A stretch of DNA of 46,449 bases. Source: Chitinophagales bacterium (GTDB taxonomy: Bacteria; Bacteroidota; Bacteroidia; Chitinophagales; UBA2359). Position numbers and translations under genes: made by a program. The notes beneath the pieces are model-generated. The model searched no databases. It saw only the letters and a program-made list of their open reading frames with translations, and was not told the origin of the DNA. The DNA lies in the NCBI GenBank assembly GCA_016787295.1, contig JAEUUX010000120.1, positions 1 to 46,449 of the forward strand, read 5' to 3'. Position 1 is the first letter of the stretch. Each line of letters begins with the position of its first letter. This document shows positions 1 through 46,449 of this stretch, piece after piece.

Positions 1-2
1 CG

Positions 3-845
3 ATACGCGAGCAGATTCTACCTGCCCAGCATCCCGATTTGGCAGATGTTTATATGAACTTGGGAAATAACTATGCATATTTGGCTCGCTACGACTCTGC
101 TTTAATCTACTATGAACGTTGTCGCGTGATATGGGAACAAATCCTACCACCTCAGCACCCCGATTTGGCTACCGTATACATGAACATGGCTACTACTTAT
201 CTGGGACTAACACAATACAACACTGCCTTAGCCTACTACGACCGTTGCCGTGCGATACGCGAGCAAATGTTGCCGCCACAGCACCCAAGTTTGGCAGGTC
301 TTTACATGAATATAGCTATAGTATATGACAGTCTAACGCAATATGATACTGCCTTAGCCTATTATGAACGTTGTCGTGTCATAAGAGAGCAAATACTGCC
401 GACTAAGCACCCCGATTTAGCAAGTCTTTATCTAAACATCGCTAATACTTATACAAATATAGCTCAATACGATACTGCTTTGGCTTATTATGAGCGTTGT
501 CGTGCCATAAGAGAGCAAGTATTACCTCCTCAACATCCCGGTTTGGCTGTATTATATATCAACATGGCAGAACTATATAACAACCAATCTCAATTCTCAA
601 AAGCTAAAATCTACATCGACAAATCCATAAATATTTTTCAACAGATTTTTCCTGCCGAACATCCTCATCTACGACAAGCTATAGAGTTACAACAACAGTT
701 AGAACAAAGTTTGCAAGCTACCCAAATACCTCAAACTCACCCAAATACAATTTCTTATGGAGATAAAACCGACGATTTCCTTCCAAATAATACTAATCCC
801 CAAAATAGCAAAGACATCAAAAAACAGGTTTACCTATATCCGTAA
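3..845 (+). CDS. Tetratricopeptide-repeat protein, 5' truncated
   Basis: The reading frame is open from the left edge of the window, so the true start lies outside; the first internal start-like codon (TTG at 39) is within a repeat. The protein consists of near-identical 42-residue TPR units of the kinesin-light-chain type (TPR_10/TPR_12), each with a YERCRVIxEQILPxxHPDLA core. This gives a 126-bp period in the DNA over about 1-600. The last unit is diverged (FSKAKIYIDKSINIFQQIFP) and is followed by a Gln/Asn-rich tail of about 60 residues without a recognisable domain or sorting signal. TPR arrays mediate protein-protein contacts; the partner is unknown. The high identity between units suggests recent duplication. 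The N-terminus, which would show a signal peptide or catalytic domain, is missing. Confidence 0.85.
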   Translation: MREQILPAQHPDLADVYMNLGNNYAYLARYDSALIYYERCRVIWEQILPPQHPDLATVYMNMATTYLGLTQYNTALAYYDRCRAIREQMLPPQHPSLAGLYMNIAIVYDSLTQYDTALAYYERCRVIREQILPTKHPDLASLYLNIANTYTNIAQYDTALAYYERCRAIREQVLPPQHPGLAVLYINMAELYNNQSQFSKAKIYIDKSINIFQQIFPAEHPHLRQAIELQQQLEQSLQATQIPQTHPNTISYGDKTDDFLPNNTNPQNSKDIKKQVYLYP

Positions 846-931
846 AATGCGTAATAGGGCAGTGTTGCCATTGGTAACGAAAGAAAAAAAGCAGTAAAGC
901 AGCAACAGAAAGAAAAATCAAGACAAAAAAG

Positions 932-1058
932 TGGCTGTCGCAAAAGTTCTGAAAATTATCATATTGCAAATTTAATGTTATTTATAAACTTGATTTTCAG
1001 AGGTTTATAGATAAAATTTCATTTAAAATAATGATAAAATTGACTTTTGAGACAGCCA
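932..1058. mobile_element. MITE-like remnant with imperfect terminal inverted repeats
   Basis: The stretch begins TGGCTGTCGCAAAAGT and ends with the inverse complement of TGGCTGTCTCAAAAGT: 15 of 16 bases match, about 127 bp apart. The interior is AT-rich with no coding capacity. Ends of the form GGCTGTCTCAAAAG are familiar from transposase-bearing IS elements, so this looks like a non-autonomous derivative or internally deleted relic. I see no convincing target-site duplication. It lies between the TPR gene and a convergent T9SS cargo gene. Confidence 0.5.
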
Positions 1059-1094
1059 TTATGTTAGTAACAAAATACAATTTTCAAGAAAATA

Positions 1095-1802
1095 TTATTC
1101 GACTTTTGAGAATGCCTTGCTCAAAATGGCATTGCCTTTGTTGTCAGTAATGCGAACAAAGTACATGCCTGCACTTAGACAATCAGTAGGGATATTGAAA
1201 GTTGCCATTTGGCTTGGAATGTAATAATCTTGAATTTTTTCGCCAATAACAGAATACACACCCACAAAACGAGCGTTGGTGATGTTACCTAAATCAAAGT
1301 TTAGATTATCACGAGCAGGAATGGGATAAATACGAATAGCATTTTTAGCGATATTATTATTGGTATTGCCCAAAGCGATACTACAGTCTGCAGTGGCAGT
1401 ATAAGTAATAGCAACCGTATTATTGGGGTTGTTTTGGTCAAACATAGTAATCACAACCGTACCTATCCCTGCTGTTTGATAGGGTTTGAAGTGAATATTC
1501 ATGATGGTTGTTTCACCAGAATTCAAGGTCAAACTGTTGGTGTTTTTGGTTGGTGACCAGCAAGTCACATTGTCACACACCAACGAAGACCATTCAGCAG
1601 GAATATTATTCTCGGTACGTTGCCACACAAAAGTGATCGGCTGGGAGGAAGTATTAGTGATGCTCGACTCTATGACAATATCGCTCATTTGGCAACTTTC
1701 GGTCATAGTTAAGGTGGTGGTGGTATTGACTTGTAAGTTTTGTGCCAACAACTGTATTCCACACAATAGTAAAGAACATAATAAGTAAAGCGTTTTTTTC
1801 AT
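1095..1802 (-). CDS. Secreted protein with C-terminal T9SS type A sorting domain
   Basis: The start is placed at the ATG at 1802 because it gives a classical signal peptide (MKKTLYLLCSLLLCGIQLLA, cleavage before or after Q). An upstream in-frame extension to 1901 would bury it. The middle (about residues 25-150) is a beta-rich region resembling an extracellular Ig-like/DUF1573-like fold (SSQPITFVWQRT, TTIMNIHFKP); no catalytic motif is visible. The last roughly 75 residues have the T9SS type A pattern: IYPIPARDNLNFDL, VYSVIGEKI, LSAGMYFVRI, KAFSK. Such proteins are exported by Sec, then passed across the outer membrane by the Por/T9SS machinery and anchored or released. Function is unknown. 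Single gene. Confidence 0.75.
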   Translation of the reverse strand: MKKTLYLLCSLLLCGIQLLAQNLQVNTTTTLTMTESCQMSDIVIESSITNTSSQPITFVWQRTENNIPAEWSSLVCDNVTCWSPTKNTNSLTLNSGETTIMNIHFKPYQTAGIGTVVITMFDQNNPNNTVAITYTATADCSIALGNTNNNIAKNAIRIYPIPARDNLNFDLGNITNARFVGVYSVIGEKIQDYYIPSQMATFNIPTDCLSAGMYFVRITDNKGNAILSKAFSKVE

Positions 1803-2007
1803 TGCGATTCTATTTATAAAAGTAAACAATTTTGTTAATCGGGTGTTGTTTTGGCTTCCGATATACCATATAGACTCGTTAAATGTAAGAAGGTTTAGCA
1901 TTATTGGGTTTTGGGTGCAAATATCGTTATTTTTTTCAATACTTTACAAAACATTTTGGAGGTATTTCCAGAAATTATTTTTGACAACATTTTATACCCT
2001 TCAACAA

Positions 2008-2040
2008 AAAACTTCCCAAAAGGAGATTTTGGGAAGTTTT
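2008..2040 (-). terminator. Rho-independent terminator after the YceI gene
   Basis: Perfect 14-bp inverted repeat (AAAACTTCCCAAAA at 2008-2021 and its complement at 2027-2040) with a 5-nt loop. On the minus strand it runs into a T-tract. It lies 10 nt beyond the YceI stop codon. Confidence 0.85.
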
Positions 2041-2050
2041 GAAATTAAGA

Positions 2051-2575
2051 CTAACTATTTTTTACCAATTGTATTTCGCATTGCAAACGCACTTCGTCGC
2101 TCACCAGCATACCACCTGCTTCCAAAGGGGCGTTCCAAGTCAAACCAAAGTCTTTACGGTTGATTTTACCTGATAAACTGAAACCTGCCTTTGTATTGCC
2201 CCATGGGTCTGGTTGAATGCCACCAAATTCAACATCTAAACGCACTTTTTGGGTGTTTCCACGAATGGTCAGGTCGCCAGTAATGGTATTTTCGTTACTA
2301 TTGTAGGCTTCCGCCACAAAGTTGATGGTGGGATAATTGTCGCTATCAAAAAAGTCTGCACTGCGCAAGTGTGCGTCGCGCTGTTCGTTATTGGTATTGA
2401 TAGATGCAACTTTTGCCTCGAAGCGAATGGTGGCAGGATTAAAACTGTTGTCAACGGTTTCGGCTTCGCTAGAAAAATCGGTAAAAGTTCCGGTTACATT
2501 CGTAATCATGAGGTGTTTTACCTTAAAAAGAATTTCACTGTGAGCGGGATCAACAGTCCATTTGGTTGTTGTCAT
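2051..2575 (-). CDS. YceI family lipocalin-like protein
   Basis: 174 residues from the ATG at 2575; the earlier TTG is rejected. Matches the YceI family, an eight-stranded lipocalin-like barrel that binds polyisoprenoid or long-chain amphiphiles. Family signatures are WTVDPAHSEILFKVKHLMI at the start, then GTFTDFSSE, RDAHLRSADFFDSDNYPTI, GDLTIRGNTQKVRLDVE and the C-terminal GFSLSGKINRKDFGLTWN. No signal peptide is visible, as in many Bacteroidota members, so it may be cytoplasmic. It lies 44 nt downstream of the pirin-like gene on the same strand and shares the terminator at 2008-2040, so the two are probably one transcript. YceI-pirin neighbours are a common arrangement linked to stress or redox responses. 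The physiological ligand is not shown. Confidence 0.93.
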   Translation of the reverse strand: MTTTKWTVDPAHSEILFKVKHLMITNVTGTFTDFSSEAETVDNSFNPATIRFEAKVASINTNNEQRDAHLRSADFFDSDNYPTINFVAEAYNSNENTITGDLTIRGNTQKVRLDVEFGGIQPDPWGNTKAGFSLSGKINRKDFGLTWNAPLEAGGMLVSDEVRLQCEIQLVKNS

Positions 2576-2619
2576 AAACAAAGATTTTTTTGTTGTAAGT
2601 TAAAAATAATTTTGGTGTT

Positions 2620-3492
2620 TTAAACAGTCATTGGTACGTCCATGACTAAAAATTCGCTGTTTTGGGTGGCAGTAAAAACGAGTTCGGGCGTATCCCAAAC
2701 ACCCAAACCATCGCGCATTTGGAGGCTTTGTCCGTTCACGTTCAGCTCGCCGCTCAACACAAAAACATACACACCGTTACCCGCTTGTTTAGTGTGGTAA
2801 CTTTGTTCGAAACCTGCGTCAAAATCGGCTAAGTGAAACCATGCGTTTTGGTATATCCAAACCCCTTCGTCGTCGGGATTGGGCGAAACGATTTGTTGTA
2901 AGCGGTTTTTTCGGTCTTTGCTGTTGAGACTCAATTGGTCGTAGCGTGGTTTCACATTGCGTTGGTTGGGAAACACCCAAATTTGCAAAAATTTTACCAA
3001 CTCAGAACTACTTTTGTTGTATTCGCTATGTTGAATGCCTGTGCCGGCACTCATCACCTGCACATCACCATTGCGAATTACAGCTACATTACCCATGCTG
3101 TCTTTGTGTTCTAAATTGCCTGCCAATGGAATGCTAATGATTTCCATATTATCGTGTGGATGTGTTCCAAAACCCATGCCTGCTGCAACCGTGTCGTCGT
3201 TTAGGACGCGCAACACCCCAAAGTGCATACGGTCGGGATTGTAATAGTGGGCAAAGCTAAAACTGTGGTAACTATTGAGCCAACCATGGTCAGCATGACC
3301 ACGTGTGTTGGCTTTGTGTAGAACTGTATTTGTCATAATGTTAGCAGAAATTTGGGGAATATGATTAAAACCTATGATGTCTAATGGTCGCAATTCGTCA
3401 ATGTTATTGCTAATGGCGTTTGCCAAAGGATAGCCTGTTGCAAAAATACTCGTTCCCAACAAGCCTTTTCGAATGAAATCTTTTCTGTCCAT
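2620..3492 (-). CDS. Pirin family protein with an N-terminal export-like extension
   Basis: 290 residues. From about residue 55 the sequence is a bicupin of the pirin family: RGHADHGWLNSYHSFSFAHY, then HPHDNMEIISIPLAG and GTGIQHSEYN. These carry the His/Glu residues that bind the metal in the N-terminal cupin; a C-terminal cupin follows (VYVFVLSGELNVNGQSL). Pirins bind Fe(II), and some have quercetin 2,3-dioxygenase activity. The first 30 residues (RKDFIRKGLLGTSIFATG) resemble the charged n-region plus hydrophobic segment of Bacteroidota Tat/Sec leaders but lack a strict twin arginine, so export is uncertain. A promoter-like TATCTTTG lies at 3538-3545 on the minus strand. It heads the pirin-YceI pair. 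Confidence 0.88.
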   Translation of the reverse strand: MDRKDFIRKGLLGTSIFATGYPLANAISNNIDELRPLDIIGFNHIPQISANIMTNTVLHKANTRGHADHGWLNSYHSFSFAHYYNPDRMHFGVLRVLNDDTVAAGMGFGTHPHDNMEIISIPLAGNLEHKDSMGNVAVIRNGDVQVMSAGTGIQHSEYNKSSSELVKFLQIWVFPNQRNVKPRYDQLSLNSKDRKNRLQQIVSPNPDDEGVWIYQNAWFHLADFDAGFEQSYHTKQAGNGVYVFVLSGELNVNGQSLQMRDGLGVWDTPELVFTATQNSEFLVMDVPMTV

Positions 3493-3537
3493 AACTTACA
3501 ATAAAGGATTTGTGGTGCTACAAATGTTTTGATATTG

Positions 3538-3545
3538 CAAAGATA
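3538..3545 (-). promoter_or_regulatory. Candidate -7 box for pirin-YceI
   Basis: TATCTTTG on the minus strand, 46 nt before the pirin start, matches the Bacteroidota -7 consensus TAnnTTTG. No clear -33 TTTG was found at the expected distance, so support is limited. Confidence 0.4.
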
Positions 3546-3714
3546 CGGTATTGGAATAGCCCATTCCATTGAACTAGATTAAGAAATGCGATTCTGCGAT
3601 ATTTTTATGATATAAGTTCGTCACAATACTATAAAATTGGGTTTGAAATACAATTCAGTAAATCCAAAATTATAACCTAAATTAGGCAAGACTTTGACAC
3701 ACGAATAACAACGC

Positions 3715-3752
3715 AAAAAACTATCCCTTCGAAGCGAAAGACTTTGAAGGGA
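3715..3752 (-). terminator. Terminator after iscU
   Basis: Stem formed by TTATCCCTTCAAAG and CGAAGGGATAG on the minus strand, with a short loop and a trailing T-run (complement of the A6 at 3715-3720). It lies about 50 nt beyond the iscU stop. The rest of 3493-3805 holds the pirin leader and AT-rich sequence; I see no gene there. Confidence 0.75.
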
Positions 3753-3805
3753 TAAGTTTTTTGTTCAACACGAAATACAATATGGATAGGGTTAGCAGGA
3801 GCATG

Positions 3806-4225
3806 TTAGTGTACGATACTTTCTTCGAACACCAAAGCCTCCATACCATTTTTGGTACGATAGTCGTTGATAGCGGCTTTGATAGCGTCTTCGGCAAGCA
3901 CCGAGCAGTGGATTTTGACGGGTGGTAAACTCAATTCTTCCACAATGTCCATATTATCTATGGAAAGGGCTTGGTCGACGGTTTTGCCTTTGAGCCATTC
4001 GGTGGCTAAGGACGAGGAAGCGATAGCCGAGCCACAACCAAAAGTTTTGAATTTGGCATCGGTAATAATACCGCTTGTTTCGTCTACTTCGATTTGGAGG
4101 CGCATCACATCGCCACATTCAGGCGCGCCCACTAATCCTGTTCCCACTGTTTTTTTGCTTTTGTCCAATGTTCCTACGTTGCGTGGGTTTTCGTAGTGGT
4201 CAATAACTTTATCTGAATATGCCAT
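3806..4225 (-). CDS. iscU: IscU-type Fe-S cluster assembly scaffold
   Basis: 139 residues, the usual IscU length. The three scaffold cysteines are present: C37 in GAPECGD (with the accompanying Asp), C64 in FGCGSAIASSS and C107 in the LPPVKIHCS motif, which is the docking site for the HscA-type chaperone in characterised homologues. The protein assembles [2Fe-2S] and [4Fe-4S] clusters from sulfur delivered by a cysteine desulfurase. It lies 52 nt downstream of the dprA-like gene on the same strand. No iscS, iscA or hscA is nearby within the window, so the isc genes are dispersed or iscS lies elsewhere. Confidence 0.95.
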   Translation of the reverse strand: MAYSDKVIDHYENPRNVGTLDKSKKTVGTGLVGAPECGDVMRLQIEVDETSGIITDAKFKTFGCGSAIASSSLATEWLKGKTVDQALSIDNMDIVEELSLPPVKIHCSVLAEDAIKAAINDYRTKNGMEALVFEESIVH

Positions 4226-4277
4226 AATATAATAGGGGGTGTTTTTTTATATTGATTTAGAGGGGGTTTATCCTTAC

Positions 4278-5246
4278 TTAAAAAATAGTCAACTCTTTGG
4301 TTGGTATCTTTTTAGTAGTTTTGGAAGATACTGGATTTGTTTTTTGTTGTTCAGCGGTTGTGCTACCACTTATGACATTACCTTGTTGGTCGACAGCAAC
4401 TGCTCCTTTTTCAATTAGGAGAGTATTAGCATTTTTTTCTCCTAGCTGTGGATAACGCACAAAGATGACTCTTTGCTTTTTGAGACCGTCCATGACTCCT
4501 GCCCATGTGCCACCACTCTCTGAAGATTGTGCTACATATATTTCTTTGGCTAAGGCATAAATAATTGGGTTTCGCGCCATAGCCAAACGGACACTCCAAA
4601 CAGATTTGGGGTGAAAAGTACTAAGCACCAACACGTCGCCGTTCACTATGGCTTGATAATACTTTTTGATACCCGCTCCAAAGGTCATGACTCCTTGTGG
4701 TAATACAATGATGCTTTGCCCTTTGTGTTTAATCGCGCTGTCTAAGGCTTGTTTATCCACACCTTTTGCAAATCCGCTTACGACGACTTTGGAGTGTTCA
4801 GAAGCTTTTTGAGCTACATTATCTGTGAACTCCAACGAGGTGGCATCGGCATCACGGCTGCCAACTACTGCAATACTGTTTTCGGATAAGATTTGCTTAT
4901 TGCCTTTAATATATAGGATAGTAGGAGCATTAATTTTCAGGTTATTTTTCAGTGTTACAGCATAGAGAGGCGAATTGATAGGGATTATTTCGAAGCCTTG
5001 TGATAACAATTCTTCGGCTAAAAAAGCATTGTTAGGTAATTCCGTTTTAGCGATTTGTAGCGCTGCAATGTCTGTATCGGACAAAGAAAACCTATTTTTC
5101 CATTCGTTTTCAGTATGGAAAAAGTGTTCTAAGGTCATTTGATGGTCATGAACAATTTTTATGACCAAACGGTTAATTTTTTCTGCTCCCCATTTAGGCA
5201 GGTGCGCCATTGTTATCCAATAGGGAACTTCGGTATGTTGTTTCAT
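4278..5246 (-). CDS. DprA-like Rossmann-fold DNA-processing protein (atypical)
   Basis: 322 residues. After a helical N-terminal part of about 105 residues comes a DprA/Smf Rossmann domain: SIAVVGSRDADA (about 124-135), SGFAKGVDKQALDSA (157-171), IIVLPQG, and ESGGTWAG (243-250), then NTLLIEKGAVAVDQQGN. Classical DprA loads RecA on incoming single-stranded DNA during transformation. This protein departs from the classical sequence: SGFAKGVD replaces SGLARGID, the LSE-P region is LSTFHPKSVWSV, the usual RNR is ARN, and no clear C-terminal winged-helix domain follows. It may therefore be a DprA-like paralogue rather than the housekeeping copy. It lies between rmuC and iscU. Family certain, role uncertain. 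Confidence 0.8.
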   Translation of the reverse strand: MKQHTEVPYWITMAHLPKWGAEKINRLVIKIVHDHQMTLEHFFHTENEWKNRFSLSDTDIAALQIAKTELPNNAFLAEELLSQGFEIIPINSPLYAVTLKNNLKINAPTILYIKGNKQILSENSIAVVGSRDADATSLEFTDNVAQKASEHSKVVVSGFAKGVDKQALDSAIKHKGQSIIVLPQGVMTFGAGIKKYYQAIVNGDVLVLSTFHPKSVWSVRLAMARNPIIYALAKEIYVAQSSESGGTWAGVMDGLKKQRVIFVRYPQLGEKNANTLLIEKGAVAVDQQGNVISGSTTAEQQKTNPVSSKTTKKIPTKELTIF

Positions 5247-5332
5247 ATATCACCGCCTACAGTTTTTGCAATTACTAAAGGTGCTATTTACAGCAATAAC
5301 ATAGCAAAATACCAAAGCTAATTTTCAGCGCA

Positions 5333-5340
5333 CAAAGATA
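5333..5340 (-). promoter_or_regulatory. Candidate -7 box upstream of the dprA-like gene
   Basis: TATCTTTG on the minus strand in the 139-nt gap between rmuC and the dprA-like gene matches TAnnTTTG. The -33 element is not evident at normal spacing. Confidence 0.35.
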
Positions 5341-5385
5341 CAGACAAAAAACAATTAACAGAAACTTTTGTTTAAAATTCTGGTA

Positions 5386-6462
5386 TCAAAACAACTTATT
5401 AGGGTTTGTGGGCGGGAGTTGGTTGATATTCGTCACGGCTTTGTCTATGCGGTCAAATTCGCGGCGAGCTTGGTCATATACCGTTTGGGTGCTTTGCAAC
5501 TGTTTGCCCAAACGCAAAAAATGTTCTTCGTATTGGTATAAATGGCGTTGCAGTTCGGTTATTTTTTGCAACACATCTTTGACCGACTCTTCAATTTGTA
5601 GGGCTTTTAAACCATGTAAGACCGTCTCCAAATAAGCATAAAAAGTGCTGGGCGACACAATAATGACTTTTTTCTGAAAAGCATACACCACCAAATCGTG
5701 TTGCGGGTCGTTGCTGTTGGCAGCGCTATATTGGAGCAAATAATGATACACTCCCTCCGCAGGCACAAACATCAGCGCAAAATTAGTGGTGTTTTCGTGT
5801 TGCAAAACATACTTAGCTGTTTCATCGATTCGGGCTTTGAGGTCGGCTCTAAATTGTTTGTCCAACAGTTTTTTTTGTTGTATGTGTTCTGCATTTTCTA
5901 AGCGTTTATATTGTTCCATCGGAAATTTAGCATCGATAGGAATGATTTTGTCTTTAAAAAATATCGCTGCATCTACCACAACACCACTCCTAAAACGGTA
6001 TTGTAACTGAAACTGATTGGGTGACAAAACATGGCTTAACAAACTGTCTAACAAAAATTCGCCGATGATACCACGTTGTTTGGGCGAAGCAAAAAGGCGT
6101 TCTAAGCCGCGCATTTGTGCCGTCATGCTCAACACCTGTTGGTTAGTGTCTTCTATATGCACTAGTTTTCCGGTAATTTGATGCATTAGCGACGCGCTTT
6201 GTTGTTGTTGTTCGAGCAGTTGGCGCGTATTAAACTGTTGGTGCGTTGCCAATTGACGTGTAATATCATCTAACCTATCATTGATAAGTTGTTGGTGGTG
6301 CAAACCATTTTGGTTGAGTTGTTGTTTCAATTCGTTGACCAAGTCCAACAAAACCGCTTCGGAAGTGCTGGCAGGAGGACGTTGCGATTTGATTTTATCG
6401 GCTATCAAATAGACCAATACCGCCAATAAAAGGATAAAAATCAGTAAAAATTCGGTAGACAT
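5386..6462 (-). CDS. rmuC: DNA recombination protein RmuC
   Basis: 358 residues. It has an N-terminal transmembrane anchor (about residues 4-22, LLIFILLLAVLVYLIA), a long Gln-rich coiled coil (about 40-125), then the RmuC domain: RGIIGEFLLDSLLSHVL, VVVDAAIFFKDKIIPIDAKFP, NFALMFVPAEGVYHYLL and VYAFQKKVIIVSPSTFYAYL. The central part has a restriction-endonuclease-like fold in family models (the IPIDAKFP stretch carries the D-x-K-type acidic/lysine pair). In E. coli, rmuC limits rearrangement between short inverted repeats. It is the first gene of a minus-strand run with the dprA-like gene and iscU. Both rmuC and dprA act on DNA, which makes their adjacency plausible functionally. Confidence 0.92.
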   Translation of the reverse strand: MSTEFLLIFILLLAVLVYLIADKIKSQRPPASTSEAVLLDLVNELKQQLNQNGLHHQQLINDRLDDITRQLATHQQFNTRQLLEQQQQSASLMHQITGKLVHIEDTNQQVLSMTAQMRGLERLFASPKQRGIIGEFLLDSLLSHVLSPNQFQLQYRFRSGVVVDAAIFFKDKIIPIDAKFPMEQYKRLENAEHIQQKKLLDKQFRADLKARIDETAKYVLQHENTTNFALMFVPAEGVYHYLLQYSAANSNDPQHDLVVYAFQKKVIIVSPSTFYAYLETVLHGLKALQIEESVKDVLQKITELQRHLYQYEEHFLRLGKQLQSTQTVYDQARREFDRIDKAVTNINQLPPTNPNKLF

Positions 6463-6577
6463 ATACTGTAGACTTAAAAAATAGCGTTATTTTGATGACA
6501 AAATGATATTGAGGCTGCAAAAAATGACAAAAAAGGCGTAATATTGCGCACCTATTGGCAAACTAAGCCGTAAATGT

Positions 6578-7423
6578 ATGACAATTCTACGAAATATCCA
6601 ACTACAAGGTCAACATCGCCGCCCCATTCTGACCGATGTATTTTATATGCCCTCCGAAAAAGCGCTACCGGTCGTCATTTTTGCGCATGGTTTTAAGGGT
6701 TTTAAAGATTGGGGGAATTTTGATTTGGTTGCACAACAGTTTGCTGCGGCAGGTTTTGTGTTCGTCAAATTTAATTTTTCGCACAACGGCACCACGCCGC
6801 AAAATCCCACCGAATTCACCGATTTACCTGCTTTTGGACAAAATAACCATTGCATCGAGTTGGACGATTTGGGAAGCGTTATCGATTTTGTGTCCGATAC
6901 CTTGCCTTTGCTTATGGCTCCGCAACCAGTAGATGTGCGCCAAATCAGCCTCATTGGGCATAGTCGTGGTGGTGGCATTGCTATCATCAAAGCCGCCGAA
7001 GACTTGCGCATTAGTCGCCTTATCGCTTGGGCATCCGTACATCAATTCGGTGGCTGGCAGATAGGCAATATGGACGAATGGCGCGACAAAGGCGTGCTAT
7101 ATATTCCCAACACGCGCACAGGACAAGCCATGCCTTTGTACTATCAATTGTGGGAAACTTTTGTTGCCAACCAAGACCGCTTAGACGTACAACATGCCGC
7201 TCGCAGTTTGAGGATACCATTTTTGATTATACATGGACAGAAAGATGCGACCGTACCTTATCAAGCCGCCGAAATTTTGCACCAGCATTGTCCACATAGC
7301 CAATTACTTTTGTTGCCCACCGCTGACCATGTTTTTGGAGCAACACACCCTTGGCACCACAACACCTTGCCCGCCGATGCCGTGTCTTTGGTAGAAGCTA
7401 CCCTTGATTTTTGTCGAGGATAA
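6578..7423 (+). CDS. Alpha/beta-hydrolase (dienelactone hydrolase-like)
   Basis: 281 residues, no signal peptide. Visible hydrolase features are the oxyanion-side HGFKG (37-41), the nucleophile elbow GHSRGGG with S129, the acid D223 in GQKDATVP and H251 in TADHVFG, giving a complete Ser-Asp-His triad. The overall layout fits the dienelactone-hydrolase/prolyl-peptidase-like branch of cytoplasmic serine hydrolases. The substrate cannot be predicted. The next gene begins about 40-55 nt downstream and is probably cotranscribed. Confidence 0.85.
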   Translation: MTILRNIQLQGQHRRPILTDVFYMPSEKALPVVIFAHGFKGFKDWGNFDLVAQQFAAAGFVFVKFNFSHNGTTPQNPTEFTDLPAFGQNNHCIELDDLGSVIDFVSDTLPLLMAPQPVDVRQISLIGHSRGGGIAIIKAAEDLRISRLIAWASVHQFGGWQIGNMDEWRDKGVLYIPNTRTGQAMPLYYQLWETFVANQDRLDVQHAARSLRIPFLIIHGQKDATVPYQAAEILHQHCPHSQLLLLPTADHVFGATHPWHHNTLPADAVSLVEATLDFCRG

Positions 7424-7464
7424 TCAAAAAGTGGAACGATTTTTGCTGTATTTTTCACATCTCA

Positions 7465-8424
7465 ATGCCTTTTTGCAATATGTCCCTTTCCATCGAATTT
7501 TTTCTAATCCCTCTTGCAATTATTATCATAACTGCTATTTGGGGCAAAAAGTTGAGTTACTACCTACAAAAATCTCCTATCCTTGACCCAAGTTTTTTGA
7601 CTTGGGTGCTTTGGTGCGCTATAGCTTGGGTAGTAAAAGATGTCCTAAATTTGGAATGGCAGATTTTCTATTCCTTTACCCTCACTCCTTTGGCTCTTTT
7701 AGTAGCCCAAAAAATGTTGGAATACACCGAAGAAAGTAAAACATTGGAGCTAAGGGCAAGTTTATGGGTATTGGGCGGTGGTAGCCTTATTATGTTAGCC
7801 AGTTTGTGGGTTGCCATTGACGCACTGCGCGCCAATGATTTTATTTTTAAAATCTATGGCTACGACTATTACGTTAATTACTACTATATCATTATAGGCG
7901 CTTTGGCACTGATAGCACTTAACGAATACCACCAAATTAGCACTTGGTCCGACAAAGTTGCCATTCTTTTAGTGGCTTTGCTGTTTGGACGTTTTGTGGC
8001 AGGCGTAGCGGGAGCGCCTTGGGAATGGTTTTCTGTCTTATACGCCACTTTTTTATACTATGCTATTTTCAATATCGCCTTCATAGAAGAACGCTTGCCT
8101 TTGCGAGCCGTATATATAGTTGTGGCCGCTTTGGTACTAATCCCATTGTGTTTAGCCATCGATTTTGTCCGAACTTTGGGCTATTATGCCATGTACATAG
8201 CTTGCCTATATATTGCGGTGGTTGTTTTTCGCTATATCTGGAATTTGGAATTTAAACGGCGCTCGCGTTGTCCACATTGTAGCGGCTGGGGAAGTGTGTC
8301 GGCACGTCCTTTCTATACACCTTGGTGGGCTATTGGAAAGAAATATAGTCCAAGCAGTAATCCGTGTCCTAAGTGTGAAGGCAAAGGCTGGAAGTATAGA
8401 TATGATGACCTTTTACATCAATAA
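7465..8424 (+). CDS. Polytopic membrane protein with C-terminal DnaJ-like CxxCxGxG motifs
   Basis: I do not recognise this family. About nine hydrophobic segments are visible, from FFLIPLAIIIITAIW near the start to YAMYIACLYIAVVVF, followed by a basic stretch. A short cytosolic-looking tail carries two zinc-finger-like knuckles, CPHCSGWG (about residue 269) and CPKCEGKG (about 301), 32 residues apart. This is the CxxCxGxG pattern of the DnaJ cysteine-rich domain, here with two rather than four copies. The start is taken at the ATG at 7465; the ATG at 7480 is equally plausible because it directly precedes the first membrane segment. A TTG at 7411 would overlap the hydrolase. The terminator at 8511-8549 follows. 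It may form a zinc site that senses or recruits a client protein, but that is inference. Confidence 0.65.
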   Translation: MPFCNMSLSIEFFLIPLAIIIITAIWGKKLSYYLQKSPILDPSFLTWVLWCAIAWVVKDVLNLEWQIFYSFTLTPLALLVAQKMLEYTEESKTLELRASLWVLGGGSLIMLASLWVAIDALRANDFIFKIYGYDYYVNYYYIIIGALALIALNEYHQISTWSDKVAILLVALLFGRFVAGVAGAPWEWFSVLYATFLYYAIFNIAFIEERLPLRAVYIVVAALVLIPLCLAIDFVRTLGYYAMYIACLYIAVVVFRYIWNLEFKRRSRCPHCSGWGSVSARPFYTPWWAIGKKYSPSSNPCPKCEGKGWKYRYDDLLHQ

Positions 8425-8510
8425 TATGTTTAATAAAAACAAAAATAGCTTGCACAATTTTTGATTTTGATGTGACAAAGCTATCACAACAAATTTTAAA
8501 AAACGTAATC

Positions 8511-8549
8511 AAAAAAAAATGCCATGCGTTGCTGCGTGGCATTTTTTTT
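8511..8549 (+). terminator. Bidirectional Rho-independent terminator
   Basis: A-tract, stem AATGCCATGC / GCGTGGCATT (one G-T pair), 6-nt loop, then a T9 tract. It lies 87 nt after the membrane-protein stop. Confidence 0.85.
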
Positions 8550-8554
8550 ATTGG

Positions 8555-8584
8555 TCATAACTTCCTGATAATCAGTGCTTTATA
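8555..8584 (+). repeat. 30-bp dyad motif, copy 1
   Basis: TCATAACTTCCTGATAATCA followed by GTGCTTTATA. It carries the palindrome CTGAT-A-ATCAG. It is 27/30 identical to the copy at 45964-45993. It sits just after a terminator, in an AT-rich gap. Confidence 0.6.
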
Positions 8585-8703
8585 GATTATTAATAAAAAA
8601 ATTTAATAAAAAACTGTGTTTAAATGACCCATTAATTCGAAACTTTCGTATAAAATGTGTATCATTGTCACACTTTCTCTTACCATATAAATAGTACACA
8701 CTC

Positions 8704-9273
8704 ATGAAAACAGCTTTTTTTACCTTATGTGTTTTTCTGACCTTGCACAACTTTGCGCATGGAAGTTGTAATTATCAGGTCAAATTTGATTATTCCGTTC
8801 AGGGATTACAAGTTAGTTTTAACAACCAAAGTCAAGTAGGCAATGCCAAATACTCTTGGAGCTTTGGAGACGGACAAGTTGCTACAAATGCTTCCCCTAA
8901 GCATACATTTGCAAAAGCCGGCAATTACGAAATTTCTCTTACTGTCATCAGCGAAGAAGGTTGTCAAGTAACCGAAAAAAGTAAAGTCTTTGTTTTTGAT
9001 GCCCAATCTGTAGCTGTGATTACAAATGTCCAAAACTCTCCTGAACCTTTTGCGACAACCACTACTGTTTCTTTCAGCTTGGCGCAAGAAAGTACCGTTA
9101 CTGCTACCTTATATGATATAAGTGGCAAAACGGTGGGTATTGTTGCTAAAGAACAAATGCAAGCCGGAAAAAATAGTTTTGTGCTTAATCGCAATAACAT
9201 AGTGGCGGGCATGTATGTTTTGGAATTGGTAACGAATCAACACGTAGTTAGTCACAAACTAACCATACAATAG
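8704..9273 (+). CDS. Small secreted PKD-domain protein with T9SS type A sorting domain
   Basis: 189 residues. Signal peptide MKTAFFTLCVFLTLHNFAHG is followed by one PKD domain (about 25-98) with the family signature YSWSFGDGQ...PKHTFAKAGNYEISLTV. A T9SS sorting domain (about 115-189) reads VSFSLAQESTVTATLYDISG, GKNSFVLN, NIVAGMYVLEL, KLTI. PKD domains are extracellular beta-sandwiches that bind carbohydrate or protein. With only one PKD and no enzyme domain this is a minimal T9SS cargo, perhaps an adhesin or surface component. Monocistronic, with terminators on both sides. Confidence 0.88.
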   Translation: MKTAFFTLCVFLTLHNFAHGSCNYQVKFDYSVQGLQVSFNNQSQVGNAKYSWSFGDGQVATNASPKHTFAKAGNYEISLTVISEEGCQVTEKSKVFVFDAQSVAVITNVQNSPEPFATTTTVSFSLAQESTVTATLYDISGKTVGIVAKEQMQAGKNSFVLNRNNIVAGMYVLELVTNQHVVSHKLTIQ

Positions 9274-9357
9274 CAAATTTAGTGCCAATTTTTTTTGTTG
9301 CTTTATTTTCTCGATGTTTCTCTTTTCTCAATCTACTTTCTTAGTCCCACAATAACA

Positions 9358-9405
9358 GCAATGGTCTGTATGACACTATGTCACTACAGACCATTGCCGT
9401 TTTTT
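9358..9405 (+). terminator. Long-stem terminator between convergent genes
   Basis: GCAATGGTCTGTATGACA pairs with TGTCACTACAGACCATTGC (18 pairs, one bulged base) around a 3-nt loop, followed by T6. It serves the PKD gene and lies 20 nt from the convergent metallophosphoesterase stop. Confidence 0.85.
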
Positions 9406-9424
9406 GTATACATCAATGTAGCAA

Positions 9425-10759
9425 TTAACACTCATATTCCTTCAAATCAATATTGACTACATCGCCGCTATTGTCCAATTCAATATGCACATAAGTAGGT
9501 TTGAAAATAGCATATTGTGCCACTTGATTAATCAATAAATCGTTCATAAACTTTTCGAGCAATTGCATGGCAGTGCTATAGTCTGTTTCGTTGAGGATAT
9601 TGATTGGGATTTGCATAAGGTCTGCCCAAGTACCAGCATTGAAATAACGCGCACCATTGGACAATTCCACATTGCGAGCGAAATGTGTATGTCCAAAGAT
9701 AATGTATTTGAAACCTTGTTCCGACAATCGTTGTGCGGCTTCTAAGTATTCCTTCAAACTTTCTTGTGCAGGATTAAAACTTTGGTCGTTTTGCAAAACA
9801 GACAAGGCTTTATGAAGGGCAGGTAAACGTTTTTCTAAGCGCGAATTGTCTTTTCGGAGTAACAAATCTACAAAACCTGTAACCACTTCCCAAGTACCCC
9901 TCTCGGAAGTTTCGCGGGTAGTAGTTGGCACTTCGGCGTATTCTTTGAAACCCTCCACCTCATCGCCCAACACTTTGTAAAGTTCTTCATCTAAAACTTG
10001 GTCTTCGCTGCGTTCTTCTGTTCCTCTAAAATTGGTATAGATGCTCAAGATGGTGGAAATTTTGTTTTTTGAGCTGGGCTCCAATGCCAACAAAATCGGC
10101 AAAACGGCTTGGGTTTCGGGTTTTAAAAGGTCTATAAAACGGTATTTTTCTTTGACAGGATTGATGACCATTTCTACCATACGACTACCTTTCGGCGGGC
10201 GAAAATCGCTTATTTTTTCACCGCGAGCCTGCTGTGCCATCAATTTGTGCAAAGCACCATAATCTACCCAATTCCACTCATCATAGCGATTGCCGTGTTC
10301 TATCAACACAGCACCATTACCCACAATATAAGGAGTATCGGTCAAGATGAAATTAAAATTTTTGCGTTCAGCTTTCAGCACTTGACGCAAATAAGCCTGC
10401 ACTTCGGGTAGTGCCAACTCTATGTCATGGTTGCCCAACAAAATGGTCAATTGATGTCCGGTTGCCAAAAACAACTGCAACGAGTCGAAAAATTGGAACT
10501 CCCGCTCCACAATATTTTTCAATTTTTGCACAGCCATTTTAGGGTCAATGGTAAAAGCGGCAAAGTCGCGCTCTGCCAAAAAATCGACCATATCACCATT
10601 GATGACCAACTCGATAAATGCTTTTTTTCGGTCACAAAGTCTATAAATAAAATCAGACAGAACATCGGTATGGGTGCATATCCGAAAACCGCGGTCGGAG
10701 TTGTCGGCAGTAGCAGCACCGCCAATATGTAAATCAGAGATAACAAAAATTTCTTTCAT
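9425..10759 (-). CDS. Calcineurin-like metallophosphoesterase
   Basis: 444 residues. All metallophosphoesterase motifs are visible: ISDLHIGG (D9, H11), INGDMVDFLAE, LLGNHDIEL, and in the C-terminal third IIFGHTHFAR, with a further His in IEHGN. These residues bind a dinuclear metal centre. The family includes UDP-diacylglucosamine pyrophosphohydrolases and nucleases, but at 444 residues with a helical insert (about 200-330) this protein is longer than LpxH, so no specific substrate is assigned. It lies 26 nt beyond the end of the type IIG-like gene on the same strand, which suggests cotranscription. That neighbour handles DNA, so a nucleic-acid substrate is possible. Confidence 0.85.
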   Translation of the reverse strand: MKEIFVISDLHIGGAATADNSDRGFRICTHTDVLSDFIYRLCDRKKAFIELVINGDMVDFLAERDFAAFTIDPKMAVQKLKNIVEREFQFFDSLQLFLATGHQLTILLGNHDIELALPEVQAYLRQVLKAERKNFNFILTDTPYIVGNGAVLIEHGNRYDEWNWVDYGALHKLMAQQARGEKISDFRPPKGSRMVEMVINPVKEKYRFIDLLKPETQAVLPILLALEPSSKNKISTILSIYTNFRGTEERSEDQVLDEELYKVLGDEVEGFKEYAEVPTTTRETSERGTWEVVTGFVDLLLRKDNSRLEKRLPALHKALSVLQNDQSFNPAQESLKEYLEAAQRLSEQGFKYIIFGHTHFARNVELSNGARYFNAGTWADLMQIPINILNETDYSTAMQLLEKFMNDLLINQVAQYAIFKPTYVHIELDNSGDVVNIDLKEYEC

Positions 10760-10785
10760 AAAGTTTGGCTAAGTTAATTTGGAAA

Positions 10786-13185
10786 TTAGTTTTTCAAAAA
10801 ACCATGTTCATATATCTTTGGTTCAATGGCTTTCGCCAGATTTTTCAAGGCTTCGCGCAGTGCTTCTATCAATGTCAAGTAGTGGGCATCATTACTTTTG
10901 TTGTTCATTTTGCCTTGCGGATTGAACCCCTGAAAATAAGCGCGTATGTCATATAACGAAGCATTTACGTCGCAATTGTCCTGAGCGTGATAGTACTGCC
11001 ACAATTTGCGTCCCGCCTCAAAAACAACTTTTGCAGTCTCCGAAAACATTAAAGCCGTAGGTGGAGGGCTTATTTTTCTGCTGCCAAACAGTTCGTCCAA
11101 AGCATCTTGTTTGAATTTTCCCCGCATGAAATCGGTCATAAAGTTGCTATCAAAATTGTCGCGCGCGTCTACTTCTGCTTCGGTAAAAGGAATCCAATGG
11201 TTAACGCCCAATTTTGCTTGTATATTGTTGTTAAACAAGGTATAAGCAAAACAATCAGTTTGAAAAAGATGGTCATTTGCCCAGCTTTCGTTCGGATATA
11301 AAAATTGGTCGCGGTCATTGAGCCAATTAGCATCGATGACTTTTCGAACAGCGAAACAAGTGGTAGCTACCAATAAATTTTGAGCATAAATGGCAATGCC
11401 ACGCGGTACGGCAATTTGTTCTTTTTTGTTCAAAATACAAATACCTTGTTGTGCCTGAAAATCGTTGCGCGTAACTCCTTCTAACCAACCCAAATATTGC
11501 CCATGAGTTGTTTTGAACGAGGTAATCCATTTGCTAAAATATAGCGAATCGGCATAGGAATAAATGTTGTGTTTTCCCAATTTAATGCCGTTTCGGTCAT
11601 ACACATCTGCTTGAATTTGTTCAAAAGATTGTTTAATAGCCGTGTCCCAAATCTTAAAACCTATCGGAAAACGACCTTTTACATTATCAAAAGTATTGGC
11701 AGGAACAACAAAACAGCAAGCTAATTTTGCCAAAAAATGCTGGCGAAACGTCTGAAAATTAGCCCCTGACAAAGTTTTTAGCTTCGAAAATTCTGCTATT
11801 TTACAACCTTGTATTTCGTTGTATATTCGTATCAAAAATTGCGCAAATAATTCCCGATTGGCTACTTCTAATTGTGTAGCATATTTGTCATGTATGGCAG
11901 TCAAATTCACACCCACTTTGTTGCCTGCAATTTCTGCATACGGCGGATTGATGTAAATAATCAGCTTTTTTCGTTTTTCGGGATTATTGATGATTTGCTG
12001 CAAAGAATGAGGTAGTTTTCCAAAAACGTCGTTCAAAAAGTCGAACTGAAAAACATGTTCTTCGAGCAAATTGGCACCGTTTTTAATGCGGTCTTTTATC
12101 ACATCAACGTCTTGTTTGTCCAATGTTGATGCCCAGATGCGGTATTTATTGGTCAAACCGGTTAATAAATTACCCGTGCCTGCTGCACAATCCCACACAT
12201 AGTACTCGTCCTGCCAATCTTCGCCAAACAAATCAGCTATGTATTGTTGTGACAATTCAACCCATCTTTGGGGTGTAAAAAAACTTCCTTTTCGCTCGCG
12301 CACATCTTGCGGCACCAACAAATCGCGCCGTTCCACAATATAATCCCAGTATTCTTCTTTCGGTGGACGCTCATACTTGTTCCAAAAGGCTTGGTGTGCT
12401 TTTTGGCGGTCGTTAAAAGTGGCGGTTTTGGTGACGAACAAACCCATTTCGTCCAACTTTCTATCTATTTCATAACGGTCACTTTTGAGCAAAATGTATA
12501 GTTTTTCTTTCAGCGTTTCATTGTCGCGCGACAAAAGGTCTGCCAAATAAAAATCGCCATCTATAACACCATTTTTTTGGGCTACCTCCCAATTTATCAA
12601 AATAGTCGGTTTTACTGCTGCTAACCATTTGCTATAGATAACTGTAAAATTGTTTTTGTCTATTTTGATTTTGCTGGTTGTGGCTTTATCTTCCACAAAA
12701 TTGCTTTGGATAAAAGCTCGCAATTCGTCGTCATCACGCCCAAAAGCGAACAGCATAGATTGGTTTTCGATGATGTGCTTCACTTTTTCATACACCTGCT
12801 TAAATTCTTTGGAATCATAATTCGAAGGCGTTACTTTCCAATTGAAATCGTTTTGGTAAAAAATATTTTGCACATCATTGTAGGGAACAAACGCAATTTT
12901 TTCGGCATCAAAAGCACCCAAAAAGGCAGGAGGCAGGTGTGTGTCAAAGGTGCGAGCCTTGCCAATGGTCAGAATCAACTGCACAAAAGACTCATAAATA
13001 TCCGCTTTGTTGCCTTGTTTGGCTTCTGCCCACAAAAGTGACTGTGTGTCAAACAAATGCTCCTTGAGCAACAAAGTGACACAAAAATCTATGTTGCCGA
13101 TGATTTTTGTGCAATCGAAAGCCCCAAAATAATCTTGAGCAACTTTATTTTTTAGTTCTTCTTCTCTGACGTTTGAGTAGAACAT
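10786..13185 (-). CDS. Type IIG-like restriction/N6-adenine methyltransferase fusion
   Basis: 799 residues from the ATG at 13185; an upstream in-frame codon at 13266 would overlap the preceding gene. An N-terminal segment (about 1-170) holds a D...AEAK pattern (E54, K56, in LLWAEAKQGNK), consistent with a PD-(D/E)xK nuclease. A helical linker follows. The methyltransferase has GSFFTPQRW (about 301), SAM-binding motif I VWDCAAGTGNLL (about 330-341) and catalytic NPPY (about 413-416), the signature of gamma-class N6-adenine methyltransferases. The remaining roughly 350 residues would contain the target-recognition domain. Single-chain enzymes of this kind both cut and modify DNA (Eco57I/MmeI type). 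No separate specificity subunit is nearby. The recognition site cannot be read from sequence. Confidence 0.82.
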   Translation of the reverse strand: MFYSNVREEELKNKVAQDYFGAFDCTKIIGNIDFCVTLLLKEHLFDTQSLLWAEAKQGNKADIYESFVQLILTIGKARTFDTHLPPAFLGAFDAEKIAFVPYNDVQNIFYQNDFNWKVTPSNYDSKEFKQVYEKVKHIIENQSMLFAFGRDDDELRAFIQSNFVEDKATTSKIKIDKNNFTVIYSKWLAAVKPTILINWEVAQKNGVIDGDFYLADLLSRDNETLKEKLYILLKSDRYEIDRKLDEMGLFVTKTATFNDRQKAHQAFWNKYERPPKEEYWDYIVERRDLLVPQDVRERKGSFFTPQRWVELSQQYIADLFGEDWQDEYYVWDCAAGTGNLLTGLTNKYRIWASTLDKQDVDVIKDRIKNGANLLEEHVFQFDFLNDVFGKLPHSLQQIINNPEKRKKLIIYINPPYAEIAGNKVGVNLTAIHDKYATQLEVANRELFAQFLIRIYNEIQGCKIAEFSKLKTLSGANFQTFRQHFLAKLACCFVVPANTFDNVKGRFPIGFKIWDTAIKQSFEQIQADVYDRNGIKLGKHNIYSYADSLYFSKWITSFKTTHGQYLGWLEGVTRNDFQAQQGICILNKKEQIAVPRGIAIYAQNLLVATTCFAVRKVIDANWLNDRDQFLYPNESWANDHLFQTDCFAYTLFNNNIQAKLGVNHWIPFTEAEVDARDNFDSNFMTDFMRGKFKQDALDELFGSRKISPPPTALMFSETAKVVFEAGRKLWQYYHAQDNCDVNASLYDIRAYFQGFNPQGKMNNKSNDAHYLTLIEALREALKNLAKAIEPKIYEHGFLKN

Positions 13186-13241
13186 ATATCGATATATTTT
13201 TTCGGAAAAAAAAGAAAGAAAATAACAAACCTCAACAGGCC

Positions 13242-14378
13242 TTAATCCTTCCAACCAATTTCGCATACTACGGGCGAATGGTCGGAGCGATTTTTGTTGC
13301 TGGCAATAATGTCAAAATTGTAGACCACAAACGAGGTGTCTACCAATACATAATCTATCCGAAACGGTGGTAGTGGTCCGATGCTATAGGTGCCACCAAA
13401 ACCAATGCCGTCAGACAAGAAACCGTCTTGCAGCGGATGCGAAATTTTGCGATAACTATAGGAAACGGGTGTATCGTTGAAATCGCCACAAACCACTACT
13501 GAATAGGGCGAGTGAGCGATACTGTCGGCGATGATTTGGGCTTGTTCGCTGCGTTTTTCGTAAGCCGTTCTCAATTTTTCCACAATGCTACTGATAGAGC
13601 GCCAGTGTTCTGAGGTTTCTTTTTGTTCTATATTTTCACCAATTTTCTTGACATATTTCAGGTCGTCGGGCGCTAAATGGGTAGATTGTAAATGCACATT
13701 GAACAAACGCATCGGGCGTTCATGCACCGACACATCAACTTGAAAAGCTCCGTTGTATTTCGAATTATTGAATTTGATTTTGTGGGCATTATACAAGGGA
13801 TAGCGCGAAAAAACCGCCAATCCCCAATGATCTTTTTCGCGCAAGGTGAGTGTTTTTTCGAGGTGAAAATAAGGATAGTTTAATTTGTTTTGCAACTCCG
13901 AAATGTTGTTAAACACCGAATCGTCTTGTGTATAAAAATCTTGGAAACAAATAATATCAGGATTTTCTCCTCGAATCAATTCGAGCATTTTGTTGCGCGA
14001 TTCTTCATTTTTGTTCCAATTATAAAGGTCAAAATTATTGACATTATAGGACATGATTTTGGTGCGCAAACTATCAGCAGTTTGCGCATTTTTGTTGCCC
14101 CAGCTATTGAGCCGAAAAGCGAAGGTGTTTTGCAACAGCGGCGCACCCAACACAATAACGCCTAACGAAAGCAATATGTACCAACTGCGTCTATAGAGCC
14201 AAAAAGCCACAAAACCTACATTGACCAACAACAAAAAATTATAGGTCAGTCCCGACAATGCAGGCAACCAAAAAAATTGCGGGTTAATATAAGGCGCACT
14301 ATAGGTCAATAACAATAGCAGTGCCACTGCTACATTGACGCGATAAACGATATTTTTGAAAAAACCACGGATAGACAC
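13242..14378 (-). CDS. Membrane-anchored endonuclease/exonuclease/phosphatase family protein
   Basis: 378 residues, GTG start at 14378. Two or three hydrophobic segments occupy residues 15-85 (VAVALLLLLTYSAPYI, FLLLVNVGFVAFWLY, ILLSLGVIVLGAPLL). They are followed by an EEP domain: KIMSYNVNNFDLYNW, PDIICFQDFY, VVCGDFNDTPVSYSYR and the terminal RSDHSPVVCEI. The Asn, Glu/Gln, GDFN and SDH motifs form the Mg-dependent phosphodiesterase site shared by DNase I, AP endonucleases and sphingomyelinases. The usual Glu of the second motif appears as CFQDF. Membrane-anchored EEP proteins are frequent in Bacteroidota and their substrate is unknown. A TACCTTTG box lies 65 nt upstream at 14443-14450. Confidence 0.87.
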   Translation of the reverse strand: MSIRGFFKNIVYRVNVAVALLLLLTYSAPYINPQFFWLPALSGLTYNFLLLVNVGFVAFWLYRRSWYILLSLGVIVLGAPLLQNTFAFRLNSWGNKNAQTADSLRTKIMSYNVNNFDLYNWNKNEESRNKMLELIRGENPDIICFQDFYTQDDSVFNNISELQNKLNYPYFHLEKTLTLREKDHWGLAVFSRYPLYNAHKIKFNNSKYNGAFQVDVSVHERPMRLFNVHLQSTHLAPDDLKYVKKIGENIEQKETSEHWRSISSIVEKLRTAYEKRSEQAQIIADSIAHSPYSVVVCGDFNDTPVSYSYRKISHPLQDGFLSDGIGFGGTYSIGPLPPFRIDYVLVDTSFVVYNFDIIASNKNRSDHSPVVCEIGWKD

Positions 14379-14442
14379 GATAAAATTGGCAAATTAAAGA
14401 TGATATAAAAAAACTTAGCCGACAATTTTTATCAATACAAGG

Positions 14443-14450
14443 CAAAGGTA
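14443..14450 (-). promoter_or_regulatory. Candidate -7 box upstream of the EEP-family gene
   Basis: TACCTTTG on the minus strand fits TAnnTTTG. The closest TTG upstream gives a spacing of 14 nt, shorter than normal. Confidence 0.45.
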
Positions 14451-14521
14451 GCACTTTTATTGGACAATTTGAAAACTTTAGCGAACTTTGCCCAAAAATT
14501 TAACACAACGACCCATCGCTG

Positions 14522-15493
14522 ATGAAAAATATCTTGATTACAGGTGGTGCAGGCTTTATTGGTAGCCATTTGGTGGAGTATTTGCTCGCCAATACCCCCT
14601 ACCAAATCACGATTATCGACAACTTTGAGCCTTTTTATGACCCAATGGTCAAACGTGCCAATATCGAAAAAGCACTGCAAAACTCCCGCACACGACTTAT
14701 TGAGGGAGATATTAATGATAACGATTTTTTGCAAAACCAACTGGCTGCACACTACGATTGCATAGTGCATTTGGCAGCTAAAGCGGGTGTGCGACCCAGC
14801 ATACAACAAGCCCGTCAATACTATACCACTAATGTTTCGGGTACGCAAAATTTGTTGGAATGGGCTGCTCAACACCACACACCACAATTTGTTTTTGCCT
14901 CATCGAGCAGTGTTTATGGCACTAATCCCAATGTGCCTTGGCGCGAATCGGACGCGCTACTGCTCCCTATTAGCCCATATGCTTCCACCAAAATTTCCGC
15001 CGAATTGCTGGGGCATGTTTATTCGCACCTCTACAATATCCGCTTTTTAGCACTGCGATTTTTTACAGTATATGGTCCCCGTCAACGTCCCGATTTGGCG
15101 ATTCACAAATTTGTTAAACACATCAACAACAACAAACCTATTCCGTTTTATGGCAACGGTAATACGCGGCGCGACTATACTTTTGTGGCAGACATTGTAC
15201 AAGCTATTGTGGCGGCAATTCACTATGACCAATCGCCCTACGAAATTATTAACATCGGCAATCACCATACCGTTTCGCTGTCCGAGTTGGTGGAAACGAT
15301 AGAGGAATTGCTCGACAAAAAAGCCGAACTACAACGCCTGCCCGAACAGACAGGTGACGTGCCGCAAACTTTTGCCGACATATTTAAAGCACAACACCTC
15401 CTTAATTATCACCCACAAACGCCTTTGCGCGAAGGTATTGCACAATTTATTGCTTGGTATGCGCAGCAATATCCCACTTTGGTGGAAGTGTAA
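14522..15493 (+). CDS. NAD-dependent epimerase/dehydratase (nucleotide-sugar, extended SDR)
   Basis: 323 residues. Rossmann motif ITGGAGFIGSHL (6-17), D at the end of beta-2 (IIDNF), catalytic SSSSVYG (127-133), and YASTK with Y153 and K157, followed by RFFTVYGPRQRPD. This is the extended short-chain dehydrogenase family and most resembles UDP-glucuronate 4-epimerases and UDP-glucose/galactose epimerases (FYDPMVKRANIE, RRDYTFVADIV, YEIINIGN). It would provide activated sugars for surface polysaccharide. It is separated from the next gene by only 48 nt, without a terminator, so the two may be cotranscribed. Exact substrate not assigned. Confidence 0.88.
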   Translation: MKNILITGGAGFIGSHLVEYLLANTPYQITIIDNFEPFYDPMVKRANIEKALQNSRTRLIEGDINDNDFLQNQLAAHYDCIVHLAAKAGVRPSIQQARQYYTTNVSGTQNLLEWAAQHHTPQFVFASSSSVYGTNPNVPWRESDALLLPISPYASTKISAELLGHVYSHLYNIRFLALRFFTVYGPRQRPDLAIHKFVKHINNNKPIPFYGNGNTRRDYTFVADIVQAIVAAIHYDQSPYEIINIGNHHTVSLSELVETIEELLDKKAELQRLPEQTGDVPQTFADIFKAQHLLNYHPQTPLREGIAQFIAWYAQQYPTLVEV

Positions 15494-15541
15494 GTTTGGG
15501 AGTCATCATCACCATCACCAAATTTTTATTCCTTAAAAAAT

Positions 15542-16333
15542 ATGGAACATCTACGCCTTTGTCTCCTACAGCACGATATAGCTTGGGAACAAATCGACCT
15601 CAATCTCCAACAATATGATGCCTATCTGCAACAAATTGACGAGCCGACCGATATAGTTATTTTGCCCGAAATGTTTACAACGGCTTTCACCATGCAAGCT
15701 GCGCCTTTTGCCGAAACGATGGGCGGAAAAACAACAAAATGGCTGCAACAGTGGGCAAAACGTTTAGATGCGGCGATGGTGGGCAGTTTAATTATGCAAA
15801 ACGAAGCAGGACAATATGTCAATCGGCTATTGTGGGTCATGCCCGACGGCGCCGTTTTGTACTACGACAAACGCCATTTGTTTCGAATGGGGCAGGAAAA
15901 CGAAGTCTATACAGCAGGAAAAACCGACAAACTATTGATTAATTTCAGAGGTTGGGTTATTTGTCCTTTGGTGTGCTACGATTTGCGTTTTCCTGTTTGG
16001 GCGCGAAACCGTTTTGACCAACAAGCATACGATGTGTTGTTGTATGTTGCCAACTGGCCCCAAATCCGACAACATCCTTGGCGAACTTTATTGCAGGCAC
16101 GCGCTATCGAAAATTTATGTTATTGTGTAGGAGTTAATCGCTGCGGCACCGATGACAACGGTCTATACCATAGTGGCAATAGCCTTATTAGCGATTTTCA
16201 GGGAAAAATACTGATAGAACAAGTCGATAAAGCTGCTTTGCTCACCTATAAACTTTCAAAAACAACATTAGAACAATATAGAACAGCTTTTCCTGCTTGG
16301 AAAGATGCAGATGTGTTTAGTATTGAGGATTAA
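15542..16333 (+). CDS. Carbon-nitrogen hydrolase, omega-amidase/YafV-like
   Basis: 263 residues, typical for the nitrilase superfamily. The Glu-Lys-Cys triad is present: E43 in ILPEMFTTAF, K110 in YYDKRHLF, and C145 in CPLVCYDLRFPVW. The second conserved Glu is in ARAIENLCYCVGVNR. The MPDG...YDKRHLFRMGQE signature places it with omega-amidases (Nit2/YafV), which hydrolyse alpha-ketoglutaramate or alpha-ketosuccinamate in methionine-salvage-linked transamination. Cytoplasmic, no leader. The 41-bp tandem array begins a few nucleotides beyond its stop. Confidence 0.92.
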   Translation: MEHLRLCLLQHDIAWEQIDLNLQQYDAYLQQIDEPTDIVILPEMFTTAFTMQAAPFAETMGGKTTKWLQQWAKRLDAAMVGSLIMQNEAGQYVNRLLWVMPDGAVLYYDKRHLFRMGQENEVYTAGKTDKLLINFRGWVICPLVCYDLRFPVWARNRFDQQAYDVLLYVANWPQIRQHPWRTLLQARAIENLCYCVGVNRCGTDDNGLYHSGNSLISDFQGKILIEQVDKAALLTYKLSKTTLEQYRTAFPAWKDADVFSIED

Positions 16334-16347
16334 TACTTAATTTCTCC

Positions 16348-16849
16348 CAAAAACATTTGATTTTTGGCGGAAAACATTTGCTTTTTGAAAAAAACGCTTG
16401 ATTTTGGACAGAAAACATTTGCTTTTTGAAAAAAACGCTTGATTTTGGACAGAAAACATTTGCTTTTTGAAAAAAACGCTTGATTTTGGACGGAAAACAT
16501 TTGATTTTTCAAAAAAACGCTTGATTTTGGACGGAAAACATTTGCTTTTTGAAAAAAACGCTTGATTTTGGATGGAAAACATTTGATTTTTCAAAAAAAC
16601 GCTTGATTTTGGACGGAAAACATTTGCTTTTTGAAAAAAACGCTTGATTTTGGATGGAAAACATTTGCTTTTTGAAAAAAACGTTTGATTTTGGATAGAA
16701 AACATTTGATTTTTGAAAAAAACGCTTGATTTTGGGAAAAAAACATTTGCTTTTTGAAAAAAACGCTTGATTTTGGACGAAAAACATTTGCTTTTTGAAA
16801 AAAACGCTTGATTTTGGACGGAAAACATTTGATTTTTCAAAAAAAACAC
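16348..16849. repeat. 41-bp tandem repeat array, about 12 copies
   Basis: The CGCTTG landmark recurs at 16395, 16436, 16477, 16518, 16559, 16600, 16641, 16682 (as CGTTTG), 16723, 16764 and 16805, an exact 41-bp period. Each unit has two related halves, AAAACATTTGcTTTTTG and AAAACGCTTGATTTTGG. Variation is mostly c/a and g/c switches (TTTGCTTTTTG vs TTTGATTTTTC). The period is not a multiple of three, and several minus-strand frames are open merely because the unit lacks stops. I regard it as non-coding. The final unit merges into the promoter of the Fn3 gene. Confidence 0.9.
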
Positions 16850-16858
16850 TTACCTTTG
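16828..16858 (+). promoter_or_regulatory. Promoter of the Fn3 gene, formed from the last repeat unit
   Basis: TTTG at 16828-16831, a 19-nt spacer, and TACCTTTG at 16851-16858, exactly the Bacteroidota TTTG-N17-23-TAnnTTTG consensus. The -33 box lies in the last CATTTGATTTTTC of the array. The ATG follows about 60 nt downstream. Confidence 0.75.
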
Positions 16859-16918
16859 TTCTCCAAACGAATACATAAGCATTTAGTACAAAACTATTTC
16901 TTAATAAAATTTCATGGT

Positions 16919-17575
16919 ATGGCAAAAATAATTATCATCACCAATGTCACACGTTTATCCGATTTAGAAATACTACAACGCTCCAAAGTAATGATAGGTG
17001 GTATGGATACACATAAAGACGAACTATCAAATATCCCTGTCAGCTCGGAAGAATTGCAAAAAAAAATAGATTTTGTTGAAGAAAATCAACATCGAGCGCA
17101 AACTCTTCGTGCAGAAGCAAACGAATTGGAGCAAAAAACCAAGCAGGAATTGTTTGACATAAGAATATCGCTCAAAGCCAATATTTCTTACGTAGAAAAA
17201 ATTGTTAACGAAACCCAAAACAAGTCCTTAGTGCCAGCTTTGGGTTTGAAAACGCGCGAAAAAAACAACTCTGTCCCACCTAATAGCGGTGTGCCTCAAG
17301 CTGTTAGCCTGCAAGAAATTCCTCACACACGCGGAACATTAAAATTAAAATTCAAGTCTGTCAAAGGTGCAAAAAGCTATGGAATTGTATGGGCATACGG
17401 CAATACTTCTCCTGAGTCTTTTTCTAAACAAACTGTAAAAATCATTACAAGTTCCCGCAACGCCATTTTGAGCGGACTTGAATCGGGTAAAACAATTTGG
17501 GTACGCATCAAATCCTACTGTGTTAACAATATCGAAAGCGATTGGAGTGATGTTGCGAGCCGTATTGTGCCATAA
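16919..17575 (+). CDS. Fibronectin type III domain protein
   Basis: 218 residues from the ATG at 16919; an open frame reaches back into the repeat array but is not credible. There is no signal peptide (MAKIIIITNVTRLSDLEILQ). Residues about 50-100 form a charged coiled coil (SEELQKKIDFVEENQHRAQT and following). Residues about 125-218 are an Fn3 domain: GTLKLKFKSVKGAKSYGIVW, SSRNAILSGLESGKTIWVRI, ESDWSD. Similar short coiled-coil plus Fn3 proteins are common uncharacterised products in Bacteroidota. It is immediately preceded by the 41-bp array and a clear promoter and is followed by scoB after 122 nt. Confidence 0.75.
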   Translation: MAKIIIITNVTRLSDLEILQRSKVMIGGMDTHKDELSNIPVSSEELQKKIDFVEENQHRAQTLRAEANELEQKTKQELFDIRISLKANISYVEKIVNETQNKSLVPALGLKTREKNNSVPPNSGVPQAVSLQEIPHTRGTLKLKFKSVKGAKSYGIVWAYGNTSPESFSKQTVKIITSSRNAILSGLESGKTIWVRIKSYCVNNIESDWSDVASRIVP

Positions 17576-17697
17576 TTTGGCGAATGAAATAACAATTTTG
17601 GCGGTTATTGTGCAAAACAACGTCTTTGCGAGTGCTTATCGTCGTTACAAATCTAATCCACGTCTCTCGGAAACTTCAAAAACAAAATATTAATTTT

Positions 17698-18354
17698 ATG
17701 CCATTAGACAAACACGGCATTGCACAGCGCATTGCTCAAGAATTACAAGACGGTTACTATGTTAACCTGGGCATTGGCATTCCGACGCTGGTTGCCAACT
17801 ATGTTCCCAAAGGTATGACCATTGTGCTACAGTCCGAAAATGGATTGTTGGGTATGGGTCCTTTTCCGACCGAAGCCGAAGTGGATCCCGACCTTATTAA
17901 TGCAGGCAAACAAACTGTAACGACTTTGGCGGGCAGTAGTTTTTTTAGTTCTGCCGAAAGTTTTGCGATGATTCGCGGACAACACGTCGATTTAACGGTT
18001 TTGGGAGCGATGGAAGTGTCGGACACGGGCGATATTGCTAACTGGAAAATTCCGGGAAAAATGGTTAAAGGCATGGGCGGGGCGATGGATTTGGTGGCGG
18101 GTACAGCCAATATTATCGTTGCGATGATGCACGTCAATAAGGCGGGCGAATCTAAATTGCTCAAAAAATGTACTTTGCCTTTGACGGGTGTTGCCTGTGT
18201 GCGCCGCATTGTAACGGAATTGGCAGTATTGGATATTACGCATGAAGGATTTTTATTGCTCGAACATGCGCCCGATGTGTCGGTGGAATATATCCAAAAT
18301 CATACGGAAGGACGTTTGGTGGTGTCGGAGGCTGTGCGTCCGATGCAACTCTAA
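17698..18354 (+). CDS. scoB: 3-oxoacid CoA-transferase subunit B
   Basis: 218 residues, normal for the beta subunit of succinyl-CoA:3-ketoacid CoA-transferase. The start is the ATG at 17698 ([16 protein letters not shown]). The characteristic [13 protein letters not shown] and the catalytic Glu in SENGLLGMG (E47) are present, as are [10 protein letters not shown] and the C-terminal [13 protein letters not shown]. The enzyme moves CoA between succinyl-CoA and acetoacetate in ketone-body or branched-chain catabolism. The alpha subunit, normally directly upstream, is absent; the neighbour is an Fn3 gene. The complex therefore depends on an unlinked scoA. A GC-rich dispersed repeat begins 24 nt beyond the stop. 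Confidence 0.93.
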
Positions 18355-18377
18355 AGGTTGGTGTGTGGCTATCTTGT

Positions 18378-18480
18378 GCGCGTTAGGGATTGGAAGGGTG
18401 GCGTTAGCCAGTGCGGAGAGCAACGCAGCACCGAAGCGGAGCGAAGCCCTGTAAAGCCCGACCCGCAGGGAAACGCCCAA
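18378..18480 (+). repeat. GC-rich dispersed element, copy 1
   Basis: About 103 bp, far richer in GC than its surroundings. It starts GCGCGTTAGGGAT and ends GACCCGCAGGGAAACGCCC, with GGCGTTAGCC and AGCAACGCAGCACC inside. It is about 90 percent identical to the inverted copy at 42075-42176. It lies downstream of scoB in the same direction as that gene. Confidence 0.85.
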
Positions 18481-18573
18481 AAAATAGCTATACCAAATTT
18501 ATGAATCATTTTTGTTAACAAATTGGATTTACCTACTTTTTTGTTGTCCAAATCTTTAGTTTTTTAAAAAATT

Positions 18574-20199
18574 ATGCGTCCTGTTGCTTTATTTTTTCTT
18601 TTATTGCTGGTTGTTAGCGGTTTCTTTGCCTGTTCGCATGATGGCGAGTCGGGTAAAGTTTTTTTTCGCTATAACGAAGCGGACAATATCACCTCGCTCG
18701 ACCCTGCTTTTGCACGCAATCGCATGAACCTTTGGGGAATTAATTTGCTGTTTAATGGTTTGGTGCAGGTTGATGACCAACTGCGGGTGCAGCCTTGCAT
18801 TGCCGAAAGGTGGGACGTGTCGCCCGATGGCAAAACATATACTTTCCATTTGCGGAAAGATGTGCGGTTCCATGACAGTTCTTTTTTTTCCGAAGGTAAA
18901 GGAAGAAAGGTGGTTGCGGCTGATTTTGTGTATAGTTTTGGGCGTATTTTGGACAAAGAAGTGGCTTCGACCGGCACTTGGTTGATTAGTAGTTATATCA
19001 AAAGTCCGCAAAATTTTGAAGCTCCTAACGATTCTACTTTTGTCATTCGTTTAGACCAAACTTGCCCTTTGTTGCTCAATATTTTGACGGTGCAATACTT
19101 TTGTGTTGTGCCGAAAGAGGTGGTGGAGCATTATGGCAAAGATTTTGGGCAAAATCCTGTTGGAACGGGCGCGTTTCGTTTTTTGAAATGGCAGATTGAC
19201 CAACAAATTATTTTGGTGAAAAACAATCATTATTTCGAACGCACCGCCTCGGGCGAACAAATGCCTTTTATCGATGGGGTGAAAATTACGTTTACTGCCG
19301 ACCGTCGCAACGAATATCTACAGTTTGAACAAGGGAAATTGGACGCTTTGTTTGATATTCACCCCACCTACAAAGATGATCTTTTGTTGGCAAATGGGCA
19401 GTTGCAACCGACTTGGGAAAAACGGATACAACTTTTGCGAACACCACAATTGTTGACCGAATATTTGGGCATACAGACTAATGATTCGCTACAAATTCAT
19501 CTTGCTCTCAAAAAACGCGAAGTGCGCCAAGCGATTAGTTATGCCATAGACCGAAAAAAAATGCTAACTTATTTGCGAAACAATATAGGTTATGCCGCTC
19601 ACGCGGGTTTTGTGCCAAACGGAATGCCTTCGTTCGATTCTATGCGGGTGCAAGGTTGCTCGTATAATCCCAAAAAAGCAAGCCAATTGCTCACCAAAGC
19701 AGGCTATCCCAACGGCAAAGGCATTAATCCAATTGTTATTGAAACGGTGGCTACTTATAAAGAAATGTGTTTGAGTATCCAAAAACAATTAGCCGAAGTG
19801 GGCATTCCGACCGAAATAGAAGTGAATGCGGCTCCCGCCATGCTCACCAAAAAGCGCAATTCGGGACAAGCGATGTTGTTTACAGGCTCGTGGCTCGCCG
19901 ATTTTCCTGATGCAGAAAACTATCTCGCTTGTTTTTATTCGCCCAATGGTGCGCCACCCAACTATACGCGGTTTAATAACTATCAATATGACTGTATTTA
20001 TAGACAAGCCTTGCAAGAAAACGATTCTACCAAACGTTATGACCTTTACAAACGTGCCGAAAATTTGTTGGTAGAAGAAATGCCTCTTGTGCCTATTTAT
20101 TATGGCGAAGTATTGCGTTTTGTGTCGAATAAAGTGCAACATTTGGGCAATAATCCACAAAATTTGTTGAACTTGAAACAAGTTAAAATTTTGCCATAA
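18574..20199 (+). CDS. Peptide-type ABC transporter substrate-binding lipoprotein
   Basis: 541 residues. A type II signal with Cys20 (LLVVSGFFAC) predicts a lipoprotein. The mature part is an SBP_bac_5 (OppA/DppA/NikA family) protein: NITSLDPAFARNRMNLWGIN, LVQVDDQLRVQPCIAERWDV, GKTYTFHLRKDVRFHDS, RQAISYAIDRKKML and GSWLADFPDAENYLACFYSP. These receptors bind oligopeptides, nickel or related solutes and hand them to ABC permeases. No permease or ATPase gene is nearby, so it works with an unlinked transporter or has a separate role. It is convergent with rpoC across the 20285-20322 terminator. Confidence 0.9.
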   Translation: MRPVALFFLLLLVVSGFFACSHDGESGKVFFRYNEADNITSLDPAFARNRMNLWGINLLFNGLVQVDDQLRVQPCIAERWDVSPDGKTYTFHLRKDVRFHDSSFFSEGKGRKVVAADFVYSFGRILDKEVASTGTWLISSYIKSPQNFEAPNDSTFVIRLDQTCPLLLNILTVQYFCVVPKEVVEHYGKDFGQNPVGTGAFRFLKWQIDQQIILVKNNHYFERTASGEQMPFIDGVKITFTADRRNEYLQFEQGKLDALFDIHPTYKDDLLLANGQLQPTWEKRIQLLRTPQLLTEYLGIQTNDSLQIHLALKKREVRQAISYAIDRKKMLTYLRNNIGYAAHAGFVPNGMPSFDSMRVQGCSYNPKKASQLLTKAGYPNGKGINPIVIETVATYKEMCLSIQKQLAEVGIPTEIEVNAAPAMLTKKRNSGQAMLFTGSWLADFPDAENYLACFYSPNGAPPNYTRFNNYQYDCIYRQALQENDSTKRYDLYKRAENLLVEEMPLVPIYYGEVLRFVSNKVQHLGNNPQNLLNLKQVKILP

Positions 20200-20284
20200 G
20201 GCTTGGCTATCTACATCGGAGTTTTTGAAACAATCCGATGTATAAATTCCGACAAAATAGTTAAAATAAAATGGTAGGATAATG

Positions 20285-20322
20285 AAAAAAGCCTCGAGTA
20301 TCATAGATACTCGAGGCTTTTT
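20285..20322. terminator. Bidirectional terminator between the SBP gene and rpoC
   Basis: Perfect 12-bp stem GCCTCGAGTATC / GATACTCGAGGC with a 3-nt loop, flanked by A6 on the left and T5 on the right, so it can terminate both convergent transcripts. A weaker 8-bp stem (ACATCGGA / TCCGATGT) lies at 20213-20241. Confidence 0.92.
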
Positions 20323-20342
20323 GTTATGTGGAAAAAGAACAT

Positions 20343-23300
20343 TTATCTGTGTTCGACTTCTATGTCGTGGAAAGCGCGGTGTCCTGTACCTGCGGGAATG
20401 AGGTGTCCAACAATAACGTTTTCTTTTAGACCGACAAGGTGGTCGACTTTGGCGTTGATGGAGGCTGTACTCAAAACTTTGGTGGTTTCTTGGAACGAAG
20501 CGGCTGAAATCCAGCTACCTGTACCCAATGAAGCACGGGTGATACCTTGCAATAAAGGACGAGCAGTGGCAGGCACGGCTTTTCGGCATTCTACTAAGGT
20601 TTTGTCGTTGCGGCGTAAATATGAGTTTTCTTCTCTCAATTGGCGCAAAGATACAATTTGTCCTTCTTTGAGGTTTCGCGATTCGCCGGCATTGGTGACA
20701 ACGCGTTTGTCATAGATTTTATCGTTTTCTTCCATAAAATCTAATTTATCGACGGGCAAACCTTCCATGAAGCGGGTGTCTCCTGCATCGATAATGGCTA
20801 CTTTTCGCATCATTTGGCGTACAATAACTTCGATGTGTTTGTCGTTGATACCAACCCCTTGCAGACGGTAAACTTCTTGTACTTCGTTGACCAAGTATTC
20901 TTGTACTGCAAATAGACCTTTGATGTTCAAGATGTCGGAAGGTGTAATGGCACCATCAGACAAGGGCATACCTGCTTTCACGAAGTCATTTTCTTGTACT
21001 AAGATGTGTTTAGACAATGGCACAAGATATTTGCGTTGTTCGCCTTCTTTGGGGGTTACGATAACTTCGCGATTACCACGTTTGATTTTACCAAAGGTCA
21101 CGGCACCGTCAACTTCTGATACAATAGCGGGATTGGAAGGGTTTCGGGCTTCGAAAAGCTCGGTTACACGTGGCAAACCGCCTGTGATGTCGCGTACTTT
21201 ACCCAAAGTACGTGGGATTTTGACCAAAGTTTGTCCGCGATACACCTCTTCTTCTTCCTCTACGCTGATGTGTGCGCCCACAGGAAGGTTGATATAGTGT
21301 TCTTCGCCCTCCAAATCGGTGATAATAATGGCTGCGATTTTGGTTTTATCTTTGCTTTCGATGATTACTTTTTCGCGGAAACCTGTTTGTTCGTCGGCTT
21401 CTTCGCGATACGTAATACCGTCTATGATGCTGTCAAAAGAAACCGTTCCTGCGTATTCTGATACGATAACGGCATTGTAGGGATCCCATTCGCAAATGGC
21501 ATCGCCTTTTTTGACCACATCTCCGTCTTTGACCAATAGGATTGAACCGTATGGGGCGTTGTTGGACACCAACTGACGACCATCGGTATCGATAATATGA
21601 ATTTCACCTGTACGACCGATAACGGTAATTTTTTCGCCGCCATCTTTGCTAGTATGCGAGGCTGTACGCACAAAATCGAACTTGATTTGACCATCAAATT
21701 TGGCTATTAATTTCGATTCGTTCGCAATTGTCGAGGCTTGACCACCTGTGTGGAAAGTACGCAAGGTTAACTGCGTTCCCGGTTCACCAATAGATTGTGC
21801 TGCTATAATACCTACTGCATCGCCGATTTGTGCCATACGGTTGTTGGCTAAGTTTCGACCATAGCATCTGACACACACACCACGTTTGGATTCACAAGTC
21901 AATACCGAGCGAATTTCTACGGTTTCGATACCTGTTTCTTGGTCAATAAGGCGTGCTAAGTCTTCGCTGATTTCGCCACCTGCTTCGATGAGCAATTCAC
22001 CTGTCAATGGGTCAACAACATCTTGCAATACCACACGTCCGAGGATACGGTCGTATAACGGCTCGATAACTTCTTCGTTGTCTTTCAATGCCGAAATTTC
22101 GATACCACGCAAAGTGCCACAGTCTTCTTCGGCAATAATAGCGTCTTGTGCTACATCGACCAAACGACGTGTCAAATAACCTGCATCGGCTGTTTTCAAA
22201 GCGGTATCCGCCAAACCTTTGCGCGCTCCGTGTGTAGAGATGAAGTATTCTAAGACCGATAAACCTTCTTTGAACGAAGCTAAGATGGGGTTTTCTACGA
22301 TTTCGGGACCTGACGAACCCGATTTTCGCGGTTTTGCCATCAAACCACGCAAACCAGCTAACTGCAAAATTTGCTGTTCAGAACCCCTTGCACCAGAGTG
22401 GAACATCATATATACAGGATTGAAACCTTGTCGGTCGGTTTCAAAACCTTTGATGAGTTTTGATTTGATACGAGTGCTTAGGCGTGTCCAAATATCAATT
22501 ACCTGATTATAGCGTTCGTTATTGGTTATCAAACCCATTTCGTAGTTACCTTCCACTTCTTCTACTTCTAGTTTGGCTTCACCAATCATATCGTATTTGT
22601 CGGAAGGTACTAATAGGTCTTTCAAACTGAAAGACAAGCCACCACGAAACGCCCAACGGAAGCCCATGTCTTTGATGTCGTCCAAGAATTTGGCGGCGCG
22701 GGCAATACCAACAATAGCGGTGATTTCGCCAATGACGCGTTTTAGGTTCTTTTTAGACAATAATTCATTGACATAACCTACTTTTTCTGGCACAACTTGG
22801 TTGAACAGTACGCGTCCAGTGGAAGTTTCCATCAATTTGGTTGCCAATGAACCGTCTTCTTGTCGTACAGCTACACGCACTTTGATAATAGCATGTAGGT
22901 CTAAGGCTTGTTCGTTGTAGGCAATAATGACTTCTTCGGGTGAATAGAACAATTTGCCTTCACCTTTTACCTTTTCGGTATCGGTGCTACGTTTTTGTTT
23001 GGTGATATAGTATAACCCCAATACCATGTCCTGCGACGGTAGTGCGATTGGCGTACCGTTTTGTGGGTGCAAGATGTTGTGGGCAGACAACATTAACAAT
23101 TGTGCTTCGAGGATAGCGGCGTTGCTCAATGGCACGTGAACCGCCATTTGGTCACCGTCAAAGTCGGCGTTGAACGCACTACACACCAAAGGGTGTAACT
23201 GAATTGCTTTGCCTTCTATCAAAGTGGGTTGAAACGCTTGGATAGACAAACGGTGGAGGGTTGGCGCACGGTTTAGCAATACGGGATGACCTCTCAATAC

Positions 23301-24581
23301 GTTTTCGAGAATATCCCACACTACGGGTTCTTTGCGGTCAACCAATTTTTTGGCAGATTTCACCGTTTTGACAATGCCACGCTCGATGAGTTTTCGGATA
23401 ATAAATGGTTTAAACAATTCGGCTGCCATATCTTTGGGCAAGCCGCATTCGTGCATTTTGAGGTGAGGTCCCACCACGATTACCGAACGACCAGAATAGT
23501 CAACCCTTTTACCCAATAGGTTTTGACGGAAACGACCTTGTTTGCCTTTCAATACATCGGACAAAGATTTGAGTGAACGCCCACCTTCTGCTTTAACGGC
23601 ATTGGATTTGCGGGAGTTGTCAAACAAGGAGTCGACGGCTTCTTGCAACATACGTTTTTCGTTGCGCAAAATCACCTCTGGAGCTTTGATTTCGATGAGA
23701 CGTTTTAGGCGGTTGTTGCGAATAATTACACGACGATAAAGGTCGTTCAAGTCGGAACTAGCAAAACGTCCGCCGTCCAAAGGCACTAATGGGCGCAATT
23801 CGGGTGGAATAACGGGCAAGTAATGCACAATCATCCATTCGGGACGGTTTTCGACGCGAGAATTGGCTTCGCGGAAAGCCTCCACAACGCTTAATCGTTT
23901 GAGAGCTTCGGCTTTACGCTGTTGCGAAGTTTCGTAGGCAGCGCTATGGCGAAGGGCATAAGATAAGTCGTCCAAATTGAGGCGTTTAAGCAAATCTTCT
24001 ATGGCTTCGGCACCCATTTTGGCGACAAATTTATTGGGGTCGGTATCGTCCAACAATTGGTTATCCTTTGGAAGACGGTCTAAGATATCGAGATAGTCGT
24101 CTTCGGTTAGGAGTTCGCCAACAGGCACGTCTTCATAAACACCATTTTGTATGACAATATATTTTTCATAGTAAATGATGCTTTCCAATTTTTTGGAGGA
24201 AATGCCCAATAAGTAACCAATTTTGTTGGGCAAGGATTTGAAATACCAGATATGAACAATGGGTACCACCAATTTGATGTGTCCCATGCGCTCGCGACGT
24301 ACTTTCTTTTCGGTCACTTCAACGCCGCAACGGTCACACACGATTCCTTTGTAGCGAATACGTTTGTATTTGCCACAATAGCATTCATAATCCTTAACAG
24401 GACCGAAAATGCGCTCACAAAACAACCCGTCGCGTTCGGGTTTGTAGGTACGGTAGTTAATGGTTTCGGGTTTTACTACCTCACCGTGTGAGCGTTCAAG
24501 AATAGCATCGGGTGAGGCTAAACAGACCGTAATGGTAGAGAAATTGCTGTTAACTTTACTTTCGCGTTTGAAAGGTGGCAT
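20343..24581 (-). CDS. rpoC: DNA-directed RNA polymerase subunit beta'
   Basis: 1412 residues, full length. The N-terminal zinc ribbon is [20 protein letters not shown], the catalytic Mg site is [22 protein letters not shown] precedes it, and a second cysteine cluster is [15 protein letters not shown]. The bridge-helix and trigger-loop region includes [16 protein letters not shown]. It forms the active-site cleft of RNA polymerase together with beta. The start codon is preceded by AAAGGAGGAAAG, a near-perfect Shine-Dalgarno, which is uncommon in this phylum. In this genome the gene does not follow rpoB directly: an ATPase/TOPRIM module intervenes, and no separate TAnnTTTG promoter is obvious in the 115-nt leader. 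rpoC is therefore probably transcribed through the module. Confidence 0.98.
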
Positions 24582-24583
24582 CT

Positions 24584-24595
24584 TTCCTCCTTTGG
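24584..24595 (-). promoter_or_regulatory. Strong Shine-Dalgarno of rpoC
   Basis: AAAGGAGGAAAG immediately before the rpoC ATG on the minus strand. Most genes in the window have no such sequence, so this site stands out and fixes the start. Confidence 0.75.
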
Positions 24596-24696
24596 TTTAT
24601 TGGGTGAAATAAAGTTTGTTTTTTGTAATAGCGGTTTTGGGTAGTTGTCTCTAATAAACTACGCAACAATTGCTGTGTACAACTTTGTTTATAGTG

Positions 24697-25383
24697 TTAT
24701 ATTTCTTTGCGTGTTTGTTCGCAAAATTGAACGAAATTCTTAAACGATGCGATGTGATTCGTTTTTTGATTTCGCAAAATCAGTTCTTGCAAAAAATATT
24801 CTTTTGTAACGGTTCCGGGACTTCTTTTGCTGTAAGAAACATTCCTTTCTGCTAAAAGTTCTTGCAAATAGCTTGAATGAAATACAGAAACCGAATCTCC
24901 AAAGTCGGGTAGTTTTCCCATCAATTCGGGGTCTTCTTTTTTTACATTGTAAAAAGCTACACATTCTCTCAAAAAATCGTTGCTGGGATTTTTTTTGAAA
25001 ATTTTGGGATTAGCCAAAAACCATGTTTCCAAACATCTATTTTGCACAATGATTTCAAACTTCGTGTTCGGATTTAGAGCAATATTTTCTTCTGCCATGA
25101 AATCCAAGACTTCTTGTTTACAAGCATCTATACTTTGCTCGTCTGCATCAAGGCAGATAACAAAATAGTCATAATTCCCTGCATTATTAATATCAATAAC
25201 ACAATTTCGCAAATGATTGTTAAGCAAAGACGGAAAACCATTGCCGCTAAAAATAAAATAATTGTTTTGAGCAACAGTATCAAAAGTTGTACTTCGTTGC
25301 AATTCAGGAACAAGATATGATAACCACTTCGGATAAACCTTCATCTCTATTCGTTTGCCTTCTACTAAGAAATAAATGTTCAT
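24697..25383 (-). CDS. TOPRIM-like protein, partner of the upstream ATPase
   Basis: 228 residues; I do not recognise a named family. The N-terminus IYFLVEGKRIEMKVYPKWL has the conserved Glu (E8) of a TOPRIM/OLD-type nuclease fold. YFVICLDADEQS (D79, D81) supplies the DxD motif, and EIIVQNRCLETWFLA resembles the E-x-W segment seen in DUF4276/RloB-type proteins. Together these suggest a metal-dependent nuclease. The ATG overlaps the ATPase stop by 4 nt (ATGA), so translation is probably coupled. The pair sits between rpoB and rpoC. ATPase plus TOPRIM-like effector is the architecture of OLD, PARIS (AriA/AriB) and RloAB/AbiL anti-phage systems; assignment to any of these is not proven. Confidence 0.65.
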   Translation of the reverse strand: MNIYFLVEGKRIEMKVYPKWLSYLVPELQRSTTFDTVAQNNYFIFSGNGFPSLLNNHLRNCVIDINNAGNYDYFVICLDADEQSIDACKQEVLDFMAEENIALNPNTKFEIIVQNRCLETWFLANPKIFKKNPSNDFLRECVAFYNVKKEDPELMGKLPDFGDSVSVFHSSYLQELLAERNVSYSKRSPGTVTKEYFLQELILRNQKTNHIASFKNFVQFCEQTRKEI

Positions 25384-26547
25384 AACTGTTCTTGTCCTGT
25401 TTGATATTCTTCTAATTGCAGCAATTGCATAAAAGCACTGTGTTTCGATTTTCCGATATTGAATTTACTAATATCGTGCGTTTTGATGATACCAGCATTG
25501 CGGGTCACCAACTTCCAATTATTGAAACCAATGGTATCAATAATATAAGGATGATGACTTGTCAGGATAAATTGTAATTGCCTCCTCGAAGCCAAAATAT
25601 CATGCGTAATTTCGTTTATGCAGTTGATACCCAAACTGTTCTCGAACTCATCAATAAGAAAAATAGTACCTTCGGAACACAAATACAATTCACTTAGCTG
25701 CATTAAGGAGCGGAACATTCCCGATGAAATTCGATTTTGACTTATCCAATCTTTCACACCTTTTTCTTTGATTTGGATAAAAGGGTAGTCTTTCAAGAAA
25801 TCGGGCATTTCTTTGTCTTTTGTCTCAAGTGGTGCAATTTTTATATCCTCAACTTGCGGAAAAATATCACTGAAACGTTGTTTGATAGTAGCAAGAGTTT
25901 TTTTGTCTGCTTTTGATAAAAAGAAAAACTTCAAGGGTGTTTCTAACTCACTTTCTTGTATTTTTTTTAAATTATTATACTTTTTCGTGAGTTTATTGGC
26001 ATTCAAAAAGCTAAAACTAAAACTAATGCCACCTCCGGCATTCACAGAATTAGAATGGTCTGCCAAGTATAATTTTTTAAATTCGTCATGAGCAGGTTTT
26101 ACTAATTCTTCTTCTTTAAGCAGGCTCAAGATACTTTCTTGTTGTGATAATCTAATGGTAGGTTGTCCGTTGAAAATTATTTTTTTCAGCGGTTCTGTCA
26201 ATAATTAAATTGCCGTCTAACCATAATTTTTCGAAAACAATTTTTGGTTTATCTTTTTTATCTTCATCACTATCGCTTTCATTGTCGAAAAAAATAGCAA
26301 TTCCTTTGTTTTCAAACTCGCCCTGCCAAATGTATTTTTGTTTGTCAAGCGTTTCGAATTCGACATACCAAGCCACACCATTGGCAGATTTTCCTTCTGT
26401 AATTTTCTTTAAACCCATTAAAGCACCCAAAATTTGCGTTTTGCCAACTCCTGATGCACCAACTAAAAGCGTAAGTTTGTTGAGTGAAAGTTCTTCTAAA
26501 CGCCACTCTAAGGATTTGTCTTCAAATTGAAATTTTGAAATTTTCAT
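25380..26547 (-). pseudogene. ABC-type/AAA15-like ATPase, split by a frameshift in an A7 run
   Basis: Two frames together encode a protein of about 389 residues. The first (ATG at 26547, to about 26180) has KLTLLVGASGVGKTQIL with a Walker A (residues 30-37). The second (to 25380) has the ABC-like signature RISSGMFR, Walker B TIFLIDEFEN and H-loop LTSHHPYIID. Such ATPases are SMC/OLD-like dimers. The frame is lost at seven As (minus strand; plus-strand T7 at 26180-26186). Six As would join EK directly to IIFNGQPTIRLS; as written, the first frame stops after about 14 more residues. The second frame has no ATG at its beginning (only TTG). This may be a real lesion, a homopolymer sequencing error, or a site rescued by transcriptional slippage. 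The downstream TOPRIM gene overlaps the stop by 4 nt. Confidence 0.75.
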
Positions 26548-26580
26548 AGGTTTAAACTATTTTGTTTGTTAACCAAGCCA

Positions 26581-26618
26581 GCAAGCATTGGGCAAAGCGT
26601 TATTTACCCAATGCTTGC
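26581..26618 (-). promoter_or_regulatory. Perfect 12-bp hairpin between rpoB and the ATPase module
   Basis: GCAAGCATTGGG (26581-26592) and its complement (26607-26618) flank a 14-nt loop. On the minus strand no U-tract follows, so it is not a standard terminator. It may be a processing site, an attenuator that lowers module expression, or a protein-binding site. It lies 25 nt after the rpoB stop and 33 nt before the ATPase start. Confidence 0.6.
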
Positions 26619-26642
26619 AATATATGTTGGTCAAAAATTGCA

Positions 26643-29600
26643 TCAATCGAACACCAAATCAAGTGCCAAACCGCGCAATTCATGTATCAATACGTTAAAT
26701 GATTCGGGTATGCCCGGCTCAGGAAGGTTGTCGCCTTTGACAATGGCTTCATACGCTTTGGCGCGTCCTGTAATGTCATCGGATTTGATGGTCAGGATTT
26801 CGCGCAAAATGTTGGCGGCACCGAAGGCTTCCAATGCCCAAACTTCCATTTCCCCAAAACGCTGCCCACCAAACTGTGCTTTACCACCCAAAGGCTGTTG
26901 CGTAATCAAAGAGTAAGGACCAATAGAACGGGCGTGCATTTTGTCATCAACCATGTGTGAAAGTTTAAGCATGTAGATAATACCTACGGTTGCTGGTTGA
27001 TGGAAACGGTCGCCTGTTTCGCCGTCTTGCAAATAGGTCTGTCCCAGAGAGGGCAATCCTGCTTTTTGGACTTCGTCTTCGATGGTATTTACGGTTGGTC
27101 CGTCAAAGATAGGGCAGGCATAGCGCAAGCCCATGGTTTTACCTGCCCAACCGAGTACGGTTTCATAGATTTGTCCCAAGTTCATACGCGAAGGTACGCC
27201 CAGTGGGTTTAGCACTACGTCCATTGGCGTGCCGTCGGGTAAGAAAGGCATATCTTCGACTCGCACAATTCGGGCAACAATACCTTTATTACCGTGTCGT
27301 CCTGCCAATTTGTCACCTACGCGCAATTTGCGTTTCTTAGCCAAATATACTTTAGCCATTTTCAACACACCTGCGGGCAATTCGTCACCGATGCTGATGG
27401 TATATTTTTCGCGTTTGTGGCGTGCCATTTCTTCGCCAACCCTGATGCTATAGTTGTGCAACAATTGGCGAATATTGCGGTTCAGTTCTTCGTCGTCGGT
27501 CCAGCGGTCGGTTCTTACGGTCGAAAAATCGATGTTGTCCAATACGCTAGGAGTAAATCGCATACCAAAAGGAATTAATTCCTCGTTATAGTTACCACGC
27601 ACACCTTCGGAGCGTTTATCCTCTAAGAGGCGCACCAATTTATCGATAACAATTTTCTTGAGTTGGGAGAGATTGCGTTTGTTAATCTCTTCCAATTTCA
27701 ATACTTCTACTTTTTCTTTTTCTTTGCTATCTTTGTTCTTTTTGGCACGCGTAAACAATTCGCGCCCAATAACAACACCTTTGGTTGATGGTGGCAATTT
27801 GAGCGAAGCGTCTTTCACGTCACCTGCTTTGTCACCAAAGATAGCACGCAACAATTTTTCTTCGGGTGTGGGGTCTGACTCGCCTTTGGGCGTGATTTTA
27901 CCGATGATAATATCACCTTCTTTGACGTGTGCGCCAATGCGGATAATACCATCTTCGTCCAAATCTTTGGTAGCTTCTTCGCTCACGTTAGGAATATCGC
28001 TGGTCAATTCCTCTTCGCCCAATTTGGTGTCACGAACCTCCAACTCAAACGACTCGATGTGGATAGACGTAAAAACATCTTCTTTCACGATGCGTTCCGA
28101 CAAAACGATAGCGTCCTCAAAGTTATAACCTTTCCAAGGCATGAACGCCACCAACAAATTGCGCCCCAATGCCAGCTCGCCTTCTGCTGTAGCAAAACCT
28201 TCGCACAAAGGTTGTCCTGGCACCACCACATCACCTTTGCGGACGATGGGTTTAAGGTTAATACATGTTTCTTGGTTAGAGCGTTGGAACTTAGTGAGCA
28301 TATACGTTTTGCTATCGCTTTCGAAGCTGATAAGGCGCTCGCGCTCGCTACGGTCGTAGCGTACCACAATTTGTTCGGCATCAACATATTCCACAACACC
28401 ATGACCTTCGGCATTGAGCAACATGCGCGAGTCCCGCGCCACACGACTTTCGATACCCGTTCCAACAATTGGCGGTTCGGGTTTAAGCAAAGGCACGGCT
28501 TGACGTTGCATGTTTGAACCCATCAAGGCACGGTTCGCATCATCGTTTTCCAAGAAAGGAATCAAGGATGCCGACACGCCCACAATTTGGTTCGAGGCAA
28601 CATCTATATATTCCAATTGGTCGGGTGACAAAACGGGGAAATCGCCCTCATGGCGGCTCTTAATACGGTCTTCTATAAATTCGCCTGTTTTGTGGTTAAA
28701 ATTACCTGTTGCTTGACCAATTGCCTTACTATCTTCCTCTTCTGCTGACAAATAATGTACATCTTCCTGTCCCAACTGCACTTTGCCGTCTACTACTCTG
28801 CGGTAAGGTGTTTCCAAGAAACCCATATTATTGATTTTTGCAAACACACACAAGGTAGAGATAAGACCGATGTTGGGACCTTCGGGGGTTTCGATGGTAC
28901 AAAGGCGACCATAGTGCGAATAGTGAACGTCGCGCACCTCAAAACCTGCTCTTTCGCGTGATAAACCACCAGGACCCAAAGCTGAAATACGGCGTTTGTT
29001 GGTTAATTCTGCCAAAGGATTAGTTTGGTCTAAGAATTGCGACAATTGGCTTGTACCAAAGAATTGGTTAATCACCGACGAAAGTGTTCGGGCATTAATC
29101 AAATCAATAGGAGTAAACACCTCATTATCGCGCACGTTCATACGTTCGCGAATGGTTCGCGACATACGAGCCAAACCAACACTAAATTGTGCATACAATT
29201 GTTCGCCAACAGTTCGCACACGACGGTTGCTAAGGTGGTCAATATCATCGACTTCGGCTTTGCTGTTGCACAACTGCACCAAATAGTTGACGATGGTAAT
29301 GATGTCTTCGCGTGTTAATACGCGCACGTCCATTGGCGTATCCAAATTCAATTTATGGTTGATTTTGAAACGTCCTACATCACCCAAGTCATAGCGTTTG
29401 TCGGAGAAAAACAATTTATCGATGATACCACGAGCCGTTTCATCATCAGGTGGGTCGGCGGCGCGAAGTTGTCGGTAGATATGTTGTACTGCTTCTAATT
29501 CGGAGTTGGCAGTATCCTTTTGCAACGTATTATAGATAATAGAATAGTCTGCCGATTTTTCTTCTTTTTGGAGGATAACAGTACGCACATTGGTTGCCAA

Positions 29601-30458
29601 TATCTCTTCGATATTGGCTTCGTTTAGCACTGTGTCGCGCTCCAAAATCACCTCGTTACGTTCAATACTCACCACCTCGCCTGTATCTTCGTCCACAAAG
29701 TCTTCTATCCATGTTTTGAGCAAGCGTGCTGCCAATTTTCTGCCTTGGTTAGCTGCCAAGTTGTCGGGTGTTACATCTACTGCATCAGCAAGGTCAAACA
29801 ATTCGAGAATGGCTTTGTCGGTATCATAACCTATGGCGCGCAACAAAGTCGTTACGGGAAATTTCTTTTTGCGGTCGATGTAGGCATACATGACATTATT
29901 AATGTCTGTAGCAAATTCTATCCATGAACCTTTGAAAGGAATTACCCGTGCCGAATAGATGCGGGTGCCATTGGGGTGAACACTTTGGCTAAAGAACACG
30001 CCCGGGGAACGGTGCAATTGCGACACCACAATACGTTCAGCACCATTGATAATAAAAGTACCTTTGGAGGTCATATATGGGATATTACCCAAAAATACTT
30101 CTTGTTCGATGGTTTGGAAGTCTATGTGTTCTTCGTCATTACACGACAAGCGCAATTTTGCCTTTAGCGGAACGCTATAGGTCAAGCCGCGTTGAATACA
30201 TTCTTCGATAGAATATCGAGGTGGATCAATAAAATAGTCCAAAAACTCGAGCATGAAAATGTTGCGCGTATCTGTTATCGGAAAGTTTTCTTGGAAAACG
30301 TGATACAGACCTTCGTCCTTACGATTTTCGGGGGTGGTTTCGAGTTGAAAAAACGTTTGGAAAGACTCCACCTGTACTTCGAGCAAATCGGGATGTGCAA
30401 AGGTTTGCTGGATCTTGCCGAAATTAATTCTTTCTACTGCACTTTTAGTTAGAGTCAT
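26643..30458 (-). CDS. rpoB: DNA-directed RNA polymerase subunit beta
   Basis: 1271 residues, full length for Bacteroidota. Recognisable segments are [20 protein letters not shown] at the start and the rifampicin region [20 protein letters not shown] with [59 protein letters not shown] and the C-terminal [20 protein letters not shown] follow. In the rifampicin region Q, D, H/N and S positions look like the wild-type sensitive pattern ([18 protein letters not shown]). Transcription is on the minus strand from the rpl cluster. The 295-nt leader (30459-30753) contains no ORF or clear promoter box. Upstream of it is an unrelated secreted-protein gene, and downstream the ATPase/TOPRIM module. Confidence 0.98.
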
Positions 30459-30753
30459 AGACAGAGGGTGTTATATATACGTAACAATGCGGGCAAAGAA
30501 ATATGCTTGTTTCTTCACCCTTCATCGTGGTTTTTAATAGTTTTTTAGTAAAAATAGCAATGGCACTATATTTTTTTATGAACGCTGAGAGAAGCTAATG
30601 AATGTAGAAAGTGAACAGGAAAATATAATGATATTATTGTTACAACATGGCAGAAACAATTTTTAGATTTTTATTTGCAGTACCGTTTATGTCATTCAAC
30701 CTATCTAAAATTACTTGTTTTTCTTGATTGTTTATTTTAGGATTTAAAATACC

Positions 30754-31617
30754 TTATTCTTTTTTTTCAGTAGGTTTTTTTTTAGGATATTTTTGTCTTT
30801 GCCACTCTTTGAAATCCATTTTTTTAAATTGTTTTTTTGTAAAATCGGTTAATTGTGATCCATCTATGCGATGGATAAAATTATATATTTCATCAACATC
30901 TTTAAAAACAACTTTATGCACTTTGCTTTTTTTATCTAAAAACGATGTAATTCCTAAATCGTTATAATTATCAATTTCTCTAAAATCATATCCTACAATA
31001 TACCATATTGTATTTCCCCAGCAACTAAGTTTTATTTTGTTAGTTGCTTTACCTGCAAAAACGGCTTTGGGTGTAGGGCTTGTATTTGTATCAATGCTAA
31101 TGGCTATGTCAAGTGGTCTGCCGTCGCAATTGCGTTTTTTAATTTTTATAATTGGCAAATAGCATAAGGAGTCGAGAAAAAACACGCCAGAAGTTGCTTG
31201 ACCGGGTATATCGGAAGTAGTGTCTACCTGAACTGGATTGGGCGGGAGTGGCTGGCGGGGAGAATGGCGGTCAGCAAAAATGTCTATGTCTTTTCTCATC
31301 AGTTCAACTGTGCCGCTTTGCAAGTTTCCTTTAAAGCTCTTGTGAATTTCTATCAAGGTGCTTGTCCATATTTCATGTTTGTCGTCCTCAAATTGATACG
31401 TTTCGCGAATGGTGCCTTCAAAAATAAAAGGATAGTGGCTAACTTCTTTTAGCAGACTATCTTTTAGGGCATCTTGCGAAAGCGGCAAATTTGGTGTTAC
31501 ATTTTTTTGAGGTACAGGTGCATCTGAACGTTGAACGCCTTGTTGTGCATTAGCACTCAAAGCTACAAAACAACAAACTACTAAAAGTAGTAATTCAATT
31601 ATCTGTTTTTTTCTCAT
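30754..31617 (-). CDS. Secreted hypothetical protein between rplL and rpoB
   Basis: 287 residues, family not recognised. A signal peptide is clear (IIELLLLVVCCFVALSANAQ). The mature part has a beta-rich segment beginning YPFIFEGTIRETYQFEDD, WTSTLIEIHKSFKGNLQSGT, resembling secreted NTR-like or metalloprotease-inhibitor-like domains in which a secreted protein confers vvFeG-type repeats. A Lys-rich basic tail (KYPKKKPTEKKE) ends it. It has two cysteines in the middle and none at the lipobox position. It lies in the ribosomal/RNA polymerase operon, on the same strand, between rplL and rpoB, where no secreted gene is usual. A weak stem-loop (31729-31754) separates it from rplL, and TATTTTTG at 31658-31665 could be its own -7 box. 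Confidence 0.6.
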   Translation of the reverse strand: MRKKQIIELLLLVVCCFVALSANAQQGVQRSDAPVPQKNVTPNLPLSQDALKDSLLKEVSHYPFIFEGTIRETYQFEDDKHEIWTSTLIEIHKSFKGNLQSGTVELMRKDIDIFADRHSPRQPLPPNPVQVDTTSDIPGQATSGVFFLDSLCYLPIIKIKKRNCDGRPLDIAISIDTNTSPTPKAVFAGKATNKIKLSCWGNTIWYIVGYDFREIDNYNDLGITSFLDKKSKVHKVVFKDVDEIYNFIHRIDGSQLTDFTKKQFKKMDFKEWQRQKYPKKKPTEKKE

Positions 31618-31728
31618 ATTTGAGGTGTGTTCATGGAGCCGTTGGACAGAAAAAAGGCAAAAATAACGCTAATATAGCAGTAAAATAATAGTATTTGACC
31701 TAAAATTGGAACTTCTACAGATTAGAAA

Positions 31729-31754
31729 GAAGCCCTTTTATGAAAAAGGGCTTC
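31729..31754 (-). terminator. Weak terminator or attenuator after rplL
   Basis: 11-bp stem GAAGCCCTTTT / AAAAGGGCTTC with a 4-nt loop, 35 nt beyond the rplL stop. On the minus strand only TTTC follows, so read-through into the downstream genes is likely. Confidence 0.5.
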
Positions 31755-31788
31755 CTCCTATAGTATTTAGAAACAAGAGCAAAGTGGC

Positions 31789-32169
31789 TTATACTACTTC
31801 TACAACAGCACCAGCTTTTTCGATTTCTGCTTTCAATTGAGCAGCTTCTTCTTTCGAAACGCCTTGTTTAACTGCTTTTGGAGCAGAGTCTACCAATTCT
31901 TTAGCTTCTTTCAAACCTAAACCTGTTAAGTCTTTTACAACTTTAACAACTTGTAGTTTTTGACCACCTGCTTCTTTTAAAATTACATCAAAAGATGTTT
32001 TTTCAGCGGGAGCAGCAGCTTCGCCACCACCAGCAGGAGCAGCAGCAACGGCTACAGCAGCAGCAGCGGGTTCAATGCCATATTCATCTTTAAGAATTTG
32101 GGCAAGTTCGTTAACTTCTTTAACGGTTAAGTTAACTAATTGGTCAGCAAATGCTTTTAAATCTGCCAT
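31789..32169 (-). CDS. rplL: 50S ribosomal protein L7/L12
   Basis: 126 residues. N-terminal dimerisation region ([20 protein letters not shown]), an Ala/Gly-rich flexible hinge ([20 protein letters not shown]) and the globular C-terminal domain ([40 protein letters not shown]). Forms the mobile stalk with L10 and recruits translation GTPases. It follows rplJ in the standard order. Confidence 0.98.
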
Positions 32170-32328
32170 TGTTTATATAAAATTTTACTTGATTAAAAAA
32201 ATAAAAAAAGAAAGGTTTGAACTTCTATAAATTGTTCAACTGATTTGTGGAAGCCAAATTGTGTTGACAAAAAACTATAGCTCGTGGGTCGTCCAAAAAA
32301 AGACAGTTGTGAGAGAGGCAATATAGCG

Positions 32329-32859
32329 CTATCCTTCTTTTTCTGACAAGGTTTTGATGATACCTGCGATGGTTTGACCGCCTGATTTAAGGGCAGATAC
32401 CACGTTTTTAGCAGGCGATTGGAGTAATCCGATAATTTCTCCAATAAGGTCGGCTTTTGATTTAAGGTTGACAAGAGCTTCTAAGCTATCATCACCAAAA
32501 AATATAGCACCGTCGATATAAGCAGCCTTAATAAATGGCTTTTCTTTTTCTTTACCACGATACTCTTTAATGACCTTGGCAGGCAAGTTGCCTGTTTCAG
32601 AGAATATCAAGGTAGTAGGTCCTTTTAGTGCGTCTAAAAGTTTGGGGTCATAATCCAAACCTTCTATTTTATCTAAGGCTTTTTTGATAAGGGCATTTTT
32701 AGCCACTTGAACATCTAAACCTCTTTCGAAACACAAACGGCGAAAAGCATTAATATCTGCAACAGGAAGTGTGGAGGAGTCGGTTACATAGAAACAACCT
32801 GCGCTACTTAATTTTTCGGCAAGTTCTTCTATCAAGGCTCCTTTTTGTTCTTTTTTCAT
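32329..32859 (-). CDS. rplJ: 50S ribosomal protein L10
   Basis: 176 residues. Family landmarks are EELAEKLSSAGCFYVTDSST, the basic AKNALIKKAL stretch, GPTTLIFSETGN and a helical C-terminus that binds L7/L12 dimers. It is the base of the ribosomal stalk. It lies 29 nt after rplA, leaving no room for the long E. coli-type L10 autoregulatory leader. The 159-nt gap to rplL has no evident gene. Confidence 0.97.
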   Translation of the reverse strand: MKKEQKGALIEELAEKLSSAGCFYVTDSSTLPVADINAFRRLCFERGLDVQVAKNALIKKALDKIEGLDYDPKLLDALKGPTTLIFSETGNLPAKVIKEYRGKEKEKPFIKAAYIDGAIFFGDDSLEALVNLKSKADLIGEIIGLLQSPAKNVVSALKSGGQTIAGIIKTLSEKEG

Positions 32860-32888
32860 GGATTGTTTGAAATTTGAATGATTAACGC

Positions 32889-33584
32889 TTATAGCCCTTT
32901 GACCGATTTGATATCAATAGGCACACCAGGACTCATAGTGCTTGCCATATAGAGCGATTTAAAATAAACGCCTTTGGCAGCAGATGGTTTCATTTTAGAC
33001 AAGGCTTGCAACAATTCCATTGCGTTGCCTGCTATTTTATCAGGAGCAAATGACAATCTTCCGATAGAAGCATGTATGATGCCATATTTATCGACACGGA
33101 ACGCTATTTTACCACCTTTTACTTCGCGAACGGCTTCGCCAACGTTAAGGGTGATGGTACCTGTTTTGGGATTGGGCATCAAGCCGCGTGGTCCCAAGAT
33201 ACGACCAACTTTACCTAACTTTGCCATGACGTTTGGGGTGGCTACAATTACGTCTACATCTGTCCAACCACCGCTAATTTTTTCGATAAACTCGTCCAAA
33301 CCAACATAGTCAGCACCAGCATCTTTGGCTTCTTGTTCTTTGTCAGGCGAACACAAAACTAAAACTCTTTTTGTCTTACCTGTGCCGTGTGGAAGTGTCA
33401 CAGTACCTCTGAGCGCTTGATCGGGCTTGCGAGGGTCAACGCCCAAGCGGATGTGTATGTCTACCGAAGAGTCAAATTTGGTGGTATTCACCTCTTTGAG
33501 CAAATCGGCAGCCTCCGCCAATTGATAAAGTTTATTTTTGTCAACTTTACCCGCTACTTGTTTTCTTTTCTTTGTGAGTTTCAC
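32889..33584 (-). CDS. rplA: 50S ribosomal protein L1
   Basis: 231 residues, GTG start. Signatures are [59 protein letters not shown] and the C-terminal [19 protein letters not shown]. Binds 23S rRNA at the L1 stalk and in many bacteria represses its own mRNA with L11. It follows rplK after about 100 nt. Confidence 0.98.
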
Positions 33585-33688
33585 CTAATTTACAGAATTT
33601 AAAATGAATAAATATGCACAACAATAGCAAATGGAATTGTCAATAGGAAGCGGATATAACAAATCCAGAACTGTTTTGTTATACATTA

Positions 33689-34129
33689 CTACGCCCAAGG
33701 CGCAGTACCTTCGACCGTTACGCCCATACTACGTGCCGTGCCTGCTACCATTCGCATAGCAGATTCGATAGTAAAGCAATTAAGGTCAGGCATTTTTTTC
33801 TCCGCAATTTCGCGCACTTGTTCCCAAGTAATTTTGCCTACTTTTTTACGATTAGGTTGATCAGAACCCAATTGTATTTTAGCGGCTTTCATTACCAGAG
33901 CCGAGGCAGGCGGAGTTTTGATAACAAAGTCGAACGATTTATCTTTGAACACCGTAATTAATACGGGGCAGATTTCGCCCTGCATATGTTGCGTAGCGGC
34001 GTTAAATGCTTTACAAAATTGCATGATATTAACGCCCTTCGAACCCAAAGCAGGACCAATAGGGGGAGACGGATTCGCCAAGCCACCTTTGACGTTCAAC
34101 TTGACATAGGTTTCGATTTCCTTAGCCAT
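33689..34129 (-). CDS. rplK: 50S ribosomal protein L11
   Basis: 146 residues. N-terminal [20 protein letters not shown], the C-terminal rRNA-binding domain [20 protein letters not shown], and [11 protein letters not shown] are all typical. Binds the GTPase-associated rRNA and is needed for stringent-response activation by RelA. It starts 6 nt after the nusG stop. Confidence 0.98.
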
Positions 34130-34135
34130 GGAGAA

Positions 34136-34690
34136 TTACAGTTGTTTTTCTACTTGAACGAAGTTTAGCTCCACAGGAGTTCTCCGTCCGAATATTTTTA
34201 CAATGACTTTTAATTTTTTCTTTTCGTCGTATATTTCTTCGATGGTGCCAATAAAATCATTAAACGGTCCGTCTATGATTTTTACCGATTCGCCCACCAA
34301 GAAAGGATTATTGATACTTTCGCCCGATTCTTGCAATTCATCTACTTTGCCCAAAACCCTATCTACATCGGCACGTTGCAACGGTGTGGGGTTTTCTTTA
34401 CCTAAGAAATGAATAACGCCATTGATACTTGTAATGGCTTGAACAAGGTCGGGGTTTAGTCTATCGGCACGACTTTCCAACAAGATATAACCCGGCATAT
34501 AGATGCGTTCCTTGATTTGCTTTTTACCATTTTTCATTTGGTAAACTTTTTCAGTTGGCACCAATACTTGCGAGATAACATCCCAGTTAGAACGTTTGAT
34601 TTCTGTTTCGATGGTTGTTTTGGCTTTTTTTTCTTTGCCACTTACAACCCGCAAAACGTACCATTTACTATCTTTGTGTTCTTCGGTCAT
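34136..34690 (-). CDS. nusG: Transcription termination/antitermination factor NusG
   Basis: 184 residues. NGN domain [28 protein letters not shown] and the linker precede a KOW domain, [20 protein letters not shown]. It binds the clamp of RNA polymerase and, through KOW, Rho or S10. It lies 12 nt beyond secE and 6 nt before rplK, the standard secE-nusG-rplK arrangement. Confidence 0.98.
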
Positions 34691-34702
34691 TAGCTATCTT
34701 TT

Positions 34703-34924
34703 TTAGCTAAATATTTGATAAACGTAATACAAAATACCTTTAAAAATAGGGTTTTCGGGATTAGCTCCAAAAATGAAGTCTATAAAAAACACCATAAAGG
34801 CATAGATAATGCTAGATACAAAAACGATACGACCTGTTTGCAACAATTCGTCCCAAGTGGGCCACGTGACGCGGTGCAACATTTCTTCGTATGACTCTTG
34901 GATGTAGAGTTTTACTTTATCCAT
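34703..34924 (-). CDS. secE: Preprotein translocase subunit SecE
   Basis: 73 residues from the ATG at 34924; an upstream in-frame extension overlaps tRNA-side sequence and is rejected. It has the SecE pattern: an amphipathic region with EEMLHRVTWPTWDELLQTGR followed by one transmembrane helix (IVFVSSIIYAFMVFFIDFIF). It stabilises SecY in the Sec channel. Cotranscribed with nusG. Confidence 0.95.
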   Translation of the reverse strand: MDKVKLYIQESYEEMLHRVTWPTWDELLQTGRIVFVSSIIYAFMVFFIDFIFGANPENPIFKGILYYVYQIFS

Positions 34925-35070
34925 CGCTACAATTATAAAAAATTGATTTTCTTGTTGTATTATGCAGCCAATAGGTTGCACAACAACAATTATTAAAGCA
35001 CTTAACAAAGTACACAGCATTTGAGACTCTTTGGGAAGTCGCAAATGCTGTATATAATCCAAAAATGCAG

Positions 35071-35141
35071 CACGGAAAGAAGGATTCGAACCCTCATCAA
35101 CGGTTTTGGAGACCGCTATTCTACCCTTGAACTATTTCCGT
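35071..35141 (-). tRNA. tRNA-Trp (anticodon CCA)
   Basis: The minus strand folds as a cloverleaf: acceptor ACGGAAA / TTTCCGT with discriminator G, D arm AGTTCAAGGG, anticodon loop CTCCAAA (CCA) and T arm GAGGGTTCGAATCCTTC. CCA is not encoded. It lies between tuf and secE. Confidence 0.93.
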
Positions 35142-35147
35142 GTGGCT

Positions 35148-35191
35148 AAAGCTATCAACGATGTCGGTTAAAATACACCATTGATAGCTTT
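35148..35191 (-). terminator. Stem-loop between tuf and tRNA-Trp
   Basis: 11-bp stem AAAGCTATCAA / TTGATAGCTTT with a 22-nt loop. The T-run on the minus strand is short, so it may be an RNA-processing stem rather than a terminator. Confidence 0.4.
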
Positions 35192-35233
35192 AAAATGTAT
35201 AAGAATAGACACCAAGAGATGCCTCATCTGTCA

Positions 35234-36430
35234 TTAGTCGAGAATCTCGGTTACTTGACCTGCACCAACGGTACGACCGCCTTCGCGGATAGCGAAACGC
35301 AAACCTTTTTCCAAAGCGATTGGGTAGATAAGTTCTACTTGAACGGTTACGTTATCGCCGGGCATTACCATTTCAACGCCATCAGGAAGTTTTACTTCGC
35401 CTGTAACGTCTGTGGTACGGAAGTAGAATTGAGGACGGTATTTGTTAAAGAATGGAGTGTGACGACCGCCTTCTTCTTTGCTCAATACATACACCTCTGC
35501 TTTGAAAACAGTGTGAGGTTTGATAGTGCCGGGTTTGCAAATTACCATACCACGACGAATATCGGCTTTGTCAATACCACGCAACAACAAACCTGTGTTG
35601 TCACCTGCTTCGCCACGATCAAGGATTTTGCGGAACATTTCAACACCTGTTACCGTAGAAGTCAATGTTTTTTCTTCTTTGCCACGAAGACCAATAATCT
35701 CCACAGGCTCGCCTGAATTGATTACACCACGCTCAATACGACCAGTAGCTACTGTACCACGACCAGTAATGGTGAATACATCTTCTACTGGCATCAAGAA
35801 CGGTTGGTCAATTGGACGAGGAGGAACTGGAATCCAGCTATCCACAGCTGCCATTAGTTCTTCCACTTTTTGAACGCCTTCAGGATCACCTTCTAAGGCT
35901 TTAACGGCAGAACCAATGATGATTGGAATATTGTCTCCATCAAATTCATAGAAACTTAACAATTCGCGAACTTCCATTTCAACCAATTCCAACAACTCGG
36001 GGTCGTCAACAAGGTCGGCTTTGTTTAAGAATACTACAACTTGAGGAACGCCTACCTGACGAGCCAACAAGATGTGCTCACGTGTTTGAGGCATTGGTCC
36101 ATCTGTAGCAGCTACCACAAGAATTGCACCGTCCATTTGTGCAGCACCCGTTACCATGTTTTTCACGTAGTCGGCGTGTCCAGGACAATCTACGTGAGCA
36201 TAGTGGCGATTTTGGGTTTCATATTCTACGTGAGCTGTATTGATAGTAATACCACGTTCTTTTTCTTCTGGAGCAGCATCGATTTTATCATAATCAATTT
36301 TTTCTGCTAAACCGTGTTTTGCCAAAACTGTAGTAATGGCAGAGGTTAAGGTGGTTTTGCCGTGATCCACGTGACCAATTGTACCAATGTTCACGTGGGG
36401 TTTGGTACGTTTAAATTGCTCTTTAGCCAT
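35234..36430 (-). CDS. tuf: Elongation factor Tu
   Basis: 398 residues. GTPase motifs [22 protein letters not shown] and NKADLVD are all present. Domains II and III follow ([54 protein letters not shown]). Carries aminoacyl-tRNA to the ribosome. Four tRNA genes lie just upstream and tRNA-Trp downstream, the thrU-tyrU-glyT-thrT-tufB order known from E. coli. Confidence 0.99.
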
Positions 36431-36621
36431 GACGTATAATACCCTTTAAGATTAGTTGTTAATTATATTATTTGTTAGTATGATAATGAAATTGTTGCAC
36501 AAAAAGGAATACTTTGGTAGAGATGAACTCGCCCAAAGAACAACAAATCCTTTTTGATGCAACTTTTGCAATAGGGAAATAGACTTGCAGGACTGCTTGT
36601 CTATAAGAAAAATAAAAAGAG

Positions 36622-36696
<75 letters not shown>

Positions 36697-36834
36697 TTTT
36701 ACATCGACCAACATATTACTAAAAAAAGCCGCTGTTACAAAAGACCTGTTGGATTAAATCACTGTACTCCTATTAACCCAATCAATGCAATGGGTTGTGG
36801 TAATGTTATGAGTAGCAGCAAGGTTGTACAAAGG

Positions 36835-36907
36835 AGCGGAAGACGAGGCTCGAACCCGCGACATTCAGCTTGGAAGGCTGACGCTCTACCAACTGAGCTA
36901 CTTCCGC
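36835..36907 (-). tRNA. tRNA-Gly (anticodon TCC)
   Basis: Acceptor GCGGAAG / CTTCCGC, D arm GCTCAGTTGGTAGAGC, anticodon loop CTTCCAA (TCC), T arm GCGGGTTCGAGCCTCGT. CCA is not encoded exactly. Confidence 0.95.
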
Positions 36908-36928
36908 GTTTGTAGAGAGAAAGAAATA

Positions 36929-37014
36929 TGGTGGGCAGTGATGGATTCGAACCACCGAAGGCGTACGCCAGCAGATTTACAGTCTGCCCCATTTGGCCAC
37001 TCTGGTAACTACCC
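36929..37014 (-). tRNA. tRNA-Tyr (anticodon GTA)
   Basis: 86 nt with a long variable arm (GCGTACGCCTTCG), acceptor GGGTAGT / ACTGCCC, anticodon loop CTGTAAA (GTA), T arm GGTGGTTCGAATCCATC, and CCA encoded. Confidence 0.95.
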
Positions 37015-37076
37015 TTGCTTTGAAAACAGAAGCCACACCTTGAGAGTGGGCTTATATATGAATAACCATAAAAAAG

Positions 37077-37149
37077 AGCCGATGGTCGGACTCGAACCAA
37101 CGACCAGCTGATTACAAATCAGCTGCTCTACCAACTGAGCTACATCGGC
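37077..37149 (-). tRNA. tRNA-Thr (anticodon TGT)
   Basis: Acceptor GCCGATG / CATCGGC, D arm GCTCAGTTGGTAGAGC, anticodon stem GCTGA with loop TTTGTAA (TGT), T arm TCGTTGGTTCGAGTCCGAC. First gene of the tRNA-tuf transcript. Confidence 0.95.
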
Positions 37150-37203
37150 TTATTTAAAGGTAGGTTAAAACAGCTATATAGTCGTCCTGTTTCTTAGCGG
37201 TTG

Positions 37204-37237
37204 CAAAGGTACGTACTTTTTTTTGATTTCGCGCAAA
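37204..37237 (-). promoter_or_regulatory. Promoter of the tRNA-tuf operon
   Basis: On the minus strand TTTG (37234-37237) is followed after 22 nt by TACCTTTG (37204-37211), consistent with TTTG-N17-23-TAnnTTTG. tRNA-Thr begins about 55 nt downstream. Confidence 0.75.
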
Positions 37238-37564
37238 TTTTGGGCGTTTTTTTTTAATTTTTTTTTAATTTTTTTTTTGAGTGCCTTTTTAAAGTTGTTT
37301 TCTTGACAAATTTATGACAAAACGGGTGTTTTTGTCTTAATATGGCTATTGAATAGTGTTAGCTTTTAAAAAAAAGTGATATATTTAGGCAGTGTGTTTA
37401 GCTTGTTTTTCCACAGCAACAAAATATCGCTACAAGGTGTTTCTTTCTGAAATTATGCACCAAACACTTAGGGAGTATTTGGGCTTTGATGGTAAAGAGT
37501 CTGATAAAATAATTTTTTGAACATAATATAAATGTGAAAAGGCATTTTAGGTTCGTACAAAAAT
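37238..37564. other. AT-rich intergenic region
   Basis: No gene seen. It contains long T homopolymers (about 37249-37281) and separates the tRNA cluster from three small secreted-protein genes. Confidence 0.5.
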
Positions 37565-38095
37565 TTAATAAAAGATGTATTCAAATATGTTTTTCAAAAT
37601 TGTGCTAATTTTTTTTCGCTCTTTTTTATTAAGGTAGTTTATATTGTCAATAAAATCTTTATCAGGATAAACACAATTTGGAGTACATGTATCTGTATAA
37701 TTACAACAACTTCCTCCATTCGGTGAGCCGAAATAGGATAACTCTCTTCGGCAGAAAATAAGGTACAAATTTTGTTTTTCAAAAGTTTCGCCACACAAAT
37801 TGCCATCCATTGCTGTTCTCACAAGCAAAGTATCTTTATTCGCATTTTTATAACCTTTAATGTTTACAAATGTATACTCTTTCTCGTAGTCATTAATTTT
37901 ATCAAAAATGGTATCAGTCCCCATGATAAAGATAATGCTATCTTTGTAACGGTATACAGTTTTTTCATTGATGACATAACCATAGAATACTACATCGTAA
38001 TCTTTATATATATTGACTTTACCTGTTTGAATACAGGTACAAGAATAAGAATTTGTAAATAAAAACAAAAACAGTATAGTTATAATAGCATTCAT
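37565..38095 (-). CDS. Small secreted NTR/TIMP-like hypothetical protein
   Basis: 176 residues. Signal peptide NAIITILFLFLFTNSYS is followed by CTC (C19, C21), then YDVVFYGYV, a GNLCGETFEKQNLYLIF segment and CTPNC. A Cys-x-Cys directly after the leader, plus VFYGYV, is the pattern of NTR/TIMP-like domains found in many secreted Bacteroidota proteins; the inhibitor role is only a family analogy. Eleven cysteines suggest extracellular disulfides. It is AT-rich. The start is at 38095. Function unknown. Confidence 0.6.
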   Translation of the reverse strand: MNAIITILFLFLFTNSYSCTCIQTGKVNIYKDYDVVFYGYVINEKTVYRYKDSIIFIMGTDTIFDKINDYEKEYTFVNIKGYKNANKDTLLVRTAMDGNLCGETFEKQNLYLIFCRRELSYFGSPNGGSCCNYTDTCTPNCVYPDKDFIDNINYLNKKERKKISTILKNIFEYIFY

Positions 38096-38229
38096 TTTGT
38101 ATTATATTTTTGATCTGAATTTTTATTTTTCTAACTTTTACAGCATTATAACGTTATGTAAATTGATGTTAGAAGATGCTTTTCTAATAAATAATTTTTT
38201 ATAAATTCCACCATATTTTTAAAGAAACA

Positions 38230-38685
38230 TTAAAAATGACAAGATCCATATAATTTTTTTGTACACAAAAGAATGTTTTTATGATATATGCTAATAGAAC
38301 CATTAAATTCTGTCTTGAAGTTACATGGTTTTTTTATTACTGCGGAATAATCAGATGAAACATAGTAGCTTAATAGAGAATCGTTTTTTTCGGCTTCTTT
38401 AATAAAGCTAAGGTCTATTAAGGTGTGATTTGTGCAAAAAATAAGGTTTCTTGTATCTGTTATTGCTGAAAAAAAACTTTTATTCCAATAAAAACCTTCG
38501 CTTGGAGAGAAAATGCAACCAAGTGTTTGTATTTCTTCCCAATTAAAAGCTATTGGATCTAAAGGATATGCTGCTTCTTCAATAGAAATGTATTTTTTTT
38601 CTATATCTATAGAAGAAGTGTATTCATTTAAGTATACATAAAATAACAAACAAAAAAATATGAGTATATTGAAAAATGGACACAT
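38230..38685 (-). CDS. Hypothetical protein with N-terminal membrane segment
   Basis: 151 residues, not recognised. One hydrophobic segment (ILIFFCLLFYVYL) is followed by a short, polar, AT-rich-coded body with no motif I can name. It may be a signal-anchored or exported protein. It lies between two other small uncharacterised genes in the same orientation, each separated by about 100-140 nt. Real-gene status is moderately supported by length, orientation and the leader. Confidence 0.45.
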   Translation of the reverse strand: MCPFFNILIFFCLLFYVYLNEYTSSIDIEKKYISIEEAAYPLDPIAFNWEEIQTLGCIFSPSEGFYWNKSFFSAITDTRNLIFCTNHTLIDLSFIKEAEKNDSLLSYYVSSDYSAVIKKPCNFKTEFNGSISIYHKNILLCTKKLYGSCHF

Positions 38686-38779
38686 GTTTTTTAATGATTA
38701 TTAATAGGTATCTGGTGTATGTAAGTTTGCCTTTGGTTGGAGTTGAACAAAGTAGTTCATTAATACACAGAGGAATACA

Positions 38780-39280
38780 CTAATATTTTATTATATTTGG
38801 TAAAAATTCGTTATGCCAATAATTGGCAGCTTCTTCTGTTTCTAGTATTAAAGTAGACCCTCTATAAGGAATTATTGTATCATTATTGTTGAAAAATAAA
38901 ACATATAGCATTGAAAACTTATTTCCTCCTTTTACATAGTAGGATAATGGGTAATATAATGATTTGCCACCATCTTTCAAAATACGGATTTGTAGTGGAT
39001 TTCCGAAAATAGAAATAACATCACTATATTTTTTGTAAAAAACACCACTATCGATAATAGGAAAGAGAGAAGCTCTTACATCATTATTGGTTATTATGTT
39101 GCATTTTTTATCATGGGTACTATATTCTATATATTCACTCAATAATTCAATTAGTTCTCGTTCTTGGCTGATGTTTGTGTACTTTGCGTCATGATGTAAA
39201 TGGTTTGTTTTGCAACTAATAATACTGGTATATATCATTATATTCATTATGATTAGGCATTTTGCCATTATCTTTGCCAT
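38780..39280 (-). CDS. Putative lipoprotein, unknown function
   Basis: 166 residues. A hydrophobic leader (CLIIMNIMIYTSIISC) ends in a plausible lipobox Cys23 (TSIISC), predicting a lipid-anchored protein. The body contains a YSDVISIFGNPLQIRIL stretch and Trp/Tyr-rich ends but no domain I recognise. It starts before an AT-rich gap leading to recQ on the same strand. Its codon use, like its two downstream neighbours, looks more AT-rich than the core genes, consistent with accessory DNA. Confidence 0.5.
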   Translation of the reverse strand: MAKIMAKCLIIMNIMIYTSIISCKTNHLHHDAKYTNISQERELIELLSEYIEYSTHDKKCNIITNNDVRASLFPIIDSGVFYKKYSDVISIFGNPLQIRILKDGGKSLYYPLSYYVKGGNKFSMLYVLFFNNNDTIIPYRGSTLILETEEAANYWHNEFLPNIIKY

Positions 39281-39382
39281 ATATTTCTTTGATTTTTAAT
39301 TTGTTAATACTATACTTTTTTCGTGCCAAATAACAAATGGCAATTTGGTTACTTTGCTCACCGAATCTGCGTGTTAAAAAAA

Positions 39383-41821
39383 TTAGGCTTCTTGTTGGAA
39401 GTAGGTTAATGCTAATCGTAATTGCCCGTAGTGGTATTTAGCTTGTAGAGCATTGAATAGGGGTTCGAGGGTTTCTGAGTTTTCGATTTGATTATTAGCG
39501 GCTTTTATTTCGTTTAGTTGGTTTTGGGTCAGGTAGTTGAGTATATTGATGTCGTATTGTTGGGCGACTAAGAGTTGGGTTATGTGTCCATAAATCGTAT
39601 TTTCGGTAAGGTATCGTTTTTGGGCAGCTTGTTCGGGTGTCATTCCTGTTTGCAGGAGGCAATAGGTGATTTTGGGAGATTGGTTTCGGAGGCTGTCGCT
39701 GTATTCACAAAGAAATTCGTGTATAGTTTGTATGAATTTTTGGTAAATATCGTTGGCTTTGGGGTGTTTAGATGGGGCAATATTGGTTATTTGTTGGATT
39801 GTGACGGGTGTTTCGGCACATATTTTTTCTAGTATCTTGTTGGTGAAGGGGTGTAGGGCGATGGTACCATGTTGTTCTTTGAGGGATTCGAGTTGTTGTT
39901 GCAAACGGAGGAGCAATGCTGCTCGGTAGTCGGCAAGTTTGGGTTTGGCTTTGATGGGTTCTGGTTTTTGTGTTGGTTGTGGGTCAGCGTTTTGCCACTC
40001 TTGGTTATTTTTTTGTGCAGCATAATTTTGCAGGAGATGGAGAAATGCCTCTCCATAGTCTTGCATTTTCTTTTGTCCTATACCTGATATGGCGAGCATT
40101 TGTGGTTGTGTTTGTGGCTGATATATTGCCATTTGTCGGAGTGTGCTATCTGAAAATACGATAAATGGAGGCACACCGAGGTCGTCAGCAATTTTTTTGC
40201 GCAATTGCTTAAGTATATTGAATAAGGTGTCGTCAATATCTTGATCGGTGGGTATGGCAATAGGGTCGGATTTGGGTAGAATGGCTTTGGCACGTTCGGC
40301 AAATGGTATGAATGCTGCCAACAATACTTTTTCTTGGTTTTGGAGTACAGTTTTGCTTTTGGGGGTTAATAATAAGACGTTGTTTTGGTCGTATGCTATT
40401 TCGATGTATCCGAGTGAGACTAATTGCAGTAGATAGTCGTGCCATTCGAGATTTTTTCGGTCTCTACCAACGCCAAATGTTTTTAGTTCGTTGTATCGTT
40501 TTTGTCTGATTCGGTCGGAGTTATATCCGCGCAAGATATCGACGATAGTTCCGATGGTTTCGGCTTGTTGTGTTCGGGCGATGGCTGATAGTGCTTTTTG
40601 TGTTTCGATAGTGGCATCAAACAATTGTCGTGGCAGGCGACAGATGTCACAATTGCCACAGTCGTCTTGGCGGTTTTCGTTGAAGTAGGCTAAAAGAACT
40701 TTTCGGCGACAGTGATGTGTTTCGGCAAATTGTTGTAGGCGTTCTAATTTGGCGAGTTTTATTTCTTTGATAGCACTTTCTTCTTCTTTTAGCATTTCGT
40801 GTTGTAAGGCAACATCGCTAAAGGTGTAGAATAGGAGGGCGTGAGCGGGCAATCCGTCGCGTCCGGCTCTGCCTATTTCTTGATAGTAGCTTTCTATGTT
40901 TTTAGGTAAGTTGTAATGAATAACATAGCGAACGTTGGATTTGTCTATGCCCATGCCAAATGCAACGGTGGCGCAAACGATTTGTGTTTTATCTTTCAGA
41001 AAATTGTCTTGTACAATAGAGCGGGTGGTATTGTCCATGCCTGCGTGATAGGCATCGGCATTGAAGCCGCGTTGTTGGAGTTTTCGGGCGACTTCTTCGG
41101 TGGTTTTTCGGCTTAGGCAGTATATTATACCTGCTTCGTTGGGTCTTTTTTGAAGGAATCGCACTATTTGGTTGATTCGGTCTTGTGCGGGTCGGACTTC
41201 GAGGTAAATATTAGGTCGGTCAAACGAACTTATTAGAAGTTCATGGTTTTTGAATTGTAGTTGTTTAACAATATCTTCGCGAGTGATTCGGTCGGCTGTG
41301 GCAGTTAGGGCGATGGTTGGAACATTAGGATAAGTTTGTTTGAGGTAGGTGAGTTGTTGATATTCGGGACGGAAGTCGTGTCCCCAAAAAGAGATACAAT
41401 GGGCTTCGTCGATAGCAAATAGGGAGATGGTTAGTCTGTTTAAGAGCTGTTGGAAGTTTTCGGATTGAAGTTTTTCGGGTGATATATATAATAGTTTTAT
41501 TTTTTGTTGGAGACATTGTTGTTCGATGGCGCGTTGCTCGTCGGGTGTTTGCGTGCTGTTGAGGAACTCAGCGGGTATGCCATTGAGTTGTAGGGCTGTT
41601 ACTTGGTCGCGCATAAGGGCGATGAGGGGCGAAATGACGATGGTTATACCATCAAAAAGAAGAGCAGGGATTTGGTAACACATAGATTTGCCCCCACCTG
41701 TTGGCATAAGTATAAGGCAGTCTTTTTGTTGTGCGATAAGCGCATCAATGGCTAATTGTTGTAGCGGACGAAATTGGTCGTAGCCAAAATATTGTTTTAG
41801 GAGTTGTTCTGCTTGTTGCAT
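39383..41821 (-). CDS. recQ: ATP-dependent DNA helicase RecQ
   Basis: 812 residues, longer than E. coli RecQ (about 610). The order is SF2 helicase domain with Walker [14 protein letters not shown] box [16 protein letters not shown] and motif VI ([14 protein letters not shown]); a zinc-binding cysteine set (CRRK..CGNCDIC); an RQC-like winged helix; an HRDC domain ([24 protein letters not shown]); a linker; and a C-terminal helix-turn-helix ([20 protein letters not shown]) matching the HTH_40 tail of many Bacteroidota RecQ. Unwinds DNA 3'-5' in recombinational repair. A TACCTTTG box lies 27 nt upstream. Confidence 0.96.
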
Positions 41822-41847
41822 ATTAGGAGGGGTGTTTATTTAGGGTG

Positions 41848-41855
41848 CAAAGGTA
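41848..41855 (-). promoter_or_regulatory. Candidate -7 box of recQ
   Basis: TACCTTTG on the minus strand, 27 nt before the recQ ATG. The -33 element is unclear. Confidence 0.5.
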
Positions 41856-41918
41856 CAAAAAATGTTTAAATCTGGAGTATTAGGTTTTTCTATTATTAAT
41901 AGTTAGGTTGTGAATACC

Positions 41919-41967
41919 CAAAAAAAACCTGCTATTATTGCAATTAGGTTGCGATAATAGCAGGTTT
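41919..41967 (-). terminator. Terminator of the secreted-protein gene at 42291-43004
   Basis: 18-bp stem AAAACCTGCTATTATTGC / GCGATAATAGCAGGTTTT (one G-T) with a 9-nt loop; on the minus strand a T8 tract follows (plus 41919-41926). It lies about 320 nt beyond the stop, after the dispersed element. The rest of 41968-42290 has no convincing gene. Confidence 0.85.
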
Positions 41968-42074
41968 TGTGAATGATACAGAGATAATAAACAGAGGTTA
42001 CTTATACAAAAACGACTATGTAATAGGTGTTCCGTTTGGGTTAAATAGTCCAATAATAACACATTGTTTTTTTA

Positions 42075-42176
42075 TTGGGCGTTTCCCTGCGGGTCGGGCT
42101 GCTACGGGCTTCGCTACGCTTGGTGCTGCGTTGCTCTCCGCACTGGCTAACGCCACCCTCCGCATCCCTAACGCGC
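42075..42176 (-). repeat. GC-rich dispersed element, copy 2 (inverted)
   Basis: Reverse complement of the element at 18378-18480, with the same ends (GCGCGTTAGGGAT, CCCGCAGGGAAACGCCC). Differences are clustered in three short patches. It lies downstream of a minus-strand gene, in that gene's own direction. Confidence 0.85.
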
Positions 42177-42290
42177 TTCGCCATTCGAACAAAAGCACCA
42201 TTATTTTTTATGACAAAAACAGATTTTTTTCGACAAAATAGATAAAATAGAACATTAGTATTTGCGTACAAAGAATAGCTTACCCAAACA

Positions 42291-43004
42291 CTAAAAATCC
42301 TCTCTTCCATAGAAGTTGGCTTCTTTTTTGTAGCCGACAATTTTCCATTCACCAGCAATTTTTTTGCACACCAATTGTCTTTGTATCATCAAAGAAGTGT
42401 ATTGTTCTTGTATATATCCTTTATATCCTTTACCCAAGTTTAGCTCAACCCAACGCACATTGTTGAGTTTAGGATTTTGGTTTTTAGCAGTTATAACTTT
42501 GTTAAAAGTATATTTTTTGTACGAAACTTTTCCCAATGACTTACTATATGGATTGGTTTGTTGATAGATATCTAAAGCACTACCCAGTATCAATAGTTCA
42601 TTATTGGCTAAGGTTGTTTGGTTTTGATAGTAAGGTGCGGTAAATAGATAGGCTTTTTGTCCCGTTTCGGCAGAAATATACTCGTTACTAGCAAAACCCA
42701 ATTTGAGTAAAATGCCCATTTCGCGCCAAAAAGCAGCACCTTTTTTAGTAGTTCTGAAGCCCATTGTTTCGATAAAACACTCTTTGGAGCCATTCAAACC
42801 ACAACCGTCGGGGCTGTCTGCAATATAGAAGTGTAGCATTGCAAACAAAGCCGTTGTATCCTGCGTATCGACGGCTTTTTGCAATTGTTTTTTGAACACC
42901 ACAAAAGAAGAGTCAGCGGTGGAATTGTCCTGTAAATAGGTGTTTTTTTGGGCATTTACCAATAAGGAACAACACAAGCAGATAGTCACTAAAATAGCTT
43001 TCAT
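42291..43004 (-). CDS. Secreted hypothetical protein
   Basis: 237 residues. Signal peptide ILVTICLCCSLLVNAQ. A helical segment (FVVFKKQLQKAVDTQDTTAL) is followed by a region ending NVRWVELNLGKGYKGYIQEQ, which reads like a bacterial SH3-type segment, then a beta-rich tail (LVCKKIAGEWKIVGYKKE) typical of NTF2/DUF4440-like tails. No catalytic motif seen. The dispersed element and a terminator follow. Function unknown. Confidence 0.65.
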   Translation of the reverse strand: MKAILVTICLCCSLLVNAQKNTYLQDNSTADSSFVVFKKQLQKAVDTQDTTALFAMLHFYIADSPDGCGLNGSKECFIETMGFRTTKKGAAFWREMGILLKLGFASNEYISAETGQKAYLFTAPYYQNQTTLANNELLILGSALDIYQQTNPYSKSLGKVSYKKYTFNKVITAKNQNPKLNNVRWVELNLGKGYKGYIQEQYTSLMIQRQLVCKKIAGEWKIVGYKKEANFYGREDF

Positions 43005-43174
43005 GGAGCAAAAAATTAGATGTTTTAGAGATAATTAAAGATACATACAGCAAAAACGCTATTGTTGTTAGACCTAATAACTATTAAAAGGTTTAATAGA
43101 CTATAGGCAAAAATGCCCAAATAGCAGGTAAGGGCTATTTAGGCTTTTTGTATAGCTTCAAAATTTAGTTGGAA

Positions 43175-43459
43175 TTATTTGTTGATGATATCCTCTATTT
43201 TAGTAGGAGCGCCTTGGTCATCAGCGCCTTTCTTGGTATCCAAGAAAGCATTGGCGATAATACAAAGCGCAAATAAAGCGATACCAAATCCCCAAGTTGT
43301 TTTTTCGAGAATATCGGTAGAACGTTGTACCCCACCCAACAAACTGGTGTTATTATTGAAACCTGCGCCGAGACCGCCTCCTTTGGGATTTTGGATAAGT
43401 ACGATCATGACCAATACGGCGCAAACAAAAAGTATCGTCATACAGAAAAATTCAAACAT
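43175..43459 (-). CDS. secG: Preprotein translocase subunit SecG
   Basis: 94 residues from the ATG at 43459; an in-frame upstream part is rejected. Two hydrophobic segments (ILFVCAVLVMIVLIQ and WGFGIALFALCIIANAF) flank the family motif NPKGGGLGAGF. Part of the SecYEG channel. It follows the TPR gene on the same strand after 16 nt. lptE-like, TPR and secG form a conserved Bacteroidota unit. Confidence 0.93.
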   Translation of the reverse strand: MFEFFCMTILFVCAVLVMIVLIQNPKGGGLGAGFNNNTSLLGGVQRSTDILEKTTWGFGIALFALCIIANAFLDTKKGADDQGAPTKIEDIINK

Positions 43460-43475
43460 GATATTATGGTTTTTT

Positions 43476-45023
43476 TTATTGTTTATTTTGGAGTTCTTGG
43501 ATTTTGGCTGCAAAGTACGCGCTTTTTTCTGGATATTCCAAACTTAGTTGGCGATAAGTTTGTATAGCCTTGTCGAAATTGCCTTGTCGAACATAAACTT
43601 TTATCATCATCTCAGACAAAGCAATGCCTTCGCGCCCTACATTGACAGCATTTTCTTCGGTGCGAATAGGAGGGGAGTCGATTTTTTCGATGCTGGGTGT
43701 GTTATCTTCGACGGGCGGTGCTTGTTGGATAGTAGCTTCTTCTTTGAGGGGTTCTTGTTCCGAAAACTTGCTTTTTTGTTGTTTATAAGCTTCGAAATCG
43801 CTCAAAAGCTCGTCAATACTGGAGCTACTTTCCGATTGGTCGACGGCAAAGTCATTGTTGCCTGCCTCAAGATGAGTATCTTTATTGGCTGCTTTAAATG
43901 CTGCTAACTTAGCCTGTAGATCAAACATCAAATCAGGGTTCGCCTCAATACTATGGTCTTCGAGAGTCAAATCTTTGGCAGGTGTTTCTTTGTCTATGTC
44001 GTCGATGTTTTGGGAGGGCAAGCTTTGTTTATAAACAGCCATTTTATCCTGAAGTTGCTCCATCAAATCGTCGTGTTCCTTGATGCTTTCTTGTATAAAA
44101 GATAATTCGCGTGTTTCGATATTTTTTTCGGCTTCGTGAATTTTGGCGAGGTCTTTTTCTACTTTTTGTTTGATAAGTTGGCGAACTTCTTGCTGAATTA
44201 CCCCACTTAGGTCAGCAGTATCAGAAGACAGAACTGGTGGCGGCGGCGGCGGTAATTCTGTAGGTGGATTAGCATTGAGACGTTTTAGCAGTTCTTGCTC
44301 CACTTGTTGGCGAGCTTTTTCGTTAATTTCACCAGTCGACAACAGCGAATCATTGGTTGTATTGTCTATGTCGTCAGGGGCATCTTGCAAGATTTGCTCT
44401 AATTGTTCATCTGTTTTGTCAATTAGTTCTTGCACTGATGCGTCCGTAAAAGGCTCTTCAACAATTGTTTGGGTTGTTACTATGGTGTTTGATATATCGC
44501 TACTTAAGTCTTGAACAATTTCTTCGGCAGTTTCTTCTTTAGTGACAATAGATTTTTCTTCTACCATTTGTTCTTGTTCTACAATAGCAGGTAGGGGCTG
44601 GTCAAGAATAGGAGAGTTTTGTGTGTTATCAGTGACCAAATTAGGCGGGTTCAATAGGTTGTCTATGTTTTCGCCTTGTGTTATGGTTTCTTCGACAATA
44701 TCGGGCAACAAGGGCAATTCGTTGCTACTTGCTTCTTGTTGTAGTTGATTCAGAATTTCTTGGCTAAGTGGTTGTTCTATGAAATCTACATCAGTAGGAT
44801 GGAGCATTTTGTATAATATCTCTCTATTACCAATGTGTGTTGCAATGGTAGCCAATTGCGATTCAGGCAATGCGTGGGTAGTATGTGCTATTTTTTGGGC
44901 GAGCAATAAATAACCAGTCTGGAAATAAGGATAGGTTTCGATAACGTTTTCAAGTTGGTCGTACTCTATTTTATCTATATAAGAAGGGTTATCTAAAGCG
45001 TTAAGGAGTTTATATCTGTCCAT
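43476..45023 (-). CDS. Acidic TPR-containing protein of the lptE-secG locus
   Basis: 515 residues. The N-terminal 100 residues form a helical domain (NPSYIDKIEYDQLENVIETY). A long acidic, Glu/Asp/Thr-rich low-complexity stretch (about 110-440) contains coiled-coil-forming KVEKDLAKIHEAEKNIETRE. The last 50 residues hold a TPR-like pair (LSEMMIKVYVRQGNFDKAIQ, TYRQLSLEYPEKSAYFAAKI). It likely scaffolds proteins; function is not established. In Bacteroidota this protein recurs next to LptE and SecG. A TACCTTTG box (45075-45082) with an upstream TTG lies about 55 nt before the start. Confidence 0.75.
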   Translation of the reverse strand: MDRYKLLNALDNPSYIDKIEYDQLENVIETYPYFQTGYLLLAQKIAHTTHALPESQLATIATHIGNREILYKMLHPTDVDFIEQPLSQEILNQLQQEASSNELPLLPDIVEETITQGENIDNLLNPPNLVTDNTQNSPILDQPLPAIVEQEQMVEEKSIVTKEETAEEIVQDLSSDISNTIVTTQTIVEEPFTDASVQELIDKTDEQLEQILQDAPDDIDNTTNDSLLSTGEINEKARQQVEQELLKRLNANPPTELPPPPPPVLSSDTADLSGVIQQEVRQLIKQKVEKDLAKIHEAEKNIETRELSFIQESIKEHDDLMEQLQDKMAVYKQSLPSQNIDDIDKETPAKDLTLEDHSIEANPDLMFDLQAKLAAFKAANKDTHLEAGNNDFAVDQSESSSSIDELLSDFEAYKQQKSKFSEQEPLKEEATIQQAPPVEDNTPSIEKIDSPPIRTEENAVNVGREGIALSEMMIKVYVRQGNFDKAIQTYRQLSLEYPEKSAYFAAKIQELQNKQ

Positions 45024-45074
45024 AAAAAATAAGGTTTTTGCCGATAAAAATCAACAAGGCTATTTTTGAAACCG

Positions 45075-45108
45075 CAAAGGTACAACTTTTTGCCTAAATT
45101 GTTACCAA
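45075..45108 (-). promoter_or_regulatory. Candidate promoter of the TPR-secG pair
   Basis: TACCTTTG (45075-45082) on the minus strand preceded at 23 nt by TTG (45106-45108), within the consensus spacing. Confidence 0.55.
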
Positions 45109-45611
45109 TTGGAGAAAGCGCGATTAAAAATTTCGTCAACGAGGCGTTCTACCATCACTGTTGTAAGACTTTCTTCTACGTCGCTGATATTTTTGTTACG
45201 GTCAAAGTTTTCGAATTGTTTGAAAGTTTGTGACCAATTGGTTTTTGTTTTGGTATTGATATACTCCACCCGCACGGTGATAGTAAGACGGTTGAGTTGG
45301 GCTTGGTCGCCACCACCCGATGCGGCGGGCGTTACATCATAACCAATAATAGCCCCACTAAAACGAGCATCACCATTGTCGCGAATCAAGCGCAGGCGCG
45401 GTTCGGCTTGTAATTTATTTTTGAGTTGCTCCGTTAAATTCAAACCCAAACGCGGCAGACCATTGGCAGCCGCATTCTGAAAATCTTTGACCGAGGCAGT
45501 TTTTACTTCAGGCGGAATGGCGGTGTCTGTAAAAGAATAGATGCCACAACCTCCTATTGGCACAACTAAACAACAAAATAAACAATAACTAAGCCAGATT
45601 TTTTTTTTCAT
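45102..45611 (-). CDS. lptE: LptE-like LPS-assembly lipoprotein
   Basis: 169 residues from the ATG at 45611; the TTG at 45620 is rejected. A type II signal ends in Cys22 (LVVPIGGCGIYSF). The mature protein has the LptE-type features ASVKDFQNAAANGLPRLGLN, TEQLKNKLQAEPRLRLIRDN, GAIIGYDVTP and a C-terminal VMVERLVDEIFNRAFSNW. LptE plugs the LptD barrel that delivers LPS to the outer leaflet. Promoter at 45637-45668. It precedes TPR-secG. Confidence 0.85.
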   Translation of the reverse strand: MKKKIWLSYCLFCCLVVPIGGCGIYSFTDTAIPPEVKTASVKDFQNAAANGLPRLGLNLTEQLKNKLQAEPRLRLIRDNGDARFSGAIIGYDVTPAASGGGDQAQLNRLTITVRVEYINTKTKTNWSQTFKQFENFDRNKNISDVEESLTTVMVERLVDEIFNRAFSNW

Positions 45612-45636
45612 AACCAACAAAATGATTTTTGCAAGG

Positions 45637-45668
45637 CAAAGGTACTAAGAAAAACGTTCTTGTCCAAA
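45637..45668 (-). promoter_or_regulatory. Promoter of the lptE-like gene
   Basis: TTTG (45665-45668), a 20-nt spacer, TACCTTTG (45637-45644) on the minus strand, then the ATG 26 nt downstream. Confidence 0.75.
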
Positions 45669-46060
45669 TATTTATCTCCCTACAAGGCAAATATAGCGTT
45701 CGCAAAAGACCGAAAAATGTTCGAAATGCCAATAAAAACTTGATGAACAACCATGCCTGTTTTAAGGCAAGTTGGTGTTTGTGAACGCGATTGAAGATAT
45801 GTTATGCAGTTTTTGTATATCAAAATTAGCAAGCAGAACGATTGGCAAAAAACTTCTGTATTGCAACATTCTTTTTGTCAAAAAGAAAAAAAATGTCAGT
45901 TCTTGCGTTTTTTTTCTTTCACTTTTTTCTTTTTCGTTTAACAAATTAAAAATTGTAATTTGTTCATAACTTGCTGATAATCAGTTGTTTATAATGAAAA
46001 AAAAGAAACATTTAGCCAATAAAAAACATTTTTCTGTTTAACAAAAACAGCTTTTTTTCT
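45669..46060. other. AT-rich intergenic region
   Basis: No credible gene seen. It includes a T/A homopolymer-rich stretch and the dyad motif at 45964-45993. Confidence 0.5.
45964..45993 (+). repeat. 30-bp dyad motif, copy 2
   Basis: TCATAACTTGCTGATAATCA followed by GTTGTTTATA; 27 of 30 bases equal copy 1 at 8555-8584. Same orientation. Confidence 0.6.
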
Positions 46061-46091
46061 TTTGCTACTTGCTAAGGTCTCCCTACTTTTG
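46061..46091 (+). promoter_or_regulatory. Promoter with no following ORF
   Basis: TTTG (46061-46064), a 19-nt spacer, TACTTTTG (46084-46091), an exact fit to the Bacteroidota consensus. No credible reading frame follows for about 280 nt, so a non-coding transcript is possible. Confidence 0.55.
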
Positions 46092-46097
46092 TATTGT

Positions 46098-46285
46098 CAA
46101 AGAAAAGCGATTAGTCGTGCGGCAGTGATTGTAGCTCCTAATCAACCAAAAAAGAAAAGCGTCTTAGTTATTTTAACTGTCGAGAAGATAGCTAAACAGA
46201 AGTTTAAGTTTAGAAGTTTTTTGTTGGTTGCCTCGCCTCCTAAATAGGCAGCAACCTCTTTAAGAGGCGACCTGCAACCACAAAC
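46098..46285 (+). ncRNA. Possible non-coding RNA
   Basis: The region after the 46061-46091 promoter has no coding ORF of merit. It includes a GC-richer stem-forming stretch near 46225-46285 (GGTTGCCTCGCCTC against GAGGCGACCTGCAACC, imperfect, and CCTCTTTAAGAGG). Boundaries are guesses; family unknown. Confidence 0.25.
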
Positions 46286-46345
46286 CTAAAATAACCGTAT
46301 AAAAAATTAGGCTCATAATGCGTTTCAAGTTGCTAGAAAAGTTCG

Positions 46346-46353
46346 TACCTTTG
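46346..46353 (+). promoter_or_regulatory. Candidate -7 box of the transposase gene
   Basis: TACCTTTG, 25 nt before the transposase ATG; the -33 match is weak (TTTC at N19). Confidence 0.45.
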
Positions 46354-46377
46354 TAGCTCTTTTAAACGTTAATTTCT

Positions 46378-46449
46378 ATGTTATTTAATATTACAAATTT
46401 AGTAGATGACCGTAATTGTTACGAAGTAATACGGGAGTTACGTTGGTCT
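46378..46449 (+). CDS. Transposase N-terminus, IS1595-like, truncated at window edge
   Basis: 24 codons only: MLFNITNLVDDRNCYEVIRE then LRWS. The CYEVIRELRW pattern is that of the N-terminal zinc-binding region of IS1595-family transposases, where a CPHC motif normally follows. It continues beyond the window. The terminal inverted repeat of the element is not identified with confidence. Confidence 0.55.
   Translation, partial: MLFNITNLVDDRNCYEVIRELRWS

Follow-up and report, generated by a model that had tools for sequence, protein, structure and literature searches.

The window, by which we mean the whole 46,449-nucleotide stretch of Chitinophagales DNA that was analysed, carries a tandem array in the gap between a carbon-nitrogen hydrolase gene and a gene whose product belongs to an Fn3-tailed protein family. 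The features of the locus are as follows.

15542..16333, + strand: upstream flanking gene, carbon-nitrogen hydrolase (PF00795)
16349..16845, + strand: tandem array, 12.1 x 41 bp, with half-units of 21 and 20 bp (TRF, half-unit table, genome pattern scan)
16828..16858, + strand: last full half-unit and the next ten bases, with TTTG-N19-TACCTTTG; putative promoter (motif match)
16859..16918, + strand: short leader from the promoter-like motif to the start codon, 60 bp (sequence)
16919..17575, + strand: Fn3-tailed family gene, 218 aa, with a helical N-terminal part and a C-terminal Fn3-like part (profile search)
17698..18354, + strand: downstream flanking gene, CoA-transferase subunit (PF01144; start read from sequence)

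By eye, neither neighbour of the CoA-transferase subunit gene at 17698-18354, that is, the Fn3 gene before it and the open reading frame at 18574-20199 after it, resembles the partner subunit.

The array starts 15 bp after the stop codon of the hydrolase gene and ends 73 bp before the Fn3-tailed reading frame. TRF places it at 16349-16845 with a period of 41, 12.1 copies, 93% matches, 0% indels and a score of 833, which bears out an earlier note on this DNA that had described about 12 copies of a 41-bp repeat pointing at the Fn3 gene. The array is far beyond chance. Cutting it at every (C/T)TTG gives 25 half-unit starts, the last of them CTTACCTTTG at 16849, and the 24 steps alternate 21, 20, 21, 20 and so on, with a final step of 21. 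The true monomer is therefore about 20.5 bp long. The 41-bp unit is a dimer of this monomer, a feature absent from the earlier note, and the dimer is the form amplified here. A 31-bp core, TTTG-N18-TGATTTTG, matches exactly at 10 places in the array, and one further unit is a single base off (ACGTTTGATTTTGG, in the match at 16678), so the elements that the note had seen in the upstream units are indeed kept. At 10.5 bp per turn, 41 bp make 3.9 turns of the helix. The unit holds an A/T-tract and bends strongly in a wedge model (z = 6.1).

Several ordinary identities for the array could be set aside. It is not a CRISPR array, as its units are contiguous, both halves repeat and no unique spacers lie between them. 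It is not a coding minisatellite of heptad repeats, since the 20/21 steps break any reading frame. A search of Rfam over 15500-18500 gave no match to a known RNA. Elsewhere in the window, at 107-547, a 126-bp repeat (6 x 21) lies within a reading frame resembling 42-aa TPR repeats by eye, and is ordinary.

The consensus of Bacteroidota sigma-A promoters is TTTG ... TAnnTTTG. TTTG-N19-TACCTTTG occurs exactly at 16828-16858, at the downstream end of the array, and we take it to be a putative promoter of this kind. The resemblance is confined to this one exact match at the array's end; the array units themselves have no match to TAnnTTTG. By itself the motif is weak evidence, because its chance level is not negligible: the 46-kb window holds 5 matches, shuffled sequence gave 1.97 +/- 1.40, and 5 of the 100 shuffles had at least as many as the window. 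The last half-units of the array are related in sequence to the putative promoter, which probably arose from the array edge by mutation. The earlier note had called the last unit the functional promoter. The match and its kinship to the half-units stand, and the promoter itself is putative.

The window's own genome (G000; we designate genomes G, contigs C and loci L) comprises 5.42 Mb in 296 contigs. The monomer AAAACRYTTGMTTTTGG, with at most 1 mismatch, has 79 forward and 0 reverse matches in it, all of them in the window array, at the right end of contig C272 or at the left end of C29.

G000:C272:30860-31579 (L002) and G000:C29:1-537 (L003): array of about 60 units of the window monomer; both contigs end inside the array

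The C272 and C29 repeats are 20-21-bp monomers and are probably one array split by assembly. No TAnnTTTG lies between the C29 array and the next ATG by eye, and the profile search placed no Fn3-family gene on C29 or C272. In a collection of genome contigs, from which G000 may be left out, the monomer pattern matched 23 stretches once each and formed no array; in viral contigs it gave 3 single matches. In G343, a genome of another class of the phylum, the array at L161:1-504 (G343:C20) is 73-75% like the window and C272/C29 arrays over about 200-232 bp. The same array also resembles, on the minus strand, the array upstream of a family gene on G343:C9. This recurrent A-tract/T-tract unit in G343 and G000 could reflect either transfer or convergence.

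Arrays upstream of the Fn3-tailed gene family

Paralogs of the window gene occur in G000 itself. Searched with a profile built from nine of these paralogs (A1), G000 gives 11 places, of which C245 is partial, and 10 of 98 relatives give matches. With a broader profile (A2, 20 sequences), the family turns up in at least 8 of 296 genomes of the phylum and at least 37 of 396 genomes of the order, with G000 included in both counts. The proteins measure about 206 aa (189-219 aa at the 5th and 95th percentiles), and most are basic, with a median pI of 9.3 (n = 108). Their N-terminal part is helical in a low-confidence model, and their C-terminus is Fn3-like; the single-sequence AlphaFold model has a pLDDT of 51.7, too poor for a fold search. 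The Pfam fn3 family scores above its cut-off in one relative (L141, 30.1 vs 25 bits) and, when E values as high as 1 are admitted, matches two of nine G000 paralogs, the best at 4.5e-7. Pfam has no match for the window member, and its family placement rests on the profile. NCBIfam, PADLOC and PDB gave weak matches only, and the family proteins searched hold no DNA-binding domain above curated cut-offs.

A phage or plasmid origin of the family was considered and rejected after searches with two members other than the window protein, one of which found no relatives among plasmids and the other none among phages and viral contigs.

Most G000 paralogs have a different tandem array upstream; C102 and C54 have one in common. 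Among the 11 G000 members, a 21-bp-class array lies within 800 bp upstream in 8 and within 1,500 bp in 10. Example units are TACAGTGCATTCTAATTTTGC x 8.7 (C2), CACAATTGTACTTTGACGAAT x 15.7 (C288) and GCGCGCGCATTTTGTTCGAAT x 7.6 (C102). The paralog on C205 has 7-bp and 52-bp repeats in place of the 21-bp class, and the partial gene on C245 has a long array 1.36 kb away, at the contig end. Sampled G000 contigs (e.g. L115, L118, L121) also hold intergenic arrays of the heptamer ATTAACA, as well as intergenic repeats with periods of 84, 168 and 210 bp; all these lengths are multiples of 7 or 21.

For the family as a whole we assembled 110 genes from 39 genomes, made up of 99 of the 119 rows of the order-wide search and 11 genes added from the nine-sequence and phylum-wide searches. 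The 20 unused rows were mostly contig-end or partial, and included G080:C237; six loci of the nine-sequence search were swapped for longer matches to the same genes, and we excluded L096, L075 and L094, the last being a large multidomain protein. Two genes had too little upstream sequence, leaving n = 108. Arrays were called by TRF at periods near 21, 42, 63 and 84 with a score of at least 70 in the 800 bp upstream. By this measure, in counts that are not phylogenetically independent, 61 of 108 genes have an array upstream and 6 of 108 downstream (Fisher P about 6e-17). The contrast holds at a score cut-off of 150 (47 upstream vs 2 downstream). Autocorrelation over the same 800 bp gives a best lag identity of at least 0.58 in 67 of 108 genes, with the peak at 21 or 41-44 bp in 65 of the 67; downstream there are clear peaks in 9 of 109, two of them at 42-43 bp. 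At least one upstream array is present in 27 of the 39 genomes. The single-contig genomes G555 and G631 are among them, and the arrays are therefore not merely an assembly artefact.

The array is not obligatory for a family gene. No array meets the TRF threshold in 47 of the 108 genes, G676 has none before its six genes, and the leaders on G398:C27 and G407:C28, which are homologous to the leaders of array-bearing paralogs, have no array before them. Nor did we find a promoter motif conserved across the family between array and gene.

Arrays of this class are general in the sampled genomes, yet much commoner at the Fn3-tailed family. The control set (60 sampled stretches and the window, 1.13 Mb from 11 genomes) holds 33 intergenic 21-class array regions, and 28 of its 824 reading frames of at least 100 aa have a 21-class array within 800 bp upstream, the window gene counted. 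The gaps before family genes are long (median 677 bp), so we also matched by free upstream length, excluding reading frames near stretch ends and the window; this left 712 control reading frames and 107 family genes. Where 300 bp or more are free upstream, an array is present in 51 of 91 family genes and 20 of 191 other reading frames (odds ratio 10.9, P about 1e-15), and where 450 bp or more are free, in 47 of 76 and 16 of 94. In 53 of the 107 family genes the array lies inside the free upstream DNA.

Seven orphan genes also have a 21-bp-class array upstream: L114:5435-6385 (-), L121:1240-1956 (+), L128:592-1215 (-), L116:17039-17977 (-), L172:12675-13370 (-), L238:9218-9961 (-) and L240:5622-6329 (+). 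Their proteins are mostly helical by eye; no Pfam family scores above cut-off in any of them except that of L116, which has a CarboxypepD_reg tail. At L172 a predicted reading frame and the array overlap. The habit of carrying an array may span more than one orphan family.

Unit sequence and period of the arrays

The arrays have hardly any sequence in common. Across 64 arrays (61 from the family and 3 others), similarity is detectable in 14 of 2,016 pairs, and five of the strongest pairs fall within one genome. The family arrays are not coding repeats: 27 arrays gave a codon-phase chi2 sum of 108 vs 125 in permutations and 2.5 open frames vs 2.2 expected, and arrays with periods of 22 bp (G444) and 20.5 bp (the window, G059:C22) exist.

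In 26 of 44 diverged arrays, which differ by 8-43% mismatch between adjacent copies (1,320 adjacent-copy mismatches), there is no indel, and the gap/mismatch ratio is 0.069 in arrays vs 0.113 in leaders. This is no more than suggestive of a kept spacing, as arrays free of indels are the easier ones to detect and mutations copied from unit to unit do not count as independent. Uniform DNA bending as a family property is only weakly supported by the wedge model, which gives a mean z of only 0.49 +/- 0.18 over 62 family arrays.

The array and its gene at different sites

G398, G407 and G419 form a close cluster of genomes. In it, G407:C60 is collinear with G398:C21 on both sides, and G398:C21 has 38 bp where G407:C60 has 3.46 kb, made up of a secreted-protein gene together with array, leader, Fn3 gene and terminator. 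About 4 kb from this site, a small gene pair that looks toxin-antitoxin-like by eye (G398:C21:3220-4003, L279) differs in presence between G398 and G407.

In G419:C38 the array and gene stand at a different site. The main block in common with G407:C60 (L141:989-2176) consists of array, leader and gene. It stops at a terminator hairpin with a T-run (by eye), and on the array side it ends about 30-110 bp past the TRF array, in a region where weaker units are still visible by eye. The G419 block starts directly after the stop codon of the flanking gene, and in the stretches inspected other sequence follows the counterparts of that gene in G407:C43 and G398:C26. A second pair, two places in G422 (C69 and C19), has a common block with one end exactly where the array stops on the side away from the gene, and the other 25 bp past the gene match. 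The C102/C54 pair in G000 has a common block ending 4 bp past the gene match; C54 starts inside the array, and the upstream block end of this pair is uninformative. In these few cases the block thus stands at different sites in two pairs with the array inside it, and is absent from one collinear site, which also lacks the second gene.

The array does not always travel with the rest. G407:C91 and G419:C47 have gene and right flank in common and the array not. The leaders of G419:C24 and G419:C38 are 85.5% identical over 249 bp, and those of G407:C60 and G419:C24 88.7% identical over 177 bp; in both pairs the arrays differ. In some G444/G477 pairs homology runs about 1 kb upstream, past the array. 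Array units searched for downstream of the gene gave one trivial 17-bp match in 64, and insertion of the gene into the middle of a pre-existing array is unsupported, since the units do not recur there. No transposase or recombinase was seen in the blocks inspected, and no terminal repeats or target duplication were seen by eye at the junctions.

Possible roles of the array

The 41-bp repeats are probably part of a dispersed gene module and not a pile of promoter copies. The module would consist of an array, a leader, the gene for an Fn3-tailed protein and a short 3' tail, with a clear terminator in one pair. Judging from sequence, we tentatively favour a model in which the window array would be the upstream border of such a Bacteroidota module, one-sided, with a period of about 21 bp and an arbitrary sequence, working by helical phase and tuning expression.

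The smallest whole number of base pairs in phase with B-DNA is 21 (2 x 10.5). In a tandem 21-bp array of any sequence, each unit would present the same face and the bends of the units would add up. Since units spaced in this way all look to one side of the B-DNA helix, the array most likely works by helical phase and not through its letters, either by bends that accumulate or by a contact that RNA polymerase or a nucleoid protein makes with that face. It would thereby set or tune expression of the downstream module gene. Turnover of units by unequal exchange would let the letters drift and the copy number vary, and in the window the unit would have dimerised to 41 bp while the array end mutated into a plausible promoter.

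A constraint on phase and not on sequence would explain why unrelated arrays stand on the same side of the same gene, and with modest confidence we take it as the leading mechanism, acting on expression of the module's gene. Against this, the 20.5-bp period in the window does not quite make two turns, and 21-bp-class arrays also occur beside other genes and, as at C272/C29, without a family gene. It is a more doubtful proposition that the period alone is conserved, with arrays replaced at the same junction by arrays of new sequence and the cell reading the phase or shape of the DNA.

The main rival to helical phase is that the arrays are a mutational by-product and do nothing. Intergenic DNA would expand in 21-bp steps, by slippage or unequal exchange in whole helical turns, and arrays would gather where selection is weak, for example beside dispersable accessory genes. 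We consider this possible, though less probable than a phase-dependent border. The 21-class and 7-bp arrays found throughout the sampled part of the genome fit it, as do the 33 control regions, the arrays without a family gene, the 47 family genes without an array, the arbitrary unit sequences and the frequency of arrays in control reading frames with at least 450 bp free upstream. It sits poorly with the strong side bias and with the enrichment of arrays at a single gene family, which persists once free upstream length is matched. The 26 diverged arrays without an indel would also suggest a kept spacing, though the detection bias applies to them.

Third in rank, and improbable in our view, is that leader, gene and terminator make up a non-autonomous mobile element with the array as its left end, the array either arising during movement by an enzyme encoded elsewhere or being a substrate for it. 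Such movement is favoured by the recurrence of one block at different sites among close genomes, by its absence from one collinear site and by the 11 family places in G000. The block boundaries also speak for it: in two pairs they coincide with the far end of the array or lie near it, and often they lie just past the gene. However, the inspected blocks held no transposase or recombinase and their junctions no target-site duplication by eye, the array lies outside the common block in several pairs, insertion into the middle of an older array is unsupported, and the single collinear empty site misses 3.46 kb that also hold another gene.

The earlier note had proposed that the array was built from copies of the downstream promoter, which could titrate sigma factor, stack polymerase, give phase-variable expression by copy-number change or be a neutral expansion. 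TTTG-N19-TACCTTTG at the array end and TTTG-N18-TGATTTTG in the upstream units speak for the idea. The repeating element is, however, the 20.5-bp half-unit and not a -33/-7 pair, and the upstream units hold TGATTTTG at 18 nt, without the TA of TAnnTTTG at 19 nt. The arrays upstream of most paralogous genes are unrelated in sequence. TAnnTTTG is not enriched before the family, occurring upstream of 17 of 110 genes and downstream of 22 of 110. The note had held that the same array elsewhere without a promoter would count against its model, and the monomer array at the ends of C272 and C29, about 60 units with no such motif after it by eye, is such a case. The promoter-copy model is unlikely, and we give it little weight; phase-variable expression or a neutral expansion may apply to the array all the same. 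Least probable of all is an iteron- or centromere-like array bound co-operatively by a cognate protein, perhaps the module's own, which would suit direct repeats in helical phase beside the gene for a mostly basic protein and the presence of an own unit at most loci, but paralogs with 73-85% identical proteins have unrelated units, with no unit-protein co-variation in those pairs, and the proteins show no DNA-binding domain above curated cut-off.

The favoured model, an upstream border that tunes expression by helical phase, has partial precedents. Upstream repeats that tune expression are already known: at the hmw1A promoter of Haemophilus influenzae, more 7-bp repeats mean less expression, and the tandem repeats stand upstream of a protein gene, where a 7-bp unit of constant sequence lies between the gene's two mapped promoters or overlaps them (PMC8262952). 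The arrays described here likewise lie upstream of a gene: the window array ends 73 bp before the reading frame, near a promoter that is a motif match, and 61 of 108 family genes have an array within 800 bp. No two strains with the same array were found. Unlike the hmw1A repeats, the arrays have arbitrary units and a period of about 21 bp and belong to a gene family in many genera.

Bacterial minisatellites, or VNTR loci, are intergenic tandem arrays with higher-order duplication. The family arrays resemble them in both respects (42, 63, 84 bp), but here the period is near two helical turns and the arrays are one-sided and tied to one gene family. In plasmid-origin iterons and parC-type centromeres, direct repeats with a unit of about 20-22 bp lie next to a gene and are in helical phase. 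That spacing and phase are found here too, although no replication or partition gene was seen beside the window array and the unit is not conserved between similar paralogs. Integron gene cassettes are single-gene modules that appear at different sites, as the Fn3 module does; they differ from it in that a direct-repeat array is present here and no integrase was seen in the inspected blocks.

Our literature search, which missed most subscription journals and preprints, found nothing on 21-bp arrays tied to a gene family, nor on this gene family. If the period alone is what is conserved, the array would be a regulatory or module-border element defined by phase or shape only, a kind not found in the literature searched. 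Tandem repeats upstream of genes are usually seen as curiosities of one locus, each known by the sequence of its unit. Here arrays stand before over half the genes of one gene family, across several families and more than one class of the phylum, with a near-fixed period and a free sequence. The dispersed single-gene module also coincides with assembly breaks, and several G000 contigs end inside such arrays. The family's arrays allow a clean test of whether cells can use helical phase without sequence.
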